64,000 nt of DNA from Rubrivivax sp. (GTDB lineage Bacteria > Pseudomonadota > Gammaproteobacteria > Burkholderiales > Burkholderiaceae_C). The notes beneath the pieces were generated by a model. The model did not search any database. It saw only the letters and a list, made by a program, of their open reading frames with translations, and had not been told where the DNA came from. Position numbers and translations under genes: made by a program. This document shows, piece after piece, positions 1-64,000 of this stretch; position 1 is the stretch's first letter; each line of letters opens with the position of its first letter. The DNA lies in contig JAHCKS010000006.1 in the NCBI GenBank assembly GCA_026125665.1, positions 45,733 to 109,732 of the forward strand, read 5' to 3'.

Positions 1-310
1 ACGACGGCAGCACGCTGATGCGCAGCGTCTGCACCTTGCCCTCGGCGGCGAGCGACGCCGCTCGCACGCCCTCGTCCAGCAGCGTCAACGCCCCCTCGAC
101 GGCGTACTGAAGCGCCGCCCCCGCGGCGTTGAGCGCGAGGCTGCGGCCGCGCCGCTCGAAGAGCGCGAAGCCGAGCTGCTGCTCGAGCAGGCGCATCTGC
201 TGGCTGACGGCGCTGTGCGTCAGATGCAGCCGTTCGGCGGTGGCACGCAGGTTCTGCGTGCGCGCCGCCTCGCGGAAGGCGGGCAGGGTGGCGAGTGGCA
301 GGCGGCTCAT
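1..310 (-). CDS. LysR-family transcriptional regulator (N-terminal part, cut by window edge)
   Basis: Only the first 103 codons are present; the gene runs off the left edge. The visible part is the LysR-type winged helix-turn-helix: a MSRLPLATLPAFREAAR opening, then AERLHLTHSAVSQQMR as the recognition helix region and LFERRGRSLALNAAG as the wing. The last residues lead into the beta strand that opens the effector-binding domain. The opening resembles GcvA-like regulators, but the effector domain is outside the window, so no ligand can be named. It is divergent from the DUF1127 gene at 455, a common arrangement in which the regulator controls itself and its neighbour. The start is the ATG whose complement lies at 308-310. 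Confidence 0.85.
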   Translation of the reverse strand, partial: MSRLPLATLPAFREAARTQNLRATAERLHLTHSAVSQQMRLLEQQLGFALFERRGRSLALNAAGAALQYAVEGALTLLDEGVRAASLAAEGKVQTLRISVLPS

Positions 311-363
311 CGTCTGGGGCCCGGCGAGGGGATCGGTCGGATGCTGGTAAGTCTGACTGCACA

Positions 364-442
364 GATCACGCAGAAATGATCGCTTCACTGGCGCCGATTT
401 GCAACCTACAGTGACCAGCACTCGATCACCGAACCGATCACC
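364..442. promoter_or_regulatory. Candidate LysR operator region with repeated GATCAC elements
   Basis: The 144-bp divergent gap between the LysR gene and the DUF1127 gene holds an inverted pair GATCA (364-368) and TGATC (377-381) separated by 8 bp, and a direct pair CGATCACC at 423-430 and 435-442. LysR proteins bind dyads in divergent promoters, so this is a plausible operator. The spacing is one base longer than the classic T-N11-A box, and binding is inferred only from position and repetition. Confidence 0.3.
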
Positions 443-454
443 CAGGAGCCCGCC

Positions 455-820
455 ATGATCCCAGTCGCCTGCTGCGCCTCCGACGCACGAGTTGCCCTGC
501 CGCTGTCGGCCGTGCCGGCGGCGCCGGTCCTGCCGGCGCCGCCGCGGGCCCGCGCCGCATCCGTCGGCCGGACTCCCGCCTCGCTGCGACAGCCGCAACT
601 GCCGGCCCGCGCGATCCGGCTCGCCCCGCCGCTCGCGGCACGCCTCGCCGACGCAGTGGCCGGTGCCTGGCGGCAGTGGCGCGAGGCCGCACGCGAACGC
701 GCCGAGTTGCGCGCGCTGGCCGCGCTCGATCCGCTGACGCTCAGGGACATCGGCATGGCCGAGCGCGCGCCGCGGCTCGAACGACCGTCCTGGGTCGACC
801 TGGAGCGCGCGCGCTGGTGA
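455..820 (+). CDS. DUF1127 domain protein
   Basis: A 121-residue protein with a long Pro/Ala-rich N-terminal part and a C-terminal DUF1127 (YjiS-like) helix pair: a Trp-rich basic helix with WRQWREAARERAEL, then LAALDPLTLRDIGM, the family hallmark. Such short arginine-rich proteins are common in Proteobacteria next to LysR genes; some have been linked to phosphate, carbon or RNA metabolism, but the role of this one is unknown. An AGGAG ribosome site at 444-448 supports the ATG at 455. Residues 1-70 look poorly conserved, so a later start is possible, although no other ATG with a ribosome site is seen. Confidence 0.75.
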   Translation: MIPVACCASDARVALPLSAVPAAPVLPAPPRARAASVGRTPASLRQPQLPARAIRLAPPLAARLADAVAGAWRQWREAARERAELRALAALDPLTLRDIGMAERAPRLERPSWVDLERARW

Positions 821-1019
821 GTGCACGCACGCGCTGCCTCGATGCGGTTCCACCCGGGCGCGCACCCCGTCTCAGCGCAGGGGTGGGTGCCTGGCTCGAT
901 GCAGGACGACGTCCGGGTCAGCGCCTGAGCGTCGGCTCGGCGGCCCGCCACCCCCGCAGGAAGCCGGCAGCAGCGACGGGGGCCGACGGCAGCGCGATCA
1001 CCTGCCGCGCTGCGGCGGC

Positions 1020-2150
1020 TCAGACGCGCGAGGTCGCCAGGCCGACGGTGCTGCGCAGCCGCTCGAGCAGCCGCGGCGCGATCTGCGTCAACGGCAACAC
1101 CTCGTCGGCGGCACCGTGCGCGATGGCCTCGCGCGGCATGCCGAAGACGACGCAGCTCGCCTCGTCCTGGCAGATGTTCCAGCTGCCGGCGTCGCGCATC
1201 CGGCGCATCGCCGCCGCGCCGTCGCCGCCCATGCCGGTGAGCATCACGCCCAGCGCGTTGCGGCCGACGACGCGCGCCGCCGACTCGAACAGCACCTCCA
1301 CCGAAGGCTTGTGCCGGTTCACCGGCTCGCCGTCGAAGACGCGCGCGATGTAGTTCGCGCCGGAGCGCTCCACCGCGAGGTGGTGGCCGCCCGGTGCGAT
1401 GTAGGCGTGGCCGGGCAGCACACGCTCGCCGTCGCGTGCCTCGGCCACCGAGAGCCGGCACAACCCGTCCAGCCGCTGCGCGTAGCTGCGCGTGAAGCCG
1501 GGCGGCATGTGCTGCGTGATCAGCACCGCCGGCGCGTCGGCCGGCAGGTTGACGAGCACCTCGCGCGTGGCCTCGGTGCCGCCGGTGGAGGCACCGATGA
1601 AGATGAGCTTCTCGGTCGACAGGCGCCCGAGCAGCGCACCGCCGCCGGACGGGGTGGCCGGCGCGTGCGCCGCGCCTGGCGAGGCCGTGCCGTGGGGCGC
1701 GGGATGCGCCGCGGCACCCGCTGCCGCCGGCGCGGCGGCATGCCGCTGCACGCGCGCGCGTGCGGCGATGCGGATCTTCTCGGTGATCTCGGTGCCGAGC
1801 TGGCGCAGGCCGTCGCTGACGCCGATCTTCGGCTTGGCGACGAAGTCCACCGCGCCGAGCTCCAGCGCGCGCAGCGTGACGTCCGCGCCTCGCTCGGTGA
1901 GCGTGGAGACCATCAGCACCGGCATGGGCCGCAGGCGCATCAGCCGCGCCAGGAAGTCCAGCCCGTCCATGCGCGGCATCTCGACGTCCAGCGTGATGAC
2001 GTCCGGGTTCAGGTTGCGGATCATCTCGCGCGCCACCAGCGGGTCGCTGGCCGCGCCGATGCACTGCATGTCGGCCTGCCGGTTGATGATCTCGGTGAGC
2101 AGGCTGCGCACGAGTGCGGAGTCGTCCACCACCAGGACTCGGGTCTTCAT
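1020..2150 (-). CDS. cheB: Chemotaxis response regulator protein-glutamate methylesterase CheB
   Basis: A 376-residue cytoplasmic enzyme that removes methyl groups from (and deamidates) chemoreceptor glutamates, opposing CheR in adaptation. Residues 1-120 are a receiver domain with the acidic pair D9-D10, phospho-acceptor D55 in [12 protein letters not shown] and K107. An Ala/Pro-rich linker (about 132-175) leads to the methylesterase domain with the catalytic triad S188 (GASTGG), H214 (ITQHMPPGF) and D310 (LTGMGGDG). The start is the ATG giving [11 protein letters not shown]; the longer open frame upstream only overlaps cheD in another frame. It is last of three co-directional genes cheR-cheD-cheB, 56 bp after cheD. 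Length and motifs are normal for the family. Confidence 0.97.
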
Positions 2151-2206
2151 CGCGGGCTCCCTGGTTCGTCTTGTCGTGTCGTGTGGCTCGGCGTGCGCGG
2201 CCGGGC

Positions 2207-2896
2207 TCAGAACAGGTCGACGCTGCCGCCGGCGCCGCCGGCCGCGCCGGTGCTGGCCGCCTGCGCCGCGGCCTGGCGCTCCTGCGCCAGCAGCACGTCG
2301 GTGTTCGTGGTGGCCAGGCGCTTGACCATCGCCTTGCCGCTGCCCGGCAGGAAACACACCTTGCGCGGATAGATGTCGAGCACGTCCTTGCTGACCACCG
2401 TGATGCGCTCGGTGCGCAGGTAGTCGAGCACGAACTGCGTGTTGCGCTCGCCGACGTTGATGGTGGTCATGCCACCGATCACGGCGCCGCCACCGAAGAC
2501 CTTGGCTTCCATCGCCCCGCGGTTGGCGCCGCGCTTGACGAGCTCGCCGATGAGCTGGTCCATCGCGAAGTGTCCGTAGCGGCCGCTGGCGTCGCCGCTG
2601 CCGCCGCCCCCGTCGGGCAGCAGGAAGTGGTTCATGCCGCCGACGCGCCGCTCGCGGTCCCACAGGCAGGCGGCGATGCACGAGCCGAGCGTCGTCATCA
2701 CGAGCACGTCCTCGTCGTGCACGAAGAACTCGCCCGGCAGCACCTTCACCGCTTCCTTGCCGAAGTGCGCGTCCCAGTAGAAGAACGAGGCTTCGCCCGG
2801 CTTGCGCGCGCGGCTGCGCAGCCGCTCCAGGCGTGCCTGCTGTTGCGCGATGCCGGCGGGGGTGCCGGCGGGGGAGGGGGCGAGGGCCACCGACAT
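2207..2896 (-). CDS. cheD: Chemoreceptor glutamine deamidase CheD
   Basis: A 229-residue deamidase acting on chemoreceptor glutamines, and in several bacteria a partner of CheC or CheY-P signalling. The Cys-His active site is visible: C73 in [13 protein letters not shown] and H90 in GGMNHFLLP. Further family blocks are MEAKVFGGG and [13 protein letters not shown]. The start giving [11 protein letters not shown] lies 13 bp after the cheR stop codon, which indicates translation from one transcript. The C-terminal tail after about residue 200 is Ala/Gly-rich and probably disordered. Confidence 0.95.
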
Positions 2897-2909
2897 GGTT
2901 CGTGCCGCG

Positions 2910-3788
2910 TCAGACGCGCTCGTAGATCGTCTTGCCGCGCAGGCGGAAGAGATCGCGCGCGTCGCTGAAGTTCTCGGAGTGGCCCACGTACAGCAGGCCG
3001 CCGGGCTTGAGCACGCCGTGCGTGCGCTGCAGCACGCGCCGCTGCGTGGCATTGTCGAAGTAGATCATCACGTTGCGGCAGAAGACGATGTCGAATGCCG
3101 GCCCGAGACGCGACCAGTCGCCGTTGACGAGGTTGAAGGTCGCGAAGCGCACCAGCCGCGCGAGCTCGGGACGCACGCGCACGCGGCCCTCGTTGGCGCC
3201 GGTGCCGCGCTGGAAGTGGCGGCGCAGCCGCTCGGGGCCGAGGCCGCGCGACTCGGCACCGTAGACCCCGCGCTCGGCCGTGGCCAGCACGTGGGTGTCG
3301 ATGTCGCTGGCCAGGATCTCCACGTTCGCCGAGGCACCGAGGGCCTCCACGGCCGTCATCGCCAGCGAGTACGGCTCCTCGCCGGTGCTGGCGGCACTGC
3401 ACCAGATGCGCAGCGGCTGGCCGCCTGCGGCCAGGTGTGCGGCACGCGCGCGCAGGTCCTCGGCCAGCGCCGTGAAGTGGTGTTCCTCCCTGAAGAACGA
3501 CGTGAGGTTGGTCGTCAGGCAGTTGACGAACCGCTGCAGCTCGGCGTCGGCGGCGGCGCCTCCGGTGGCGATCGCGCGCTCCAGGTGTTGAAGGTAGTCG
3601 GCGAAGCTCGCATGCCCCGTCTCGCGCAGCCGGCGCGACAGGCGGCCGTAGACCATCGCCTGCTTGCCCTCGGCGAGGTGGATGCCGGCATGCCGGTGGA
3701 TCAGCCGGCGCACCTGGTCGAAGTCGCCGCGGGTCATCGCGAATTCGGCGGCCCCTTCGGCGAGGGCGAGCGTGGACGGTTCGAACAT
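2910..3788 (-). CDS. cheR: Chemotaxis protein-glutamate O-methyltransferase CheR
   Basis: A 292-residue SAM-dependent methyltransferase that methylates receptor glutamates. The N-terminal helical domain (about 1-95) has DFDQVRRLIHRHAGIHL and a basic YGRLSRRLRE helix. The C-terminal Rossmann-like domain shows the SAM site IWCSAASTGEEPYSLAM, the D-x-D stretch ILASDIDTHVL, FCRNVMIYFD and GHSENF. I chose the start MFEPSTLAL; an upstream in-frame methionine adds 28 Pro-rich residues with no family similarity. It is the first gene of cheR-cheD-cheB. The rest of the chemotaxis cluster is not in the window. Confidence 0.96.
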   Translation of the reverse strand: MFEPSTLALAEGAAEFAMTRGDFDQVRRLIHRHAGIHLAEGKQAMVYGRLSRRLRETGHASFADYLQHLERAIATGGAAADAELQRFVNCLTTNLTSFFREEHHFTALAEDLRARAAHLAAGGQPLRIWCSAASTGEEPYSLAMTAVEALGASANVEILASDIDTHVLATAERGVYGAESRGLGPERLRRHFQRGTGANEGRVRVRPELARLVRFATFNLVNGDWSRLGPAFDIVFCRNVMIYFDNATQRRVLQRTHGVLKPGGLLYVGHSENFSDARDLFRLRGKTIYERV

Positions 3789-3967
3789 GGGACTCGGAAG
3801 CGGGTGCCGCGCGAACGGGGAGGCAGGCGGCGACGAAGGGTGCCGGGGAACGGAGAAGAGCGCCGGACGCACGCGAGCGCGCGGGACGCGACCTCACCGG
3901 GTTTTCGGCCCGCCGGGGGGCAAATCAAGGCTCGATCTGGCACGTGAACCCCGGCCAGTTCATGGCG

Positions 3968-3994
3968 TTGCGCCCTCGGGGCCGCTGCTAGACT
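3968..3994 (+). promoter_or_regulatory. Putative sigma-70 promoter for the diguanylate cyclase operon
   Basis: In the 296-bp divergent gap between cheR and the cyclase gene there is TTGCGC (3968-3973) and TAGACT (3989-3994) with a short 15-bp spacer, plus an extended -10 TG dinucleotide at 3986-3987. The predicted transcript start near 4001 lies before both candidate start codons. The rest of the gap shows nothing recognisable. Confidence 0.35.
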
Positions 3995-4084
3995 GGATTC
4001 GGGCCCGGGTATCCGTCGTCGCCGCTGGCGTTGCGACGCGGTCTCCGGGCCCGTTGTTGTGCCGAACACGCCGCCCACCCGCTC

Positions 4085-4804
4085 TTGAAGAGCCTTTTCG
4101 CCCCACCGACGCCCGGCCCGTTGCAGCTCGAGCAGGCGCTGCAGCTGCTGGCGCAGTCCGGCCGCGAGCCGCCGCCGGGCGTGCCCGGCAGCGCGCCGTG
4201 GGTGCAGGGCCTCATCGACGCGCTGGTCGAGCTGTCCAGCCGCGACGCGCTCACGGGGCTGGCCAACCGCCGCGCCTTCGAGCTGGCGCTGGCCCGCGAA
4301 GCCGACCGCGTGGCGCGCAGCGGCGAGCCGGCGCTGCTGCTCGTGCTGGACATCGATCACTTCAAGCGCGTCAACGACACCCACGGCCATGCCGCCGGCG
4401 ACGAGGTGATCCGCACCGTAGCGCTGGCGCTGGTGGACAGCGTGCGCCCGATGGACCTCGTGGCGCGCGTGGGCGGCGAGGAGTTCGCGATCATCCTGCC
4501 CAACTGCGGCGCCGGTTTCGGCCAGACGGTGGCCGAACGCGTGCGCCGGCGCATCGAGGCGATGCCGGTGCAGGTCTCGCCGACCCAGCAGGTGCCGGTG
4601 ACCGCCAGCGTCGGCGGCGCCTTCGCCCCGCAGTGGGTGCGTTGCACGCCCGGCCTGTGGCTCGAGCGTGCCGACCAGCAGCTCTACCGCGCCAAGGCGC
4701 AGGGCCGCAACCTCGTGCAGCTCGAGCAGGCGGCGATCTCGGTCGTCAGCAACGAAGAGAAGCGCCTGCTGTTCGACACCTTTCCGATGACGGATCACGA
4801 ATGA
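4085..4804 (+). CDS. GGDEF-domain diguanylate cyclase
   Basis: A 239-residue protein predicted to make the second messenger c-di-GMP from two GTP. The GGDEF domain spans about residues 50-215: DALTGLANRRAF, metal-binding LDIDHFKRVND, and the active loop GGEEF at 130-134. An inhibitory-site RxxD motif (RPMD, 121-124) lies exactly five residues before it, so product inhibition is likely. No transmembrane or PAS domain is seen, so it should be cytosolic. The start is uncertain: there is no ATG. I prefer TTG at 4085 (MKSLFAPP); TTG at 4031 would add 18 Arg/Cys-rich residues that look non-native. The stop overlaps the start of the FlhG-like gene by four bases (ATGA), implying coupling. Confidence 0.9.
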   Translation: MKSLFAPPTPGPLQLEQALQLLAQSGREPPPGVPGSAPWVQGLIDALVELSSRDALTGLANRRAFELALAREADRVARSGEPALLLVLDIDHFKRVNDTHGHAAGDEVIRTVALALVDSVRPMDLVARVGGEEFAIILPNCGAGFGQTVAERVRRRIEAMPVQVSPTQQVPVTASVGGAFAPQWVRCTPGLWLERADQQLYRAKAQGRNLVQLEQAAISVVSNEEKRLLFDTFPMTDHE

Positions 4805-5622
4805 GCCCCCCGATCACCGCGGTCACGAGCGCCGCTGCCGCGGGCAGCGCCGGCGCGCCGCTGCCGCACATCACCGCCGTCACCAGCGGCAAGGGCGGGG
4901 TGGGCAAGACCTTCGTCTGCGCCAACCTGGCCGCGGCGCTGGCCCGCACCGGCAGGCGCGTGCTCGTGCTGGACGCCGACCTGGGCCTGGCGAACCTCGA
5001 CGTGGTGCTGAACCTCTACCCGAAGATCACGCTGCACGACGTGTTCACCGGCAAGGCGAACCTCGGCGACGCGGTGCTGCCGGCGCCAGGCGGCTTCTCG
5101 GTGCTGCTCGCGGGCTCGGGCATGGTCGAGTACTCGCGCATGACGCCCGAGGTGCGCGACCAGCTGCAGGCGCTCGTGGCCGAGGTGGCGCCGAAGTTCG
5201 ACCACGTGCTGCTCGACACCGGCGCCGGCATCTCCGACGTCGTGCTCTACACCGTGTCGCTGGCCGCCGAGGTGCTGATCGTCGCGACGCCCGAGCCGAC
5301 CTCGCTCACCGACGCCTACGCCACGATCAAGGTGCTGGCCACCACGCAGGGCCGCCGGCGGCTGCACCTGCTCGTCAACCAGGTGCGCCGGCCGGGCGAA
5401 GGCCGCGGCGTGCGCGCGCAGCTGCAGCAGGTGGTGGACCGCTACGTCAACCCGACGCTCGAGCCGGGCTCGGGCGCCGTGCGGCTGGAGCTCGTCGGCG
5501 AGGTCCCGGCCGACCCGGCGGTGCGCGAAGCGGTGCAGCGCCGCCAGCTGCTGCTCGAGACGATGCCGGGCACGGCGGCGGCGATGGCACTGGTCAACGC
5601 CGCGGTCAGAATGCCGGCGTGA
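4801..5622 (+). CDS. MinD/ParA-family ATPase, FlhG (FleN/YlxH)-like
   Basis: A 273-residue deviant-Walker ATPase. After a short Ala/Ser-rich leader it carries GKGGVGKT (30-37), the DADLGLANLDVVL switch I block, LLDTGAGIS (switch II) and VATPEPTSLTDAYA. These are typical of FlhG, which sets flagellar number by antagonising FlhF or FlhC/FleQ. The nearby chemotaxis genes support a motility link, but flhF is not visible here, so a more general MinD-like role remains possible. The FlhG-type N-terminal DQAxxLR helix that activates FlhF is not obvious. It overlaps both neighbouring genes by four bases and so sits inside an operon with a diguanylate cyclase and a hemoglobin. Confidence 0.85.
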   Translation: MSPPITAVTSAAAAGSAGAPLPHITAVTSGKGGVGKTFVCANLAAALARTGRRVLVLDADLGLANLDVVLNLYPKITLHDVFTGKANLGDAVLPAPGGFSVLLAGSGMVEYSRMTPEVRDQLQALVAEVAPKFDHVLLDTGAGISDVVLYTVSLAAEVLIVATPEPTSLTDAYATIKVLATTQGRRRLHLLVNQVRRPGEGRGVRAQLQQVVDRYVNPTLEPGSGAVRLELVGEVPADPAVREAVQRRQLLLETMPGTAAAMALVNAAVRMPA

Positions 5623-6029
5623 GCGCAGCTGCCCCGGACACCCCCGCGACCGCGCGGACCACCCCCTTCGAGCTGCTCGGCGGCGAGGCCGGCGTGCGCT
5701 CGCTCGTCGACCGCTTCTACGACCTGATGGACCTGGAGCCGGCCTATGCCGGCCTGAGGCGGCTGCACCCGCCCACGCTCGAGGGCTCGCGCGACAAGCT
5801 CTTCTGGTACCTGTGCGGCTGGCTCGGCGGCCCGAACCACTACGTGCAGCGCTTCGGCCACCCGCGGCTGCGCGCCCGCCACCTGCCCTACGCCATCGGC
5901 ACGGCCGAGCGCGACCAGTGGATGGCGTGCATGCGCCAGGCGCTGCGCGAGGAGGCGGTCGAGGCACGACTGGCCGAGCGGCTGGGCGAGGCCTTCAGCG
6001 GTGTGGCCGACTGGATGCGCAACCAATGA
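5619..6029 (+). CDS. Group II truncated hemoglobin (TrHbO/YjbI type)
   Basis: A 136-residue 2-over-2 globin binding heme and small gases. Key positions are visible: proximal histidine H88 in RARHLPYAIG, the TrHb2 tryptophan W101 (G8) in RDQWMACM, and the distal region FYDLMDLEPAY. The LFWYLCGWLGG block is typical of group II. The GTG start at 5619 overlaps the preceding stop by four bases. Its place between a FlhG-like ATPase and a lipoprotein gene, after a c-di-GMP synthase, suggests a link between oxygen or NO status and motility or surface behaviour; that link is inferred from context only. Confidence 0.93.
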   Translation: MSAAAPDTPATARTTPFELLGGEAGVRSLVDRFYDLMDLEPAYAGLRRLHPPTLEGSRDKLFWYLCGWLGGPNHYVQRFGHPRLRARHLPYAIGTAERDQWMACMRQALREEAVEARLAERLGEAFSGVADWMRNQ

Positions 6030-6478
6030 GCGGGCCGGCGCCAGCGACGCAAGCGGCACGATCGGCACGAGAGGCGCGTGCGGCGCGTGCGGCGCGAGCG
6101 GCAGGGGCAGCCACGCGGCGGGGGCCGCGGCCGACGAGCCTGCGCGGGGCACGCGGCGCCGCGCTCGTTGCCGCGGCGGGGTTGCTCGCCGCCTGCGTCG
6201 TCGTGCCCGTGACACGCGACGTCTACGACCCCGACTGCCGCCTGATGCGGCGCGAGGTCGTGCTCGATGCGGCCGTGATCGGCCAGTTCCACAGCTGCAG
6301 CGGCCAGCAATGCTCGGTGCTGCTGGCCACGCTTGGGGTGGTCAGTGCCGCCACGCTCGTCGTGAGCGGCAGCCTGGCGGTCGTGGGCAACGTCGTGTAC
6401 TGGATGGAGCACGAGGCGAACTGCCGCCGGCAGCGCGGCCCCGCCACGCCGGCATCGAGCCCGTCGCAGCCGACCTGA
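6026..6478 (+). CDS. Putative outer-membrane lipoprotein, unknown function
   Basis: A 150-residue protein starting with ATG at 6026, which overlaps the globin stop (ATGA). The N-terminal region is unusually long and Arg/Ala-rich (about 40 residues with repeated AAR units) before a hydrophobic stretch [12 protein letters not shown] that fits a lipobox (LAAC). The mature part has several cysteines ([16 protein letters not shown]) and a second hydrophobic segment [24 protein letters not shown], so it may be membrane-anchored at two points. I do not recognise a named family. The repeated GCGCGTGCG sequence at about 6070-6105 may be a local expansion of the signal-peptide region. Confidence 0.6.
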
Positions 6479-6557
6479 GCGTCCGGGTCGCCGTCGCACG
6501 CTGCTCGCCGCGCTTGTGCGGGCGCCTGCGCAGCGCCGCACTCTTGCCAGCGCCTGC

Positions 6558-7219
6558 TCAGCGCGGCGCGCCGGCCAGCAGGACGATCAGCGCGCCGGCG
6601 CCACCCTGTGGCGCGCTGGCCTGGGCGAAGGCGATCACCGCGTCGCTCTGCGCCAGCCAGCGCTGCACCTTGGCCTTCAGCACCGGCGCCCGCCCCGGCG
6701 AGCCGAGGCCCTTGCCGTGCACGACGCGCAGGCAGCGCCACCCCTTCCGGCGCGCGCCGCCGATGAAGCTGGCGAGGGCCTCGCGCGCTTCGTCGCGGCG
6801 CAACCCGTGCAGGTCGAGTCCGCCCTGAATGGCCCAGTGGCCGCGCCGCAGCTTGGCGAGCACGTCGGGCGGCACGCCGGCCCGGCGGAAGCCGAGCCCG
6901 TCGTCGGTGAGCAGCAGCGACTCGACATCCACGGTGTCGGACCAGGCCTCGCGCAGCGCGGCCTGCTCGTCGAGCTGGCGCTGGCGCGGCTCGGGGGTGG
7001 CCTGCGGCGGGTCGGGTGTGCGGTGGCCGCGCTCGCGCAGCGGCCGCACCGGGCCCACTGCGTCGGCGAAAGCGCGGCGCTCGCGCTCCTCGGCGTGCCG
7101 GGCCGTCGCCTCGGCCTCGCGCCGCGCCTGCCCGGCGCGCCGTCGCTCGCGCAGCGTGCCCGCAGCGCGGCCAGCGCGGCCATCGGGTTGCCCGGCGGGC
7201 CGGCCGAGGCCTTGCTCAT
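6558..7219 (-). CDS. Smr-domain DNA-binding/endonuclease protein (apparent frameshift near its start)
   Basis: The C-terminal part is a clear Smr (MutS2-type) domain: [45 protein letters not shown] and [10 protein letters not shown], with the LDLHG and HGKG motifs of the nuclease fold. The natural start [21 protein letters not shown] (ATG complement at 7217-7219) is in a different frame from this domain. Reading shifts from one frame to the other around 7154-7160, where a one-base change would join the N-terminus to [16 protein letters not shown]. In the Smr frame alone the upstream sequence has no sensible start. This is either a sequencing/assembly error or a real inactivating mutation. Confidence 0.75.
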
Positions 7220-7337
7220 TGCGCCGCCCTCGCGCCGGCGGCCTGGCCGTGCACCTGCGCCGCGCCCAGGCGGCTCGCAAGACGACCTCCGCGCCCGAGG
7301 CGCTGCGGTGCGAGCGCCTCGCAGCGGCCGTGCGCGT

Positions 7338-8018
7338 TCACAGCAGGCCCCGTTCGGCGAACGACACCACCTGCCCGCGCCCGACGACGAGGTGATCGAG
7401 CACGCGGACGTCCACGAGCTGCAGCGCCGCCTTCAGCGACTGCGTGACGAACTCGTCGGCGCGCGAGGGCTCGGCCAGTCCCGAGGGGTGGTTGTGAGCC
7501 AGCACCACGGCCGCGGCGTTCAGCTCCAGCGCCCGGCGCACGATCTCGCGCGGGTGCACGCTGGTCTGGTTCACGGTGCCCTGGAACAGGTGCTCCAGCG
7601 CCAGCAGCCGGTGCTGGTTGTCCAGGAAGACGACGGCGAACACCTCGCGCGCCAGGCCGCCCAGGTGCAGCGCGACGTAGTCCTTCAGCCGTGCCGGGGC
7701 ATCGAACACCGGCGCCTCGGCCAGCGGCTGCGCCAGCGCGCGCCGCGCGATCTCCATCACCGCCAGCAGCTCGGCGCGCTTGGCCGGGCCCAGGCCCTTG
7801 ACGCGCTTCAGCGCCGCCAGCTGCGGCGCGCCGGCGCCCAGCAGCCCGGCGAACCCCCGGCACTCGTCGAGCACGCGGCGCGCCAGTTCGAGCACGCCGA
7901 CGCCGCGCGCGCCGGTGCGCAGCAGCAAGGCCAGCAGCTCGGCGTCGGCCAGCGCCTGGCTGCCGCGCGCCAGCAGCTTCTCGCGAGGGCGTTCCTCGAC
8001 GGGCAGGTCCTTCAACAT
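7338..8018 (-). CDS. radC: RadC family JAB/MPN-domain protein
   Basis: A 226-residue protein with an N-terminal helix-hairpin-helix region ([24 protein letters not shown]) and a C-terminal MPN/JAMM metal-binding domain with [15 protein letters not shown]. It was named for DNA repair, but its biochemical role is not settled. The start is the ATG giving [16 protein letters not shown], the family's usual opening; the longer frame adds 13 unrelated residues. It is co-directional with smr after a 118-bp gap. It is divergent from fkpB, and about 210 bp separate the two starts. Confidence 0.95.
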
Positions 8019-8068
8019 CGTCGGCTCGGGGGGAAACGTCGTGCGGTCTTCGCGCAAGGGGGGCTCGC

Positions 8069-8074
8069 TAGAAT
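8069..8074 (+). promoter_or_regulatory. Putative -10 element upstream of fkpB-ispH
   Basis: TAGAAT in the context GCTAGAATCG is a close match to the sigma-70 -10 hexamer and is the only AT-rich patch in the radC-fkpB gap. No convincing -35 is seen at 16-18 bp, so support rests on the hexamer and its position. It would give a leader of about 150 nt. Confidence 0.3.
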
Positions 8075-8229
8075 CGCAGGCAGTCTATGTGAGCGCCGTG
8101 CGGCCCCGGCACGCCGTCCGACCCCCCGGGCGGCGGCCCCCGCAAGGTGGCCCACGCACCCCCTCGCTTCCTCGCGCGCGGCGCCGCCGCCCCGCCGGGG
8201 CCGCAAAGTCGCGAGCCGCGAAGCCGTCC

Positions 8230-8688
8230 ATGGCCACCCCCCAGCCGCAACGTGTCGAACCCGGGTCGTTCCTGACCCTGCACTACCGCCTTGCCGGTGC
8301 CGACGGCCACGCGGTCGTGGACACGTTCGCCGACAAGCCGGCCACGCTGTCGCTGGGCGCCGGCCAGCTCGCGCCGGCCATCGAGGCGCGGCTGCTCGGC
8401 CTGGCCGAAGGCGCGAGCGCGAGCTTCGAGCTGCCCGCCGGCGCCGCCTTCGGCGAACGCAACCCCCGGCTGCTGCAGCGCGTGAAGCGCGCGCTGCTGG
8501 CCGAGCTCGGCGAGCCGGGCGCCGAGTACGAGGTCGGCGACGTGGTCGAGTTCCCCACGCCCGGCGGCGAGGGCCGCTACGCCGGTGTCGTGCGCGAGTG
8601 CGGGCCCGACTGGCTGCTGTTCGACTTCAACCATCCGCTGGCGGGCCAGGCCGTGCGCTTCGACGTGCAGCTGCTGGGGGTGCTGTGA
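8230..8688 (+). CDS. fkpB: FKBP-type peptidyl-prolyl cis-trans isomerase, SlpA/FkpB type
   Basis: A 152-residue cytosolic prolyl isomerase and chaperone of the SlyD/SlpA group. It shows the FKBP core [34 protein letters not shown], and an inserted-flap region [20 protein letters not shown], ending with [20 protein letters not shown], the characteristic SlyD-type C-terminus. Its stop overlaps the ispH GTG start by four bases. The fkpB-ispH pair is conserved widely in Proteobacteria, which supports both calls. I start it at ATG 8230; longer readings run through Pro/Arg-rich non-coding sequence. Confidence 0.93.
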
Positions 8689-9713
8689 CGGCGCCGGCGC
8701 GGCCCATCGGCGAAGTCGTGCTGGCCGAGCCGCGCGGCTTCTGCGCCGGCGTCGACCGTGCCATCGAGATCGTCGAGCGGGCGTTGAAGCGCTTCGGCGC
8801 GCCGATCTACGTGCGGCACGAGATCGTGCACAACACGTACGTCGTCAACGACCTGAAGGCCAAGGGCGCGATCTTCATCGAGGACCTGGCCGAGGTGCCG
8901 CCCGGCGCCACGCTGGTGTTCAGCGCGCACGGCGTGAGCAAGGCGGTGCGCAGCGAGGCGGCGCAGCGCGGCTTCCAGGTCTTCGACGCCACCTGCCCGC
9001 TGGTGACCAAGGTGCACGTGGAGGTGGCCAAGCTCGCCCGGGAAGGCTACGAGTTCGTGATGATCGGCCACAAGGGACACCCCGAGGTGGAAGGCACGAT
9101 GGGCCAGCTCTCCGAAGGCATCTACCTCGTCGAGGAGGTGGCCGACGTGGCGCGCGTGGCGCCGCGCGGCGACAAGCTCGCGGTGGTGACGCAGACGACG
9201 CTGTCGGTGGACGACGCGGCCGAGATCCTGGCCGCGGTGAAGGCGCGTTTCCCGCAGGTGCGCGAGCCGAAGAAGCAGGACATCTGCTACGCCACGCAGA
9301 ACCGCCAGGACGCCGTGAAGGTGCTGGCGCCGGCGGTGGACGTGGTGGTGGTGGTCGGCAGCCCCACCAGCAGCAACAGCAACCGCCTGCGCGAGCTGGC
9401 CGAGCGCCTGGGCACCCCGGCGCACATGGTGGACAGCGCCGACGACCTCGACCCGGCCTGGTTCGCCGGCTTCGGCCGCAGCGCGCGCGTGGGCCTGACG
9501 GCCGGCGCGTCGGCCCCCGACATCCTCGTGCAGCAGGTCACGGCGCGCCTGCGCGAGCTGGGCGCGGTGTCGCTGTGCCACATGGCGGGCGTGGCCGAGG
9601 ACGTGCACTTCCCGTTGCCGCGCGGCCTGGGCGACCGCAGCATGAGCGAGAGCCGGGCGGCGAGCGCGGCGCCCGCACCCGACACCGCCGCAACGGCCGC
9701 GGCCCGATCTTGA
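8685..9713 (+). CDS. ispH: 4-hydroxy-3-methylbut-2-enyl diphosphate reductase IspH (LytB)
   Basis: The last enzyme of the MEP isoprenoid pathway; it converts HMBPP to IPP and DMAPP using a [4Fe-4S] cluster. All three cluster cysteines are present: C20 in [12 protein letters not shown], the Cys of [11 protein letters not shown], and the Cys of [10 protein letters not shown]. The substrate-binding SSNSNRL block, HGHPEVEGT-type [11 protein letters not shown] and the [11 protein letters not shown] stretch are also seen. It is 342 residues with GTG start overlapping fkpB. The C-terminal 20 or so residues are an Ala-rich tail beyond the usual end. Confidence 0.97.
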
Positions 9714-12033
<2,320 letters not shown>

Positions 12034-12037
<4 letters not shown>

Positions 12038-12061
12038 GAGGCAGCGCGGCGCGCCTACAAT
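12034..12061 (+). promoter_or_regulatory. Putative promoter of the tRNA-Ser gene
   Basis: CTGAGA (12034-12039) and TACAAT (12056-12061) are separated by 16 bp and lie 53 bp before the mature tRNA. The -35 overlaps the stop codon of the preceding hydratase-family gene. The -10 matches the consensus at five of six positions. Confidence 0.4.
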
Positions 12062-12113
12062 GCGCGTCCCCGACGACCCCGGGGGGCGCCGCGTTCCCCA
12101 CGCCGGTGCGCAC

Positions 12114-12204
12114 GGAAAGGTGGCAGAGTGGTCGAATGCGCCGGACTCGAAATCCGGTATACGGGTCTCCCGTATCGAGGGTTCGAATCCCTCCCTTTCC
12201 GCCA
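12114..12204 (+). tRNA. tRNA-Ser (anticodon CGA)
   Basis: A 91-nt class II tRNA with a GGAAAGG/CCTTTCC acceptor stem, D arm around GTGGCAGAGTGGTCGAATGC, anticodon stem CCGGA/TCCGG with CTCGAAA loop (anticodon CGA at 12148-12150, reading UCG), a long variable arm typical of tRNA-Ser, T arm GGGTTCGAATCCC, and an encoded CCA end at 12202-12204. No duplicated 3-prime end is seen nearby, so there is no sign of an integrated element here. Confidence 0.96.
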
Positions 12205-12369
12205 GATGCATGTCGCCCGCCCACAGCCGGCAATCGTTCCGGTGGGTGGCCCGGCTGTTGTGAAAGGCATCACCGGCCTTGCGCGCCCGTGCGCGGGCCG
12301 CGCCGGCGGCGCGGGAGGCCTGCACCACAATGCGCACCGCCTCTCGACCGCCACCCGGATCGTCTCCCC

Positions 12370-14070
12370 ATGTCCCTCATCGTCTCGGCTGCCGAGCGCT
12401 CCGGCGCCGGCGGCAGCGGCCGTGTCGCCGCGGCCGCGGCGGGCGCCGCGCACGCGCCTTCGGTACCCGCAGCGGTCGTCACCGCGATGGCCAAAGGCCG
12501 CGACGCCGCCTTCGCCGCCGTCTCGCAGCTGAGCGGCCCGTTCGCCTTCGGCCACCACGACGCCGCGAGCGGCCGCACGCTGCTGGCCGTGGACCGCTTC
12601 GCGATGCGCACCATCTGCCATCGCGTGCAGGACGGCCGGCTGCGCTTCGCCGAGCGCGCCGACGCGCTGGCCGGCGCGGACGATGCGCTCGATCCGCAGG
12701 CGATCTTCGACTACCTCTACTTCCACTGCATCCCGGCGCCGCGAACCGCGTTCGCCGACGTCTTTCGCCTGCCGGCCGGGCACGCCGCGTGGTTCGAGAA
12801 CGGGCAGCTCACGGTGGCGCCGTACTGGACGCCCACCTTCGAGGACGCCGGCCGCGCGCCGGTGTCGTTCACGGCGCTGCGCGACGAGTTCCGCGCCCTC
12901 GTCGAGGCGGCGGTGAAGCGCGATCTCGACGGCGGCATCCCGGCGTGTTTCCTCTCCGGCGGCACCGACAGCTCCACCGTCGCCGGCATGATCGGCCGCG
13001 CCGCCGGCCAGCCCGCGCACACCTACTCGATCGGCTTCGACGCGCAGGGCTACGACGAGATGGCCTTCGCGCGCATCGCCGCGAAGCACTTCGGCACCGT
13101 GCACCACGAGTACTACGTGACGCCGGACGACCTGGTGCGCGGCATCGCGGCGGTGGCGCAAAGCTACGACCAGCCGTTCGGCAACAGCTCGGCGCTGCCC
13201 GCCTACTACTGCGCGAAGCGGGCACGCGACGACGGCGCCACGCGCATGCTGGCCGGCGACGGCGGCGACGAACTGTTCGGCGGCAACAGCCGCTACGCGA
13301 TGCAGCGCGTCTTCGGCTGGTACCAGGGCGTGCCGGGCATGCTGCGCCGCGGCCTGCTCGAGCCCGTGCTCGACGGCACGCCGCTGGGCGCCCTGCCGCT
13401 GCTGCGCAAGGGCCGCGGCTACATCCGCCAGGCGCGCGTGCCGATGCCCGATCGCGACGAGGCCTACAACCTCGTCGTGCGCCTGGGCCTGGACGACGTG
13501 CTGGCGCCCGAGCTCAGGCAGCGCGTGGACACCGGCGCGCCGGCGCGGCTGCGCCGCGAGGTGTGGCAGGCGGCGCGCACCGGCAGCGAGATCAACCGCG
13601 CGCTCGCCTTCGACTGGCGCTTCACGCTTGCCGACAGCGACCTGCCGAAGGTCCGCGGCACCACCGAGCTGGCCGGCATCGGCGTCGCCTTCCCGTTCCT
13701 CGCCGACGACCTGCTCGCGTTCTCGTTGAAGCTGCCGGCGCACTACAAGCTCAAGGGCCTGAAGCTGCGCTGGTTCTTCAAGGAAGCGCTGCGCGGCTTC
13801 CTGCCCGACGAGATCATCACGAAGAAGAAGAAGGGCTTCGGGCTGCCGTTCGGCGTGTGGGTGACGCAGCATGCCGGGCTGCGCGAGCTGGCACTCGACT
13901 CGCTCAGCGACATTGCGAGGCGCGGCGTGGTGCGGCCGCAGTTCATCTCCACGCTGGTCGACAAGCGGCTGCCCGAGCACCCGGGCTTCTACGGCGAGAT
14001 GGTGTGGATCCTGATGATGCTCGAGCAGTGGCTGCGCAGGGTGCGGCCGGAGGGCCGCTCGCTCCTCTGA
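12370..14070 (+). CDS. Asparagine synthetase-like protein with degenerate glutaminase domain
   Basis: A 566-residue AsnB relative. The C-terminal synthetase domain is complete: ATP pyrophosphatase loop SGGTDSS at 196-202, YSIGFDAQGYDE, LAGDGGDELFGGN and KKKGFGLPFGVW. The N-terminal class II glutaminase is truncated: only its rear part remains (GPFAFGHHDAASGRTLLAVDRF, residues 56-77), the Ala-rich residues 1-45 do not resemble the NTN fold, and there is no cysteine at position 2. It therefore cannot take ammonia from glutamine by the usual route. Such proteins often amidate unusual substrates, for example in polysaccharide or peptide pathways. No biosynthetic partners are adjacent, so the substrate is unknown. 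Confidence 0.85.
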   Translation: MSLIVSAAERSGAGGSGRVAAAAAGAAHAPSVPAAVVTAMAKGRDAAFAAVSQLSGPFAFGHHDAASGRTLLAVDRFAMRTICHRVQDGRLRFAERADALAGADDALDPQAIFDYLYFHCIPAPRTAFADVFRLPAGHAAWFENGQLTVAPYWTPTFEDAGRAPVSFTALRDEFRALVEAAVKRDLDGGIPACFLSGGTDSSTVAGMIGRAAGQPAHTYSIGFDAQGYDEMAFARIAAKHFGTVHHEYYVTPDDLVRGIAAVAQSYDQPFGNSSALPAYYCAKRARDDGATRMLAGDGGDELFGGNSRYAMQRVFGWYQGVPGMLRRGLLEPVLDGTPLGALPLLRKGRGYIRQARVPMPDRDEAYNLVVRLGLDDVLAPELRQRVDTGAPARLRREVWQAARTGSEINRALAFDWRFTLADSDLPKVRGTTELAGIGVAFPFLADDLLAFSLKLPAHYKLKGLKLRWFFKEALRGFLPDEIITKKKKGFGLPFGVWVTQHAGLRELALDSLSDIARRGVVRPQFISTLVDKRLPEHPGFYGEMVWILMMLEQWLRRVRPEGRSLL

Positions 14071-14161
14071 TCCGAGGGCGGGCTTGTTCGGCGGCGCATC
14101 GCAGCCTCCTCCGCCCCCGCACCGCACCCGGCGCCGCCCGGCCGTCGGCTAGCATGGCCGC

Positions 14162-15451
14162 ATGGCCGACCACGCCTACCAGCCCGAGACGCTGGCCATC
14201 CACGCCGGGCAGATCCCGGATGCCGCCACCGGCGCGCGCGCGCTGCCGATCTACCAGACGACGAGCTTCGTCTTCGACAGCGCCGAGCACGCCGCGCAGC
14301 TGTTCAACCTGCAGACCTTCGGCAACGTCTACTCGCGCCTGAGCAACCCCACGGTGGCGGCGCTCGAGGAGCGCGTCGCCGCGCTCGAAGGCGGCCGCGC
14401 CGCCGTGGCCTGCGCTTCCGGCATGGCGGCCGAGTCGATGGCGCTGATGACGATGCTGCAGGCCGGCGACCACGTCGTTGCCGCCGGCGCGCTGTACGGC
14501 GGCAGCGTGACGATGCTCGCCGTGAACCTGCGCAAGTTCGGCATCGAGACGACCTTCGTCGACGCGACGAAACCCGATGCCTTCGCCGCGGCGATGCGGC
14601 CGACGACCCGCGCCGTGTTCGCCGAGACGCTCGGCAACCCGAGTCTCGTCGTGCTCGACATCGCCGCGGTGGCCGACGTGGCGCGCGCGCACGGCGTGCC
14701 GCTGGTGGTGGACAACACCGTGCCGAGCCCGGTGCTGTGCCGGCCGATCGATTTCGGCGCCGACATCGTCGTGCACAGCGCCACCAAGTACCTCGGCGGC
14801 CACGGCACCACGCTCGCCGGCGTCGTCGTCGAGAGCGGCCGCTTCCCGTGGGACAACGGCAAGTTTCCCGGCATGACCGAGCCCTCGCCCGGCTACCACG
14901 GCGTGCGCTTCTTCGAGACCTTCGGTGACTTCGGCTTCACGATGCGCTGCCGCATGGAGACGCTGCGCGTCTACGGCGCGGCGCTGGCGCCGATGAGCGC
15001 CTGGCAGATCCTGCAGGGCGTGGAGACGCTGCCGCTGCGCATGGAGCGCCACAGCGCCAACGCGCTGGCGGTGGCGAAGTTCCTGAAGCACGACCCGCGC
15101 GTCAGCTTCGTCAACTACCCCGGGCTCGAGGACCACCCGCAGCACGCGCTGCTGGCGCGGCAGATGAAGGCCGCCTCGGGCCTGCTCGCTTTCGGTGTCA
15201 AGGGGGGCGAGGCGGCGGGCGTGAAGTTCATCGAAAGCGCGCAGTTCATGAGCCACCTCGTCAACATCGGCGACACGCGCACGCTCATCAGCCACCCGGC
15301 GAGCACGACGCACCGGCAGCTCGACGAAGCGCAGCTGCGCGCCGCCGGCGTGACGCCGGAGATGGTGCGCATCTCGGTGGGGCTGGAGCACATCGACGAC
15401 ATCCTGTGGGACATTGACCAGGCGCTCGCGGCGGCGGCGTCAAGCTCGTAG
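14162..15451 (+). CDS. O-acetylhomoserine (thiol)-lyase / O-succinylhomoserine sulfhydrylase family PLP enzyme
   Basis: A 429-residue PLP enzyme of the Cys/Met-metabolism class, most like MetY: opening ETLAIHAGQIPD, TTSFVFDSAEHAAQLFNL, YSRLSNPTVAALEERVAALEGG, PLP lysine K209 in HSATKYLGGHGTTL, and the long FPWDNGKFPGMTEPSPGYHG insert specific to O-acetylhomoserine sulfhydrylases. It likely forms homocysteine from O-acetylhomoserine and sulfide. The upstream TAGCAT ends only six bases before the ATG, so the transcript may be leaderless. A hairpin follows the stop. A second, different family member is at 39409. Confidence 0.93.
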   Translation: MADHAYQPETLAIHAGQIPDAATGARALPIYQTTSFVFDSAEHAAQLFNLQTFGNVYSRLSNPTVAALEERVAALEGGRAAVACASGMAAESMALMTMLQAGDHVVAAGALYGGSVTMLAVNLRKFGIETTFVDATKPDAFAAAMRPTTRAVFAETLGNPSLVVLDIAAVADVARAHGVPLVVDNTVPSPVLCRPIDFGADIVVHSATKYLGGHGTTLAGVVVESGRFPWDNGKFPGMTEPSPGYHGVRFFETFGDFGFTMRCRMETLRVYGAALAPMSAWQILQGVETLPLRMERHSANALAVAKFLKHDPRVSFVNYPGLEDHPQHALLARQMKAASGLLAFGVKGGEAAGVKFIESAQFMSHLVNIGDTRTLISHPASTTHRQLDEAQLRAAGVTPEMVRISVGLEHIDDILWDIDQALAAAASSS

Positions 15452-15455
15452 CCCC

Positions 15456-15474
15456 CGGCCGGGCACTCCGGCCG
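15456..15474 (+). terminator. Hairpin after the MetY-type gene
   Basis: A perfect 7-bp stem CGGCCGG/CCGGCCG with a 5-nt loop starts four bases after the stop codon and is followed by a pyrimidine-rich TCTTCCCTCCTTC. No continuous T run, so it may be a weak or Rho-assisted terminator. It also separates this gene from the SARP-type promoter at 15533. Confidence 0.45.
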
Positions 15475-15532
15475 TCTTCCCTCCTTCACTTGCAGGACCA
15501 GCCTGCCTTCGGCCCCAGGCCGGGGAGCCCTC

Positions 15533-15567
15533 GCGTAACGGGCGCGTAACGGGTCCGTCCTTACTGT
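15533..15567 (+). promoter_or_regulatory. SARP-type operator and promoter A (before the large lipoprotein gene)
   Basis: Two nearly identical 11-bp units, GCGTAACGGGC (15533-15543) and GCGTAACGGGT (15544-15554), lie head to tail with no gap; the GTAACG cores are exactly 11 bp apart. TACTGT at 15562-15567 is a -10-like hexamer 10 bp after the second core. SARP regulators are known to bind direct repeats in an 11-bp register next to the -10 in place of a -35. Matching sites occur at 20486-20517 (minus strand) and 20615-20646, around the SARP-type gene. Predicted leader is about 70 nt. Confidence 0.65.
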
Positions 15568-15645
15568 CCGCTGCATCGGTCGCGATCGTGACCGAGGGTG
15601 CCGCAGGGGCCTGCGGCCTCGAGGCTGGATCGGAGGGGACGGGCC

Positions 15646-18121
15646 ATGATTGGGTTGACATTCAAGCGCACGGGGCGCACCGGGAGGACGGGTAGCCGCT
15701 GGACGATGTGCCTGGCGGCGCTGCTGCTGGCGAGCTGCGGTGGGGGGGAGAGGGGAAGAAGGGGCAGGCAGCGGCGGCGGCAACGATCCGACCCGCGAGA
15801 AGGTCGTCCGCCTGGAGCTCGTGCAGCAGGGCGTGCTTCTGACCGGCGCCGGCCAGGAGCGGCAGCTCACGGTGCGTGCGCTCAACGGCAGCGGTGCACA
15901 GATCGACGCGAACGTCGTCTGGACATCGTCGGCGCCGGAGCGCATCAGTGTCGACGCAACGGGCAAGGTGCGCGCCGTCACGCCGCTCGGCTCGGCGCAG
16001 ATCACGGCCGAGTCGGGCGGCGTGCGGTCGCGCCCGCTGCTGGTGATGACGGCCGAGCTGCACCCCGGAACGCTGCAGGTGACGGACGCCAACGTGGTGC
16101 GGATCGGCGAGCCGTTGACCAGCGGCCCGCCGCTGCCGCGGGCGGGCATCGAGTACGACGTGTGGCTGTCTGGCGTTGCGCCCCCGCAGCCGGGCACCGT
16201 CGTGCTCGCCGTCGAGGACTCGCCCGTCGCCGGGCGCGTGGTCGAGGCGGCGATCGACGGCAACCTCGTTCGGGTGCGCCTGCGCCTGCTCGACATGCCC
16301 GACGTGCTCGCGCGCTACGACATCGACTGGGTCATCGACGTGACGGCGTTCGACATGGTGTACGACCCCGCGGCGGCTGGCTTCAGCACACGACGGGATG
16401 AGAAGCCGCTGTCGCACGAGCGGCGCCTGGACTCCACCGAGGTGCGCGTGCCCGACTGGAGCTTTCCGCCGGGCAGCCCGAGCCCGCTGTGCCGGGCGAG
16501 TGCCGCGGCCAAGCTGACGACGCAGCCGACGAAGGTCAAGGTCGGCGGCAGCCCGAAGATCGTCTATCGCGACAGCCACCTGCACGTCGGCTTGCCCTCC
16601 GGGACGTTCAGGCTCGCGCTGGTGGGCGACTTCAAGATCGAGACGCAGGTCGGCCTCGTTGCCGATGCGGGCCTGAGCGGGACGGTGGAGTGCGAGCTGC
16701 CGCCCAAGGCGCTCGGCATCCCGATCCCGATTGCGGGGCCGTTCGGCTTGTCGATCCCGGTGAGCGTGGGGCTCAAGGTGAAAGGCGAAGTCGAGCTCGC
16801 CAAGCTCGACATCAGCCTCAGCGGCGAGAACGGCGCCAGTTTCGAGCTCGGCGTCGACTGCAAGCCCGCGCAGCCCTGCACGCTGCTGGACACCGCCACG
16901 CCGATCAACAAGTTCGAGCCGCATCTCGAGGTGCACGGCGCCAACATCGACGGCATGAGGATCAAGCTCGGCGCGCACCTCTACTTTCACACCGGGCTCA
17001 ACGTCGTGCTGCTGGGCAGGCTGGTCACCTTCGAGGCCGTCGACGTGAAGGTGGGGCCCAAGCAGACGGCCGATTTCGGCACGCTGAAGCGGCAGGCCGA
17101 CGACAGGCCCTACGCGTCGAACTACAAGCTCTTCTTCCTGACCGAGATCGCGCCGGGCAAGAGTGCGAAGAAGGCCATCGAGTTCTTCACCGGCGTCGAG
17201 CGCGACGAGTTCTCGATGACCTTGCCCATCGAGGCGGACATCTCCGAGTCGCCCAACGGCACGTGGAGCGTGGACAAGACGAACCCGGTGCCCAACCGCG
17301 ACACGGTGCTGTTCGACATCCGCGTCAAGCCGCAAAGCAAAGACTACTTCCTGCTCGGCTACAACATCAAGCGCATCGAGATCTACCGCAAGCACGAGTC
17401 GGCGCCCGAGTACGAGCTCGTGCAGGCGCTGCCTGCGACGCAGCCGCAGGTGGACTTCCAGTGGCGATGGGAACCCACGACGGCTGACGCGGGCCGCAAC
17501 GACTTCGCCGTCTTCGCGGTGAGCAACTTCGAGGTCGTGCCGCTCGAGATCGGCACGGTGGCGAGCGTGCAGGTGGGCTGCATCGGCGGCATCGGCACGG
17601 AACAGATGCGTGCCCTGGCGGCGGGCGGCGTTTGCAAGGAGGAGTGGGTCGGCAGCGCAAGCGGCGAGATCTTCGGCGCGGTGAAGTTCAACATGCCTGC
17701 TCCGTTCCTTTGGGAACAGGACCTGACGACGGTCCTTGCCCCGGGCATCAGCGCGTTGCGACCGGCGAAGACGGGCAACCTGGTGACGGTCGAGTTCACG
17801 CTCTGGAAGGACCTCGGCTGCACCGTCACGCCCGAGCGCTTCGACGGCTCGAGCTTCTCGGCGGCGTCGCTGATGACCGTCGATCGCAACTTCGACCCGC
17901 CCAAGTACGCATGGGGCCTGCAGATCGACGCCGAGCTGACGATTTCGTGCCCGGACGGCGGGCCGGGCACGCTGCCCGGGCGCGTGATCGCGATCGACGG
18001 CCTCGGCGAGCTCACCGAACGGGGCACGCGCATGCAAGGCATCACGAGCAACCAGTTCGGGCGTTCCAGCTACGACTTCCGCCTGAAGGAGCCGGACCCG
18101 CCATCGCCGCAGGCGCGGTAG
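15646..18121 (+). CDS. Large exported lipoprotein with BIG2-like N-terminal domain (apparent frameshift after the lipobox)
   Basis: A GGAGGGGA ribosome site (15632-15639) precedes ATG 15646, which encodes MIGLTFKRTG and a lipoprotein signal ending ALLLASCGGG. The frame then breaks at a run of seven G's (15742-15748); dropping one G joins it to the 793-codon frame that continues to 18121 (a GTG at 15740 is the only start of that frame alone). The body begins with a Gly-rich linker, a BIG2-like domain (RLELVQQGVLLTGAGQ ... VVWTSSAPERISVDATGKVRAVTPLG), then about 650 residues of beta-rich sequence I do not recognise, with several Cys pairs and a glycine/proline-rich PKALGIPIPIAGPFGLSIP stretch. 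It probably sits on the cell surface or periplasm. Confidence 0.7.
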
Positions 18122-18156
18122 TCGGTTGATGCAGGCGTTGCCGGAGGGACCTCAGG

Positions 18157-18960
18157 ATGAAGCCGAAAGCATGTTTCCTGGCGATGTTGGCAGTGGCCGG
18201 TGCAGCAGCGGCGGCCGATGCATGGGCGCAGGACCCGCCGCCGCCCGCCGGCCGCTGGCAATCGCCCGCCAGCGCGACCTACACCAACCCCGCGCTCACG
18301 GGCGCCGAGCTCTACCTCAGTATCGACGTCGCGCCGGACGGCAGCTTTCGCGGCACATGGGGGCGGTACTTCTGCACCGCTTTCCCCGGCGCCTACGGCA
18401 TTGCCATCTACTCGTGCAGCCGCACCGGTGGCAACCGCGTCTCCGGCAGGTTCGGCCCGGGCCGGCAGGGCGCGATCGATCTCGATACGCTCGGCCGCAG
18501 CCCCTTCACCTGGGCCGCACCCTCCGGCGACGAGCTCGCGATCGACCTGCCGAGGACCTGGCAGGGCGGCGGTGACGCGGTCCTGTACCGCGCGCGCATG
18601 ACGCGCAACGGCAAGCCGCGGCCCGCGGCTTCCGCGGCAGCTCCGGGCGAAGCAGGACCGCTGCTGTCCGCCGTTGCGCTGTACCGCGAGTTCAAGCAGG
18701 ACGAGCGGTCCGCCCTCGCACGGCACCAAGGCAAGACCCTCGTGCTCGAGGGGCGGCGCGGAAGCCTGATCGCGCTCAGCGACGGCGGCGCGGCCGTTCA
18801 CGTGCCCGACGGATTCCAGAGCCGCGCCCTGGTTCTCTACTTCCGCGACTTCAAGCAGGTCAGCGGCATCGCCGAAGGCGCGCAGTTCCGCTTCAGGTGC
18901 AGGGTGTTGGACTTCGCGTACCAGTACGTGCAGTTGGAAGACTGCTCGATCGTGCGCTGA
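18157..18960 (+). CDS. Exported protein with C-terminal OB-fold (tRNA_anti-like) domain
   Basis: A 267-residue protein with a Sec signal peptide (MKPKACFLAMLAVAGAAAAADAWAQ). Residues about 30-150 form a beta-rich domain with four cysteines (YFCTAF, YSCSRTGG) of unknown family. Residues about 172-265 resemble the tRNA_anti-like OB-fold family: LYREFKQDERSALARHQGKTLVLEGRRG, VHVPDG and GAQFRFRCRVLDFAYQYVQLEDCSI. In exported proteins this fold usually acts as a ligand-binding module and not on tRNA. It starts 35 bp after the lipoprotein stop on the same strand, with GGAGGG ahead, and is likely co-transcribed from the SARP-type promoter A. Confidence 0.75.
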   Translation: MKPKACFLAMLAVAGAAAAADAWAQDPPPPAGRWQSPASATYTNPALTGAELYLSIDVAPDGSFRGTWGRYFCTAFPGAYGIAIYSCSRTGGNRVSGRFGPGRQGAIDLDTLGRSPFTWAAPSGDELAIDLPRTWQGGGDAVLYRARMTRNGKPRPAASAAAPGEAGPLLSAVALYREFKQDERSALARHQGKTLVLEGRRGSLIALSDGGAAVHVPDGFQSRALVLYFRDFKQVSGIAEGAQFRFRCRVLDFAYQYVQLEDCSIVR

Positions 18961-19053
18961 TGCGGCGTGCTGCCTGGCGACGGCACGACGAACGCGAAGA
19001 CGTCGGCCTGTGCCATCAGGCGCCTTGCGCGATGGCCTCCTGCGCCAAGGTCC

Positions 19054-20400
19054 CTACGGAACCAGCTTGATGCCCAAGGCATAGCCGGTGATCCTCGCCG
19101 GCGAACTGATGACGTGGTCCTTCGAAGCCACGCTGGCCCCGCCCAGGTCGGCGCGTGGCTCGAGCTTCCACAGCAGGTTGCCGGCCGCCGTCTGATTGCC
19201 GGCCTGGTCGTAGCGGCGCCAGTCGACCGCCGCACCGATGCCAGTCAGCGCAAATTCGCCCCGCAGCCCGCCTACGTCGACGGCCGGGTGCGCGGCAATG
19301 CCCGAGGTCGCCGAGACGACTCTCGCCCGCACGTTGTAGGTGGTGCCTCCCACGCTGACCGTGGGCGGCAGCGCGATCACCTGCGTCGCTATGGAGCCCG
19401 GCGCCGCGACGATGTGCTCCTTGGACTCGGACCGCCAGCCTCTGACATTCAGGATGACGAAATGGCACTCGAACCCGCCGTTGGGAGCCGGGTCGCACTG
19501 CGTGTATCCATCGACCAGCGGCGCGCTCACCGTGGTGAATTGACCGCCGCCACACCCGCTGGTCGGGCACGCGATGAAGCCGCCGCCGACCACGACCCTG
19601 CCGGACGGCGCCGAGACCTGGTCGGCCGGCTGCCCCAGGGAGCCTTGGCCGACGGAAGACGAGCTGGCAGTCGCATTCCCGTGACCGTTGGGGTTGACGA
19701 GCAGTCGCAGCTCGTGCGACGTCATCCCTTCGATCCGCAGCCCGATCACGAACACGGTCGGGCGATGCGGCTGCGCGGCGCCGCCTCCCTCGGCTGTCAG
19801 CGCAAACCATTCCTGGGCGTGGTTCTGGTATCCAAAGAGCCAGGACCCAGAGATCAGCGCGCCGATCGGAGAGTCCGTGCCCATCGCGCCACCGCCGACA
19901 ACGACGAAGCCGGCCGGTACGTAAACATGAACGTTCCCTACGTGGTTGGTCGCGGTTTGCAGCTTCCACACGCCGGTGGTCGCGAGCCCCGAAGAGTCCG
20001 TCGAAAACCCGGTCAGCACCGCGCCTGGCGTCCCATGGCCATAGGGGGGTATGGCGCCGAACGGAGTGACGGTGCACGAACGCGTGACCGTGATGCCGTT
20101 GTCGACGAACGTGATCGTTGCCGACATCGGGGCGGTGCCCGCACCCTCGAAGTGCCTGAAAGTGCCAGGGCTTTGCAGGCCGACATCGAGCGGAGACAGC
20201 TTCCTCTCCGTGAGGCCCCTTGCGGAGATCGTGCAGGTGCCGGTGCCATCGATGGCGCATCCGAAGATGGCGGTGGGCACATAACCGGTGCCCTGGGGCT
20301 GCGGCGGTCCTTCGAAGCAGATCTGGTGCATGCGCGCGGCAGCCCCGGCGCAGGCGACGCCGAGCGCGATTCCGGCGGCCAGCTGTGCGAGTCTTGACAT
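19054..20400 (-). CDS. Secreted protein with VVVGGG repeats, unknown function
   Basis: A 448-residue protein with a signal peptide (MSRLAQLAAGIALGVACAGAAA) and a GGAGG ribosome site seven bases before its ATG. The mature protein is Gly/Val/Ser-rich and beta-strand-rich. It contains two similar units, VPAGFVVVGGGAMGT and APSGRVVVGGGFIACP, and several Cys pairs (CFEG, FGCAIDGTGTC, CPTSGCGGG, QCDP, ECHF). Units of the form PAGxVVxGGGA occur in diverse secreted bacterial proteins, but no function follows. It is divergent from the SARP-type regulator gene and carries its own SARP-type operator. Convergent with the OB-fold gene, leaving a 93-bp gap. Confidence 0.75.
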   Translation of the reverse strand: MSRLAQLAAGIALGVACAGAAARMHQICFEGPPQPQGTGYVPTAIFGCAIDGTGTCTISARGLTERKLSPLDVGLQSPGTFRHFEGAGTAPMSATITFVDNGITVTRSCTVTPFGAIPPYGHGTPGAVLTGFSTDSSGLATTGVWKLQTATNHVGNVHVYVPAGFVVVGGGAMGTDSPIGALISGSWLFGYQNHAQEWFALTAEGGGAAQPHRPTVFVIGLRIEGMTSHELRLLVNPNGHGNATASSSSVGQGSLGQPADQVSAPSGRVVVGGGFIACPTSGCGGGQFTTVSAPLVDGYTQCDPAPNGGFECHFVILNVRGWRSESKEHIVAAPGSIATQVIALPPTVSVGGTTYNVRARVVSATSGIAAHPAVDVGGLRGEFALTGIGAAVDWRRYDQAGNQTAAGNLLWKLEPRADLGGASVASKDHVISSPARITGYALGIKLVP

Positions 20401-20485
20401 GATCCGATCCTCCATGTGGCGAGCACCGACGTTCGCCGGTGCGCTCAACGCCCCGACCACCCGGCACGACGCCGGATGCGCCGCG

Positions 20486-20518
20486 GTTGTATGAAGGGGG
20501 CGTTACGAAGGCGTTATG
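20486..20518 (-). promoter_or_regulatory. SARP-type operator and promoter B (before the secreted-protein gene)
   Basis: Read on the minus strand: ATAACG (20517-20512) and GTAACG (20506-20501), both followed by CC, spaced exactly 11 bp, then TACAAC (20491-20486) 9 bp after the second core. It points toward the gene starting at 20400 and predicts a leader of about 80 nt. Layout and sequence match sites A and C. This and site C lie in the 365-bp divergent gap 20401-20765, which otherwise holds only a short possible upstream ORF. Confidence 0.65.
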
Positions 20519-20612
20519 TGCGGCGAACGCTGGATGGCGAGCCGCTCGCTGCGCATCGGCGCCTTGCGCGCTTCAGGCGGCTGCGCGTGCGGAGAGGTTC
20601 CGGCCATGCCGC

Positions 20613-20646
20613 GCATAACGGCGACGTAACGGCGCGGCCCTACACC
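20613..20646 (+). promoter_or_regulatory. SARP-type operator and promoter C (before the SARP-type regulator gene)
   Basis: ATAACG (20615-20620) and GTAACG (20626-20631), both followed by GCG, are 11 bp apart on the plus strand; TACACC (20641-20646) follows 9 bp after the second core. It points at the regulator gene, so autoregulation is predicted. The -10 is the weakest of the three sites (three of six consensus bases), in keeping with a promoter that needs an activator. Confidence 0.6.
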
Positions 20647-20694
20647 TCGGCCAGCGCCGCGGTCTCGCGGCGCTTGCAGCCAGGGGTGCCAGCC

Positions 20695-20778
20695 ATGATT
20701 GCCATCGAACGAGGGGCCAGCACCGCTCCCGGCTTCGCCGCCATCGAGCCGCAGGAAACGGGTCCATGCCGGGGTTGA
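20695..20778 (+). other. Possible upstream ORF overlapping the regulator start
   Basis: ATG at 20695 opens a 27-codon frame (begins MIAIERGAS) whose TGA at 20776-20778 lies 10-12 bases past the first ATG of the regulator (20766). If translated, terminating ribosomes would sit on the regulator start and could couple or repress its translation. No strong ribosome site precedes it. This is positional evidence only. Confidence 0.25.
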
Positions 20779-23700
20779 CGCGCCGAGCGCCATCGCTTCA
20801 GATGCCGGCCGGTGGCGCGACGGGGGTTGACGCGATGGCGATGGCACCGCTTCCCGACGCAGGTGCGCAAGGCACTGCGGCGCTGCGGCTCGTGCTCGGC
20901 GGCCCGGTCGCAGCGATTTGTCGCAGCGATGGCACCCGCGTGCCGTTGGCCCGCCTCGACGCGGCGCTGCTGGCCGTGCTCGCGATCGAGGGCCCCTCGT
21001 CGCGGCAGCGGCTGCTGCAGCTCCTGGGCAGCGACGAAGACGACCCGGAGCACGCACGCAACGCGCTGCGCCAGCGGCTCTTTCGGCTGCGGCGCGCCGT
21101 CGGCACCGATCTCGTGAGCGGCGTGGAGCCCTTGTCGTTGGCGGCCGGCGTCACGCCCGACACCCACCTCGATGCGGACGTCGACGCCGACACCGCCGCC
21201 GGCGCGGGCGTGCACGAGCGCGCCGGCGAGCTGCTCGCCGCCCACGACTACGCCGACTTTCCGGCCTTCGAGCGCTGGCTCGAAGAGCAGCGCCGCGTGC
21301 TCGCCCGGCGCCGGCGCGAGCGCGACCTGGCACGCATCGAGACCTGCGAGCGCGAAGCCCGCTACGGCGAAGGCGCCGAGCTGGCCGAGCGCTGCGTCGC
21401 CGCCGACCCGCTCGACGAGCCCGCCGTGCAGCGACTGATGCGGCTGCGCTACCTGGCCGGGCAGCGGGCTGCGGCAGTGGCCGCATTCGAGCGCTTCGCC
21501 AGTGCCCTGCGCGCCGAGGACGGCGGCGCGCCGGCGCGCGCAACCACGGAGCTCCTGGCGACGATCCGCGCGGCCGACGCACCGGTGCCAGTTCGGCGGC
21601 GCGAGATCCCGGCCAGCGTGTTGCGCCCGCCGCGGCTCGTCGGCCGCGACGCCGAGCTGCGCGCGTTGTCCGCTGCGTGGTCGGGCGAGCGCATCTTCTG
21701 GCTGCTGGGCGAAGCGGGCCTGGGCAAGACGCGGCTCGTCGCCGAGTTCGTCGGCGAGGGCGAAGCGGCACTGGTCGCGCCAGCGCGGCCGGGCGACGCC
21801 GGCGTGCCCTACGCGAGCCTCGGCCGCACACTGCGTGCGCTGCTCGAACGCCGGCCCGCATTGTTGGAGCGTGCCGAGCGGGCCGACCTGGCCCGCGTGC
21901 TGCCGGAGCTGCAGGTGCAAGTGCTCGCGGCGGCGGCCATCGCCCCGGCCGCGGTGCTGCAACGAGCGATCCGCTCCCTGCTGCGGGCCGCGCGGGACGA
22001 AGGGCTTGCCGCGCTGGTCGTCGACGACCTGCACTTTGCCGACTCCGCGAGCCTCGAGATGCTGCAGGCGCTGGTCGGCGACGAGACGCTGGCGGCGCTG
22101 CGCTGGGGCTTCGTGTCACGGCCGGCCGAGGGCCAGCCGGCCGTCGAGGCGTTGCGCGCCGCGCTCGAGGAAATGCATCGCATCGAGGTGCTCACACTGG
22201 CGCCTCTGAGCGAAGTGCAGATGGCCGAGCTGGTCGCCTCGCTCGGCGTGCCCGGCCTCGATGCGGCCCGGCTCGCGCCGGCGCTCGCGCGCCACACCGG
22301 CGGCAACCCGATGTACGCGCTGGAGACGATCAAGCACTTGGTCGTCAGTGGCGAGCAGGGGCTCGAAGCGAAGCTGCCGCGGCCGGCCAGCGTGGGCCAG
22401 CTGATCGAGCGGCGGCTGCGCGCGCTGACACCGGCGGCGTTGCAGCTGACACGCGTGGCCGCCGTCGCAGGCACCGACTTCACGATCGAGCTGGCCGAAA
22501 GCGTGCTTGGCACCCGCGCACTCGCGCTCGCCGACGCCTGGCGCGAGCTGGAATCGGCGCAGGTGCTGCGCGGCAATGCCTTCGCGCACGACCTCGTGCA
22601 CGAGGCGGCGCTGGCGAGCGTGCCGGCACCGATCGCGCAGCACACGCACGGCGCGGTGGCGGCGTGGCTCGAGGCGCACGGCGGCGAGCCGGCGCGCGTC
22701 GCCGCGCACTGGCTCGACGCGGCCCAGCCGCAACGGGCGCTCGGCGCGCTGCACGCGGCGGCCGAGGCCGCCAAGCGCGCGATGCGGCGCAAGGAGGAGG
22801 CCACGTTCCTCGCGCGCGCCGCGCAGATCGAGAGCGATGCCGGTGATCACGATGCGGCGTTCTCGTCGTGGCGCGGGGTGATCGAAGCGATCTGGGTCGT
22901 CGACCTCCACGCGGTCGATGCGGCGATGTTCGACCGACTCGACGCTGCTGCGGCAACGCAGGGGCAGCAGGCAGCGGCGCAAGCATTCCGCGCAAACTGG
23001 CTCTACGAGATCGGCGACCTGGCGCAAGCCGGCCGCCTGTGCCGCTCGGCGATCGACCTCGCCGACGCCGCCGGCGACGAGGCAACGGGGGCGGCCGCGC
23101 GCGTGAGGCTCGCCGAACTGCTCGATCACGAAGGCGACTCGCCGGCCGCCCTTGCGCTGCTGCAGCCGTTGCTGGCATGGGCCGCCGAGCGCGCCGGTGA
23201 CATCGAACGCGCCAACTTCTACTCGCAATTCGCGATCGTGCTGGACAACAGCTCGCGCGTGCGCGAAGCCCGCGTCTACCACCAGCGTTCGATCGACGGC
23301 TACCGGCGATGCGGCGACTGGGGCAATGTCGTATTGCAGATGGTCAACCTCTCGATCAGCTGGACCAGCGCCGGCCACATGGCGCACGCACTCGATGTGC
23401 TGCGCGAAGCCAGCCAGCTCGCGGCGGCGCACGACGAGGCGCGCGGCGCCGCCTCCGGGCTGCCGATGCAGATGTTCAAGTGCCTGCGCGAAGGCGGCCG
23501 CTACGAAGAGGCGCTGCGCTGGGTCGAGCCCGCCCTGGCAGCGGTTTCGGGCCGGTTCACGATGCTGCTGCACACCAATGTCGCTTGCGCGTGGATCCAC
23601 CTCGGCCAGCATGCGCGGGCGCAGCGCGAGCTCGACACCCCATCGGCTGAAGAGCCACCCGATTGGATGCGCGCCAACGCGCTGCAGATGCGCGGCCGCC

Positions 23701-24233
23701 TGAAGCTGGCGCTCGGCCAGCACCCCGGCACGCTCTTCGACGATGCGCTGCGCCTCGTGCTCGAGAACGAGGAACTGCATCTGTCGCGCGCGCTGATCAC
23801 GCTCGACCGGGCGTTGACGATCGAGCCGGCCGAGGCGCTGAGCGCTGCACGCCGCGTCATCGCCGAGGGAGGACGGCTCGACCTCGCGGGCGTCGTGCTC
23901 GCCGGCCACGTGCGCGCCGCCCGTTTCGCCGTGGACGCCGGGCTCGGCGCCGACGCCGAGTCGCACGCGCGCGCGGCGCTGTCGGTGGGCGAGGACGTGT
24001 CGCCTTACAACTTGTACCCCGCCGAGCGCTGGCTGAACGCATGGCGCGCCTTCCGCCTGGCCGGCCGCGCGGCCGACGCGGCCGCGGCGCTGGCGCGCGG
24101 CGTCGAGTGGGTGCACGCGACCTCGCGCGAGCACGTGCCCGAGCCGTTCCGCGACAGCTTCGCGCGCGCCAACGCGGTGAACCAGGAACTGCTGCGTGCG
24201 GCGGCCGCCGCCGCCGTCGCTGCGCACCGTTGA
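20766..24233 (+). CDS. SARP-family transcriptional regulator: BTAD domain fused to AAA ATPase and TPR-like region
   Basis: A protein of up to 1155 residues. A winged-helix DNA-binding domain (about 40-120: LARLDAALLAVLAIEGPSSR, ARNALRQRLFRLRRAVG) is followed by a bacterial transcriptional activator domain (about 145-265, YADFPAFERWLEEQRR). Next is an AAA ATPase with Walker A GEAGLGKT (315-322) and Walker B ALVVDDLHFAD (about 422-432), then about 600 residues of helical repeats resembling TPRs. This is the AfsR-like large SARP layout, better known from actinobacteria. The first ATG (20766) has AGGAAACGG upstream; internal ATGs at 20799 and 20835 are alternatives. Divergent from a secreted-protein gene, with SARP-type repeats in front of both. 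The signal sensed is unknown. Confidence 0.9.
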   Translation: MPGLTRRAPSLQMPAGGATGVDAMAMAPLPDAGAQGTAALRLVLGGPVAAICRSDGTRVPLARLDAALLAVLAIEGPSSRQRLLQLLGSDEDDPEHARNALRQRLFRLRRAVGTDLVSGVEPLSLAAGVTPDTHLDADVDADTAAGAGVHERAGELLAAHDYADFPAFERWLEEQRRVLARRRRERDLARIETCEREARYGEGAELAERCVAADPLDEPAVQRLMRLRYLAGQRAAAVAAFERFASALRAEDGGAPARATTELLATIRAADAPVPVRRREIPASVLRPPRLVGRDAELRALSAAWSGERIFWLLGEAGLGKTRLVAEFVGEGEAALVAPARPGDAGVPYASLGRTLRALLERRPALLERAERADLARVLPELQVQVLAAAAIAPAAVLQRAIRSLLRAARDEGLAALVVDDLHFADSASLEMLQALVGDETLAALRWGFVSRPAEGQPAVEALRAALEEMHRIEVLTLAPLSEVQMAELVASLGVPGLDAARLAPALARHTGGNPMYALETIKHLVVSGEQGLEAKLPRPASVGQLIERRLRALTPAALQLTRVAAVAGTDFTIELAESVLGTRALALADAWRELESAQVLRGNAFAHDLVHEAALASVPAPIAQHTHGAVAAWLEAHGGEPARVAAHWLDAAQPQRALGALHAAAEAAKRAMRRKEEATFLARAAQIESDAGDHDAAFSSWRGVIEAIWVVDLHAVDAAMFDRLDAAAATQGQQAAAQAFRANWLYEIGDLAQAGRLCRSAIDLADAAGDEATGAAARVRLAELLDHEGDSPAALALLQPLLAWAAERAGDIERANFYSQFAIVLDNSSRVREARVYHQRSIDGYRRCGDWGNVVLQMVNLSISWTSAGHMAHALDVLREASQLAAAHDEARGAASGLPMQMFKCLREGGRYEEALRWVEPALAAVSGRFTMLLHTNVACAWIHLGQHARAQRELDTPSAEEPPDWMRANALQMRGRLKLALGQHPGTLFDDALRLVLENEELHLSRALITLDRALTIEPAEALSAARRVIAEGGRLDLAGVVLAGHVRAARFAVDAGLGADAESHARAALSVGEDVSPYNLYPAERWLNAWRAFRLAGRAADAAAALARGVEWVHATSREHVPEPFRDSFARANAVNQELLRAAAAAAVAAHR

Positions 24234-24332
24234 GCGCGAGGCAGCGTCGATGGATGGCGCCGCGGGACTCGCATGACAGCGCTCCCTGCGGCGCCCTCGC
24301 GCATGGCGCGCGCATGACGAACCCGGCACGGG

Positions 24333-25379
24333 CTACCGCCAGAGATCCACCGGCTTGCCCGCCTCGCGCAGTTTCTCCGCCCGCGCCTGCACGAAGCGCT
24401 GGAACTGCGGCTCCTTCGCGTAGGCACCGGTCGCCACGTACTCGAACGCGCTCTCGATGTGGAACGGCCGCAGGTAGCCGTCGAAGCGGAAGACCTCGCG
24501 CCCGGTGGCGTCGAAGAAGACGACGGTGGGATGCAGTGCGACCTGCAGGTCGCGCGCGAAGGCCTTCGCGTCCACGGGCGCACCGGTGGGCGACGTGAGG
24601 CGCGCCGGCTGCCCGGGCACGAGGCGCGCGACGTCGAAGCGTGCCAGCAGCGGCTTCATCGTCGGGCGCTGGAACGCCTCGCGGTGCATCTCGGCGCAGG
24701 GCACGCAGCGTTCGGACTCGAACATCACCGCCAGCGGCTTGCCGCCGGCACGGCGCGCCAGCGCGGCGGGGTCGCGCATCAGGTACGCACCGCGCGGCGC
24801 CGGCAGCGCGGTCGTGGTGGCCGCGGTCGTGTCCAGCCGCGCGATGTACTCGGCCAGCGACTCGCGCCGGTCGTGCCGATCGGCCACCCAGTCGACGATG
24901 TGCGCGAAGCGCTCGGGCGGCTGGTAGCCGTTCAGCCGCAGCACGACGCGCCCGTCGGTCTCGAGGAAGAACAGCGTCGGCGTGAACTGCACCGCCAGCC
25001 TGGCCGCCACCTGCTTCTCGGTGCCGCGCGTGCCGTCGAGCCACTGCACCTCGCGGTCGCCCCACATGTTCAGCGCGATGGCCACGAAGTGCTGCCGCGT
25101 CTTCGCGGTGATCTTCTGCGCCGCCGGGCTGGTGCCGAAGTTGGCCACCATCAGCGCCTTGCAGTACGGGCAGCCGTCCTGCCCGAAGTAGACGAGCACG
25201 CGCTTGCCGCTGCGCGCCGCCTCGGCGACCTCTTCCTTGAAGTCGAGGAAGCTCTCGGTGAACCAGCGCGGGATGTCGATGGCGTGCGGCGAGGCCACCT
25301 GGGCCGCCGCCGGCGCCGCCGCGCCGAGGACCAGGCCGGCGATCAGCGCAGCGCGCATGAGGGTATGTCGAATCGACAT
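24333..25379 (-). CDS. Periplasmic protein with two thioredoxin-like domains
   Basis: A 348-residue protein with a signal peptide ending AAPAAAQ. Domain one (about 40-150) has the redox motif CPYC at 70-73 (YFGQDGCPYCKAL) and a cis-Pro-like FTPTLFF. Domain two (about 195-315) has CVPC at 225-228 (ESERCVPCAEM) and HPTVVFFD. Two active CxxC sites in one exported chain suggest a periplasmic reductase or electron relay, perhaps fed by a DsbD/CcdA-type membrane protein, though none is adjacent (a CcdA-like gene is at 47326). Domain one resembles SoxW/YyaL-like single domains, but I do not recognise the full tandem family. Confidence 0.85.
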   Translation of the reverse strand: MSIRHTLMRAALIAGLVLGAAAPAAAQVASPHAIDIPRWFTESFLDFKEEVAEAARSGKRVLVYFGQDGCPYCKALMVANFGTSPAAQKITAKTRQHFVAIALNMWGDREVQWLDGTRGTEKQVAARLAVQFTPTLFFLETDGRVVLRLNGYQPPERFAHIVDWVADRHDRRESLAEYIARLDTTAATTTALPAPRGAYLMRDPAALARRAGGKPLAVMFESERCVPCAEMHREAFQRPTMKPLLARFDVARLVPGQPARLTSPTGAPVDAKAFARDLQVALHPTVVFFDATGREVFRFDGYLRPFHIESAFEYVATGAYAKEPQFQRFVQARAEKLREAGKPVDLWR

Positions 25380-25442
25380 GTGGTCTTCCCCCGGGGGTGG
25401 CCCGCGATCGTAGCCCTGGCCACCGCCCGCGGCGATACTCCC

Positions 25443-26786
25443 ATGATGAGCCATGTCTTCCACCGCCACCTGCGGCAGCCCTATCCGGTGGCCGTCGCCG
25501 GCGACGGCCCCTATCTCATCGACAGCACCGGCAAGCGCTACCTCGATGGCAGCGGCGGCGCCGCCGTGTCGTGCCTCGGCCACGGCCACCCGGCCATCGT
25601 GCAGGCGGTCGTCGACCAGGTGCGCAAGCTCGAGTACGCGCACACGTCGTTCCTGACGAGCGAGCCGGCCGAGGCGCTGGCCGACGACCTCGTCGCGCAC
25701 GCGCCCCGGGGCCTGACGCACGTCTACTTCGTCAGCGGCGGCAGCGAGGGCGTCGAGGCGGCGCTGAAGCTCGCCGTGCAGTACTTCGTCGAGACCGGGC
25801 AGCCGCGGAAGAACCGCATCGTCGCGCGCTGGCAGAGCTACCACGGCAACACGCTCGGCGCGCTGTCGGCGGGTGGCAACCGCTGGCGCCGCGCGCAGTT
25901 CCCTTCGCTGCTGCTGGAGCAGATCGAGCACATCGGCGAGTGCTACGAGTACCGCGGCCGACGCGAAGGCGAGACCGCCGAGCAGTACGGCCTGCGCATG
26001 GCCGACGAGCTGGAGGCGGCGATCCTGCGCCTCGGGCCCGAGAACGTGGCCGCCTTCATCGGCGAGCCGGTGGTCGGCGCGACGCTCGGCGCCGTGCCCG
26101 CGCCGGCCGGCTACTGGCCGCGCATCCGCGAGATCTGTGATCGCCACGGCGTGCTGCTCATCCTCGACGAGGTGATGTGCGGCATGGGCCGCACCGGCAC
26201 GCTGCACGCGTCGGAGCAGGAAGGTGCGCAAGGCACCGGCGGCGTGCGCCCCGACATCGAGGTCATCGCCAAGGGCCTGGGTGCCGGCTACCAGCCGATC
26301 GGCGCGGTGCTCGTCGACGGCCGCATCGTCGAGGCGCTGCGCGCCGGCAGCGGCTTCTTCCAGCACGGCCACACCTACCTCGGCCACCCGGTGGCCTGCG
26401 CCGCCGCGCTGGCCGCGCAGCGCGAGATCCGCCCGCTGCTTCCCCAGGTGCGCGCGCACGGCGCGCGGCTGGCGGCGCTGCTCGGCGAGCGTCTGGGCAC
26501 GCACCCGAACGTCGGTGACCTGCGCGGCCGCGGCCTTTTCCGCGGCATCGAGCTCGTCGCCGACCGCGCCACGCGCGCGCCGCTGCCCTCGGCCGCGCGC
26601 ACGCACGCGAAGGTGAAGGCGGCGGCGATGGAACGCGGGCTGCTCTGTTATCCGATGGGCGGCACCGTCGATGGTTCCGAGGGCGATCACGTATTGCTCG
26701 CGCCGCCCTTCACCTGCACGATCAGCCAGCTGGAGGAGCTGGTCGACAAGCTGGGCGCGGCCATCGAGGCCGTGCTGCCGCGTTGA
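25443..26786 (+). CDS. Class III (PLP-dependent) aminotransferase, aspartate aminotransferase family
   Basis: A 447-residue fold-type I aminotransferase. Visible are [18 protein letters not shown], the PLP phosphate region [50 protein letters not shown] (PLP-ring Asp) and the Schiff-base lysine in [12 protein letters not shown]. The family uses omega-amino acids, amines or beta-alanine with pyruvate or 2-oxoglutarate; substrate is not resolved. Placed just before a TAXI-TRAP transporter on the same strand, so uptake and transamination may be linked. A GATACT hexamer ends three bases before the first of two tandem ATGs (25443 and 25446), so the transcript could be leaderless from 25446. Confidence 0.9.
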
Positions 26787-26878
26787 CGGGGGTGCACGCC
26801 GCGCCCGTCCGGCGTGAGCCGGCGCGCACGCGTCCGTGCACCATACTTCCACTCACCACTGTCCAGGAGCGAACCCCG

Positions 26879-27856
26879 ATGCGAATCACCCTTGCCACCG
26901 TGACCGCGGCCGCCGCGCTTTGTGCCGGCACGTTCGCCGCCGCCCCGGCCGCCTTCGCGCAGCAGAAGTTCATCACCATCGGCACCGGTGGCGTCACCGG
27001 CGTCTACTACGCTGCCGGCGGCGCCATCTGCCGCCTGATGAACAAGGACCGCGCCAAGCACGGCATCCGCTGCTCGGTCGAGTCCACCGGCGGCTCGGTG
27101 TTCAACATCAACACCATCAAGGCCGGCGAGCTGGACTTCGGCGTTGCGCAGAGCGACTGGCAGTTCCACGCCATGAACGGCAGCAAGGTGTTCGAGAAGG
27201 ACGGCAAGCACACCGACCTGCGCGCCGTGTTCTCGGTGCACCCCGAGCCCTTCACGGTGCTCGCGCGCAAGGAGGCCAACATCACGAGCCTCGAGGGCCT
27301 GAAGGGCAAGCGCGTCAACATCGGCAACCCCGGCAGCGGCACGCGCGCGTCGATGGAGGAGCTGATGGGCGCACTCGGCTGGAGGACGAGCGACTTCGCG
27401 CTTGCCGCCGAGCTGAAGGCCGACGAGCACGGCGCGGCGCTGTGCGACAACAAGATCGACGCCTTCTACTACGGCGTCGGCCACCCGAGCGCCAACATCC
27501 AGGACCCGATCACCACCTGCGGCGCGCGACTCGTGCCGCTCACCGGCGCCGCGGTCGACAAGCTCGTCTCGGGCGCGCCCTACTACGCCAAGGTCAACAT
27601 CCCCGGCGGCCTGTACGCCGGCCATCCGAACCCCACGCCCACCTACGGCGTGCTGGCCACCTTCGTCAGCTCGGCCAAGGTGCCCGAGGCCACGGTGTAC
27701 GAGCTCGTGAAGGCGGTGTTCGAGAACTTCGACGAGTTCAAGAAGCTGCACCCGGCGTTCGGCGCGCTCGACCCGAAGTCGATGATCAAGAACGGCAACT
27801 CCGCGCCGCTGCACCCGGGTGCGGTGCGCTACTACAAGGAGAAGGGCTGGATGTGA
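26879..27856 (+). CDS. TAXI family TRAP transporter solute-binding protein
   Basis: A 325-residue periplasmic binding protein with a signal peptide ending PAAFAQQ. It has the TAXI hallmark [26 protein letters not shown], then [33 protein letters not shown] and [25 protein letters not shown] proteins are thought to bind glutamate, 2-oxoglutarate or other small acids. An AGGAG site lies 10 bases before the ATG, and a CATACT -10-like element is at 26842-26847. A strong hairpin after the stop probably lets this gene be expressed more highly than the permease downstream. Confidence 0.95.
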
Positions 27857-27894
27857 GCCCGCGCGCGGCCCCTGGCGGCCGCGCCGCCGACGTA

Positions 27895-27919
27895 CGCAGG
27901 CCCCCCAGCGGGGCCTGCG
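27895..27919 (+). terminator. Intercistronic hairpin between TAXI binding protein and permease
   Basis: A perfect 10-bp stem CGCAGGCCCC/GGGGCCTGCG with a 5-nt loop, not followed by a T run. It sits 38 bp after the binding-protein stop and 32 bp before the permease start. Best read as an mRNA-stabilising or attenuating element giving excess binding protein. Confidence 0.55.
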
Positions 27920-27951
27920 GCGCTTGAAGTGTCTGGAGGGAGCACGTCACG

Positions 27952-30537
27952 ATGGCCACTGCCGAATCCGCTGCACCGTCGCCGCCCGACGTCGACGTCA
28001 AGCAGCTCGCCGCCGACACGGACACGGGCGGGCGCAGCCCCGGCCCGCTCGTCGCCAAGCTCATCCTCGGCGTGTGCCTGGCCTGGAGCCTGTTCCAGTT
28101 GTGGATCGCCTCGCCGCTGCCGTTCACGCTGGGCATCGGCGTGTTCAACGACACGCAGTCGCGCGCGCTGCACCTGGCCTTCGCCGTCTTCCTCGCCTAC
28201 ATGGCCTACCCGGCCATGAAACGTTCGCCGCGTGCCTACGTGCCGGTGCAGGACTGGGTGTTCGCGCTCGTGGGCGCCTTCTGCGCCGCCTACCTCTTCC
28301 TCTTCTACCGCGAGCTGGCGACGCGGCCGGGCCAGCCCACGGACTTCGACCTCGTCGTCGCCGTCACCGGCCTCGTGCTGCTGCTCGAGGCGACGCGGCG
28401 CGCGCTCGGCCTGCCGATGGTCATCGTCGCGGTGGCCTTCCTCGTCTACACCTTCGGCGGGCCGTACATGCCCGAGCTCATCGCGCACAAGGGCGCGTCG
28501 CTGTCGCGCGCGATGTCGCACCAGTGGCTCACCACCGAAGGCGTGTTCGGCGTGGCGCTCGGTGTCTCGAGCGGCTTCATCTTCCTGTTCGTGCTCTTCG
28601 GCTCGCTGCTCGACCGTGCGGGCGCCGGCAACTACTTCATCAAGAGCGCCTTCGCGCTGCTCGGCCACATGCGCGGCGGGCCGGCGAAGGCGGCGGTGGT
28701 CTCGTCGGCGGCCACCGGCATCATCAGCGGCTCGTCGATCGCCAACGTCGTCACCACCGGCACCTTCACGATCCCGCTGATGAAGCGCGTGGGCTACCGG
28801 CCCGACCAGGCCGGCGCCGTGGAGGTGTCGAGCTCGGTCAACGGCCAGATCATGCCGCCGGTGATGGGCGCCGCCGCCTTCCTGATGGTCGAGTACGTCG
28901 GCATCCCGTACGTGCAGGTGATGAAGCACGCGTTCCTGCCGGCGATCATCTCCTACATCGCACTCGTCTACATCGTGCACCTCGAGGCGGTGAAGGCCGG
29001 CCTCGAGGGCCTGCCGCGGCGCGGCAGCGCCACGCCGTTGCAGCGGCTGCTGAACTTCGCCACCACGGTGGCCGGGCTGCTCGTGCTTGCCGGCATCGTC
29101 TACTACGGCATCGGCTGGATCAAGGACGTGCTCGGCGGCGCCGCCTTCGTCGCCATCATGCTGCTGCTGCTGGCGGCCTACGTCGGCCTGATGTGGGTGG
29201 GCTCGCACCAGCCGCCGCTGACGATGGACGACCCGAACGCGCCGGTGTTCGAGCTGCCCGAGACCGGGCCGACGCTGAAGAGCGGCCTGCACTACCTGCT
29301 GAGCGTCGTCGTGCTGATCTGGTGCCTGATGGTCGAGCAGATGTCGCCGGCGCTGTCGGCGTTCTGGGCGACCCTGTTCATGATCTTCGTCATGCTCACG
29401 CAACGGCCGATCACCGTGCTGCTGCGCGGCGAAGGCAGGTCAGACGGCATTGGCGCAGCGGCGCTGGCCGGCTTCAAGGATCTCGTGGCCGGTCTCGAGG
29501 CCGGCGCGCGCAACATGATCGGCATCGGCGTGGCCACCGCGGCCGCCGGCATCATCGTGGGCACCGTCTCGCTCACCGGCATCGGCCTGGTGATGACCGA
29601 GGTCGTCGAGCTGCTCTCCGGCGGCAACCTGATGCTGATGCTGGTGCTGGTGGCCGTGATCAGCCTCATCCTCGGCATGGGCCTGCCGACGACGGCCAAC
29701 TACATCGTCGTCTCGACGCTGATGGCGCCGGTGGTGGTGGAGCTCGGCGCGCAGAGCGGCCTGCTGGTGCCGCTGATCGCCGTGCACCTGTTCGTCTTCT
29801 ACTTCGGGCTGATGGCCGACGTCACTCCGCCCGTCGGGCTGGCGTCCTTTGCCGCCGCGGCGATCGCGCGCACCGACCCGATCAAGACCGGCATCACCGC
29901 CTTCGCCTACAGCATGCGCACGGCGATCCTGCCGTTCCTCTTCATCTTCAACACGCAGCTGCTGATGATCGGCCTCACCGGCCCGCTGCACCTGCTGCTC
30001 ACGATCGCCAGTGCCGTCGTCGCGATGCTCGTCTTCGCCGCGGCGACGCAGGGTTACTTCCTGGTGCGCTCGCGCTGGTTCGAGACGGTGGCACTGCTGC
30101 TGGTGACCTTCACGCTCTTCCGCCCCGGGTTCTGGTGGGACATGGTCTATCCGCCGTACGAGGAGGCGCCGGCCAGCGAGCTGATGAAGCTCGTGGAGGC
30201 GGCCAAGCCCGGCGAGCGCAAGCGCATCTGGGTCGAGGGTCAGACGCTGGACGGCAAGGACATCAAGAAGGGCGTGCTGCTGCCGCTGGGCGAACCGGGT
30301 CCGGCGCGCGAGCGCTTGCGGCGCATTGGCCTGACGGTCGTCACGCTGGCCGGCGAGGTGCAGGTGGCGCAGGTGCAGTTCGGCTCGCAGGCGCAGAAGC
30401 TCGGGCTCGAGCAGGGCCTGAAGGTCACGAGCATCGAGCTGCCCGCCGAGCGCCCGGCCAAGGAGTGGATGTTCGTGCCGGCTCTGCTGTTGCTGGCGGT
30501 GGTGTGGGTGCTGCAGAGGAGGCGGCTGCCGCGCTGA
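27952..30537 (+). CDS. TRAP transporter fused permease (DctQM, 4TM/12TM fusion) with DUF3394 tail
   Basis: An 861-residue inner-membrane protein. The first part (about 25-180) is the small DctQ-like unit; the rest is the DctM core with the conserved VVSSAATGIISGSSIANVVTTGTFTIPLMK and SLILGMGLPTTANYIVVSTLMAP repeats and GLMADVTPPVGLASFAAAAIAR. The final 150 or so residues are a soluble DUF3394-like domain (VTLAGEVQVAQVQFGSQAQKLGLEQG) followed by one last membrane helix. A GGAGGG site precedes ATG 27952. Works with the TAXI binding protein for ion-driven acid uptake. Confidence 0.95.
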   Translation: MATAESAAPSPPDVDVKQLAADTDTGGRSPGPLVAKLILGVCLAWSLFQLWIASPLPFTLGIGVFNDTQSRALHLAFAVFLAYMAYPAMKRSPRAYVPVQDWVFALVGAFCAAYLFLFYRELATRPGQPTDFDLVVAVTGLVLLLEATRRALGLPMVIVAVAFLVYTFGGPYMPELIAHKGASLSRAMSHQWLTTEGVFGVALGVSSGFIFLFVLFGSLLDRAGAGNYFIKSAFALLGHMRGGPAKAAVVSSAATGIISGSSIANVVTTGTFTIPLMKRVGYRPDQAGAVEVSSSVNGQIMPPVMGAAAFLMVEYVGIPYVQVMKHAFLPAIISYIALVYIVHLEAVKAGLEGLPRRGSATPLQRLLNFATTVAGLLVLAGIVYYGIGWIKDVLGGAAFVAIMLLLLAAYVGLMWVGSHQPPLTMDDPNAPVFELPETGPTLKSGLHYLLSVVVLIWCLMVEQMSPALSAFWATLFMIFVMLTQRPITVLLRGEGRSDGIGAAALAGFKDLVAGLEAGARNMIGIGVATAAAGIIVGTVSLTGIGLVMTEVVELLSGGNLMLMLVLVAVISLILGMGLPTTANYIVVSTLMAPVVVELGAQSGLLVPLIAVHLFVFYFGLMADVTPPVGLASFAAAAIARTDPIKTGITAFAYSMRTAILPFLFIFNTQLLMIGLTGPLHLLLTIASAVVAMLVFAAATQGYFLVRSRWFETVALLLVTFTLFRPGFWWDMVYPPYEEAPASELMKLVEAAKPGERKRIWVEGQTLDGKDIKKGVLLPLGEPGPARERLRRIGLTVVTLAGEVQVAQVQFGSQAQKLGLEQGLKVTSIELPAERPAKEWMFVPALLLLAVVWVLQRRRLPR

Positions 30538-30579
30538 GGGTGCGGCGCGCGCTCGAGAAGACGGAGATCGCAGGCCACC

Positions 30580-31245
30580 ATGCCCCGCATCGCCCTCATC
30601 CACGCGCTGGCGCACTCGCCGGCGCCGATCAACGCCGCGCTGGCGGCCGACTGGCCCGAGGCCGAGCGCATGAACCTGCTCGACGACAGCCTGTCGGCCG
30701 ACCTGGCGAAGGCCGGCGCGATCGACGCGGCGATGACGGCACGCTTCGTCGCGCTGGCCGACTACGCGGTGGGCACCGGTGCCCACGCCATCCTCTTCAC
30801 CTGCTCGGCCTTCGGGCCGTGCATCGACGAGGTGAAGCGCCGTCACGCCGCGCTGCCCGTGCTCAAGCCGAACGAGGCGATGATCGACGAGGCGGTGGCG
30901 CTCGCGGCCGCTGCCGGCGGTGGCCCGATCGGGCTCGTGGCGAGCTTCGCCCCGACGCTGGCGTCGATGCCGCCGGAGTTCCCGCCCGGGGTGGCGCTGC
31001 GCACCGCACTGGCCGCCGGGGCCATGCAGGCGCTGGACCGCGGCGATGGGCCGGCGCACGATGCTGCCGTCGTCCTGGCCGCACGCACGTTGGCGGCGCA
31101 GGGCTGCGCCGTCATCGCGCTGGCGCAGTTCAGCATGGCGCGTGCCCGTGCCGAGGTGGCGCAGCAAGTGGCGTGCCCGGTGCTGAGCACGCCCGAGTCG
31201 GCCGTGCGGCGGCTGCGCCGGCAGCTCGCAGGGCTCACGACCTGA
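30580..31245 (+). CDS. Aspartate/glutamate racemase family protein
   Basis: A 221-residue protein of the Asp/Glu/hydantoin racemase superfamily. Two candidate cysteines sit where the catalytic pair is expected: TCSAFGP (about residue 72) and, less clearly, AQGCAVIALAQFSMA (about 186). It is 42 bp after the TAXI-TRAP permease and likely in the same operon, so it may act on the transported acid, as a racemase or maleate-isomerase/decarboxylase-like enzyme. The substrate cannot be named from sequence. The following 273-bp gap (31246-31518) shows no gene, only GC-rich sequence and a short AT-richer patch near 31410-31440 that could hold the promoter of the next operon. Confidence 0.8.
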   Translation: MPRIALIHALAHSPAPINAALAADWPEAERMNLLDDSLSADLAKAGAIDAAMTARFVALADYAVGTGAHAILFTCSAFGPCIDEVKRRHAALPVLKPNEAMIDEAVALAAAAGGGPIGLVASFAPTLASMPPEFPPGVALRTALAAGAMQALDRGDGPAHDAAVVLAARTLAAQGCAVIALAQFSMARARAEVAQQVACPVLSTPESAVRRLRRQLAGLTT

Positions 31246-31518
31246 CGCCGCAGGCACCGTCTGCGTCGGCGCGGGCGTTCCCGGGTCGCCTGGTCGTGCT
31301 CGAGCGCCACCTCGTGCCCCGGCTCGCGTCGCCGGCAAGCGCCGGAACGTCGCGCCGGTCAAGGTCTCGGGGTCGATGGCACCGGGCGCGAGGCGGGCGA
31401 GCCCGGGGCCGACCATTACGCAGTTCCCGTTAAGCACAAACCCCCTTGGCCGCGGCCGGCGCCCCGGCCGATCATGCCCGCACCGGCGGGCCGCAATGCA
31501 GCGGGCTGCCGAACCCCG

Positions 31519-32295
31519 ATGGCAGGCGACTTCATCCTCGAGACGCGTGGTCTGGTCAAGGAGTTCAAGGGCTTCGTGGCCGTGGACGGCGTCGACCTGC
31601 GCGTGAAGCGCGGCCGGATCCATGCGCTGATCGGCCCCAACGGCGCCGGCAAGACCACCTGCTTCAACCTGCTGACGAAGTTCCTCGTGCCCACGCGCGG
31701 CCAGATCCTCTTCGAGGGCGAGGACATCACGAAGGAGAAGCCGGCGCAGATCGCGCGGCGCGGCGTCATCCGCAGCTTCCAGATCTCGGCCACGTTCCCG
31801 CACCTGACGGTGCTGGAGAACGTGCGCATCGCGCTGCAGCGCACGCTGGGCACCGCGTTCCACTTCTGGAAGTCCGAGCGCTCGCTGCAGCAGCTGCACG
31901 GCCGCGCGCTCGAGCTGCTCGCCACCGTGGGCCTGGTGGACGTCGCCGGCCACGTGACGGTGGAGCTGCCCTACGGCCGCAAGCGCGCGCTCGAGATCGC
32001 CACGACGCTGGCGATGGACCCCAAGCTGATGCTGCTGGACGAGCCGACGCAGGGCATGGGCCACGAGGACGTCGAGCTGGTGACGCAGCTGATCAAGCGC
32101 GTGGCCGCCAACCGCACCGTGCTGATGGTCGAGCACAACATGAACGTCGTCGCGAGCATCGCCGACACCATCACCGTGCTGGCGCGCGGCGCCGTCATCG
32201 CCGAGGGGCCGTACGCGCAGGTGTCGAAGAACCCGCAGGTGCTGCAGGCCTACATGGGCAGCGAGGACGTCGAGCTGCAGGGCGCGCACGCCTGA
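31519..32295 (+). CDS. Branched-chain amino acid/carboxylate-type ABC transporter ATP-binding protein (LivG-like)
   Basis: A 258-residue ATPase. Walker A is GPNGAGKT, the Q-loop lies in IRSFQISATFPHLTVLENV, Walker B is LMLLDEPTQGMG and the H-loop is in VLMVEHNMNVVASI. The signature is atypical: VELPYGRKRALEIA where LSYGxQRxLEIA is usual. I start at ATG 31519 (MAGDFILETRGLVKEF) because the 15 residues before it look non-coding. First gene of livG-livF-binding protein-livH-livM plus an acyl-CoA ligase, so the imported substrate is probably a carboxylic acid. Confidence 0.93.
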   Translation: MAGDFILETRGLVKEFKGFVAVDGVDLRVKRGRIHALIGPNGAGKTTCFNLLTKFLVPTRGQILFEGEDITKEKPAQIARRGVIRSFQISATFPHLTVLENVRIALQRTLGTAFHFWKSERSLQQLHGRALELLATVGLVDVAGHVTVELPYGRKRALEIATTLAMDPKLMLLDEPTQGMGHEDVELVTQLIKRVAANRTVLMVEHNMNVVASIADTITVLARGAVIAEGPYAQVSKNPQVLQAYMGSEDVELQGAHA

Positions 32296-32313
32296 GCGGC
32301 CGAAGAAGACGCC

Positions 32314-33024
32314 ATGGACGAGGGCACCGAGCTGCTGCGCCTGACCGACGTGCACGCCTGGTACGGCGAGTCGCACATCCTGCACGGCATCGACCTCACG
32401 GTGAACCGCGGCGAGGTCGTCACGCTGCTCGGCCGCAACGGCGCCGGCCGCACGACGACGCTGAAGGCCATCCTCGGGCTCGTCGGCCGGCGCAGCGGCT
32501 CGATCATGATCAACGGCACCGAGGCCGTGCACCTGCCGCCGCACCGCATCGCGCACCTGGGCCTGGGCTACTGCCCCGAGGAACGTGGCATCTTCGCCAG
32601 CCTCAGCTGCGAGGAGAACCTGCTGCTGCCGCCGCCGGTGGCCTCGGGCGGCATGAGCGTCGAAGAGATCTACGCGATGTTCCCGAACCTGCGCGAGCGC
32701 CGCACCAGCCCCGGCGGGCGGCTGTCGGGCGGCGAGCAGCAGATGTTGTCGGTGGCGCGCATCCTGCGCACCGGCGCGCGGCTGCTGCTGCTGGACGAGA
32801 TCAGCGAAGGGCTGGCGCCGGTGATCGTGCAGGCGCTGGGGCGCGCCATCCGCACGCTGCGCGCCAAGGGGCTGACGATCGTCATGGTGGAGCAGAACTT
32901 CCGCTTCGCGGCGCCGCTGGCGGACCGCTTCTACGTCATCGAGCACGGGCGCGTCATCGAGCACTTCGCCGCCGGCGAGCTCCAGGCGCGGCGCGACATG
33001 CTGCACGAGGTGCTCGGCGTATGA
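32314..33024 (+). CDS. ABC transporter ATP-binding protein (LivF-like), Walker A Lys replaced by Arg
   Basis: A 236-residue ATPase pairing with the preceding LivG-like subunit. The fold is clear: GRNGAGRT at 40-47, Q-loop region LGYCPEERGIFASLS, signature LSGGEQQM and Walker B LLLLDEISEGLAP, H-loop region replaced by IVMVEQNFRFA (Gln where His is usual, normal for LivF). The Walker A lysine is Arg46, which should weaken ATP hydrolysis at one of the two composite sites; the partner keeps its lysine. It starts 18 bp after livG. Confidence 0.92.
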   Translation: MDEGTELLRLTDVHAWYGESHILHGIDLTVNRGEVVTLLGRNGAGRTTTLKAILGLVGRRSGSIMINGTEAVHLPPHRIAHLGLGYCPEERGIFASLSCEENLLLPPPVASGGMSVEEIYAMFPNLRERRTSPGGRLSGGEQQMLSVARILRTGARLLLLDEISEGLAPVIVQALGRAIRTLRAKGLTIVMVEQNFRFAAPLADRFYVIEHGRVIEHFAAGELQARRDMLHEVLGV

Positions 33025-33097
33025 ACCGCATCGGGGACCGGCCGCACGGGGCGGCGGGCCGGGGTGGGTGATCTTCAATCCTTCAAGGAGCCAAACG

Positions 33098-34309
33098 ATG
33101 AAACGCAAACTGCTGTCCACGCTGGTGGGCCTGGCGATGCTCGGCGCGGGTGCCGCGCAGGCGCAGATCTCCGACGGCGTCATCAAGATCGGCGTGCTGA
33201 ACGACATGTCCGGCCTGTACGCCGACCTCACCGGCCCGGGTTCGGTGGTCGCCGCGCGCCTGGCGGTGGAGGACTTCGGCGCCGCGGCCAAGGGCCTGAA
33301 GGTCGAGATCGTCGGCGCCGACCACCAGAACAAGCCCGACGTCGGCTCGACGATCGCGCGCACCTGGTACGACGTGGACAAGGTCGACGTCATCGTCGAC
33401 GTGCCGACGAGCTCGGTGGCGCTGGCGGTGAACCAGATCACGCGCGAGAAGGGCAAGGCCTTCCTCGTCAGCGGTGCGGCCACCTCCGACCTCACCGGCA
33501 AGGCCTGCAGCCCGAACACGATCCACTGGACCTACGACACCTGGATGCTGGCCAACGGCACCGGCAGCGCCATCGTCAAGACCGGCGGCGACAGCTGGTT
33601 CTTCCTCACCGCCGACTACGCCTTCGGCCACGCACTGGAGCGCGACACCGAGGCGGTGGTGCTGAAGAACGGCGGCAAGGTGCTGGGCAAGGTGCGGCAT
33701 CCGTTCCCGGGCACCGACTTCAGCTCGTTCCTGCTGCAGGCGCAGAGCTCGAAGGCCAAGATCATCGGCCTGGCCAACGCCGGCGGCGACACCATCAACA
33801 GCATCAAGCAGGCGGCCGAGTTCGGCATCGTGCGCGGCGGCCAGAACCTGGCCGGGCTGCTCGTCTTCCTCACCGACGTGAAGGCGCTCGGCCTGCCCAC
33901 CGCTCAGGGCCTGATCTTCACCGAGACCTTCTACTGGGACCGCGACGACGCCAGCCGCGCCTTCGCCAGGCGCTTCGCGGCGCAGGCGCCGCGCGGCAAC
34001 CACCCGACGATGATCCACGCGGGTGTCTACTCCGCGGTGCTGCACTACCTGAAGGCCGTGGAGGCGATCAAGAGCGACGACGGCACGAAGGTCATCGCGC
34101 AGATGAAGAAGACGCCCACCGACGACTCGCTCTTCGGCAAGGGCTCGATCCGCGCCGACGGCCGCAAGCTGCACCCGGCCTACCTGGTGGAGGTGAAGAA
34201 GCCGGCCGAGTCGAAGGGCCCGTGGGACCTGTACAAGATCCGCGCCACCATTCCCGCCGACCAGGCTTTCCGCCCGATGTCCGAGGGCGATTGCCCGCTC
34301 GTGAAGTGA
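33098..34309 (+). CDS. ABC transporter substrate-binding protein (LivJ/LivK-like, Peripla_BP_6)
   Basis: A 403-residue periplasmic binding protein with a signal peptide (MKRKLLSTLVGLAMLGAGAAQAQ) and an AAGGAG site before ATG 33098. The mature part opens ISDGVIKIGVLNDMSGLYADLTGPG and has VPTSSVALAVNQITREKGKAFLVSGAATSDLTG, WFFLTADYAFGH and GLIFTETFYWDRD, typical of Liv-type proteins in Burkholderiales that bind aromatic or other carboxylates and not only amino acids. The ligand is not known. A 13-bp-stem hairpin follows the stop. Confidence 0.94.
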   Translation: MKRKLLSTLVGLAMLGAGAAQAQISDGVIKIGVLNDMSGLYADLTGPGSVVAARLAVEDFGAAAKGLKVEIVGADHQNKPDVGSTIARTWYDVDKVDVIVDVPTSSVALAVNQITREKGKAFLVSGAATSDLTGKACSPNTIHWTYDTWMLANGTGSAIVKTGGDSWFFLTADYAFGHALERDTEAVVLKNGGKVLGKVRHPFPGTDFSSFLLQAQSSKAKIIGLANAGGDTINSIKQAAEFGIVRGGQNLAGLLVFLTDVKALGLPTAQGLIFTETFYWDRDDASRAFARRFAAQAPRGNHPTMIHAGVYSAVLHYLKAVEAIKSDDGTKVIAQMKKTPTDDSLFGKGSIRADGRKLHPAYLVEVKKPAESKGPWDLYKIRATIPADQAFRPMSEGDCPLVK

Positions 34310-34329
34310 GGCGCTGACGAGAAGCCGGC

Positions 34330-34358
34330 CGGGCCGGGCGGCGCTGCCGCCCGGCCCG
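34330..34358 (+). terminator. Strong intercistronic hairpin after the substrate-binding protein gene
   Basis: A perfect 13-bp stem (CGGGCCGGGCGGC paired with its complement) and a 3-nt loop GCT, 20 bp after the stop codon. No T run follows; a heptad repeat comes next and then livH. Likely stabilises the binding-protein message or partly terminates, as seen for the TAXI gene at 27895. Confidence 0.6.
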
Positions 34359-34364
34359 TTCGAG

Positions 34365-34406
34365 CTTCAGCCTTCAGCCCGAGACTTTCAGCTTTCAGCC
34401 TTCAGC
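34365..34406 (+). repeat. Six-unit heptanucleotide tandem repeat (YTTCAGC)
   Basis: Six consecutive 7-bp units in perfect register: CTTCAGC, CTTCAGC, CCGAGAC (divergent), TTTCAGC, TTTCAGC, CTTCAGC. The tract lies between the strong hairpin and the livH start at 34429 and is clearly less GC-rich than its surroundings. It may be a simple sequence expansion that alters spacing before livH. No ribosome site is evident between it and the livH ATG. Confidence 0.75.
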
Positions 34407-34428
34407 CTGCCCAAGCCCGCTGCACCCG

Positions 34429-35313
34429 ATGGACATCCTCGGCGTTCCTTCGCAGGCCCTGTTCGGCCAGTTGCTGATCGGCCTCATCAACGGCTCGTTC
34501 TACGCGCTGCTGTCGCTCGGCCTGGCGGTCATCTTCGGCCTGCTGAACATCATCAACTTCACGCACGGCGCGCAGTACATGATGGGCGCCTTCGTCGCCT
34601 ACCTGCTGCTGAACAAGCTGGGTGTCGGCTACTGGTGGGCGCTGCTCGTCGCGCCGCTCGTCGTCGGCGCCACGGGCGTCGTCATCGAGCGCCTGATGCT
34701 GGCGCGGCTGTACAAGCTCGACCACCTGTACGGGCTGCTGCTGACCTTCGGGCTGGCGCTCGTCATCCAGGGTCTGTTCCGGCACGAATACGGCTCGTCG
34801 GGCCAGCCCTATGCCATCCCGGAGCAGCTGCAAGGCGGTCGGAACCTGGGCTTCATGTTCCTGCCCAACTACCGCGCCTGGATCATCGGCGCCTCGCTCG
34901 TCGTGTGCCTGGGCACCTGGTACGTCATCGAGCGCACGCGGCTGGGCGCCTACCTGCGCGCCGCCACCGAGAACCCGCAGCTGGTGCAGGCCTTCGGCAT
35001 CAACGTGCCGCGCATGGTGACGCTGACCTACGGCTTCGGCGTCGCGCTGGCGGCGCTGGCCGGCGTGATGGCCGCGCCCGTGTACCAGGTGAGCCCGCAG
35101 ATGGGTGGCGACCTGATCATCGTCGTGTTCGCCGTCGTCGTCATCGGCGGCATGGGCTCGATCCTCGGCGCCGTGGTCACCGGCTTCGGGCTCGGGCTGA
35201 TCGAGGGGCTGACGAAGGTCTTCTACCCCGAGGCGTCGAGCACGGTCATCTTCATCATCATGGCCATCGTGCTGCTGCTGCGGCCGGCGGGCCTGTTCGG
35301 CACCCAGAAGTGA
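34429..35313 (+). CDS. Branched-chain-type ABC transporter permease (LivH-like)
   Basis: A 294-residue inner-membrane permease with about eight predicted helices. It opens LFGQLLIGLINGSFYALLSLGLAVIFGLLNIINFTHGAQYM, the classic LivH start, and has the coupling loop ATENPQLVQAFGINVPRMVTLTYGFG and GGMGSILGAVVTGFGLGLIEGL. It precedes livM by eight bases. Confidence 0.95.
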   Translation: MDILGVPSQALFGQLLIGLINGSFYALLSLGLAVIFGLLNIINFTHGAQYMMGAFVAYLLLNKLGVGYWWALLVAPLVVGATGVVIERLMLARLYKLDHLYGLLLTFGLALVIQGLFRHEYGSSGQPYAIPEQLQGGRNLGFMFLPNYRAWIIGASLVVCLGTWYVIERTRLGAYLRAATENPQLVQAFGINVPRMVTLTYGFGVALAALAGVMAAPVYQVSPQMGGDLIIVVFAVVVIGGMGSILGAVVTGFGLGLIEGLTKVFYPEASSTVIFIIMAIVLLLRPAGLFGTQK

Positions 35314-35321
35314 GGCGCGCG

Positions 35322-36311
35322 ATGAGCAGCGTTCCTTCCGCCCTCGCGCCGGCCGCTGCCGCGGCCGGCCCGGCGGGCGCGGCTTCCGAGCGGCGCACGC
35401 ATCTGATCGTCTTCGTGGTCATGGCGGTGCTGCTGCTGCTCGCGCCCACCGTCGTGTACCCGATCTTCATGATGAAGGTGATGTGCTTCGCGCTGTTCGC
35501 GTGTGCCTTCAACCTGCTGATCGGCTTCGGCGGCCTGCTGTCGTTCGGCCACGCGATGTTCCTCGGCTCGGCGAGCTACGCGTCGGCGCACGCGGCCAAG
35601 GTGTGGGGCTTCACGCCGGAGCTGGCGATCCTCTTCGGCACCGCCTGCGCCGCGGTGCTCGGCTGGCTCGCGGGTCTGCTCGCCATTCGCCGCCAGGGCA
35701 TCTACTTCGCGATGATCACGCTGGCGCTGGCGCAGATGGTCTTCTTCTTCAGCCTGCAGGCCAAGTTCACCGGCGGCGAGGACGGTATCCAGGCCGTGCC
35801 GCGCGGGCACCTGTTCGGCCTCTTCAGCCTGGCCGACCCGCTGGCGATGTACGCCGTCGTGCTCGTCGTCTTCCTCGGCGGCTTCGCCTTCATCTACCGC
35901 GTCATCCATTCGCCGTTCGGCCAGGTGCTGAAGGCCATCCGCGAGAACGAGCAGCGCGCGATCTCGCTCGGCTACGAGACCGACCGCTTCAAGCTCGTCG
36001 CCTTCGTGCTTTCGTCGACGCTGGCGGGGCTGGCCGGTGCGACGAAGGCGCTGGTGTTCCAGCTCGCCTCGCTGACCGACGTGCACTGGACGATGTCGGG
36101 CGAGGTGGTGCTGATGACGCTGGTGGGCGGCATGGGCACCGTCTTCGGGCCGGTGGTCGGCGCGGCGGTGATCGTCACGATGCAGAACTACCTGGCGCAG
36201 CTGGGCGCCTGGGTGACGATCGTGCAGGGCGTCATCTTCGTCATCTGCGTGCTGGCGTTCCGCCGCGGCATCGTCGGCGAGCTGGGCGCGTGGCTGAGGA
36301 AATCGCTGTAG
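35322..36311 (+). CDS. Branched-chain-type ABC transporter permease (LivM-like)
   Basis: A 329-residue inner-membrane permease. After a short Ala-rich cytoplasmic leader it has helices with FNLLIGFGGLLSFGHAMFLGSASY, IRRQGIYFAMITLALAQMVFF and the EAA-like coupling loop KAIRENEQRAISLGYETDRFK, ending GGMGTVFGPVVGAAVIVTMQNYLA. It completes the transporter. The acyl-CoA ligase starts 39 bp later on the same strand. Confidence 0.95.
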   Translation: MSSVPSALAPAAAAAGPAGAASERRTHLIVFVVMAVLLLLAPTVVYPIFMMKVMCFALFACAFNLLIGFGGLLSFGHAMFLGSASYASAHAAKVWGFTPELAILFGTACAAVLGWLAGLLAIRRQGIYFAMITLALAQMVFFFSLQAKFTGGEDGIQAVPRGHLFGLFSLADPLAMYAVVLVVFLGGFAFIYRVIHSPFGQVLKAIRENEQRAISLGYETDRFKLVAFVLSSTLAGLAGATKALVFQLASLTDVHWTMSGEVVLMTLVGGMGTVFGPVVGAAVIVTMQNYLAQLGAWVTIVQGVIFVICVLAFRRGIVGELGAWLRKSL

Positions 36312-36350
36312 CCGGCCGCCGCACGCCGCCGGCGTTGGAGGGGCACGTCG

Positions 36351-38021
36351 ATGAACGAGGCCGAACGCAGTTCCGAAAGCATCTACGAGCGGGGTCTGGA
36401 ACGCACCGCCGCCAACTTCGCGGCGCTGAGCCCGGTGAGCTTCGTCGAGCGCAGCGGCGAGGTGTTCGGCGACCTGCCGGCGGTGGTGCACGGCAAGCGG
36501 CGGCTCAGCTGGGCGCAGGTGCGCGAGCGCGCGGCGCGCCTGGCGGCGGCGCTTCGCTCGCTCGGCGTGGCGCGCGGCACGACCGTGAGCACGATGCTGC
36601 CCAACACGCCGGAGATGGTGGAGGCGCACTACGCGGTGCCGGCGCTGAACGCGGTGCTGAACACGCTGAACACGCGCCTGGACGCGCCGCTGCTCGCCTG
36701 GCAGATGAACCACTGCGAGGCCGCTGTGCTGATCACCGACCGCGAGTTCGCGCCCGTGGTGCGCGGGGCGCTCGCGGTCCTCGAGCGCGAGCACGGCCGC
36801 AAGCCCGTCGTCATCGACGTCTGCGACAGCGAATACGCCGGCCCCGGCGACCGGCTCGGCGGGCACGAGTACGAGGCGCTGCTCGCCGCGCACGACCCGC
36901 TGGCGCACCTCGACGGGCCGGCCGACGAGTGGGATGCCATTGCCGTGAGCTACACCAGCGGCACGACCGGCGACCCGAAGGGCGTGGTCACGCATCACCG
37001 CGGCGCGTACCTGAACGCGGTGTGCAACGCCGTCACCTGGACGATGCCGCACTTCCCGAGGTACCTGTGGACGCTGCCGATGTTCCACTGCAACGGCTGG
37101 TGCTTCCCGTGGACGGTGGCGATGCTCGGCGGCACGCACGTGTGCCTGCGCCGCGTGGAGGCCGAGGCGATCCTCGGCGCGATGCGCGAGCACGGGGTCG
37201 ATCACTATTGCGCCGCGCCGATCGTGCACAACCTGATCGTCAACGCGCCGGCCGAGATGCGCGAAGGCATCCGGCAGAAGGTGCGCGGCATGGTCGCCGG
37301 CGCCGCGCCGCCGGCGGCGATGATCGAAGGCATGGCGAGGATCGGCTTCGACATCACGCATGTCTACGGCCTCACCGAGACCTACGGCCCGGCGGCGGTG
37401 GCCGTGAAGCGAGAAGCGTGGGGGCAGCAGAGCCTGTCGGAGCAGACGCGCCTGAACGGCCGCCAGGGTGTGCGCTACGTGCTCGAGGAAGGCATGACGG
37501 TGCTCGACCCGGAGACGATGGCCGAGGTGCCTGCCACCGGCGAGGTGATGGGCGAGATCATGTTCCGCGGCAACATCGTCATGAAGGGCTACCTGAAGAA
37601 CCCGTCGGCCACGGCGAAATCGTTCGCCGGCGGCTGGTTCCACACCGGCGACCTGGCCGTGCTCGAGCCCGACCGCTACGTGAAGATCAAGGACCGCAGC
37701 AAGGACATCATCATCTCGGGCGGCGAGAACATCTCGAGCCTCGAGGTGGAGGACGCGCTGTACCGGCACCCGGCGGTGCTGGCCTGCGCGGTGGTGGCCA
37801 AGCCCGACCCGAAGTGGGGGGAGACGCCACTCGCCTTCGTCGAGCTGAAGGCGGGGGCCGAGGCGAGCGCGGCCGAGCTGATCGCGCATTGCCGCTCGCT
37901 GCTGGCGGGCTACAAGGTGCCGCGCGAGGTGCGCTTCGAGGTGATCCCGAAGACGAGCACGGGCAAGATCCAGAAGTTCCAGCTGCGCGAGAGGGCGAAG
38001 AGCACTTCGGCGATCGAGTGA
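36351..38021 (+). CDS. Acyl-CoA synthetase (AMP-forming ligase, short/medium-chain or methylthiopropionate-CoA ligase type)
   Basis: A 556-residue ANL-superfamily enzyme activating a carboxylic acid through an acyl-AMP. AMP-binding motifs are YTSGTTGDPKG, HVYGLTETYGP, WFHTGDLAVLEPDRYVKIKDRSKDIIISGGENISSLEVE and the catalytic lysine region IPKTSTGKIQKFQLRE. The set LPMFHCNGWCFPW is typical of the DmdB-like/medium-chain group. Being the last gene of the Liv-type operon, it probably charges the imported acid with CoA. The next gene is divergent-facing (minus strand). Confidence 0.92.
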   Translation: MNEAERSSESIYERGLERTAANFAALSPVSFVERSGEVFGDLPAVVHGKRRLSWAQVRERAARLAAALRSLGVARGTTVSTMLPNTPEMVEAHYAVPALNAVLNTLNTRLDAPLLAWQMNHCEAAVLITDREFAPVVRGALAVLEREHGRKPVVIDVCDSEYAGPGDRLGGHEYEALLAAHDPLAHLDGPADEWDAIAVSYTSGTTGDPKGVVTHHRGAYLNAVCNAVTWTMPHFPRYLWTLPMFHCNGWCFPWTVAMLGGTHVCLRRVEAEAILGAMREHGVDHYCAAPIVHNLIVNAPAEMREGIRQKVRGMVAGAAPPAAMIEGMARIGFDITHVYGLTETYGPAAVAVKREAWGQQSLSEQTRLNGRQGVRYVLEEGMTVLDPETMAEVPATGEVMGEIMFRGNIVMKGYLKNPSATAKSFAGGWFHTGDLAVLEPDRYVKIKDRSKDIIISGGENISSLEVEDALYRHPAVLACAVVAKPDPKWGETPLAFVELKAGAEASAAELIAHCRSLLAGYKVPREVRFEVIPKTSTGKIQKFQLRERAKSTSAIE

Positions 38022-38108
38022 GCCCGCCGCCGGCAGCGCGCCGGCCGCGGCACGAGGCCGGCATGCTTCGCCGGGCGCCCCCGCCTTTGCGGCGCCGTGC
38101 GAACGGTC

Positions 38109-38885
38109 TCAGCGCCGCCTGCTTCCGCCGCTGCAGCCGCAACCGCCGGCCGCGCACCCGCTCGCGCTGCGCGTGTCGTAGTCCAGCACCTCGCCCTGCG
38201 CCGAGAGCGCGATGCGGCAGCAGGCGACCAGTTCTTCCTTCAGCAGCCGGCGGCCGCGACTGGCGCGCGTCTTGACGGCCGACAGCGTGAGCCCTTGGCG
38301 CCGCGCCACCTCGGCCAGCGCCAGGTGGTCGAATTCGGCGGCGATCAGCGTGTCGCGATAGGTGGCCGGCAATCGTTCGGCCAGCGGGCGCAGGCAGTTG
38401 GCCAGCTCGGCCGCCGTCTCGTCTTCGCCGGTTCCCTCGGGGGCCGCCAGGTCCTCGGGCAGTTCCTCGGCCGGGCGACGGCTGCGGTGGTGGTCCATCG
38501 CCGCATTGCGCGCCACGGCATAGAGCCAGCCCGCGAGGTGGCGCGGGGAGCCGGTGCCTTTCTCTTCTGCCTGCAGGGCCTTCACCATCACGTCGTGGAG
38601 CAGGTCCTCGGCCACCTGCGGGTCGCCGGTGTGCTTGCGCAGAAAGCCGAGCAGCGAGCGGCGCAGGCCGGCATACGACTCGCCGAGGTCGGGCCGGTGC
38701 CCGCCCGCAGGCGCGAGCGCCGCCAGGCCGGGCCGCACCGGCCTCTCGGCTGTCAGCGAAGGCACGGGCGAAGGCAGGACCGTCGGGTCGTGGCGCATGG
38801 CCGCATTCTGGCCGAGCGCGGCGTGCCACCCGCCCGCCAGGGCAGAGCGGGCGTGCGGCGGGGCCGCGGGTTCGTGCAGTTCCAT
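38109..38885 (-). CDS. ECF-type RNA polymerase sigma factor (SigZ-like) with C-terminal Cys cluster
   Basis: A sigma-70 family protein of 258 residues (229 if started at 38798). Region 2 is SLLGFLRKHTGDPQVAEDLLHDVMVKAL and HLAGWLYAVARNAAMDHHRSRR; region 4 is LPATYRDTLIAAEFDHLALAEVARRQGLTLSAVKTRASRGRRLL. The last 20 residues are Cys/Gly-rich (CAAGGCGCSGG) after a CCRIALSAQGEVLDYD stretch, typical of SigZ-like factors, and could bind a metal or respond to redox. A GGAG site supports the ATG at 38885. No anti-sigma factor gene is adjacent, so regulation may lie in the Cys tail. A small ORF faces away from it at 39083. Confidence 0.87.
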   Translation of the reverse strand: MELHEPAAPPHARSALAGGWHAALGQNAAMRHDPTVLPSPVPSLTAERPVRPGLAALAPAGGHRPDLGESYAGLRRSLLGFLRKHTGDPQVAEDLLHDVMVKALQAEEKGTGSPRHLAGWLYAVARNAAMDHHRSRRPAEELPEDLAAPEGTGEDETAAELANCLRPLAERLPATYRDTLIAAEFDHLALAEVARRQGLTLSAVKTRASRGRRLLKEELVACCRIALSAQGEVLDYDTRSASGCAAGGCGCSGGSRRR

Positions 38886-39082
38886 CCGTGAGCTCCGGAA
38901 AGAGGGTGATCGGGCCTCTCGCCCACGCATAGACGGCCGGGGCCGCCAAAGGTGGCAACCGGGTGGCGACCCGCAGGCCATCGTCGGTGCCGTCCCGAAC
39001 CCGTCGCCCCACCTTGCGACCTCTCGGGCCGCGCGGCGTCTTGCACCCGTCGCAGCCACAGCGACGGCAACCAGGAGCCGCC

Positions 39083-39256
39083 ATGCCCCGTGACGACCAA
39101 GCAGCCTCGACGATGGCCTCTCGTGCGCTCGACGACGCGGCGAGACGCGTCGACGCGGCCGGCTGCGGCGGCACCCGCCTGCCCCTCGCGCTGCCGCGGC
39201 GGCTGGGGGTCGACGGCCCGGCGCAGGCGCCGCGCAGCGCCGGCCGCTGCAACTAG
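39083..39256 (+). CDS. Small ORF (57 aa), unknown
   Basis: A 57-residue Ala/Arg-rich reading frame with an ideal AGGAG ribosome site seven bases before its ATG and a TAG stop that lies inside the loop of a 10-bp hairpin. It has two or three cysteines (AAGCGG, GRCN end). It is divergent from the ECF sigma factor gene. No family is recognised. The ribosome site and terminator argue for a real unit; the composition alone would not. Confidence 0.45.
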   Translation: MPRDDQAASTMASRALDDAARRVDAAGCGGTRLPLALPRRLGVDGPAQAPRSAGRCN

Positions 39257-39267
39257 GAGCGGCCGGC
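39239..39267 (+). terminator. Hairpin enclosing the stop codon of the small ORF
   Basis: A perfect 10-bp stem GCCGGCCGCT/AGCGGCCGGC with a 9-nt loop GCAACTAGG that contains the TAG stop (39254-39256). No T run follows. It could end the small transcript or hide the stop region. The stretch from here to 39408 shows nothing else. Confidence 0.5.
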
Positions 39268-39408
39268 ATGGCAGCGCACCCGCTCCTGCGCGCGCGCCCC
39301 CGTGGAGGGTGGCCGGCGAGCTACCTGGCCCGCTCGGCGGGGAACGCCCGCGGCGCGGGGCCCTGACACATCGGCCGGGACTCGCTGCCGCGGCGGCCAC
39401 GGGCATGG

Positions 39409-40707
39409 TCAGGCCACACCCTCCAGCGCCTGCGTCAGGTCGGCGACCAGGTCCTCCGGATCCTCCACGCCGATCGAGATGCGGATCAGCGCAGGCGTGA
39501 TCGAGAAGCGCTTCAGCTCCTCCGGCGGCATCGCCGAGTGCGTCGTCGAGGCCGGGTGCGAGGCGAGCGTCTCGGTGCCGCCCAGGCTCACCGCCAGCTT
39601 GATGACCTGCAGCCGGTCGAGCAGCGCGAAGGCACCCGCCTCGCCGCCGCGCACCTCGAAGCTGAAGGTCGAGCCGGCGCTCTTGTTCTGCCGCAGGTGC
39701 AGCGCGCGGTCCGGGTGGCCCTCGGGCAGGAAGTCGAGGAACCAGACGTTGTCGATCTTCGGGTGCTCGGCGAGGAAGCGCGCGACGCGCCGCGCGCCTT
39801 CCGCCGCGGCGGCCATGCGCAGCTTGAGCGTCTCGAGCGAGCGCATCAGCAGCCACGCCGTGTGCGGGTCGCACATCGTGCCGAGCGTCGAGCGCATGCG
39901 GCGCACCGGTGCCAGCATCGCCTTGGCGCCGCTGGCGCCGCCGGCGATGAGGTCGGAATGGCCGCCGACGTACTTGGTCAGCGACGTGACGACGAGGTCG
40001 GCGCCGTGCGCCAGCGGCGTGCAGAAGATGGGCCCCAGCATCGTGTTGTCGACGATCACCGGCGGGCGGCGGCCGTCCGCGTCGGCCATCGACTCCGAGA
40101 TCGCACGCGCCGCGGCGATGTCCACCAGGCCGTTGGTCGGGTTGGCCGGCGTCTCGATGTAGATGGCGCCCACCTTGCCGGACTTCGCGGCCACGCGCTT
40201 CGCTTCGGCAGCCGCGGCGTGCATCGCTGCCGTGCCGGCCTCGACCTCGAAGCCGACCTGCTGCACGCCGAACTCGGGCAGGATGGAGTGGATCAGCGTC
40301 TCGGTGCCGCCGTAGATCGGCTGGCTCTGCAGCACCACGTCGCCCGGGCGCAGGTAGGCCCACAGGCACGTGGAGATGGCCGCCATGCCCGAGGCGAACG
40401 CGAGGCTCGCCTCGGCCTCGTCCCACAGCGCCAGGCGGTCCTCCAGCACCTCGAGGTTGGGGTTGTTGAAGCGCGAGTAGACGAGCCCCGGCTCCTCGTC
40501 GGGGCCGAGCTTGCGCCGGCCCTGCATCGTGGCGAAGAAGTCCTTGCCCGCCTGCGCCGACGGGAAGACGAAGGTCGAGGTCTGGAACAGCGGCTCCTTC
40601 AGCGAGCCCTCGGAGAGGCCCGGTGCGTAGCCGTAGCCCATCATCAGCGTCTGCGGCGCCAGGGCGCGCCCGCCCACGGTGCGCTTGCGCCAGCTCTTCT
40701 CGCCCAT
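39409..40707 (-). CDS. Cystathionine gamma-synthase/lyase family PLP enzyme
   Basis: A 432-residue member of the Cys/Met-metabolism PLP family: PLFQTSTFVFPSAQAGKDFF, YSRFNNPNLEVLEDRLALWDEAE, PIYGGTETLIHSILPEFGV, PLP lysine K245 in TSLTKYVGGHSD and LAVSLGGTETLASHPASTTHSAMP. Compared with classic MetB/MetC it has an insert after the first Tyr/Arg block (residues about 62-74). It may make cystathionine or split methionine or cystathionine; the exact reaction is not set. GGAGA precedes the start MGEKSWRKRTVGG. Longer readings add an Arg-rich stretch with no family match. Confidence 0.88.
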   Translation of the reverse strand: MGEKSWRKRTVGGRALAPQTLMMGYGYAPGLSEGSLKEPLFQTSTFVFPSAQAGKDFFATMQGRRKLGPDEEPGLVYSRFNNPNLEVLEDRLALWDEAEASLAFASGMAAISTCLWAYLRPGDVVLQSQPIYGGTETLIHSILPEFGVQQVGFEVEAGTAAMHAAAAEAKRVAAKSGKVGAIYIETPANPTNGLVDIAAARAISESMADADGRRPPVIVDNTMLGPIFCTPLAHGADLVVTSLTKYVGGHSDLIAGGASGAKAMLAPVRRMRSTLGTMCDPHTAWLLMRSLETLKLRMAAAAEGARRVARFLAEHPKIDNVWFLDFLPEGHPDRALHLRQNKSAGSTFSFEVRGGEAGAFALLDRLQVIKLAVSLGGTETLASHPASTTHSAMPPEELKRFSITPALIRISIGVEDPEDLVADLTQALEGVA

Positions 40708-40836
40708 CGCCCGTCTCCAGCGTGCCGCGCGAAGGCGCAGCCGTGACGCGAGCTTGAGGCATGCGGGTGCGGGCTGCCACCGGGTTCGCACGGCCGCCGG
40801 TTGCGATACCGTTCAAACTCGACGAGGAGATGCACG

Positions 40837-41739
40837 ATGTTCCAACCCGACCTGATGCACGGCCAGCGTGTGCTCGTCACCGGCGGCGGCACCGGCCTCG
40901 GCAAGGCGATGGCCGAACGCTTCCTCGAGCTCGGCGCCGAGGTTGCCGTCTGCGGCCGCCGCAAGGCCGTGTGCGACGAGACGGCCGCCGCCTGGCGCAC
41001 GCGCTTCCCCGGCCGGCGAATCGACACCTTCGGCGTGGACATCCGCGTCGCGGCCGCGGTGCAGGAGATGGTCGACGAGCTGTGGGCCGGGGGCGGCTTG
41101 ACCGGCCTCGTCAACAACGCCGCGGGCAACTTCATCGCGCCCACCGAGAGCCTGTCGCCGCGCGCCTTCGACGCCATCGCCAACATCGTCTTCCATGGCA
41201 GCTTCTACGTCACGCAGGCGGTGGGCAAGCACTGGGTCGAGGAGGCGAAGGCGGGCACGTGGACACCCGCCAGGCCGATGCGCAGCGTCATGAGCATCAT
41301 CGTCACGTGGGTCGACAACGGCAGCCCCTACGTCGTGCCGAGCGCGATGAGCAAGGCCGGCATCGAGGTGATGACGAAATCGCTGGCGGTGGAGTGGGCG
41401 AAGTACGGCGTGCGGCTGAACGCCGTCGGGCCGGGCGAGATTCCGACCGAAGGCATGAGCAAGCGCCTGAACCCGGGCGAGGAGCCGGGCGCCCGCAGCC
41501 GCGAGCGCAACCCGATGGCACGCACCGGCCGCATGGACGAGCTGACGAACCTCGCCGCGTTCCTGATGGCGCCGGGCCGCTGCGACTGGCTCACCGGCCA
41601 GAGCATCTTCATGGACGGCGGCAACGCCATCGCCAACGGCGGCAACTTCTACGAGCTGCGCAGCTGGAGCGACGCCGACTGGCGCGCGGCGCGCGAGCGC
41701 ATCGAGGCGCAGAATGCCGCCGACCGCGCCCTGCGATGA
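40837..41739 (+). CDS. SDR family oxidoreductase, 2,4-dienoyl-CoA reductase-like
   Basis: A 300-residue short-chain dehydrogenase. NAD(P)-binding TGGGTGLG (15-22) and NNAAGNFIAP are clear. The active site follows the dienoyl-CoA reductase pattern: the usual YxxxK tyrosine is absent and VVPSAMSKAGIEVMTKSL gives Ser169-x3-Lys173, matching the Ser/Lys pair of eukaryotic DECR-type enzymes. It would therefore reduce 2,4-dienoyl-CoA esters during unsaturated acyl-CoA breakdown. GAGGAGA precedes ATG 40837. Followed after 49 bp by an enoyl-CoA hydratase relative, on the same strand. Confidence 0.88.
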   Translation: MFQPDLMHGQRVLVTGGGTGLGKAMAERFLELGAEVAVCGRRKAVCDETAAAWRTRFPGRRIDTFGVDIRVAAAVQEMVDELWAGGGLTGLVNNAAGNFIAPTESLSPRAFDAIANIVFHGSFYVTQAVGKHWVEEAKAGTWTPARPMRSVMSIIVTWVDNGSPYVVPSAMSKAGIEVMTKSLAVEWAKYGVRLNAVGPGEIPTEGMSKRLNPGEEPGARSRERNPMARTGRMDELTNLAAFLMAPGRCDWLTGQSIFMDGGNAIANGGNFYELRSWSDADWRAARERIEAQNAADRALR

Positions 41740-41788
41740 TGGCGCCGAGAACGAGCCTTCCTCCCTGCATTGCCCCGGAGCCCTGCCG

Positions 41789-42604
41789 ATGCCCCAGTCC
41801 GACGATCCTTACCTGCTGGTGAGCCCACGGGCGCACGGCGTCGTCACCGCGACGCTGAACCGCCCACGCACGATGAACGCGCTGTCCGAAGGCATGCTCC
41901 ACGCGCTGCAGGCCGAGCTCGACCGGCTCGCCGCCGACGAGCAGGCACGGGTGCTCGTGCTCGCTGGTGCGGGCCGGGCCTTCTGCGCCGGGCACTACCT
42001 CAACGAGATGCGCGCCAACCCGCGCCAGGAGTACTACGAGCAGCTGTTCGCACGTTGCACGCAGATGATGCTGTCGCTGCAGCGCCTGCCGATCCCGGTG
42101 ATCGCCCGCGTGCACGGCATCGCCACCGCTGCGGGCTGCCAGTTGGTGGCCATGTGCGACCTGGCGGTGGCATCCACTGAGGCGCGCTTCGCGGTCAGCG
42201 GGGTCAACCTGGGGTTGTTCTGCTCCACGCCCAGCGTCGGCCTGGCCCGCAACGTCGGGCGCAAGCAGGCGATGGAAATGCTGCTCACCGGCGAATTCAT
42301 CGGCGCCGAGCAGGCTCGCGAGCGTGGCCTCGTCAACCGCGTCGTACCGCCCGATCGGCTCGATCTCGAGATCGACGCGCTGGTCGAGCGTATCGTGAGC
42401 AAGCCGCGCGTGGCCATCGCCATCGGCAAGCGGCAGTTCTACCGCCAAGTCGAAGCGGGCATCGACGAGGCCTATGCGATTGCCGGCCACGCCATGGCCT
42501 GCAACATGATGGACGACGTGGCCCTCGAGGGCGTGCAGGCCTTCATCGACAAGCGCACACCCGATTGGGAGCACCTGCGGCCGCGCGCAGCCGCCGCGGA
42601 CTGA
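41789..42604 (+). CDS. Enoyl-CoA hydratase/isomerase family protein (ECHDC3-like), catalytic Glu residues not conserved
   Basis: A 271-residue crotonase-fold protein. The oxyanion-hole regions AGRAFCAGHYLNEM and HGIATAAGCQLVAMCDLA are present. The usual Glu in GGGxE is replaced by the GCQL sequence, and the second Glu position falls in FAVSGVNLGLF, also without Glu. This pattern is found in ECHDC3-like proteins, so normal hydration is unlikely. GGAG precedes ATG 41789; the longer frame upstream overlaps the SDR gene. The 179-bp gap to the next stop codon contains nothing recognisable. Confidence 0.85.
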   Translation: MPQSDDPYLLVSPRAHGVVTATLNRPRTMNALSEGMLHALQAELDRLAADEQARVLVLAGAGRAFCAGHYLNEMRANPRQEYYEQLFARCTQMMLSLQRLPIPVIARVHGIATAAGCQLVAMCDLAVASTEARFAVSGVNLGLFCSTPSVGLARNVGRKQAMEMLLTGEFIGAEQARERGLVNRVVPPDRLDLEIDALVERIVSKPRVAIAIGKRQFYRQVEAGIDEAYAIAGHAMACNMMDDVALEGVQAFIDKRTPDWEHLRPRAAAAD

Positions 42605-42783
42605 TCTCGCCAATGGGCCGGCTTCCGGTTCGGTCACGTTCTGTTCGAGGAGGAGCGTGACCCGGCGGGGCCACGAGCGCGCCGCGCGAGCCGGAAGCGT
42701 CAGGCCATCCTCGGCGCCGCCGGATCACCTGAGCCGCCGGACGAACCTGCCAGCGCCTGCGCTGCTGGCGTGGGCAGCCGTGG

Positions 42784-44694
42784 CTATCGCGCTCGCCTGG
42801 GCAGCACCTCGCTCGTCAACTCCCGCTTGGCCAGCTCGTTTCCGAGTTGGTGGCGCAGGAAGGCGTTGCCGGTGTAGCGGCGCACGCTGAGGTAGTAGGT
42901 TTGCTCGACGTACTTCACCGCGTCGACGTAGGCGCCGAACACCTCATCGTCGCAGCTGAAGCGCTCGTAGTTGACGATCGAGTGTACGCGCCGCTTCAGC
43001 GGCCCGAGCAGGCGGTCGACCGCCGCGACGATGGCGCGTACGTCGTCGTCGGTCTTCACGCGCATGCCGGCGTAGTTCATGTACACGGTGTTGGTGGCCG
43101 CGTCGTAGCTCAGGCGGTCATCGATGCGGATGTCCAGCAGCCGCTCGCGCAAGCCCATCGGTGCGGTGCAGAAGATCGCCGCCTCCATCGCCCGCGCACC
43201 CTCCTTGGCGGGCTGGAACGGCAGCTTGGCGAGGATGTCGCGCTCGGGGTCGACACCGGGCGCCACTTCGGCCAGCACCAGGCCCTGGGCCCCGAGCCGG
43301 AACACCGCGCGCTCGGTGACGTAGAGCACCTCCTGGCCTCGCCGGCGCGCCTCGTCGGCGCTGAAGGTCACCTGGCTCACCTGCGGCACGAACTTGGCAA
43401 AGCGCCCTTCCTGCTCGATGGCGAGGCGCCCGTCGTGCACTGCCACCTTCAGCCCGCCCGAGGTGAAGGTGCCGACGAAAACCAGCGTCTTCGCGTTCTG
43501 GCTGATGTTGATGAAGCCGCCGCAGCCGGGCATGCGCTTGCCGAAGAGGCTGGCGTTGACGTTGCCCGCCGCGTCGCACTCGCCGAAGCCGAGGAAGGCG
43601 GCGTCCAGGCCGCCGCCGTCGATGAAGTCGAACTCCGTGCAGTGGTCGATCAGCGCCTGGTAGTTGACGGCGGCGCCGAAGTCCAGCCCGCTCATCGGCA
43701 CGCCGCCCATGACGCCGGGGTCGACCGTCATCGTCAGCAGGTCGGCGATGCGCTCCTCGGCCGCCACCAGCGGCACCTGGTCGGGCACCGAGCCGACACC
43801 GACGTTGATGACGCTGTTCGGCGAAAGCTCCAGCACCGCGCGGCGGGCGATGATCTTGCGCTCGTCCAGCGTCACCGCCTTGGGTGCCTTCATCGGCACA
43901 CGGAACTCGCCGGCGAAGGCCGGGTTGTACTGCGTGCCGTAGGTCTGCATGTGGTGCTGCGGCTCGGCGAGCACGATGCAGTCCACCAGCACGCCGGGCA
44001 CCTGGACGCGGCGCGGGTCGAGCGCGCCTTCGGCGGCGGCGCGCTCGACCTGTGCGAGCACGATGCCGCCGGAGTTGCGCGCGGCGATCGCCAGCTGCAG
44101 GTTCTCCAGCGCGAGCGACTCACGCTCGAAGGTGATGTTGCCGTCGGGATCTGCGGTGGACCCGCGGATGAGTGCGACATGGATCTTGAACGCCTTGAAG
44201 AAGAGGCAGGTCTCGCCGCCGAGCTCCACGCGCTGCACCAGTTCCTCGGTGGTGGCGGCGTTCATGCGCCCACCGCCGAGGCGCGGATCGACGAAGGTGC
44301 CCAGGCCCACCCGCGTCAGGGTGCCCGGCCGGCCAGCGCCGATGTCCCGGTACAGGTTCGTGATCACCCCTTCGGGCCAGTTGTAGGCCTCGACGCGGCC
44401 TTCGACGGCGAGTGCCTCGAGCTTGGGCGTGAGGCCGTAGTGGCCACCGATCGTGCGCCGCACCAGCCCGGCATGGGCCAAGCGGTTGAGGCCGCGCTCC
44501 TGCATGTCGCCCTGGCCGCCGGCGAACATCAGCGTCAGATCGCGCGGTGTGCCGCTGTCGAGAAAGCGCTTCTCCAGCGCCACGAACAACTGGTCAGGCG
44601 TGCCGTTGCCCCCGTAGCCGGTCGAGGCGACGACGTCGCCGTCGTGCACGACGGCCACTGCGTCCTCGGGCTCGACGAATTTCTTCAGTCGCAT
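42784..44694 (-). CDS. Propionate CoA-transferase-type acyl-CoA:acetate/3-ketoacid CoA-transferase
   Basis: A 636-residue fused alpha-beta family I CoA-transferase (Pct/YdiF-like), longer than most (about 520) because of a C-terminal extension with VHSIVNYERFSCDDEVFGAYVDAV. Family blocks are ASTGYGGNGTPDQLF, MSGLDFGAAVNYQALID, FDFIDGGGLDAAFLGFGECDAAGNVNASLFG and GGFINISQNAKTLVFVGTF. The position expected to hold the thioester-forming glutamate reads MTVDPGVMGG with Asp325. It would move CoA between short acyl groups. The gene is divergent from the YiiX-like gene, with TATGAT at 44787-44792 between them as a possible -10 for the latter. Confidence 0.9.
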   Translation of the reverse strand: MRLKKFVEPEDAVAVVHDGDVVASTGYGGNGTPDQLFVALEKRFLDSGTPRDLTLMFAGGQGDMQERGLNRLAHAGLVRRTIGGHYGLTPKLEALAVEGRVEAYNWPEGVITNLYRDIGAGRPGTLTRVGLGTFVDPRLGGGRMNAATTEELVQRVELGGETCLFFKAFKIHVALIRGSTADPDGNITFERESLALENLQLAIAARNSGGIVLAQVERAAAEGALDPRRVQVPGVLVDCIVLAEPQHHMQTYGTQYNPAFAGEFRVPMKAPKAVTLDERKIIARRAVLELSPNSVINVGVGSVPDQVPLVAAEERIADLLTMTVDPGVMGGVPMSGLDFGAAVNYQALIDHCTEFDFIDGGGLDAAFLGFGECDAAGNVNASLFGKRMPGCGGFINISQNAKTLVFVGTFTSGGLKVAVHDGRLAIEQEGRFAKFVPQVSQVTFSADEARRRGQEVLYVTERAVFRLGAQGLVLAEVAPGVDPERDILAKLPFQPAKEGARAMEAAIFCTAPMGLRERLLDIRIDDRLSYDAATNTVYMNYAGMRVKTDDDVRAIVAAVDRLLGPLKRRVHSIVNYERFSCDDEVFGAYVDAVKYVEQTYYLSVRRYTGNAFLRHQLGNELAKRELTSEVLPRRAR

Positions 44695-44837
44695 GCCACT
44701 CTCCTCTCTCCGAGAGCAAGTATGCGACGCGGCCGCTGCGCTGCCAATGCGGACTGCGTCGAAGTGCCTGCGATCGACGATCCACCTATGATCCTGCGGA
44801 CAGCCGAAGGCACACGGGCAGGAGACCAGGTTCGCAA

Positions 44838-45428
44838 ATGGCCGCAGCGATCCGCAAGAAGGAGATCAAGAAGCTGCCGGTGCAGCCCTACGAGGGCCTG
44901 CGCGAGTTCCTGCGCTCGGGCGATCTCGTCTTCTGCTCCGGCTCGTACCTCTTCTCGGGGCTGATCCAGAAGTTCACCGGCTCGGTGTGGAGCCACGTCG
45001 GCATCGTGCACCGCGACGAGAACCTGGGTCGCGTCTTCATCCTCGAGAGCGAAACCGGCATCGGTGTTCGCCTGGTGCCGCTGTCGAAGTACCTGCGCGA
45101 CTACCACGGCCGCCGCCGCCCGTACCGCGGGCAGATCGTCGTCGGCCGCATGGCGCCCGAGCTCTCGCCAGAGCAGGCGCGCACGGCGGTCAGCTACGGC
45201 ATGGACCTGCTGACGCGGCCCTACGACAACTGGGAGATCGTCCGCATCGCGCTGCGCATCCTCTTTCGTGTCAGCCGGCGCACGCGCGACCGCAAGTTCA
45301 TCTGCTCCGAGCTCGTGGACGAGTGCTTCCGCGCCGCGGGGCTGAGGTTCGCGCGGCCCGACAACTACATCAGCCCCGACGACATCTGGCGCAATGGCAC
45401 CGTCGCCGTGCAGGGGCGCATCCTCTGA
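44838..45428 (+). CDS. YiiX/YebB-like NlpC/P60-type cysteine hydrolase
   Basis: A 196-residue member of the permuted papain-fold YiiX family. The histidine is in SGLIQKFTGSVWSHVGIV and the cysteine in KFICSELVDECFRAAG; LRSGDLVFCSGSYLF precedes. Such proteins are thought to cleave amide or thioester bonds, often on lipids or cell-wall parts. No signal peptide is seen, so it may be cytoplasmic or membrane-associated. It starts 143 bp from the divergent CoA-transferase, and 52 bp before the next gene on the same strand. Confidence 0.82.
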   Translation: MAAAIRKKEIKKLPVQPYEGLREFLRSGDLVFCSGSYLFSGLIQKFTGSVWSHVGIVHRDENLGRVFILESETGIGVRLVPLSKYLRDYHGRRRPYRGQIVVGRMAPELSPEQARTAVSYGMDLLTRPYDNWEIVRIALRILFRVSRRTRDRKFICSELVDECFRAAGLRFARPDNYISPDDIWRNGTVAVQGRIL

Positions 45429-45480
45429 CGGCCGGGCCTGGCCGTTCCATCCCACCCGGCGCCCGCGGGCCATCACCGCC

Positions 45481-46074
45481 ATGGACATCCAGTACTACTT
45501 CACCCCCGTCTCGCCGTGGAGCTACCTCGGCCACGAGCGCTTCCGCGCCATCGCCAGGGCGGCCGCGGCACGCGTCGAGGTGCTGCCGGTGGACTACGGC
45601 GTCATCTTCCCCGCCTCGGGAGGGCTGCCGCTGGCCAAGCGGGCGCCGCAGCGGCAGGCCTACCGGCTGGTGGAGCTGAGGCGCTTCGGCGAGTGGCTGG
45701 GGGTGCCGATCAACCTGCAGCCGAAACACTTCCCGGTCGATGCCGGCCCGGGCGCGCGGCTCGTCATCGCCGTCGACCACGCCGCCGGGCCGCAGGCGGC
45801 GTTGACCATCACCGGCGCGCTGATGCGCGCCGTGTGGGCCGAAGACCGCCACATCGCCGAGCGCGACACGCTGGCCGCGCTGCTGGCCGAGAACTCGCTT
45901 GCCGCCTCGCTGCTGGCGGAAGCGGACGCGCCGGAGGTGCAGGCGCGCTACGAGGCGAACACACAGCGTGCGCTCGCCGCCGGCGTGTTCGGCGCGCCGA
46001 GCTACGTCGTCGACGGCGAGATCTTCTGGGGCCAGGACCGGCTCGACTTCCTCGAGCGGCGGCTGAAAGGGTGA
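45481..46074 (+). CDS. 2-hydroxychromene-2-carboxylate isomerase / DsbA-kappa GST family protein
   Basis: A 197-residue thioredoxin-fold protein of the HCCA-isomerase/kappa-GST family: DIQYYFTPVSPWSYLGHERF opening (Ser in place of CxxC), a helical insert, and GVFGAPSYVVDGEIFWGQDRLDFLERRL at the end, a well-conserved block. Glutathione-dependent isomerisation in aromatic breakdown is the best-known role; other members act on unknown substrates. It converges with the DsbA-like gene only 15 bp away. Confidence 0.88.
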   Translation: MDIQYYFTPVSPWSYLGHERFRAIARAAAARVEVLPVDYGVIFPASGGLPLAKRAPQRQAYRLVELRRFGEWLGVPINLQPKHFPVDAGPGARLVIAVDHAAGPQAALTITGALMRAVWAEDRHIAERDTLAALLAENSLAASLLAEADAPEVQARYEANTQRALAAGVFGAPSYVVDGEIFWGQDRLDFLERRLKG

Positions 46075-46089
46075 AGTGGCAAGCGGCGC

Positions 46090-46776
46090 TCAGCGTCCTT
46101 CGCGGCAGCGCTGGATCAAGGCGTCGGCGACCGCCAGCAGGCGCTGGCGCGTGGAGGCCAGCGCCGTGCTGGTGTAGAAGCGCCCGTGGATGCCCAGGGA
46201 CGGCACGCCGGCGACGTCGTAGGCATCGACGAGCCGCGTGGCTGCCTGCGCCCGCGCTTCCACTTGCGGCGAGCGCAGTGCCTGCACGAACCGGGCGCCG
46301 TCGATGCCCTGTTCGGTGACGAAGTCGCGCTGCTCCTGCTCGGAAAGCAGCACGCGTGAACGGTCGTGGATGGCCTCGTAGATCTTCGCGTGCAGGCGTT
46401 CGCGTTGCCCCAGTTCCTCGAGCGCGTAGAAGAGCTTCTGCGTCGCGACATGGCGCGCAGTGAAGCCGACGGGCACCTGCCGGAACTGCACGTCGGGGCG
46501 CTGCCGCCCCAGCCACTGCATCAGCAGCGGCTCGAACGCGTTGCAGAACGGGCACTCGTACCAGAAGAACTCGATCACCTCGACCGCCTTGCCGGGTTCC
46601 AGCGCCACCGGCAGCGGTTTTTGCAGCGGCACGTAGTCTTGGAGCTCGATCGGCTCGAAGCCCGGCCCGGGGGCCGCGGCGGGGGGCGAAGGGGCCCCGC
46701 CTGCACAGCCGGCGAGCGTCGGCAGCCCGGGCCCGACGATCACTGCCAGCATCGTCATGCACCTGCGTCGTCTCAT
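46090..46776 (-). CDS. DsbA-like thiol:disulfide interchange lipoprotein
   Basis: A 228-residue protein with a signal ending in lipobox LAGC (C24). The thioredoxin fold has the active motif CPFC at 75-78 (FFWYECPFCNAFEPLL) and the cis-Pro loop GVPSLGIHGRFYTS. DsbA proteins oxidise cysteines in the periplasm; this one should be membrane-tethered. GAGGA precedes the start. It is divergent from a thioredoxin-like/CcdA-like gene pair, with a 161-bp gap that could hold both promoters, so the three may form one redox module. Confidence 0.9.
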   Translation of the reverse strand: MRRRRCMTMLAVIVGPGLPTLAGCAGGAPSPPAAAPGPGFEPIELQDYVPLQKPLPVALEPGKAVEVIEFFWYECPFCNAFEPLLMQWLGRQRPDVQFRQVPVGFTARHVATQKLFYALEELGQRERLHAKIYEAIHDRSRVLLSEQEQRDFVTEQGIDGARFVQALRSPQVEARAQAATRLVDAYDVAGVPSLGIHGRFYTSTALASTRQRLLAVADALIQRCREGR

Positions 46777-46937
46777 GGTCACGGATCCTCGGCCCGATCG
46801 AAGGCGGACCCCACCTCCCTTCTTTGAATCATCACGGAGATCACCGCCCAGGTCGTTGAGCCTGCTCAGCGACCTGGTTCCCTGCCCGGTGTCGAATGAA
46901 GCGCAGTGGCCATCCGGATGCTCATGGAGGTGGGTCG

Positions 46938-47321
46938 ATGAAGCCATGGACGTCGCTTGCGACGGCATGTGTCCTGTCGTTCGCGGCGGCGGCGAGCATG
47001 GCACTCGAGATCGTTCCGTACTCCGACGAGGCCCGCGAGCATGCCCGTCAGGCCAATGCGCCCGTGGCGCTGCACTTCCACTCGCGCTGGTGCGCCACCT
47101 GCAGGCAGCAGAGGAAGGTGTTCGAGCAGCTGCGAGACGAGCCCGGGCTCGACCTGAAGCTGCTGGTCGTCGACTTCGACGACGACGGCGAGACGGTGCG
47201 GGCCTTCCGCGTCGGCATGCCGGGTGTGCTGATCGTCATGCGCGGCGACGGCGAGCGTGCGCGGCTGGCCGGGGTGGTTGCCCGGGACGAGCTCGCGGCG
47301 GCGCTGCGAAAGGCGTTGTGA
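46938..47321 (+). CDS. Exported thioredoxin-like protein
   Basis: A 127-residue protein with a signal peptide (MKPWTSLATACVLSFAAAASMAL) and a short thioredoxin fold with CATC at 52-55 in HFHSRWCATCRQQRKVFEQL; the cis-Pro is in VGMPGVLIVM. GGAGGTGG precedes ATG 46938. It starts four bases before the CcdA-like gene's upstream spacing (stop to start gap 4 bp), so the two are probably translated together and work as a membrane-to-periplasm reductant relay. Confidence 0.85.
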   Translation: MKPWTSLATACVLSFAAAASMALEIVPYSDEAREHARQANAPVALHFHSRWCATCRQQRKVFEQLRDEPGLDLKLLVVDFDDDGETVRAFRVGMPGVLIVMRGDGERARLAGVVARDELAAALRKAL

Positions 47322-47325
47322 GGCC

Positions 47326-48057
47326 ATGGCGCTGTCGCCGCTTCAGCTGGCGCTGAGTCCGGTCGCCGGAGCGCTGTCCACGCTGTCGCCCTGTGTCTTC
47401 CCTTTGCTGCCGATGGTGGTGGCGGGCGTCGGCCATGCGCACCATCGAATCGGGCCGTTGGTGATGGGCGCCGGCATGGTGGCTTCGTTCGTCGTCGCCG
47501 GCGTCGTGCTCGCCGCGGTGGGCCCGGCCTCGGGCGTCCGCGGTGAGCACGTCCGCATCGCCGCGGGCTTGATGCTGCTTGCCATCGCCGCCGTGCTGAT
47601 CGTCCCCGAGGCCGGGGACCGGACGCCGGCTTGGCTGGCCAGCCTGGCCACGCTCGCGCAGCGGGTGTCCGGCCGCCTGCACCCCGAGACCCTGCATGGC
47701 GCGTTCCTGCTCGGTGCCCTGCTGGGCATCATCTGGAGCCCGTGCTCGGGTCCGCTGCTGGGCTCGGGCATTGCGCTGGCGGCCACCGAGGGCAGTGCAG
47801 CGAGCGGGGCGCTGGTGCTGGGGCTGTTCGGTCTCGGCGCGGCGCTGCCGCTGGTGGCCGTGGCCTACGCCTCCCGGGCGATCTTCCTGCGCTGGCGCGG
47901 CTGGGTCATCGGCCACGGCCACATGCTGCGGCACGGCTTCGCGGTGCTGATCGGGTTGCTGGGCATGGCGGTGATCACAGGCCTGGATCGGACCATCGAG
48001 GCCGCGGTGCTGGAGATCCTGCCCGACTCGTGGGTCGAGCTGACCACCCGACTGTGA
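47326..48057 (+). CDS. CcdA-like cytochrome c biogenesis / DsbD transmembrane protein
   Basis: A 243-residue inner-membrane protein with about six helices. The two redox cysteines are in LSPCVFPLLPMV (C23) and IIWSPCSGPLLGSG (C140), the pair that carries electrons across the membrane in CcdA/DsbD. It is at the short end for the family. It follows the thioredoxin-like gene by four bases. The likely role is to feed electrons from cytoplasmic thioredoxin to that exported partner, for heme or disulfide maintenance. Confidence 0.88.
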   Translation: MALSPLQLALSPVAGALSTLSPCVFPLLPMVVAGVGHAHHRIGPLVMGAGMVASFVVAGVVLAAVGPASGVRGEHVRIAAGLMLLAIAAVLIVPEAGDRTPAWLASLATLAQRVSGRLHPETLHGAFLLGALLGIIWSPCSGPLLGSGIALAATEGSAASGALVLGLFGLGAALPLVAVAYASRAIFLRWRGWVIGHGHMLRHGFAVLIGLLGMAVITGLDRTIEAAVLEILPDSWVELTTRL

Positions 48058-48129
48058 CGCGGCCGGGCGGGCCTCTATGATGCCCGGTGGCGCGTGCGTG
48101 CACGAGATCGCAAGGCCGCCGGCCGCAAG

Positions 48130-49110
48130 ATGACGGATGCCTCGCGTCGACATTGGCTGGAAGGGGCTTCGGCCCTGATCGTCGGGGCCGCGTGGGCCGG
48201 CGGGCCAGCGGCGGCGCCGTCGCGCGCGGCCCACCCCGCTGCGGCCGCCGCGCCGGCCACTGCGCCGAACAACTCGCCGCTCGCCACGCGCGCCATCCCG
48301 TCCAGCGGCGAGGCGCTGCCGCTCGTCGGCCTGGGCAGCTGGATCACCTTCAACGTCGGCAACGATGCCCGGGCGCGCGACGCCTGCGCCGAGGTCGTGC
48401 GCGCCTTCTTCGCCGACGGCGGGCGGGTCATCGACAGCTCGCCGATGTACGGCAGCTCCCAGCCGACCATCGGCCACGCGCTGGCCCGGCTGGGCCAGCC
48501 GGCGGCGCTGTTCTCGGCCGAGAAGGTGTGGACGAGCGACGTCGCGCGCGGGCCCGCGCAGATCGAGGCCTCGCGCGCCCACTGGGGCGTGCGGCGCTTC
48601 GACCTGATGCAGGTGCACAACCTCGTCACGTGGGAGCAGCACCTGCCGCGGCTGCTGGCAATGAAGGCCGAAGGGCGCGTGCGCTATGTCGGCATCACCA
48701 CCAGCGAGGGCCGGCGGGCGGGCGAGATCGAGCGCGTGATGCGCACGCAGCCGATCGACTTCGTGCAGGTCACCTACAACCCCGCCGACCGCGAGGTGGA
48801 GCAGCGCATCCTGCCGCTGGCCGCCGAGCGGCGCATCGCCGTGCTCGCGAACCGGCCGTTCCGTGAAGGCGCCCTGCTGCGCGAGCTGGCGCGCCATGCG
48901 CTGCCCGGCTGGGCGGCGGAGCTCGGCTGCGACGGCTGGGCGCAGGCGGTGCTGAAGTTCATCGTCTCGCACCCGGCGGTGACCTGCGCCATTCCGGCGA
49001 CGAGCCAGGTGGCGCACGTGGTGCAGAACCTCGGCGCGGCGCGCGGGCCGATGCCCGACGCGGCGATGCGTGCGCGCATCGCGGCCGACGTGGCGGCGCG
49101 CGTGGCGTGA
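48130..49110 (+). CDS. Aldo/keto reductase family protein, likely exported by Tat
   Basis: A 326-residue protein. The N-terminus has the twin-arginine pattern SRRHWLEGASALIVGAAW followed by an Ala-rich stretch, suggesting Tat export. The fold is aldo/keto reductase: GLGSWITFNVG, VIDSSPMYGSSQPTIGHAL (Asp, Tyr), KVWTS (Lys), LMQVHN (His) and VGITTSEG, with the usual Asp-Tyr-Lys-His tetrad. I start at ATG 48130; a GTG at 48094 would add 12 residues before the Tat motif. A TATGAT at 48076-48081 could be its -10. Confidence 0.88.
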   Translation: MTDASRRHWLEGASALIVGAAWAGGPAAAPSRAAHPAAAAAPATAPNNSPLATRAIPSSGEALPLVGLGSWITFNVGNDARARDACAEVVRAFFADGGRVIDSSPMYGSSQPTIGHALARLGQPAALFSAEKVWTSDVARGPAQIEASRAHWGVRRFDLMQVHNLVTWEQHLPRLLAMKAEGRVRYVGITTSEGRRAGEIERVMRTQPIDFVQVTYNPADREVEQRILPLAAERRIAVLANRPFREGALLRELARHALPGWAAELGCDGWAQAVLKFIVSHPAVTCAIPATSQVAHVVQNLGAARGPMPDAAMRARIAADVAARVA

Positions 49111-49213
49111 GCGGCCGCGGCCGTGCGGGATCGCTCTGCCGTGCCGCGCAAGGGAACAAGGGCGAGGGTGGCGGGTGCGGCCGCCTGCCTCGCGCCGGCG
49201 CGGGCACCGCGGC

Positions 49214-49942
49214 GTGAGTGACTGGGCCGAGCGGCTGGCCGAGCTCGCCCGCCACGTCGCGAGCTACACGCCCGGCGACTTCCTGATGTTCGCGCCGCGC
49301 ACCTACTGGCGGCTGTTCGAGCTGCACAACGAGGCCTGGTGGCCGTTGCCCTTGCTGCTGCCGGCGCTGGGGCTGATCGGGGCCGCGGCGCTGGCGTGGC
49401 CGTGGCGCGGCGCGGGCGGCGCCACCACCCGGCGGGTGACGGCAGCCGGGCTCGCGGCAGGGGTCGGCTTCGTTGGCTGGGCCTTCGTGTTCGAGCGCTA
49501 TGCGGCCGTCAACTGGGCGGCGCAGGGGTTGGCGTGGATCTGGGCCGCGCTGGCCGCGATGCTGCTCGTGCTGGCGCTGCGCGGCGCCGGGCAGGTGGCG
49601 TCCGGCCCGCTCGAGCGGCGTGCGGCGGCGGTGCTGGCGCTGTGGGCACTGCTTGGTCACCCGCTGCTCGCACCGGCGGCCGGCCGCCCACTGATGCAGG
49701 CAGAGGCGTTCGGGCTCGCGCCCGATCCCACCGCCCTCGCCGTGCTCGCCTGGTTGCTCGCCGGCTCGGTGACCGCCCCGGCACCGGTGCGCTGGGCCTG
49801 GCGCGCCGCCTGGGCGCTGGTGCTCGCGCACTGCGCCGCAAGTGCCGCGACGCTGGCGCTGTTCGACGGTGGGCGGGCCCTGGCCCTGCTCTTGCCGCCG
49901 GCTGCAGCGAGCATCGTCGCTCGAGCCAGGCGGTCAGCGTGA
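49214..49942 (+). CDS. Multi-pass membrane protein, DUF6064-like
   Basis: A 242-residue protein, GTG start (MSDWAERLAELARHV), with about six or seven predicted helices. The opening block TPGDFLMFAPRTYWRLFELHNEAWWPLP resembles the N-terminus of DUF6064 membrane proteins. The function is unknown. Other starts further upstream would run through Arg-rich sequence. A 107-bp gap separates it from the next gene, which is on the other strand. Confidence 0.65.
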   Translation: MSDWAERLAELARHVASYTPGDFLMFAPRTYWRLFELHNEAWWPLPLLLPALGLIGAAALAWPWRGAGGATTRRVTAAGLAAGVGFVGWAFVFERYAAVNWAAQGLAWIWAALAAMLLVLALRGAGQVASGPLERRAAAVLALWALLGHPLLAPAAGRPLMQAEAFGLAPDPTALAVLAWLLAGSVTAPAPVRWAWRAAWALVLAHCAASAATLALFDGGRALALLLPPAAASIVARARRSA

Positions 49943-50049
49943 GCTCACCGTCGTGGCGCCGCCCGATGGGAGGCGTCGCGCCGCAGACGGCGCCCGGGTG
50001 ACCCCGCCGTCGGACCACGTCGGTCCCGTCCGCCGCCGGTGCGCCGGGG

Positions 50050-50313
50050 TCAGAGCCTGCTCACGCCAGGCAGCACGCCGACGCGTTTTCCGTCGACGAA
50101 GAGGGCACCTTCCGGGGCACCCGCCTCGGCGTGGAACTCGATCACCGGCTCGCGCGCCGGCACCGCCTCGGCGGCGGCGCCGGCCACGGCACCGGCCAGG
50201 CGCGCGAGCAAGGCACTGGCGCTACGCAGCACCGCGGCGGCCAGCGCCCGGGCACCGCGAGACGCGGCCAGCCGCGGCGACGGCGCAGCGTAGTGAAGTT
50301 CGCGATACATCAT
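50050..50313 (-). CDS. Small hypothetical protein (87 aa)
   Basis: An 87-residue frame starting at tandem ATGs (50313 and 50310) with a strong GAGGAGAAGG ribosome site. It begins MMYRELHYAAPSPRL, has an Ala-rich helix about 20-50 that could be amphipathic, and ends in FVDGKRVGVLPGVSRL. No family is recognised. It is on the same strand as two other small ORFs (50380 and 50648), so the three could form a small cluster. Confidence 0.6.
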   Translation of the reverse strand: MMYRELHYAAPSPRLAASRGARALAAAVLRSASALLARLAGAVAGAAAEAVPAREPVIEFHAEAGAPEGALFVDGKRVGVLPGVSRL

Positions 50314-50379
50314 CCTTCTCCTCGGACACCGCGGCGCCGTGCTCGGGCGCATCGCGGCATGGGTCTCAGTGCGGTCGGT

Positions 50380-50541
50380 TCAGGGGCTCGGCTTGCCGAG
50401 GTGCTGCAGCTCGCGCCGCAGCGCGGCGGCGGCGCGCTGGCGCCGGGCGCCGTCGCTTGCGCGATGGGCTCCGGCCTTGCGCTTCAGGCTCGCGGCCACG
50501 AGCGGATTGCGCGGCTTCAGGGTCTTGACGATCAGCTTCAT
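50380..50541 (-). CDS. Small basic protein (53 aa), likely conserved in Burkholderiales
   Basis: A 53-residue, strongly basic frame with an AAGGAGA ribosome site eight bases before its ATG. The sequence opens MKLIVKTLKPRNPLVAASL, then KRKAGAHRASDGARRQ and ends RRELQHLGKPSP. The N-terminus (KTLKPRNPLVA) resembles small uncharacterised Burkholderiales proteins as I recall them; this is memory, not a search. Charge suggests nucleic-acid or ribosome binding. A 12-bp hairpin lies 37 bp upstream. Confidence 0.6.
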   Translation of the reverse strand: MKLIVKTLKPRNPLVAASLKRKAGAHRASDGARRQRAAAALRRELQHLGKPSP

Positions 50542-50578
50542 GGTGTCTCCTTGTCGTGGGTGGCAGGGGCAGAAAGCA

Positions 50579-50613
50579 CTCAGGCCCGGGTGCTTGCGCA
50601 GCCCGGGCCTGAG
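50579..50613 (-). terminator. Strong hairpin between two small minus-strand ORFs
   Basis: A perfect 12-bp stem CTCAGGCCCGGG/CCCGGGCCTGAG with an 11-nt loop. It lies 34 bp after the stop of the 50648 ORF, and the minus-strand sequence after it reads TGCTTTCTG, modestly T-rich. Best read as a terminator of the upstream small gene, or as a leader structure of the 50380 gene. Confidence 0.6.
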
Positions 50614-50647
50614 AGTGAGATGAGGGCCCTCGTGCGGCGAGGCCTCT

Positions 50648-50806
50648 TCAACTCGCTCCCGCCCCGGGCGGGGCGGCGTCGTTCATGCGCAGCCGGTCCG
50701 GTTCGAGCCCGGCGATGGCGACGCCCTGCCCGGCCTGGGCGGCTGCGGCGAAGGCGCACATCGTGATGGACAGCAGACAGGTCATGGCGGCGGTTGGAGG
50801 GTTCAT
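50648..50806 (-). CDS. Possible small exported protein (52 aa)
   Basis: A 52-residue frame starting MNPPTAAMTCLLSITMCAFAAAAQ, which reads as a signal peptide with a cleavage site after AQA, leaving about 28 residues (GQGVAIAGLEPDRLRMNDAAP). No good ribosome site precedes it; the terminator-like hairpin after its stop is the main support. An AT-richer patch upstream (50883-50930, with ATGATAAAGATGG) may hold a promoter. No family known. Confidence 0.35.
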   Translation of the reverse strand: MNPPTAAMTCLLSITMCAFAAAAQAGQGVAIAGLEPDRLRMNDAAPPGAGAS

Positions 50807-51001
50807 CGGCAGCGCGGCAAGGACAAGAGCGTGCACCGGACCGGTACCGACGACTCCGCCCTCACCTCACTGGCTGGCGCGCATGATAAAGATGGCGTAA
50901 TCATTGCGCAAGGGGAATTTGTCACCACGCCCGGGGCGGTGGGCCCGGCGCATCCCCGATGCAGCGGATGACGCCGCGGGCCGGTGTGCGGGGGCGCGAC
51001 G

Positions 51002-51598
51002 TCAGCGCTTGCGCTTCAGCGGCGCCACGCCGCTTTGCGTGCGTTGCCAGAGCGCGTGCTCGTCTTCGTGGGCCGGGCGCGTGGCCAGCGCTGATGCCGG
51101 CGCCGAGGGCGCCGTGCCGGCCGCGCGCGCCGCCCCGCCGGGTGCTGGCGTCGGGCCGGCACCGGCGTCCGGAATCAGCACCTCGCCCAGCAGGTCGAGC
51201 AGCCGCGCGCGCGCGCGTTGCGGGTGGCGGCGATAGTAGGTGAGCACGAGGCCGACGATGAAGCGCTCGTCGTCGTCGCGCGGGCCGCTGTCGTCGTCGC
51301 GCGCCGCCGCCCCGGCCACCGCCGCGGCCGGCGGCGCATGCGGCTGGTCCATCCAGCCGCGCGGCTTGTGCATCAGGTGCTCGAACTGCCGCGCCAGGCG
51401 CTCGCCGATCTGCCGCGAGCGGCTCTTGATCTGGCTCCAGTAGCTCGGCTGGATCTGCACGCGCTCGGCAAAACGCCGTTCGAGACCGCGCAGCGTGGCG
51501 GCGTCGGCGTGGCGCGCGGTGGCGCGCACGAACTCCTCGAACAGCAGCAACGCGTTGTCCAGGCGCACCTGCGCAAGGTCGGTCGGGCTGGCAGGCAT
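51002..51598 (-). CDS. Hypothetical DNA-binding-like protein (198 aa)
   Basis: A 198-residue frame starting MPASPTDLAQVRLDNALLLFEEF. Residues about 40-75 (LERRFAERVQIQPSYWSQIKSRSRQIGERLARQFEHLM) look like a helix-turn-helix with a Ser-Gln-Ile recognition helix, as in small Cro-like regulators. The middle is acidic and Ala-rich, and DERFIVGLVLTYYRRHPQRARARLLDLL is a second helical block. It is divergent from the NhaD-like gene and may regulate it; the 117-bp gap between their starts would hold both promoters. Family not named with confidence. Confidence 0.7.
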   Translation of the reverse strand: MPASPTDLAQVRLDNALLLFEEFVRATARHADAATLRGLERRFAERVQIQPSYWSQIKSRSRQIGERLARQFEHLMHKPRGWMDQPHAPPAAAVAGAAARDDDSGPRDDDERFIVGLVLTYYRRHPQRARARLLDLLGEVLIPDAGAGPTPAPGGAARAAGTAPSAPASALATRPAHEDEHALWQRTQSGVAPLKRKR

Positions 51599-51715
51599 GG
51601 TCGGGCGAGATGATAAATGGCCGTTGCGCGGGCGGCGGCCGTGCCCGGCCGCGGTGCCCGGCGGCTCGGCGAGAATCCGCGCCGAGACTGCACGCGCGGC
51701 GAGGGAGAGAGGAGC

Positions 51716-53125
51716 ATGCAATCCATCGTGAGGGCCGCTGCCTTGGCGGCCGGGGTGTTGCTGCCCGCGGCGGCCGGCGCGGCCGAGCTCGACGGCGCGA
51801 GCCTGTCGCCGTGGTGGGGCGTGCCGTTTGCCGGCGTGCTGCTGTCGATCGCGATCATGCCGCTGGCCGCGCCGCGCCTGTGGCACCACCACTTCGGCAA
51901 GATCGCGTTCGGCTGGGCGGTGGTGTTCTTCGTGCCGTTCGCCTTCGTCGCCGGCCCCGGCGTGGCCGCGCACGCGCTGGTGCACACGCTGCTCGCGGAG
52001 TACATCCCGTTCATCGTGCTGCTGGTGGCGCTGTTCACCGCGGCCGGCGGCATCTACGTGCGCGGCAACCTGCACGGCAGCCCGGCCGTCAACACCGGGA
52101 TCATGGCCGCGGGCTCGGTGCTGGCCAGCATGATGGGCACGACCGGGGCGTCGATGCTGCTCATCCGCCCGCTGCTGCGCGCCAACGACAACCGCAGGCA
52201 CAACGCGCATGTCGTGGTGTTCTTCATCTTCACGGTGAGCAACGCCGGCGGCTCGCTCACGCCGCTCGGCGACCCGCCGCTCTTCCTCGGCTTCCTGAAG
52301 GGCGTGGACTTCTTCTGGACGATGAAGCACATCTTCCCGGAGACGCTGTTCCTGCTGGGCTGCCTGCTGGTGCTCTTCTTCGCCATCGACACGTGGTTCT
52401 ATCGCAGGGAAGGCGTGACGCCCGTCGACCCGACGCCCGACACGCCGCGCATGGGCGTGGACGGCGCGATCAACTTCCTGCCGCTGGCGGCGGTGGTGGC
52501 GCTGGTGCTGTTCAGCGGGTTGTGGAAGCCGGGCATCACCTTCGAGGTCTACGGCACCGAGCTCGGCCTGGAGCAGATCGTGCGCGACGTGCTGCTGGTC
52601 GTGGTCGTGTTCGTCTCGCTGGCCATCACGCCGCGCGGCGTGCGCGAAAGGAACCAGTTCAGCTGGGCGCCGATGCAGGAAGTCGCGAAGCTCTTCATCG
52701 GCATCTTCCTGACGATGATCCCGGTGCTGGCGATGCTGAAGGCCGGCGAGCAGGGGGCCTTTGCCGCGGTCACGCGCGCCGTCACCGGCGCCGACGGCCA
52801 GCCGCTGCCCTGGGCCTATTTCTGGCTTGCCGGCTCGCTCAGCTCGTTCCTCGACAACGCGCCGACCTACCTCGTGTTCTTCAACCTCGCCGGCGGCGAC
52901 CCGGCGGTGCTGATGACGACGCTGGCGCCGACGCTCGCGGCGATCTCCGCCGGGGCCGTGTTCATGGGCGCCAACACCTACATCGGCAACGCCCCGAACT
53001 TCATGGTCAAGGCCATCGCCGAGGAACGCGGCGTCGACATGCCGAGCTTCTTCGGCTACATGGCGTGGAGCTGCGCGGTGCTGCTGCCGCTGTTCGTGGT
53101 GATGACCTGGATCTGGTTCCGCTGA
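51716..53125 (+). CDS. NhaD-like sodium:proton antiporter (ion transporter superfamily)
   Basis: A 469-residue inner-membrane protein with about 12-13 helices, after an N-terminal hydrophobic signal-like segment (MQSIVRAAALAAGVLLPAAAGA). Signature regions are MGTTGASMLLIRPLLRANDNRRHNAHVVVFFIFTVSNAGGSLTPLGDPPLFLGFL and SSFLDNAPTYLVFFNLAGG, then GANTYIGNAPNFMVKAIAEE: the two inverted halves each with a conserved SNxGG or DNAPTY loop, as in NhaD/ArsB-type carriers. It probably exports Na+ or Li+ in exchange for protons. GAGAGGAG precedes the ATG. Confidence 0.9.
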   Translation: MQSIVRAAALAAGVLLPAAAGAAELDGASLSPWWGVPFAGVLLSIAIMPLAAPRLWHHHFGKIAFGWAVVFFVPFAFVAGPGVAAHALVHTLLAEYIPFIVLLVALFTAAGGIYVRGNLHGSPAVNTGIMAAGSVLASMMGTTGASMLLIRPLLRANDNRRHNAHVVVFFIFTVSNAGGSLTPLGDPPLFLGFLKGVDFFWTMKHIFPETLFLLGCLLVLFFAIDTWFYRREGVTPVDPTPDTPRMGVDGAINFLPLAAVVALVLFSGLWKPGITFEVYGTELGLEQIVRDVLLVVVVFVSLAITPRGVRERNQFSWAPMQEVAKLFIGIFLTMIPVLAMLKAGEQGAFAAVTRAVTGADGQPLPWAYFWLAGSLSSFLDNAPTYLVFFNLAGGDPAVLMTTLAPTLAAISAGAVFMGANTYIGNAPNFMVKAIAEERGVDMPSFFGYMAWSCAVLLPLFVVMTWIWFR

Positions 53126-53164
53126 GCTGCCCGCCCTGGCCGCGGCGGATGCTCGCCGATGACA

Positions 53165-53178
53165 GGCGGTGCACCGCC
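53165..53178. terminator. Palindrome between two convergent genes
   Basis: GGCGGTGCACCGCC is a perfect 14-bp palindrome in the 55-bp gap between the NhaD-like stop (53125) and the convergent stop at 53181. It could fold as a short hairpin and end transcription from both sides. There is no T run on either strand. Confidence 0.35.
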
Positions 53179-53180
53179 CT

Positions 53181-53606
53181 CTAGGGGCTGTTGGCGTCAG
53201 CCAAGGCCTGGAACAGGTCCGGCTGGTAGGTCTTGCACTCGATGTTCAGGGCAACGATCGTGTAGGTCCACACCTCGGATCCTCGGTCGTAGCCGATGTT
53301 CTCCGCGCGCGAGACACGGCCGTCGATCGCCCCGTCGCGCAGGTGCCGCGCGCGGTGCACCATGCGGCGCCAGCTGCGCTGGAACTCGGTGATCGCACGG
53401 GCGGTCACCGAGTTGAAGTGACCGTCGCGCGGGATCGTGTCCCGGTAGGCGTACGAGGGGTGGTTCAGCACGGCTCCGAGCAGGACCTGCACGAGCAGCA
53501 CGTCGCCGGGTCGGTTCGGCGCACCCGGCCCGACCGCCTCGTCGACGTTGAAGAAGAACGGCAGCCGCATGTGCGGGGCTGGAAAACGGCGTTCGACATA
53601 GGACAT
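53181..53606 (-). CDS. Peptidoglycan-binding-domain-like protein
   Basis: A 141-residue protein with no signal peptide, starting MSYVERRFPAPHMRLPFFFN after a GGGAGAAGG site. It contains FNSVTARAITEFQRSWRRMV, the N-D-Val-Thr-x-Ala-I-x-x-F-Q pattern of PG_binding_1 repeats, preceded by DVLLVQVLLGAVL, which matches the first helix of that fold. Whether it binds peptidoglycan is uncertain; the same fold is used in cytosolic and injected proteins. It faces the NhaD-like gene tail to tail. Confidence 0.6.
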   Translation of the reverse strand: MSYVERRFPAPHMRLPFFFNVDEAVGPGAPNRPGDVLLVQVLLGAVLNHPSYAYRDTIPRDGHFNSVTARAITEFQRSWRRMVHRARHLRDGAIDGRVSRAENIGYDRGSEVWTYTIVALNIECKTYQPDLFQALADANSP

Positions 53607-53802
53607 GGCCTTCTCCCTGGGGGCCTCGTCACGCGCGAGACCGGGTCCATGGTCGCCCCGTGCGTCGGCGGCATGCATCCCCCGGTGTGGCGAGATCTCG
53701 GCTCGCCGGGGGAGCCATCGCCGACCGACGATCGAGCTGGGTCGAGCGGTCAGCGCTGATTGCGCCGCCGTGACGATAACGCCCGCTCGGGTGCGGCCGA
53801 AC

Positions 53803-55011
53803 TCAGCGTGCAGGCTCGGCCACGACGCCGGCGGTGCAGAGCGCTTCGATCTCCGCGTCGCTGAACCCGTACTCGCGCAGCACCTCGCGCGTGTGCTCGC
53901 CGAGCAGCGGTGCGGGCCGCGTCACCGCCGCCGGCGTCGCGGAGAGGCGGATCGGGCAACCGAGGCTCTTCACGCGGCCGGCCTGCGGATGATCGGTCTC
54001 GACGACCATCTCGCGCGCCAGCGTCTGCGGGTGCGTGAGGGCCTCGCCGACGGAATGCACCGGCCCGGCCGGCACGCCGGCTGCATCGAACGCGGCAAGC
54101 CATTCGGCGCGCGTGCGCGTCGCGAGCACGGCGTTCATGCATTCGACCAGCGCGTCGAGGTTCTGCTTGCGTGCGGTGTTGGTGGCGAAGCGCGGGTCGC
54201 TGCGCCACTCCGGGTGGCCTAGCACCTCGGCGATGCGCTCCCAGTTCGCCTGGTTGGCGCCGCCGATGTTGATCCACCCGTCGCTCGCGTGGAAGGCCTG
54301 GTACGGCGCGGTAAGGATGTGCGCCGAGCCGGTGGGGCCGGGCGAGGTGCCGGTGGCGAAGTACACCGCGGCGTGCCAGTACGTCTGCTGCAGCGCCGCT
54401 TCCATCAGCGACGTGTCGACGGCCTGGCCTTCACCCGTGCGCAGCTTGTGCGCCCAGGCCGCGACGATGCCGAGCGCGGCGAGCATGCCGCCGTTGATGT
54501 CGGCCACCGGCGGGCCGGCCTTGGCGGGCGGGCGCCCGGGCTCGCCGGTGATCGCCATGAGCCCGCCGAAGCCTTGGGCGATGAGGTCGAAGCCGCCCTT
54601 GTCGGCGTACGGTCCCGTGCGCCCGTAGCCCGTCACGGTGGCGTAGATCAGGCCCGGGTTGGCCCGGCGCAGCACGTCCTCGCCGAGGCCGAGCTTTGCC
54701 AGAGTGCCGGTGCGGAAGTTCTCCAGCAGCACGTCGGCGCGTTCGACGAGGCGCAGCAGCACGTCGCGCCCCTGCGCGTGCTTCAGGTTCAGTGCCAGGC
54801 CCCGCTTGTTGCGGTTCATCATCAGGAACGGCGCCGAGACGCCGTTGATGCGCGGGTCGGTGTAGCCGCGTGCGTCGTCGCCGCCTTCGGTCTTCTCGAC
54901 CTTGACGACGTCGGCGCCGAGGTCGGCGAGCAGCATGCCCGCCGTCGGCCCGGACATGATCTGGGTGAGCTCGAGCACGCGCATGCCGGCGAGCGGTCCG
55001 GGGCGGCTCAT
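53803..55011 (-). CDS. CaiB/BaiF family (class III) CoA-transferase
   Basis: A 402-residue enzyme moving CoA between acyl groups. It opens PLAGMRVLELTQIMSGPTAGMLLADLGADVVKVEK; the catalytic aspartate is D171 in GPPVADINGGML, matching Asp169 of formyl-CoA transferase. Further blocks are ENFRTGTLAKLGLG, GYGRTGPYADKGGFDLIAQGFGGLM and NIGGANQANWERI. It is the last gene of a minus-strand operon with a TRAP transporter and an enoyl-CoA hydratase relative, so it likely activates the imported carboxylate. Confidence 0.93.
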   Translation of the reverse strand: MSRPGPLAGMRVLELTQIMSGPTAGMLLADLGADVVKVEKTEGGDDARGYTDPRINGVSAPFLMMNRNKRGLALNLKHAQGRDVLLRLVERADVLLENFRTGTLAKLGLGEDVLRRANPGLIYATVTGYGRTGPYADKGGFDLIAQGFGGLMAITGEPGRPPAKAGPPVADINGGMLAALGIVAAWAHKLRTGEGQAVDTSLMEAALQQTYWHAAVYFATGTSPGPTGSAHILTAPYQAFHASDGWINIGGANQANWERIAEVLGHPEWRSDPRFATNTARKQNLDALVECMNAVLATRTRAEWLAAFDAAGVPAGPVHSVGEALTHPQTLAREMVVETDHPQAGRVKSLGCPIRLSATPAAVTRPAPLLGEHTREVLREYGFSDAEIEALCTAGVVAEPAR

Positions 55012-55056
55012 CGCGTGACCTTCGCGGTTGTCTTCGATGCGGTGGCAACGGCGCCG

Positions 55057-55839
55057 TCAGCGCCCGACGAACTCCGGGGCCTGCTTGGCGAGGAACGCGG
55101 CGTAGCCGCGGCGGAAGTCCTCGGTGTCGAAGCAGTCGAAACACTCGTCGCGCTCGGCGGGCGTGAGCGGCGTGGGGTCGGCCAGACGGCGCGCGAACTT
55201 CTTGTGCCAGCGCGCGACGAGCGGCGCGCCGGCGGCGATGCGCTCGGCCGCGGCGCGCGCTTCGCTCGCCACGTCGGCGTCGGGAACGACGCGTGTCACC
55301 AGGCCCTTCTCATTCGCCTCGGCGGCGTCGAAGATGCGGCCCTCGAGCAGGATCTCGATCGCCACGGCGCTGCCCACCAGCCGGACCAGCGGCGCCATCT
55401 CGGCGTAGGCCATCACGAGGCCGAGCTTGTTGATCGGCGCGCCGAAGCGGCTCGATTGGCCGCAGATGCGCAGGTCGGCCAGCGCCGCGATCTCCAGCCC
55501 GCCGCCGACACAGATGCCGTGGATCTGCGCGACGATCGGATGGCGGCATTGCTCCAGCGCCTGGGCCGTGCCGTGCATCACTTCACCGTAAGCCACGGCC
55601 TGCGCCTTGTTCGATCGTTCGGTCGCGAACTCGGCGATGTCGTTGCCGGGCGAGAAGGCCTTCTCGCCGGCGCCGCGCAGCACGATGCAGCGCACGGTGT
55701 CATCCGCGGAGAGCGCGTTCAGCGCTTCGCCGAGCGCGCGCCACATCGCCTTCGTCATCGCGTTCAGTTTCTCCGGCCGGTTCAGCACGACGGTGGCGAT
55801 GGCGCCGTCGTGCCGCACGAGGATGTGGTCGTCGCTCAC
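55057..55839 (-). CDS. Enoyl-CoA hydratase/isomerase family protein
   Basis: A 260-residue crotonase-fold protein. The first oxyanion-hole region GEKAFSPGNDIAEFA and the second IHGICVGGGLEIAALADLRI, with the first catalytic Glu, are present. The second Glu, usually in FGxPEINLG, is lost: the sequence reads FGAPINKLGL. It may act as an isomerase, hydrolase or decarboxylase and not as a plain hydratase. It starts 16 bp after dctM, and 45 bp separate it from the CoA-transferase. Confidence 0.9.
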   Translation of the reverse strand: MSDDHILVRHDGAIATVVLNRPEKLNAMTKAMWRALGEALNALSADDTVRCIVLRGAGEKAFSPGNDIAEFATERSNKAQAVAYGEVMHGTAQALEQCRHPIVAQIHGICVGGGLEIAALADLRICGQSSRFGAPINKLGLVMAYAEMAPLVRLVGSAVAIEILLEGRIFDAAEANEKGLVTRVVPDADVASEARAAAERIAAGAPLVARWHKKFARRLADPTPLTPAERDECFDCFDTEDFRRGYAAFLAKQAPEFVGR

Positions 55840-55855
55840 GTCGCACCTCCCGGGC

Positions 55856-57136
55856 TCAACGGTAGAACACGTCGACCAGCCACAGCGGCACCGCCGGCAC
55901 GTAGGTGACGAGCAGCAGCACGGCGAGCAGCACGCCGATGAACGGCACGTTGGCGCGTGTCACGGCCCACACGTCTTCCTTGGCGATCGAGCAGGCGGTC
56001 ATCAGCACGCTCGCCACCGGCGGCGTCTGCTGGCCGATGGCCAGGTTCAGCGTGACGATGAGCCCGAAGTGCACCGGGTCGATGCCGGCGGCGGTGACCA
56101 CCGGCATGACGATCGGCACGACGAGGATGATCGCCGCCGCCGAGTGCAGGAAGAGGCCGATGAAGAGGAAGAAGACGTTCAGCAGCGCGAGGATCGCCCA
56201 CTGCTCGCCCGTGATGCCGGTGATCGCCTGCGCCAGCTTCTGCGGCACCTGCGCCTCGGTGAGGTAGACGCCGAGCAGCGCACTGGCGGCCACGAGCAGC
56301 ATCACCACCGCCGTCTGCACCGCGCCGTCGACGATGGCCGTCCACAGGCTCTTCCAGTCCATCTCGTGGTACCAGAAGGCAACGAAGATCGCCGCGACGA
56401 CGGCGAGCCCGGCGCCCTCGGTGGCGGTGACGAGGCCGCCGAAGATGCCGGCGAGGATGATGAGCGGCAGCAGCAGCGCGAGCGCGGCGTCCTTGAAGGT
56501 CCGCCACACGCGCTTCAGCTGGAACACCTCCTCGACCGGGTAGCCGTAGCGCACGGCCATCCAGTAGCACAGCCCCATCATCGCGAAGCCGCCGAGCAGG
56601 CCCGGCACGATGCCCGCGACGAACAGCTGCACCACCGACGTGCCGGCCATCACCGCGTAGAGGATCATCGGGATCGACGGCGGGATGATGATCGCCAGCG
56701 ACGCCGACGACGACGTGACGGCGGCGGTGAACGGCCCCGGATAACCCTTCTTCTTCATCGCCGGCATCAGCACCGAGCCGAGCGCGGCCACGTCGGCCAC
56801 CGCCGAGCCGGAGATCTCGGCGAAGAACAGCGACGTGCCCACGTTGACCATCGCCAGCCCGCCGCGCACGAAGCCGAGCAGCGCCGAGGCGAGCGCGATC
56901 AGCCGGCGCGAGATGCCCGACGTGTTCATGATCGCGCCGGCGAGGATGAACAGCGGGATGGCGATGAGCGGGAAGTTCGTCGCGCCGCTGTACATCACGA
57001 GCGGCACGTTCGGCAGCGCATCGAGGCCCTGCGTGGCGAGCATCGCCACCACCGCGGCGATGCCCAGCGCCACCGCGATGGGCACGCTCAGCAGCACGAG
57101 CGCGAGCACGCCGATGAAGAGCAGCGCGATGGCCAT
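55856..57136 (-). CDS. dctM: TRAP transporter large permease, DctM subunit
   Basis: A 426-residue inner-membrane protein with about 12 helices: FPLIAIPLFILAGAIMNTSGIS, EISGSAVADVAALGSVLMPAM, SSASLAIIIPPSIPMILYAV and LNLAIGQQTPPVASVLMTACSIA are all DctM signatures. It works with DctQ and DctP below for ion-driven uptake of a carboxylate. It starts 20 bp after the dctQ stop. Confidence 0.95.
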   Translation of the reverse strand: MAIALLFIGVLALVLLSVPIAVALGIAAVVAMLATQGLDALPNVPLVMYSGATNFPLIAIPLFILAGAIMNTSGISRRLIALASALLGFVRGGLAMVNVGTSLFFAEISGSAVADVAALGSVLMPAMKKKGYPGPFTAAVTSSSASLAIIIPPSIPMILYAVMAGTSVVQLFVAGIVPGLLGGFAMMGLCYWMAVRYGYPVEEVFQLKRVWRTFKDAALALLLPLIILAGIFGGLVTATEGAGLAVVAAIFVAFWYHEMDWKSLWTAIVDGAVQTAVVMLLVAASALLGVYLTEAQVPQKLAQAITGITGEQWAILALLNVFFLFIGLFLHSAAAIILVVPIVMPVVTAAGIDPVHFGLIVTLNLAIGQQTPPVASVLMTACSIAKEDVWAVTRANVPFIGVLLAVLLLVTYVPAVPLWLVDVFYR

Positions 57137-57156
57137 GCGTGCGCCCCTCGCGGCCC

Positions 57157-57660
57157 TCAGGCGGTTTCCGGTGCTCGCCGCCGCGGCTCGGCCGCGATGG
57201 CCAGCACCTGCGGCAGCCGCAGCAGCTCGGCCGCGATGAACAGCGCCGAGCCGATCGGGATCACCGACTGCACCCACGGCACCGGCACCTCGGGCAGGCT
57301 GACGAGCCGGTCGTACGAAAGCGCCTCGAGGATGGTGAAGCCGCTCCAGCCGAGCAGCGCGAAGAAGCCGACGACGCAGGCTTCGGCGAAGAGCGTGGTG
57401 GCCAGCCGCAGCGGGCGCGGCATCGCGTCGACCACCGAGCCCACGGCGATGTGCGCGCCCTTGCAGGCGGCGAGCGCCGCGCCGTAGTAGGTGATCCAGG
57501 CGAGCAGGATCGAGGCGACCTCGTCGTACCAGACGAGCGCCGAGCCGAACTTGCGGTACACGACGCCGAGCACGACGACGACCGCCAGCGCGACCATCAG
57601 CACGAAGCAGATCACCTCGAGGGTGCGCAGCACCCCGAGGCGCAGCGTGGCGAGCGGCAT
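57157..57660 (-). CDS. dctQ: TRAP transporter small permease, DctQ subunit
   Basis: A 167-residue inner-membrane protein with four predicted helices. The DctQ hallmark DEVASILLAWITYYGAALAACKGAHIAVG is present. It sits between dctP (9 bp upstream) and dctM (20 bp downstream) in the same operon. Confidence 0.94.
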   Translation of the reverse strand: MPLATLRLGVLRTLEVICFVLMVALAVVVVLGVVYRKFGSALVWYDEVASILLAWITYYGAALAACKGAHIAVGSVVDAMPRPLRLATTLFAEACVVGFFALLGWSGFTILEALSYDRLVSLPEVPVPWVQSVIPIGSALFIAAELLRLPQVLAIAAEPRRRAPETA

Positions 57661-57669
57661 CGCCGCGGG

Positions 57670-58674
57670 CTACTTCTTGCCCAGCGCGATCGCCTTGGCG
57701 ATCAGCGGCTGCGCGCCCTTCACCTCCTGCCCGAACTCGTCGTACACGGCCTTCGACGCGGCGATGAAGGCGTCCTTGTCCGGCGTGTTTACCTGCATGC
57801 CGCCGGCCTTCAGCTTGCCGAGCAGCTCGTCCTCGTCGCGCGCGGCGGTCTGGTGCACCCAGGCCTGCGTCTCGTGTGCCGTGTCCTCGAGCACCTTGCG
57901 CACATCCTCGGGCAGCGTGGCCCACTTGCGCGCGCCGGCCGTCAGGTAGGCCGGCGTGTAGACGTGGCCGGTGAGCGAGAGGAACTTCTGCACTTCCTGG
58001 AACTTGGCGCTGTAGATCTGCGTGAAGGGGTTCTCCTGGCCGTCCATCACGCCGGTCTGCAGCGCGGTGAAGACCTCGGAGAACTTCATCGGGCTCGGGT
58101 TCGCGCCGTAGGCCTGGAACATCTTGACGCGCCACTTGCCCTCGGGCGTGCGCAGCTTGATGCCCTTCAGGTCGTCGGGGGCGTTGATCGGCCGCTTGCT
58201 GTTGGTGATGTGGCGGTAGCCGTTCTCCCACACGGCGATGACCTTCAGCCCCTTCTTCTCGGCCTCGGGTGCCAGGGCCGGCCAGACCACGTCCTTCTCG
58301 ATGCGTTTCATGTGCTCGCGGTCCTTCACCAGGTACGGCAGCTCGAAGATGCCGAACAGGTCGACCTCGGAGGACATGACAGTGGAGGGCAGCGCCAGCT
58401 CGACCGTGCCGAGCTTGAGCTTCTGCAGCAGCTCGCGGTCGCCGCCGAGCTGGCTCGAGCCGTAGACGACGACCTTCGCCTTGCTGCCGAGCTTGGCGTT
58501 GGCGCGCCTGGCGAACTCCTCGGCGCTCTTCTGGAACAGCGAGCCCGGCTCGCCGACGTGGCCGAGGCGGATCTCGGTCTGCGCCAGCGCCGGGCCGGCG
58601 GCGAGCGCCATCGCTGCGAAGCCGGTGGCGGCCCAGCGGAGCCGGCGCGTCATGAACGTGGGCAGCTTCGTCAT
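57670..58674 (-). CDS. dctP: TRAP transporter solute-binding protein, DctP subunit
   Basis: A 334-residue periplasmic binding protein with a signal peptide ending GPALAQ and an AGGAGA site before its ATG. Family blocks are EIRLGHVGEPGSLFQKSAEEFAR, GSSQLGGDRELLQKLKLGTVELALPS and GIKLRTPEGKWRVKMFQAYGANPSPMKFSEVFTALQTGVMDGQENPF, which holds the carboxylate-binding Arg. First gene of dctP-dctQ-dctM-ECH-CaiB. The ligand is probably a mono- or dicarboxylate; the exact one is not known. Confidence 0.95.
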   Translation of the reverse strand: MTKLPTFMTRRLRWAATGFAAMALAAGPALAQTEIRLGHVGEPGSLFQKSAEEFARRANAKLGSKAKVVVYGSSQLGGDRELLQKLKLGTVELALPSTVMSSEVDLFGIFELPYLVKDREHMKRIEKDVVWPALAPEAEKKGLKVIAVWENGYRHITNSKRPINAPDDLKGIKLRTPEGKWRVKMFQAYGANPSPMKFSEVFTALQTGVMDGQENPFTQIYSAKFQEVQKFLSLTGHVYTPAYLTAGARKWATLPEDVRKVLEDTAHETQAWVHQTAARDEDELLGKLKAGGMQVNTPDKDAFIAASKAVYDEFGQEVKGAQPLIAKAIALGKK

Positions 58675-58905
58675 CTTCGGTCTCCTGTGGGGTGCGCGCC
58701 GATGAGGACCGGGCGGCAAGATGCACACCCGCCGCGCGCGGCGCTCGCGGCCGGCTAGTGTGCGGGCAGATGGAGGGCCCGCTCATCGGGTTTTGTGCCT
58801 AGCGAACGTGCCGGCCGCATCGGCTTGCCATGCCTGCATGCCGGCAGCTGCCGGCCGTGCACGCCGGCCGCACCGACAGGGCCGCAGGCCAGCGGCCGCG
58901 CCCGA

Positions 58906-59313
58906 TCAAGTGCAGGTCAGCGCCACGTCGTGCGTGTGCCCGTCGCCCAACGAGGAGACGACGTTGACCGCACCACCGGCCAGCAGCACCGCCTGGTGCG
59001 TCGCGTTCAGCATGACGACGTGCGAGTGCCCCGACGTGCCGGCGATGTCGTAGAAGAGGTCCTGCGGCGTGCCGTAGCCGGCGTTCGCCGCCGCGGCCAG
59101 ATCGGCCCGGGACACCGCCAGCACGTGCCCGTGGTTGTTGCCGATGGTGTTGCCACAGGCGGCCGGTGACGGTACCGGTGCGGCCGGCGACGGAGCCGGC
59201 GCAGCGCCGCCGTCGCCACCGCCGCCGCAGCCCGACAGCGATGGCAACGCCAGCAGTGCCCATGCGGCAAGCACGCCGCCGCAGAAGGCCTTGCGCGAGA
59301 GGGGTTCGTCCAT
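58906..59313 (-). CDS. His-rich lipoprotein, possible metal-binding
   Basis: A 135-residue protein with a lipoprotein signal ending LSGC (C29), a Gly/Pro/Ala linker, and a beta-rich domain with three His clusters: NNHGHVL, SGHSHVV and DGHTHDV. The HxH pattern repeats at even spacing, and two cysteines (AACGN and LTCT at the end) could pair. I recall similar small lipoproteins in Proteobacteria without known function. Zinc or copper binding is inferred. About 230 bp separate it from dctP upstream of the operon. Confidence 0.75.
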   Translation of the reverse strand: MDEPLSRKAFCGGVLAAWALLALPSLSGCGGGGDGGAAPAPSPAAPVPSPAACGNTIGNNHGHVLAVSRADLAAAANAGYGTPQDLFYDIAGTSGHSHVVMLNATHQAVLLAGGAVNVVSSLGDGHTHDVALTCT

Positions 59314-59398
59314 GGCGGCTCCCCGAGCGCGGCGCGGGGCCGCGGCCCCACGTGTACGCGCCGCCCGGCGGCGCCATTCCGCCCGCGCGGCGCGCCGG

Positions 59399-61069
59399 TC
59401 ACATCCCGGCGTAGTTCGGCCCGCCGCCGCCCTCGGGCGTGACCCAGACGATGTTCTGCGTCGGGTCCTTGATGTCGCAGGTCTTGCAGTGCACGCAGTT
59501 CTGCGCGTTGATGACGAGCCGGTCCTCGCCGTCCGCCTGCACGAACTCGTACACGCCGGCCGGGCAGTAGCGGCTCTCGGGGCCGGCGTAGCGCGCCAGG
59601 TTCACGGCCACCGGCACCGCGGCGTCCTTCAGCGTCAGGTGCGCGGGCTGGTTCTCTTCGTGGTTGGTGTTGCTGATGAACACCGACGAGAGCCGGTCGA
59701 AGGTGAGCTTGCCGTCGGGCTTGGGGTAGCGGATCGGCTCCACCTGCGCTGCGGCATGCAGGCGCGCATGGTCGGGCGTGTGCCGGTGCTTCGTCCACGG
59801 CGGGCTCGCGACGCCGAGCCTGGGCAGCAGCCAGTGCTCGACGCCGGTCATCACCGAACCCACGGTGTTGCCCTGCTTGAACCAGTGCTTGAAGTTGCGC
59901 GTGGCGTGCAGCTCCTCGTGCAGCCAGCTCTTCTCGAACGCGGCGGGGTAGGCCTCGAGCTCGTCGTGCGCGCGGCCGGCGGCGAGTGCCGGCGCCAGCG
60001 CCTCGGCGGCGAGCATGCCGCTCTTCAGGGCCGCGTGGCTGCCCTTGATGCGCGCGGCGTTCATGTACCCGGCGTCGCAGCCGACGAGCAGCCCGCCGGG
60101 GAACACGGTCTTCGGCAGGCTCTGCGGGCTGCCGTTGTTGATGGCCCGGGCGCCGTAGCCGATGCGCTTGCCGCCTTCGATGTGCGCGCGGATCGCCGGG
60201 TGCGTCTTCCAGCGCTGCATCTCCTCGAACGGGCTGAGCCACGGGTTCTGGTAGTCCAGGCCGACGACGAGGCCGAGCGTGACGCGGCCTCCTTCCAGGT
60301 GGTAGAGGAAGCCGCCGCCGAAGGTGTGCTCGTCCATCGGCCAGCCGGCGGTGTGCACGACGAGGCCCGGCTTCGCCTTCTCCGCCGGCACTTCCCACAG
60401 CTCCTTGATGCCGATCGAGAAGCTCTGCGTGTCGCGCCCGGCGAGCAGGTCGAAGCGCTCGATCAGCTGGCGGCCCAGGTGCCCGCGCGCACCTTCGGCG
60501 AACACGGTGTACTTCGCGACGAGCTCCATGCCGAGCTGGAACCCTTCGTGCGGCTCGCCGTCCTTGCCGATGCCCTGGTGGCCGGTGGCCACGCCACGCA
60601 CGCGGCCGTCGTCGGTGTAGAGCACCTCGGCGGCGGTGAAGCCGGGAAAGATCTCGACGCCCAGCGCCTCGGCCTGCTGCGCCAGCCACTTCACGACGTT
60701 GCCGAGGCTGATGACGTAGTTGCCCTCGTTGTGCAGGATGCGGGGCACCAGCCAGTCGGGCGTGCGCACCGCCGAGTCGGCACGCAGGAAGAGCACGTCG
60801 TCGCCCGTGACCGGCTGGTTGAGCGGCGCGCCCTTGTCCTTCCAGTCGGGCACGAGCTCGTTGAGGGCGCGCGGGTCCATCACGGCGCCGCTGAGGATGT
60901 GCGCACCGGGCTCGCTGCCCTTCTCGAGCACGACGACGCCGATGTCGGCGTTCAGCTGCTTCAGCCGAATGGCCGTGGCGAGGCCCGCCGGACCGGCACC
61001 GACGACCACCACGTCGTACTCCATCGCCTCGCGCGGACCGTACTGCTCGAGGATCTGTTGCGGGGTCAT
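59399..61069 (-). CDS. Electron transfer flavoprotein-ubiquinone oxidoreductase
   Basis: A 556-residue membrane-associated flavoprotein passing electrons from reduced ETF to ubiquinone, serving acyl-CoA dehydrogenases. FAD motif VVVGAGPAGLATAIRLKQL, KGSEPGAHILSGAVMDP, GFTAAEVLYTDDGRVRGVATG and the GHLGRQLIERFDL block are seen. The C-terminal [4Fe-4S] ferredoxin-like part has CPAGVYEF and NCVHCKTCDIKDPTQNI. AGGAGACG precedes the start. No etfAB genes are next to it. Confidence 0.96.
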   Translation of the reverse strand: MTPQQILEQYGPREAMEYDVVVVGAGPAGLATAIRLKQLNADIGVVVLEKGSEPGAHILSGAVMDPRALNELVPDWKDKGAPLNQPVTGDDVLFLRADSAVRTPDWLVPRILHNEGNYVISLGNVVKWLAQQAEALGVEIFPGFTAAEVLYTDDGRVRGVATGHQGIGKDGEPHEGFQLGMELVAKYTVFAEGARGHLGRQLIERFDLLAGRDTQSFSIGIKELWEVPAEKAKPGLVVHTAGWPMDEHTFGGGFLYHLEGGRVTLGLVVGLDYQNPWLSPFEEMQRWKTHPAIRAHIEGGKRIGYGARAINNGSPQSLPKTVFPGGLLVGCDAGYMNAARIKGSHAALKSGMLAAEALAPALAAGRAHDELEAYPAAFEKSWLHEELHATRNFKHWFKQGNTVGSVMTGVEHWLLPRLGVASPPWTKHRHTPDHARLHAAAQVEPIRYPKPDGKLTFDRLSSVFISNTNHEENQPAHLTLKDAAVPVAVNLARYAGPESRYCPAGVYEFVQADGEDRLVINAQNCVHCKTCDIKDPTQNIVWVTPEGGGGPNYAGM

Positions 61070-61189
61070 CGGCGTCTCCTCCAGGGGCGGCGCATTCTAA
61101 GAGTCGCTCCCTGCACGACCGGCGTGTCCGCGGCGCGCCGCGCGCGCCGCTTGCCGCCCGGCGACGCGTCCGCCGCGGGCCGCGGCGGC

Positions 61190-61591
61190 TCAGCGGCCGA
61201 GCAGGCGGGGTGTCGCCAGGCCCGCGAAGGTCATCGCCAGCGAGCCGAGCACGTGCGTGCCCACGATGGCGAAGGCCCACGCCGCGCGTCCTTGCTGCAG
61301 CAGGCCCACGACCTCGGCCGAGAACGTGGAGAAGGTGGTCAGCGCGCCGAGGAAGCCGGTGACGAGGAAGAGCCGCCACTCCGGCGGCAGCCCGGGCTGC
61401 GCCCCCAGCAGCGCGAGCGCCAGCCCGATGACGTAGCCGCCGGCGAGGTTGGCCAGCAGCGTGCCCGGTGGCAACGCAGGGAACAGGCCGTTCAGCCACA
61501 CCGCCAGGCCCCAGCGCAGCCAGGCGCCGAGCGCGGCGCCCGCGGCCACCGCCAGGGCGGCCGACAGGAAGTTGGAAGGAGCGTGGGCCAT
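61190..61591 (-). CDS. crcB: Fluoride ion channel FluC (CrcB)
   Basis: A 133-residue four-helix membrane protein that exports fluoride as a dual-topology dimer. It has [35 protein letters not shown] and [25 protein letters not shown], the last with the Phe box residues and Na+ site of the family. I start at [13 protein letters not shown]; a longer start adds 21 residues. No fluoride riboswitch is seen in front of it. Confidence 0.94.
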
Positions 61592-61685
61592 CGCGATGTG
61601 CGGCGCGCGATTATCGAGGGCCCCGAGGAGCGGGACCACGGCGCGACACGCCACTCGCCCGGCTGCGTCCTGCCTGGCTCTCCCT

Positions 61686-62972
61686 TCAGGCCGCCGCGAG
61701 CCCGAGCCGCTGGCTTTCGCTGAACACCGGGTGCGCCTCGTCGCCCTCGGCGGCGACGGCGCAGTTGCGGCCCTGCCGCTTGGCTTCGAACAGCGCCTGG
61801 TCGGCCCGGCGCAGCGCCGCGTCGAGCTGCTCCTGGCTCGCCACCTGCACGACGCCGAAGCTCAGCGTGAGGCGCGGCAGCTGCTGCTCGGCGCTGCGCT
61901 GCTGCACCGAGCGCACGATGCGTTCGGCCACGCCGATGGCTGCGGGCACCCCGGCGCTGCGAAGCAGCAGCGCGAACTCGTCGCCGCCCAGGCGGCCGGG
62001 CACGTCGCGTGCGCGAAGCTGCTCGAGCATGCCGCCGGCGACGAGCGTGAGGGCGCGGTCGCCGGCGGCGTGGCCGAGGCTGTCGTTGATGCCCTTGAAG
62101 TGGTCCACGTCGAACATCAGCAGCACCGTGCTGCCGGGCGGGTCGTGCTCGAGCGCCTGCACCGCCAGCTCGCTGAAGTGGCGGCGGTTGGGCACCTGCG
62201 TCAGCGCGTCCATGTTGGCCAGCGTGCGCAGGCGCTGGCGCGACTCGCGCAGCTGCTGCTCGACGCGCCGCCCGACCATCGTCAGCACGACGAACGCGGC
62301 GACGGTGACGCCGAGTGCCGCGGCCACCGAGCGCCAGGCCAGCGGGTCGGCCGGCAGCGCGGACGGCGCATCGGCGAGTCCGCGCGCTCCGGCGCCGGCG
62401 AGTGCCACGGCCGACAGGGGCGACCGTTCATCGCCGGCGGCCATCAGGGTCCACGCGGCCAGCGGCGCCAGGGCCAGCAGCCCTTGCACGGCGGCCAGCG
62501 CCTGCAGCGGTGGCGTGGCGTGGCCCACCGGCGTGCGCAACGCCACCACGGCCGCGTGCAACAGGGCCAGCGAGCCCGCCGCGGCGGCCACCCAGGGCGC
62601 CTCGGCAGGGGCCAGCAGGGAGGCCGCAGCGAGCACGGGCGCGGCGGCGAGCAGCAGCGCGAAGTCCAGGCTGGCGTGCCCGGGCAGCGCGTCGCGGGCG
62701 TGGAAGCGGCGCAGGCCGATGAGCAGCGTGAGTGGCCACTGCAGCAGCAGCATCTCGGCGGCAAAGCGCACTGCCCCCTGCGTGAAGGGCCAAGGCACGT
62801 GCGGCAACGACGCCGCCAGCAGCGCGCCCAGCGTGGCCAGCCACACCGAGGCCATCCACCAGCGCCAGCCGCGCGGCTGCGCGTGCCGCCACCCGAAGCC
62901 GGTGAGCGAAGCGGCGGCCACGCCGAGCGCGGCGGCGGCCACGGGCAGCAGGTCGGAGGCGGGCAGCGGCAT
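61686..62972 (-). CDS. Membrane GGDEF diguanylate cyclase
   Basis: A 428-residue protein with about seven or eight N-terminal hydrophobic helices (about 5-235), a short linker [14 protein letters not shown]-like ([17 protein letters not shown]), and a C-terminal GGDEF domain: [24 protein letters not shown] and active loop GGDEF at 329-333. An I-site RARD at 320-323 sits five residues before it. It makes c-di-GMP in response to a membrane signal. ATG 62972 is preceded in frame by GTG 62975; either may be used. Confidence 0.92.
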
Positions 62973-63172
62973 CACCGGGATTGTCGGCGCCGTCGTCGGC
63001 GTCCGGTGGCCGCCGGCGTGCAGCGGACGTTAGGGTGCCGTTGGCAATGCAACCTGTTGCTAACCGCCTGCGGTGGCCCGCACTGCCGCGGGGCCGGGCA
63101 GCTTGCTTCGGTACCATGCACGGTTCGAAACAGTGCAGCGCGGCGGCGGACCCGTCGCCAGAGGATGCAGCG

Positions 63173-63988
63173 ATGGCGATGGACGTGGTGGACTACGAGG
63201 TCAAGGGCTCCGAGATGCAGTACGTCGAGGTCGAGCTCGACCCCGGCGAGGCGGCCATCGGCGAAGCCGGCAGCATGATGTACATGGACGCCGCCATCGC
63301 CATGGACACCGTGTTCGGCGACGGCAGCGCCGGCCAGGGCGGCTTCCTCGGCAAGCTGCTCGGGGCCGGCAAGCGGCTCGTCACCGGCGAGTCGCTGTTC
63401 ACCACCGTCTACACCAACAACGGCAGCGGCAAGCAGCGCGTGGCCTTCGCCGCGCCGTACCCGGGCAAGATCATCGCGATGGACCTGCGGCAGCTCGGCG
63501 GCACGCTGATCTGCCAGCGCGATGCCTTCCTCTGCGCGGCGCGCGGCGTCTCGCTCGGCATCGCCTTGCAGCGCAAGCTGTCCACCGGCTTCTTCGGCGG
63601 CGAGGGCTTCATCATGCAGAAGCTCGAAGGCGAGGGGCTCGCCTTCGTGCACGCCGGCGGCACGATCGCCAAGCGCGAGCTGCAGCCCGGGCAGACGCTG
63701 CTCGTCGACACCGGCTGCGTCGTTGCCTACACGCAGAGCATCAGCTTCGAGATCCAGTACGTCGGCAAGATCAAGACGGCGCTGTTCGGCGGCGAGGGCC
63801 TGTTCTTCGCGAGGATCACCGGCCCGGGCACGGTGTGGCTGCAGAGCCTGCCGTTCTCGCGCCTGGCCTCGCGCGTGTTCGCCGCCGCGCCGCAGACGGG
63901 CGGCGGGCGCACCGGCGAGTCGGCGCTCGGCGGGCTGCTGCCGGCCGGCGGGCTGCTGGGCGGGGTGCTCGGCGGCGACGACGAATGA
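63173..63988 (+). CDS. TIGR00266 (AIM24-like) family protein
   Basis: A 271-residue cytosolic beta-rich protein of the TIGR00266/AIM24 family: MQYVEVELDPGEAAIGEAGSMMYMDAAI, FGDGSAGQGGFLGKLLGAGKRLVTGESLF, GKIIAMDLRQLGGTLICQRDAFL and FFGGEGFIMQKLEGEGLAFVHAGG are the conserved blocks. The function in bacteria is unknown; the human relative acts in mitochondrial architecture. The C-terminus is a Gly-rich tail. AGAGGA precedes ATG 63173. Divergent from the diguanylate cyclase with about 200 bp between starts. Confidence 0.9.
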   Translation: MAMDVVDYEVKGSEMQYVEVELDPGEAAIGEAGSMMYMDAAIAMDTVFGDGSAGQGGFLGKLLGAGKRLVTGESLFTTVYTNNGSGKQRVAFAAPYPGKIIAMDLRQLGGTLICQRDAFLCAARGVSLGIALQRKLSTGFFGGEGFIMQKLEGEGLAFVHAGGTIAKRELQPGQTLLVDTGCVVAYTQSISFEIQYVGKIKTALFGGEGLFFARITGPGTVWLQSLPFSRLASRVFAAAPQTGGGRTGESALGGLLPAGGLLGGVLGGDDE

Positions 63989-64000
63989 AGACCGCCTCGC

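Follow-up and report, generated by a model that had tools for sequence, protein, structure and literature searches.

The large SARP AfsR of Streptomyces coelicolor joins an N-terminal OmpR-type DNA-binding domain and a BTAD domain to an NTPase and a TPR part, and its operator, the afs box, consists of two 11-bp direct repeats lying over the place of the -35 element (PMC10936776, excerpt). By the SARP rule given in the same source the second repeat stands 8 bp from the -10, and AfsR contacts T-27 (PMC10936776, excerpt). PimR and other SARP-LAL regulators fuse the SARP domain to a LAL-like ATPase and are without a C-terminal HTH; the heptamers of PimR, set apart by 4-bp spacers, again form 11-bp units, with CGGCAAG as the heptamer, three heptamers in the main operator and polyene gene clusters as targets (PMC5930380, excerpt). 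A 2024 review describes SARPs as exclusive to actinobacteria (PMC10972967, excerpt), it has been questioned whether SARP matches in Proteobacteria are typical of the family (PMC7040171, excerpt), and in the open-licence literature, as far as its available excerpts go, we found no description of SARP operators in Burkholderiales or Meiothermus.

Here we describe a Rubrivivax locus in which the gene for a BTAD-type regulator lies beside three repeat elements with an RTAACG core. The window, meaning the whole stretch of DNA that was analysed, comprises 64,000 nucleotides and contains the following features:

15535..15551, plus strand: predicted operator 1, GTAACG-N5-GTAACG, an exact 11-bp direct repeat with cores at 15535 and 15546
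15562..15567, plus strand: putative -10 of promoter 1, TACTGT, 10 bp past the second core
15740..18121, plus strand: first gene of target unit 1; its large product matches the Ig-like Big_2 domain weakly, at a score under the cut-off
18157..18960, plus strand: second gene of target unit 1, 267 aa, 35 bp past the first gene, with a signal-like N-terminus (by eye)
19054..20400, minus strand: target unit 2, 448 aa, with an N-terminal signal-like stretch (by eye)
20491..20486, minus strand: putative -10 of promoter 2, TACAAC, 9 bp past the second core, fitting the consensus of relatives
20501..20517, minus strand: predicted operator 2, ATAACG-N5-GTAACG, exact, with ATAACG at 20517 and GTAACG at 20506
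20615..20631, plus strand: predicted operator 3, ATAACG-N5-GTAACG, exact, with cores at 20615 and 20626
20641..20646, plus strand: putative -10 of promoter 3, TACACC, 9 bp past the second core
20766..24233, plus strand: regulator, 1155 aa, with a SARP-like OmpR-type DNA-binding domain, BTAD, AAA_16 ATPase and TPR-like C-terminus

All six cores stand at the coordinates and on the strands given in the preliminary description, and the 11-bp register and the TAC hexamers 10, 9 and 9 bp further on are exact in the sequence. Operator 3 is divergent from operator 2. When the heptamers are counted from the T the gap to the -10 is 8, 7 and 7 bp in the three elements, and the T of the second core sits 14-15 nt before the -10; if the -10 is assumed to start at -12, this T would by analogy occupy the place of the T-27 contacted by AfsR. 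By eye none of the three promoters has an evident -35 of its own. The core RTAACG differs from the CGTT(T/C)A of AfsR (PMC10972967, excerpt), and the sites overlap the -35 position, unlike the operator of PimR (PMC5930380, excerpt).

A further pair had not been seen in the window by eye, and a pattern search of the 64 kb agrees with this for exact copies. Scanning the whole genome, as had been proposed, we found that the exact RTAACG-N5-RTAACG pattern occurs three times in the assembly (6,275,751 bases or 6.28 Mb, 268 contigs, 88.6% complete), with no copy outside the window and one match for the reversed control pattern. All three exact pairs lie within 5.3 kb of the regulator start. Under a dinucleotide model 0.0006 exact pairs are expected in the window, and the probability of three or more is about 4e-11. 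The word itself is not over-represented, RTAACG being found 7 times against 9 expected, and six of the seven fall in the three pairs. Only exact copies stand out in the assembly, since with up to one mismatch TAACG-N6-TAACG gives 14 matches (three exact, all in the window) against 47 for the reversed control. With two mismatches allowed the window holds five matches against 2.5 expected, namely the three exact pairs, the first of them again as its complement, and a fifth match at 44348.

The assignment of the neighbouring gene to the BTAD type proved correct, with BTAD scoring above the Pfam cut-off as did AAA_16 (1.8e-15); TPR_12 fell below it (0.079) and there was no Pfam match to Trans_reg_C. 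An alternative start of the gene lies at 20802. A profile of the N-terminal part built from 45 sequences matched AfsR at 1.3e-14, spanning its SARP domain, and EmbR of Mycobacterium tuberculosis at 1.4e-11. The predicted structure of the N-terminal half has a mean pLDDT of 90, and Foldseek with this model gave six matches at E<=0.001, all of them AfsR or EmbR, with TM 0.56-0.61 on the query. AfsR was also the best PDB match of a full-length profile (20 sequences), with the best stretch at 686-969 in the TPR part. From sequence and model the N-terminal half is predicted to be an OmpR-type winged helix plus BTAD as in large SARPs. Of the residues with which AfsR contacts DNA, R92 and R94 correspond in the N-terminal profile alignment to R107 and R109, both kept, K95 to R110 and T88 to Q103, and W74, the tryptophan of the HTH loop, is not kept.

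The extra C-terminal NTPase and TPR that mark a large SARP are present (AAA_16 and the AfsR profile match in the TPR part). SARP target promoters carry direct repeats 11 or 22 bp apart, the 3' one standing 8 bp before the -10, and the window elements agree with this in their exact 11-bp register and their gaps of 8, 7 and 7 bp. Control of an antibiotic cluster in Actinobacteria is not found here. Such a location is a trait of the SARPs studied and not of the mechanism. The regulator differs from AfsR in its NTPase, which is AAA_16 by Pfam, in carrying Q103 for T88, in having neighbouring genes, often for exported proteins, as targets and in its nearest named relatives, which among the best 80 of 407 matches are Burkholderiales and not Actinobacteria. 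HilA of Salmonella, a proteobacterial protein with an OmpR-type DNA-binding domain, is described as acting through a direct repeat of hexamers close to the -35; it is not known to have an AAA part, and it has a different core and type III secretion genes as targets. EmbR, whose SARP-domain fold the regulator appears to share by profile and Foldseek, carries an FHA domain in place of AAA/TPR (PMC10936776, excerpt).

As a single-protein query against genome contigs the regulator gave no homologue; an alignment query found homologues, of which the best 80 of 407 were kept, and the census across genomes took the two best BTAD homologues per genome. In the loci of homologous regulators TAACG pairs occurred 36 times at 11 bp (three being the window's own), twice at 9 bp, twice at 18 bp and at no other spacing within 6-30 bp, and when a CTA was required 8-10 nt further on there were 22 at 11 bp (one the window's) and none at other spacings. 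Among the window elements only operator 3 (20615) fits this strict form, TAACGN6TAACGN8-10CTA. In 50 TAAC-N7-TAAC elements TA begins 10 nt past the second TAACG in 29 and 9 nt past it in nine, which makes the gap 8 bp (29 elements) or 7 bp (nine elements) when heptamers are counted from the T. For YRAC pairs followed by CTA, 43 of 46 at 11 bp were intergenic (one the window's), and any other spacing from 6 to 22 gave no more than two intergenic pairs. Across 200 whole genomes the full element had 23 copies in 18 genomes, with one each at 10- and 12-bp spacing, and was present in 15 of the 25 genomes that have a regulator homologue and in 3 of the 175 that lack one (Fisher 1.6e-13). Of the 73 sites in 30 regulator-bearing genomes, 26 had a homologue no more than 5 kb away, where 0.34 would be expected, and the other 47 had none within that distance. 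Repeats missing before orthologous genes had been named as evidence against the proposal; what we observe is that the element recurs beside homologous regulators in many genomes, in the same register and at the same distance from a -10-like hexamer.

Genome-wide counts alone were set aside as support, the forward pattern not exceeding the reversed control (73 against 109 and 23 against 32, hand sums); in the two runs with altered spacing the reversed control gave 85 and 37 while the forward pattern gave one each. As the reversed word GCAAT has a frequency of its own, the spacing controls and the nearness to regulators were preferred.

The association is not uniform. In 52 of 87 regulators neither end has a strict same-class pair closer than about 450 bp; some of these ends are cut by contig ends, and several of the 52 have such a pair farther off. 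The surroundings of 11 far sites in regulator-bearing genomes contained no homologue, the 12 loci around sites in other genomes contained one in a single case (L162), and the 30 short pattern loci (L004-L033) in two. At the other six BTAD matches of the Rubrivivax genome, in loci partly cut by contig ends, there was no one-kind TAACG-, TGACG- or CAACG-class pair; these loci do hold two CGACG pairs as well as mixed YRACG pairs, but by eye no CTA follows any of them at 8-10 nt. At the nearest orthologue (L069, regulator 64% identical) there is a single element, which precedes a lipoprotein gene some 3.9 kb upstream of the regulator. The regulator itself has none in the surrounding 450 bp or so, and autoregulation is therefore not a constant trait of these loci. 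The preliminary description had seen the repeats as SARP operators of the adjacent BTAD regulator in an autoregulated regulon; conservation and the AfsR-like N-terminal half support this reading, and what the nearest orthologue lacks is an element near the regulator.

Operator class follows the tree of the DNA-binding domain, with 6 changes compared with a minimum of 9 in 500 shuffles, and in Meiothermus TA lies exactly 10 nt on in 14 of 16 sites. A non-actinobacterial SARP-like branch with its own putative YRACG operator, seen also in Meiothermus, is new. Where the residue could be read, an asparagine precedes LRQ in 10 of 13 TGACG regulators versus 3 of 31 TAACG regulators; the 2-3 independent pairs that the tree offers on supported branches are too few for a test (median p of 1 and 0.5 in two versions), and as a specificity residue it is a lead only. 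A contact of Gln103 with adenine, suggested by the alignment with AfsR T88, is not claimed because a TAACA/TGACG pair lies 43 bp before the start of a Meiothermus regulator (L191) that has LRRE at that position. Tentatively, and at slightly less than an even chance, TAACG, TGACG and CAACG 11-bp repeats with a -10 about 10 nt on may belong to a single promoter class of ancient origin that SARP-like BTAD-ATPase regulators read in Proteobacteria, in Deinococcota and probably in further phyla; the main non-actinobacterial output of this class would be exported proteins (lipoproteins and PEP-CTERM proteins) and not antibiotics, with one recognition-helix residue set picking the core.

The predicted targets are exported or unknown proteins and not antibiotic gene clusters. 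A distant homologue of the 15740-18121 gene (L122, 26% identity) has an element before it. There is no Pfam match for the 267-aa protein and no Pfam or NCBIfam match for the 448-aa protein. Just upstream of the 15740 gene, and separated from its frame by a G-rich run, a signal-peptide and lipobox stretch can be read in a different frame from an ATG at 15646. On the best reading at least one of the two neighbouring units controlled encodes exported proteins.

We consider it highly probable that the 20766-24233 regulator uses the three repeats as SARP-type operator-promoters, binding and activation being steps that we infer. Two protomers would bind side by side, one per RTAACG core, with the paired cores standing in for the -35 element, and would keep RNA polymerase at the TAC hexamer of the -10, so that the regulator would drive its own gene, the divergent gene 19054-20400 for a putative secreted protein and the 15740-18960 unit. 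The AAA/TPR part would govern the activity of the regulator.

It is improbable that a different OmpR/PhoB-type regulator encoded elsewhere reads the repeats and that the BTAD gene is merely its target. PhoB-type proteins, too, recognise 11-bp direct repeats placed about one turn before the -10, and repeats of this kind are typical of OmpR-type winged helices in general. In Streptomyces, moreover, PhoP also recognises the AfsR site (PMC10972967, excerpt). However, the sites cluster at the BTAD regulator gene, the full element is found in 15 of 25 genomes with a BTAD homologue versus 3 of 175 others, and its class shifts with the DNA-binding domain of the BTAD regulator itself. Marginally less probable again is an autorepressed unit, in which the regulator would bind the sites and repress all three promoters. 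Most repressors do bind at the -35 position that the sites overlap (PMC7040171, excerpt), but known SARPs of this geometry activate, AfsR there contacting sigma and core polymerase (PMC10936776, excerpt), and promoters with no evident -35 of their own fit repression poorly. That the repeats belong to a special sigma-factor promoter is very improbable: the near-fixed distance to the -10-like hexamer would suit it, whereas a doubled core kept strictly at 11 bp, with core classes tracking the DNA-binding-domain tree, fits a dimeric activator rather than a sigma factor. Chance repeats in GC-rich DNA, to which the near-chance two-mismatch count in the window might point, have a negligible probability given the P of about 4e-11 and the spacing controls in other genomes, and are already refuted by conservation.

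With the repeats read as SARP-type operators, and because the same doubled mark adjoins related regulator genes in many bacteria, SARP-type control, which has been reported for antibiotic-making actinobacteria alone, probably extends beyond them, here to exported-protein genes. If this is true, and Burkholderiales and Meiothermus do combine a SARP domain with a conserved operator of SARP spacing, the promoter mechanism would be old and widespread. The sequence rule, approximately YRACG-N6-YRACG-N8/9-CTA, would make it possible to read the regulons of otherwise unannotated BTAD regulators out of genome sequences. To judge from the targets, surface proteins may be under a second and little-known layer of control, among them the PEP-CTERM proteins, for which RpoN-type control is the only kind seen (PMC9850573, excerpt).

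The preliminary description read three repeat-bearing promoters in the window as operators of the BTAD-type regulator encoded among them (P0001, 20766-24233, + strand), and on reading the sequence we confirmed every repeat coordinate.

15535-15551, + strand: operator 1, RTAACG-N5-RTAACG, TACTGT starting after 10 bp
20517-20501, - strand: operator 2, RTAACG-N5-RTAACG, TACAAC starting after 9 bp
20615-20631, + strand: operator 3, RTAACG-N5-RTAACG, TACACC starting after 9 bp

A secreted-protein gene (19054-20400, - strand) and the regulator gene flank operators 2 and 3, which stand back to back, and operator 1 lies upstream of the gene at 15740-18121, which a second gene follows after 35 bp. Three exact pairs in the window have a probability of about 4e-11 under a dinucleotide model, and six of the seven RTAACG words in the 64 kb belong to them. 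That the window holds no other such pair was borne out by a zero-mismatch search, and a fourth was also absent from the 6.28-Mb assembly, searched both for the RTAACG pair and for TAACG-N6-TAACG; the assembly is 88.6% complete and further sites may be missing. A 27-codon open frame (20695-20778), which begins in the stretch from operator 3 to the regulator, runs past the regulator ATG at 20766; judged by eye, its start has a context similar to the one at 15646.

Homologues of P0001 were found at E<=1e-30 in 54 of 399 Burkholderiaceae_C genomes, scoring the two best candidates per genome, and spacing was examined in 84 regions around homologue matches. RTAACG pairs, counted without gene calls and with one site counted twice in overlapping loci, had 11-bp spacing in 21 cases and 33-bp spacing in one, and no other spacing from 5 to 40 was seen. 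With the overlap masked and the window added, TAACG pairs numbered 36 at 11 bp, two at 9 and two at 18, and those followed 8-10 nt on by CTA numbered 22 at 11 bp and none at other spacings. Among 50 TAAC-N7-TAAC elements from 38 loci including the window, TA began 10 nt after the second TAACG in 29 and 9 nt after it in nine. All 51 listed elements (one site twice) were intergenic by a simple gene caller; 10 precede a regulator gene and many others precede genes for exported-looking proteins.

The preliminary description had named repeats not conserved in front of orthologous genes as a refutation, and this was checked. The 15740-18121 gene has a distant homologue (L122:5629-7458, 26% identity) preceded, some 250 bp ahead of the matched part, by the element CGACG-N6-TAACG with CTA at 5378, and at locus L069, which encodes the closest regulator (64% identity over the alignment), an element stands in front of a lipoprotein gene about 3.9 kb upstream of the regulator, but there is none at the L069 regulator's own start. 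The check thus turned out in favour of the operator reading, though with regulon turnover. The promoter at L136:11814-11851 has three TAAC cores in 11-bp register, much as the main PimR operator has three heptamers according to an excerpt of PMC5930380, and L143:911-7647 holds a tandem pair of BTAD-ATPase regulator genes overlapping by 4 bp.

Across 200 family genomes TAACGN6TAACGN8-10CTA occurred 23 times in 18 genomes, and once each with 12-bp or 10-bp spacing; a reversed-pattern control exceeded the forward counts (hand sums of 32, 85 and 37 at 11, 12 and 10 bp) and did not track spacing. The full element was present in 15 of 25 homologue-bearing genomes versus 3 of 175 without a homologue (Fisher 1.6e-13), and RTAACG pairs in 17 of 25 versus 24 of 175. 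Thirty of the 54 regulator-bearing genomes held 73 TAACGN6TAACG sites, 26 of them within 5 kb of a homologue where 0.34 were expected; the other 47 may reflect chance, other paralogues or scattered targets. In regulator-bearing genomes the surroundings of 11 far RTAACG sites yielded no homologue, and in other genomes one of 12 RTAACG sites (L162) had an adjoining homologue. By eye, some regulator-distant elements of the 200-genome set precede signal-peptide genes (L267, L268, L269, L279) and others do not; L267 and L268 come from genomes without a detected homologue.

The regulator itself is 1155 aa long; BTAD (3.3e-07) and AAA_16 (1.8e-15) exceed their Pfam cut-offs, a TPR match falls short of its own, and the scan reported no Trans_reg_C. 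A profile built on the N-termini of P0001 and homologues (45 in all) matched AfsR over positions 4-260 at 1.3e-14 and EmbR at 1.4e-11, with three designed TPR proteins outscoring both through the TPR-like half of BTAD. With the predicted structure (mean pLDDT 90) as query, each of the six Foldseek matches at E<=0.001 was to a chain of AfsR or EmbR (TM 0.56-0.61). The assembly contains seven BTAD matches, and at 1e-30 P0001 was its only match (two candidates scored). Loci of the other six BTAD genes contained no one-kind TAACG-, TGACG- or CAACG-class pair; mixed YRACG pairs are present there, counted without regard to gene positions.

The promoter rule is wider than TAACG. A YRAC core with CTA gave 46 matches at 11 bp, 43 of them intergenic, whereas the remaining spacings between 6 and 22 gave zero to two intergenic matches each, and TGACG and CAACG versions adjoin other regulators. 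Of 87 regulators, 35 had a strict same-class pair no more than about 450 bp from one of their ends (25 TAAC, 7 TGACG, 3 CAACG, versus 17, 5 and 2 in 2660 random windows from the same loci), and 52 had none there. On a tree of 71 N-termini, with class taken from the entire locus rather than the regulator's own promoter alone, class changed six times over 47 labelled rows (20 without class and four mixed rows, 24 in all, left out); 500 shuffles averaged 13.4 changes and never gave fewer than nine. Regulators with R[RQ]ALRQQ in the recognition helix (L072, L086, L099, L122) accompany mixed elements of CGACG or TGACG then TAACG, and near relatives with RRNLRQQ (L094, L100, L110) accompany TGACG in both cores.

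First genes behind an element carried a lipobox in 17 of 48 cases and looked exported in 33 of 48, and the corresponding figures for the other genes of those loci were 48 and 211 of 780 (p near 1e-8 for each), by a crude signal test allowing a choice among start codons in both groups. Pfam matched PEP-CTERM in four of nine chosen targets (L103, just below cut-off, L128, L131 and L136), ZU5 and RCC1 repeats in two each, and Ig, NHL, DUF642 or PD40 in others; PEP-CTERM proteins are a class linked to RpoN and PrsK/PrsR in the portion of PMC9850573 available. By eye there is a signal-like stretch at the start of the 19054-20400 product, and neither this product nor that of 18157-18960 had a family match. 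The frame 15740-18121 is without its start. At 15646-15760 a signal peptide and lipobox (LLLASC) run from ATG 15646 in a different frame, and the two frames meet at a G-rich run, the break being either an assembly sequencing error or a phase-variable tract.

Beyond the family, the best 80 of 407 loci from an alignment search of named genomes included Burkholderiales MAGs (Rubrivivax and Aquincola among them), Meiothermus hypogaeus and Trueperaceae, besides many that are more distant. In these 80 a slightly looser element ([CT]TA) had 14 intergenic occurrences at 11 bp and zero to five at other spacings, a weaker excess. Counts of TAACGN6TAACG over those of its reversed control stood at 16/6 in Meiothermus and at 6/1, 2/0, 4/0, 3/9 and 2/1 in five other genomes. 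TA fell exactly 10 nt past the second core in 14 of the 16 Meiothermus sites, most of these 14 shortly upstream of an open frame. Loci L287-L300 of M. hypogaeus are thus a candidate dispersed regulon in Deinococcota, and any of the genome's 14 BTAD matches could be its reader.

In the sections of PMC10936776 at hand, SARP repeats are 11 or 22 bp apart with 8 bp between the last one and the -10, and a side-by-side dimer occupies them and makes further contacts with sigma region 4 and core polymerase; AfsR R92 touches T-38, with T-27 its counterpart in the downstream repeat. At the window promoters the second-core T lies 15, 14 and 14 nt ahead of the first base of the -10 and would take the place of T-27 if the -10 starts at -12; R92 and T88 of AfsR align with R107 and Q103 of P0001 in the N-terminal profile alignment. 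The regulator would likely activate the three promoters, since no evident -35 was seen there by eye and the known SARPs with this geometry are activators. The proposal of SARP operators thus stands: the operator set is real and belongs to the BTAD regulator class, and sequence, fold and promoter geometry all agree with a SARP system, with binding and activation predicted to follow the same pattern. Studied SARPs differ from it in host, core sequence and targets and are said, in the part of a 2024 review consulted (PMC10972967), to occur exclusively in actinobacteria, so that a SARP-type system in Rubrivivax sp. would be a new variant.
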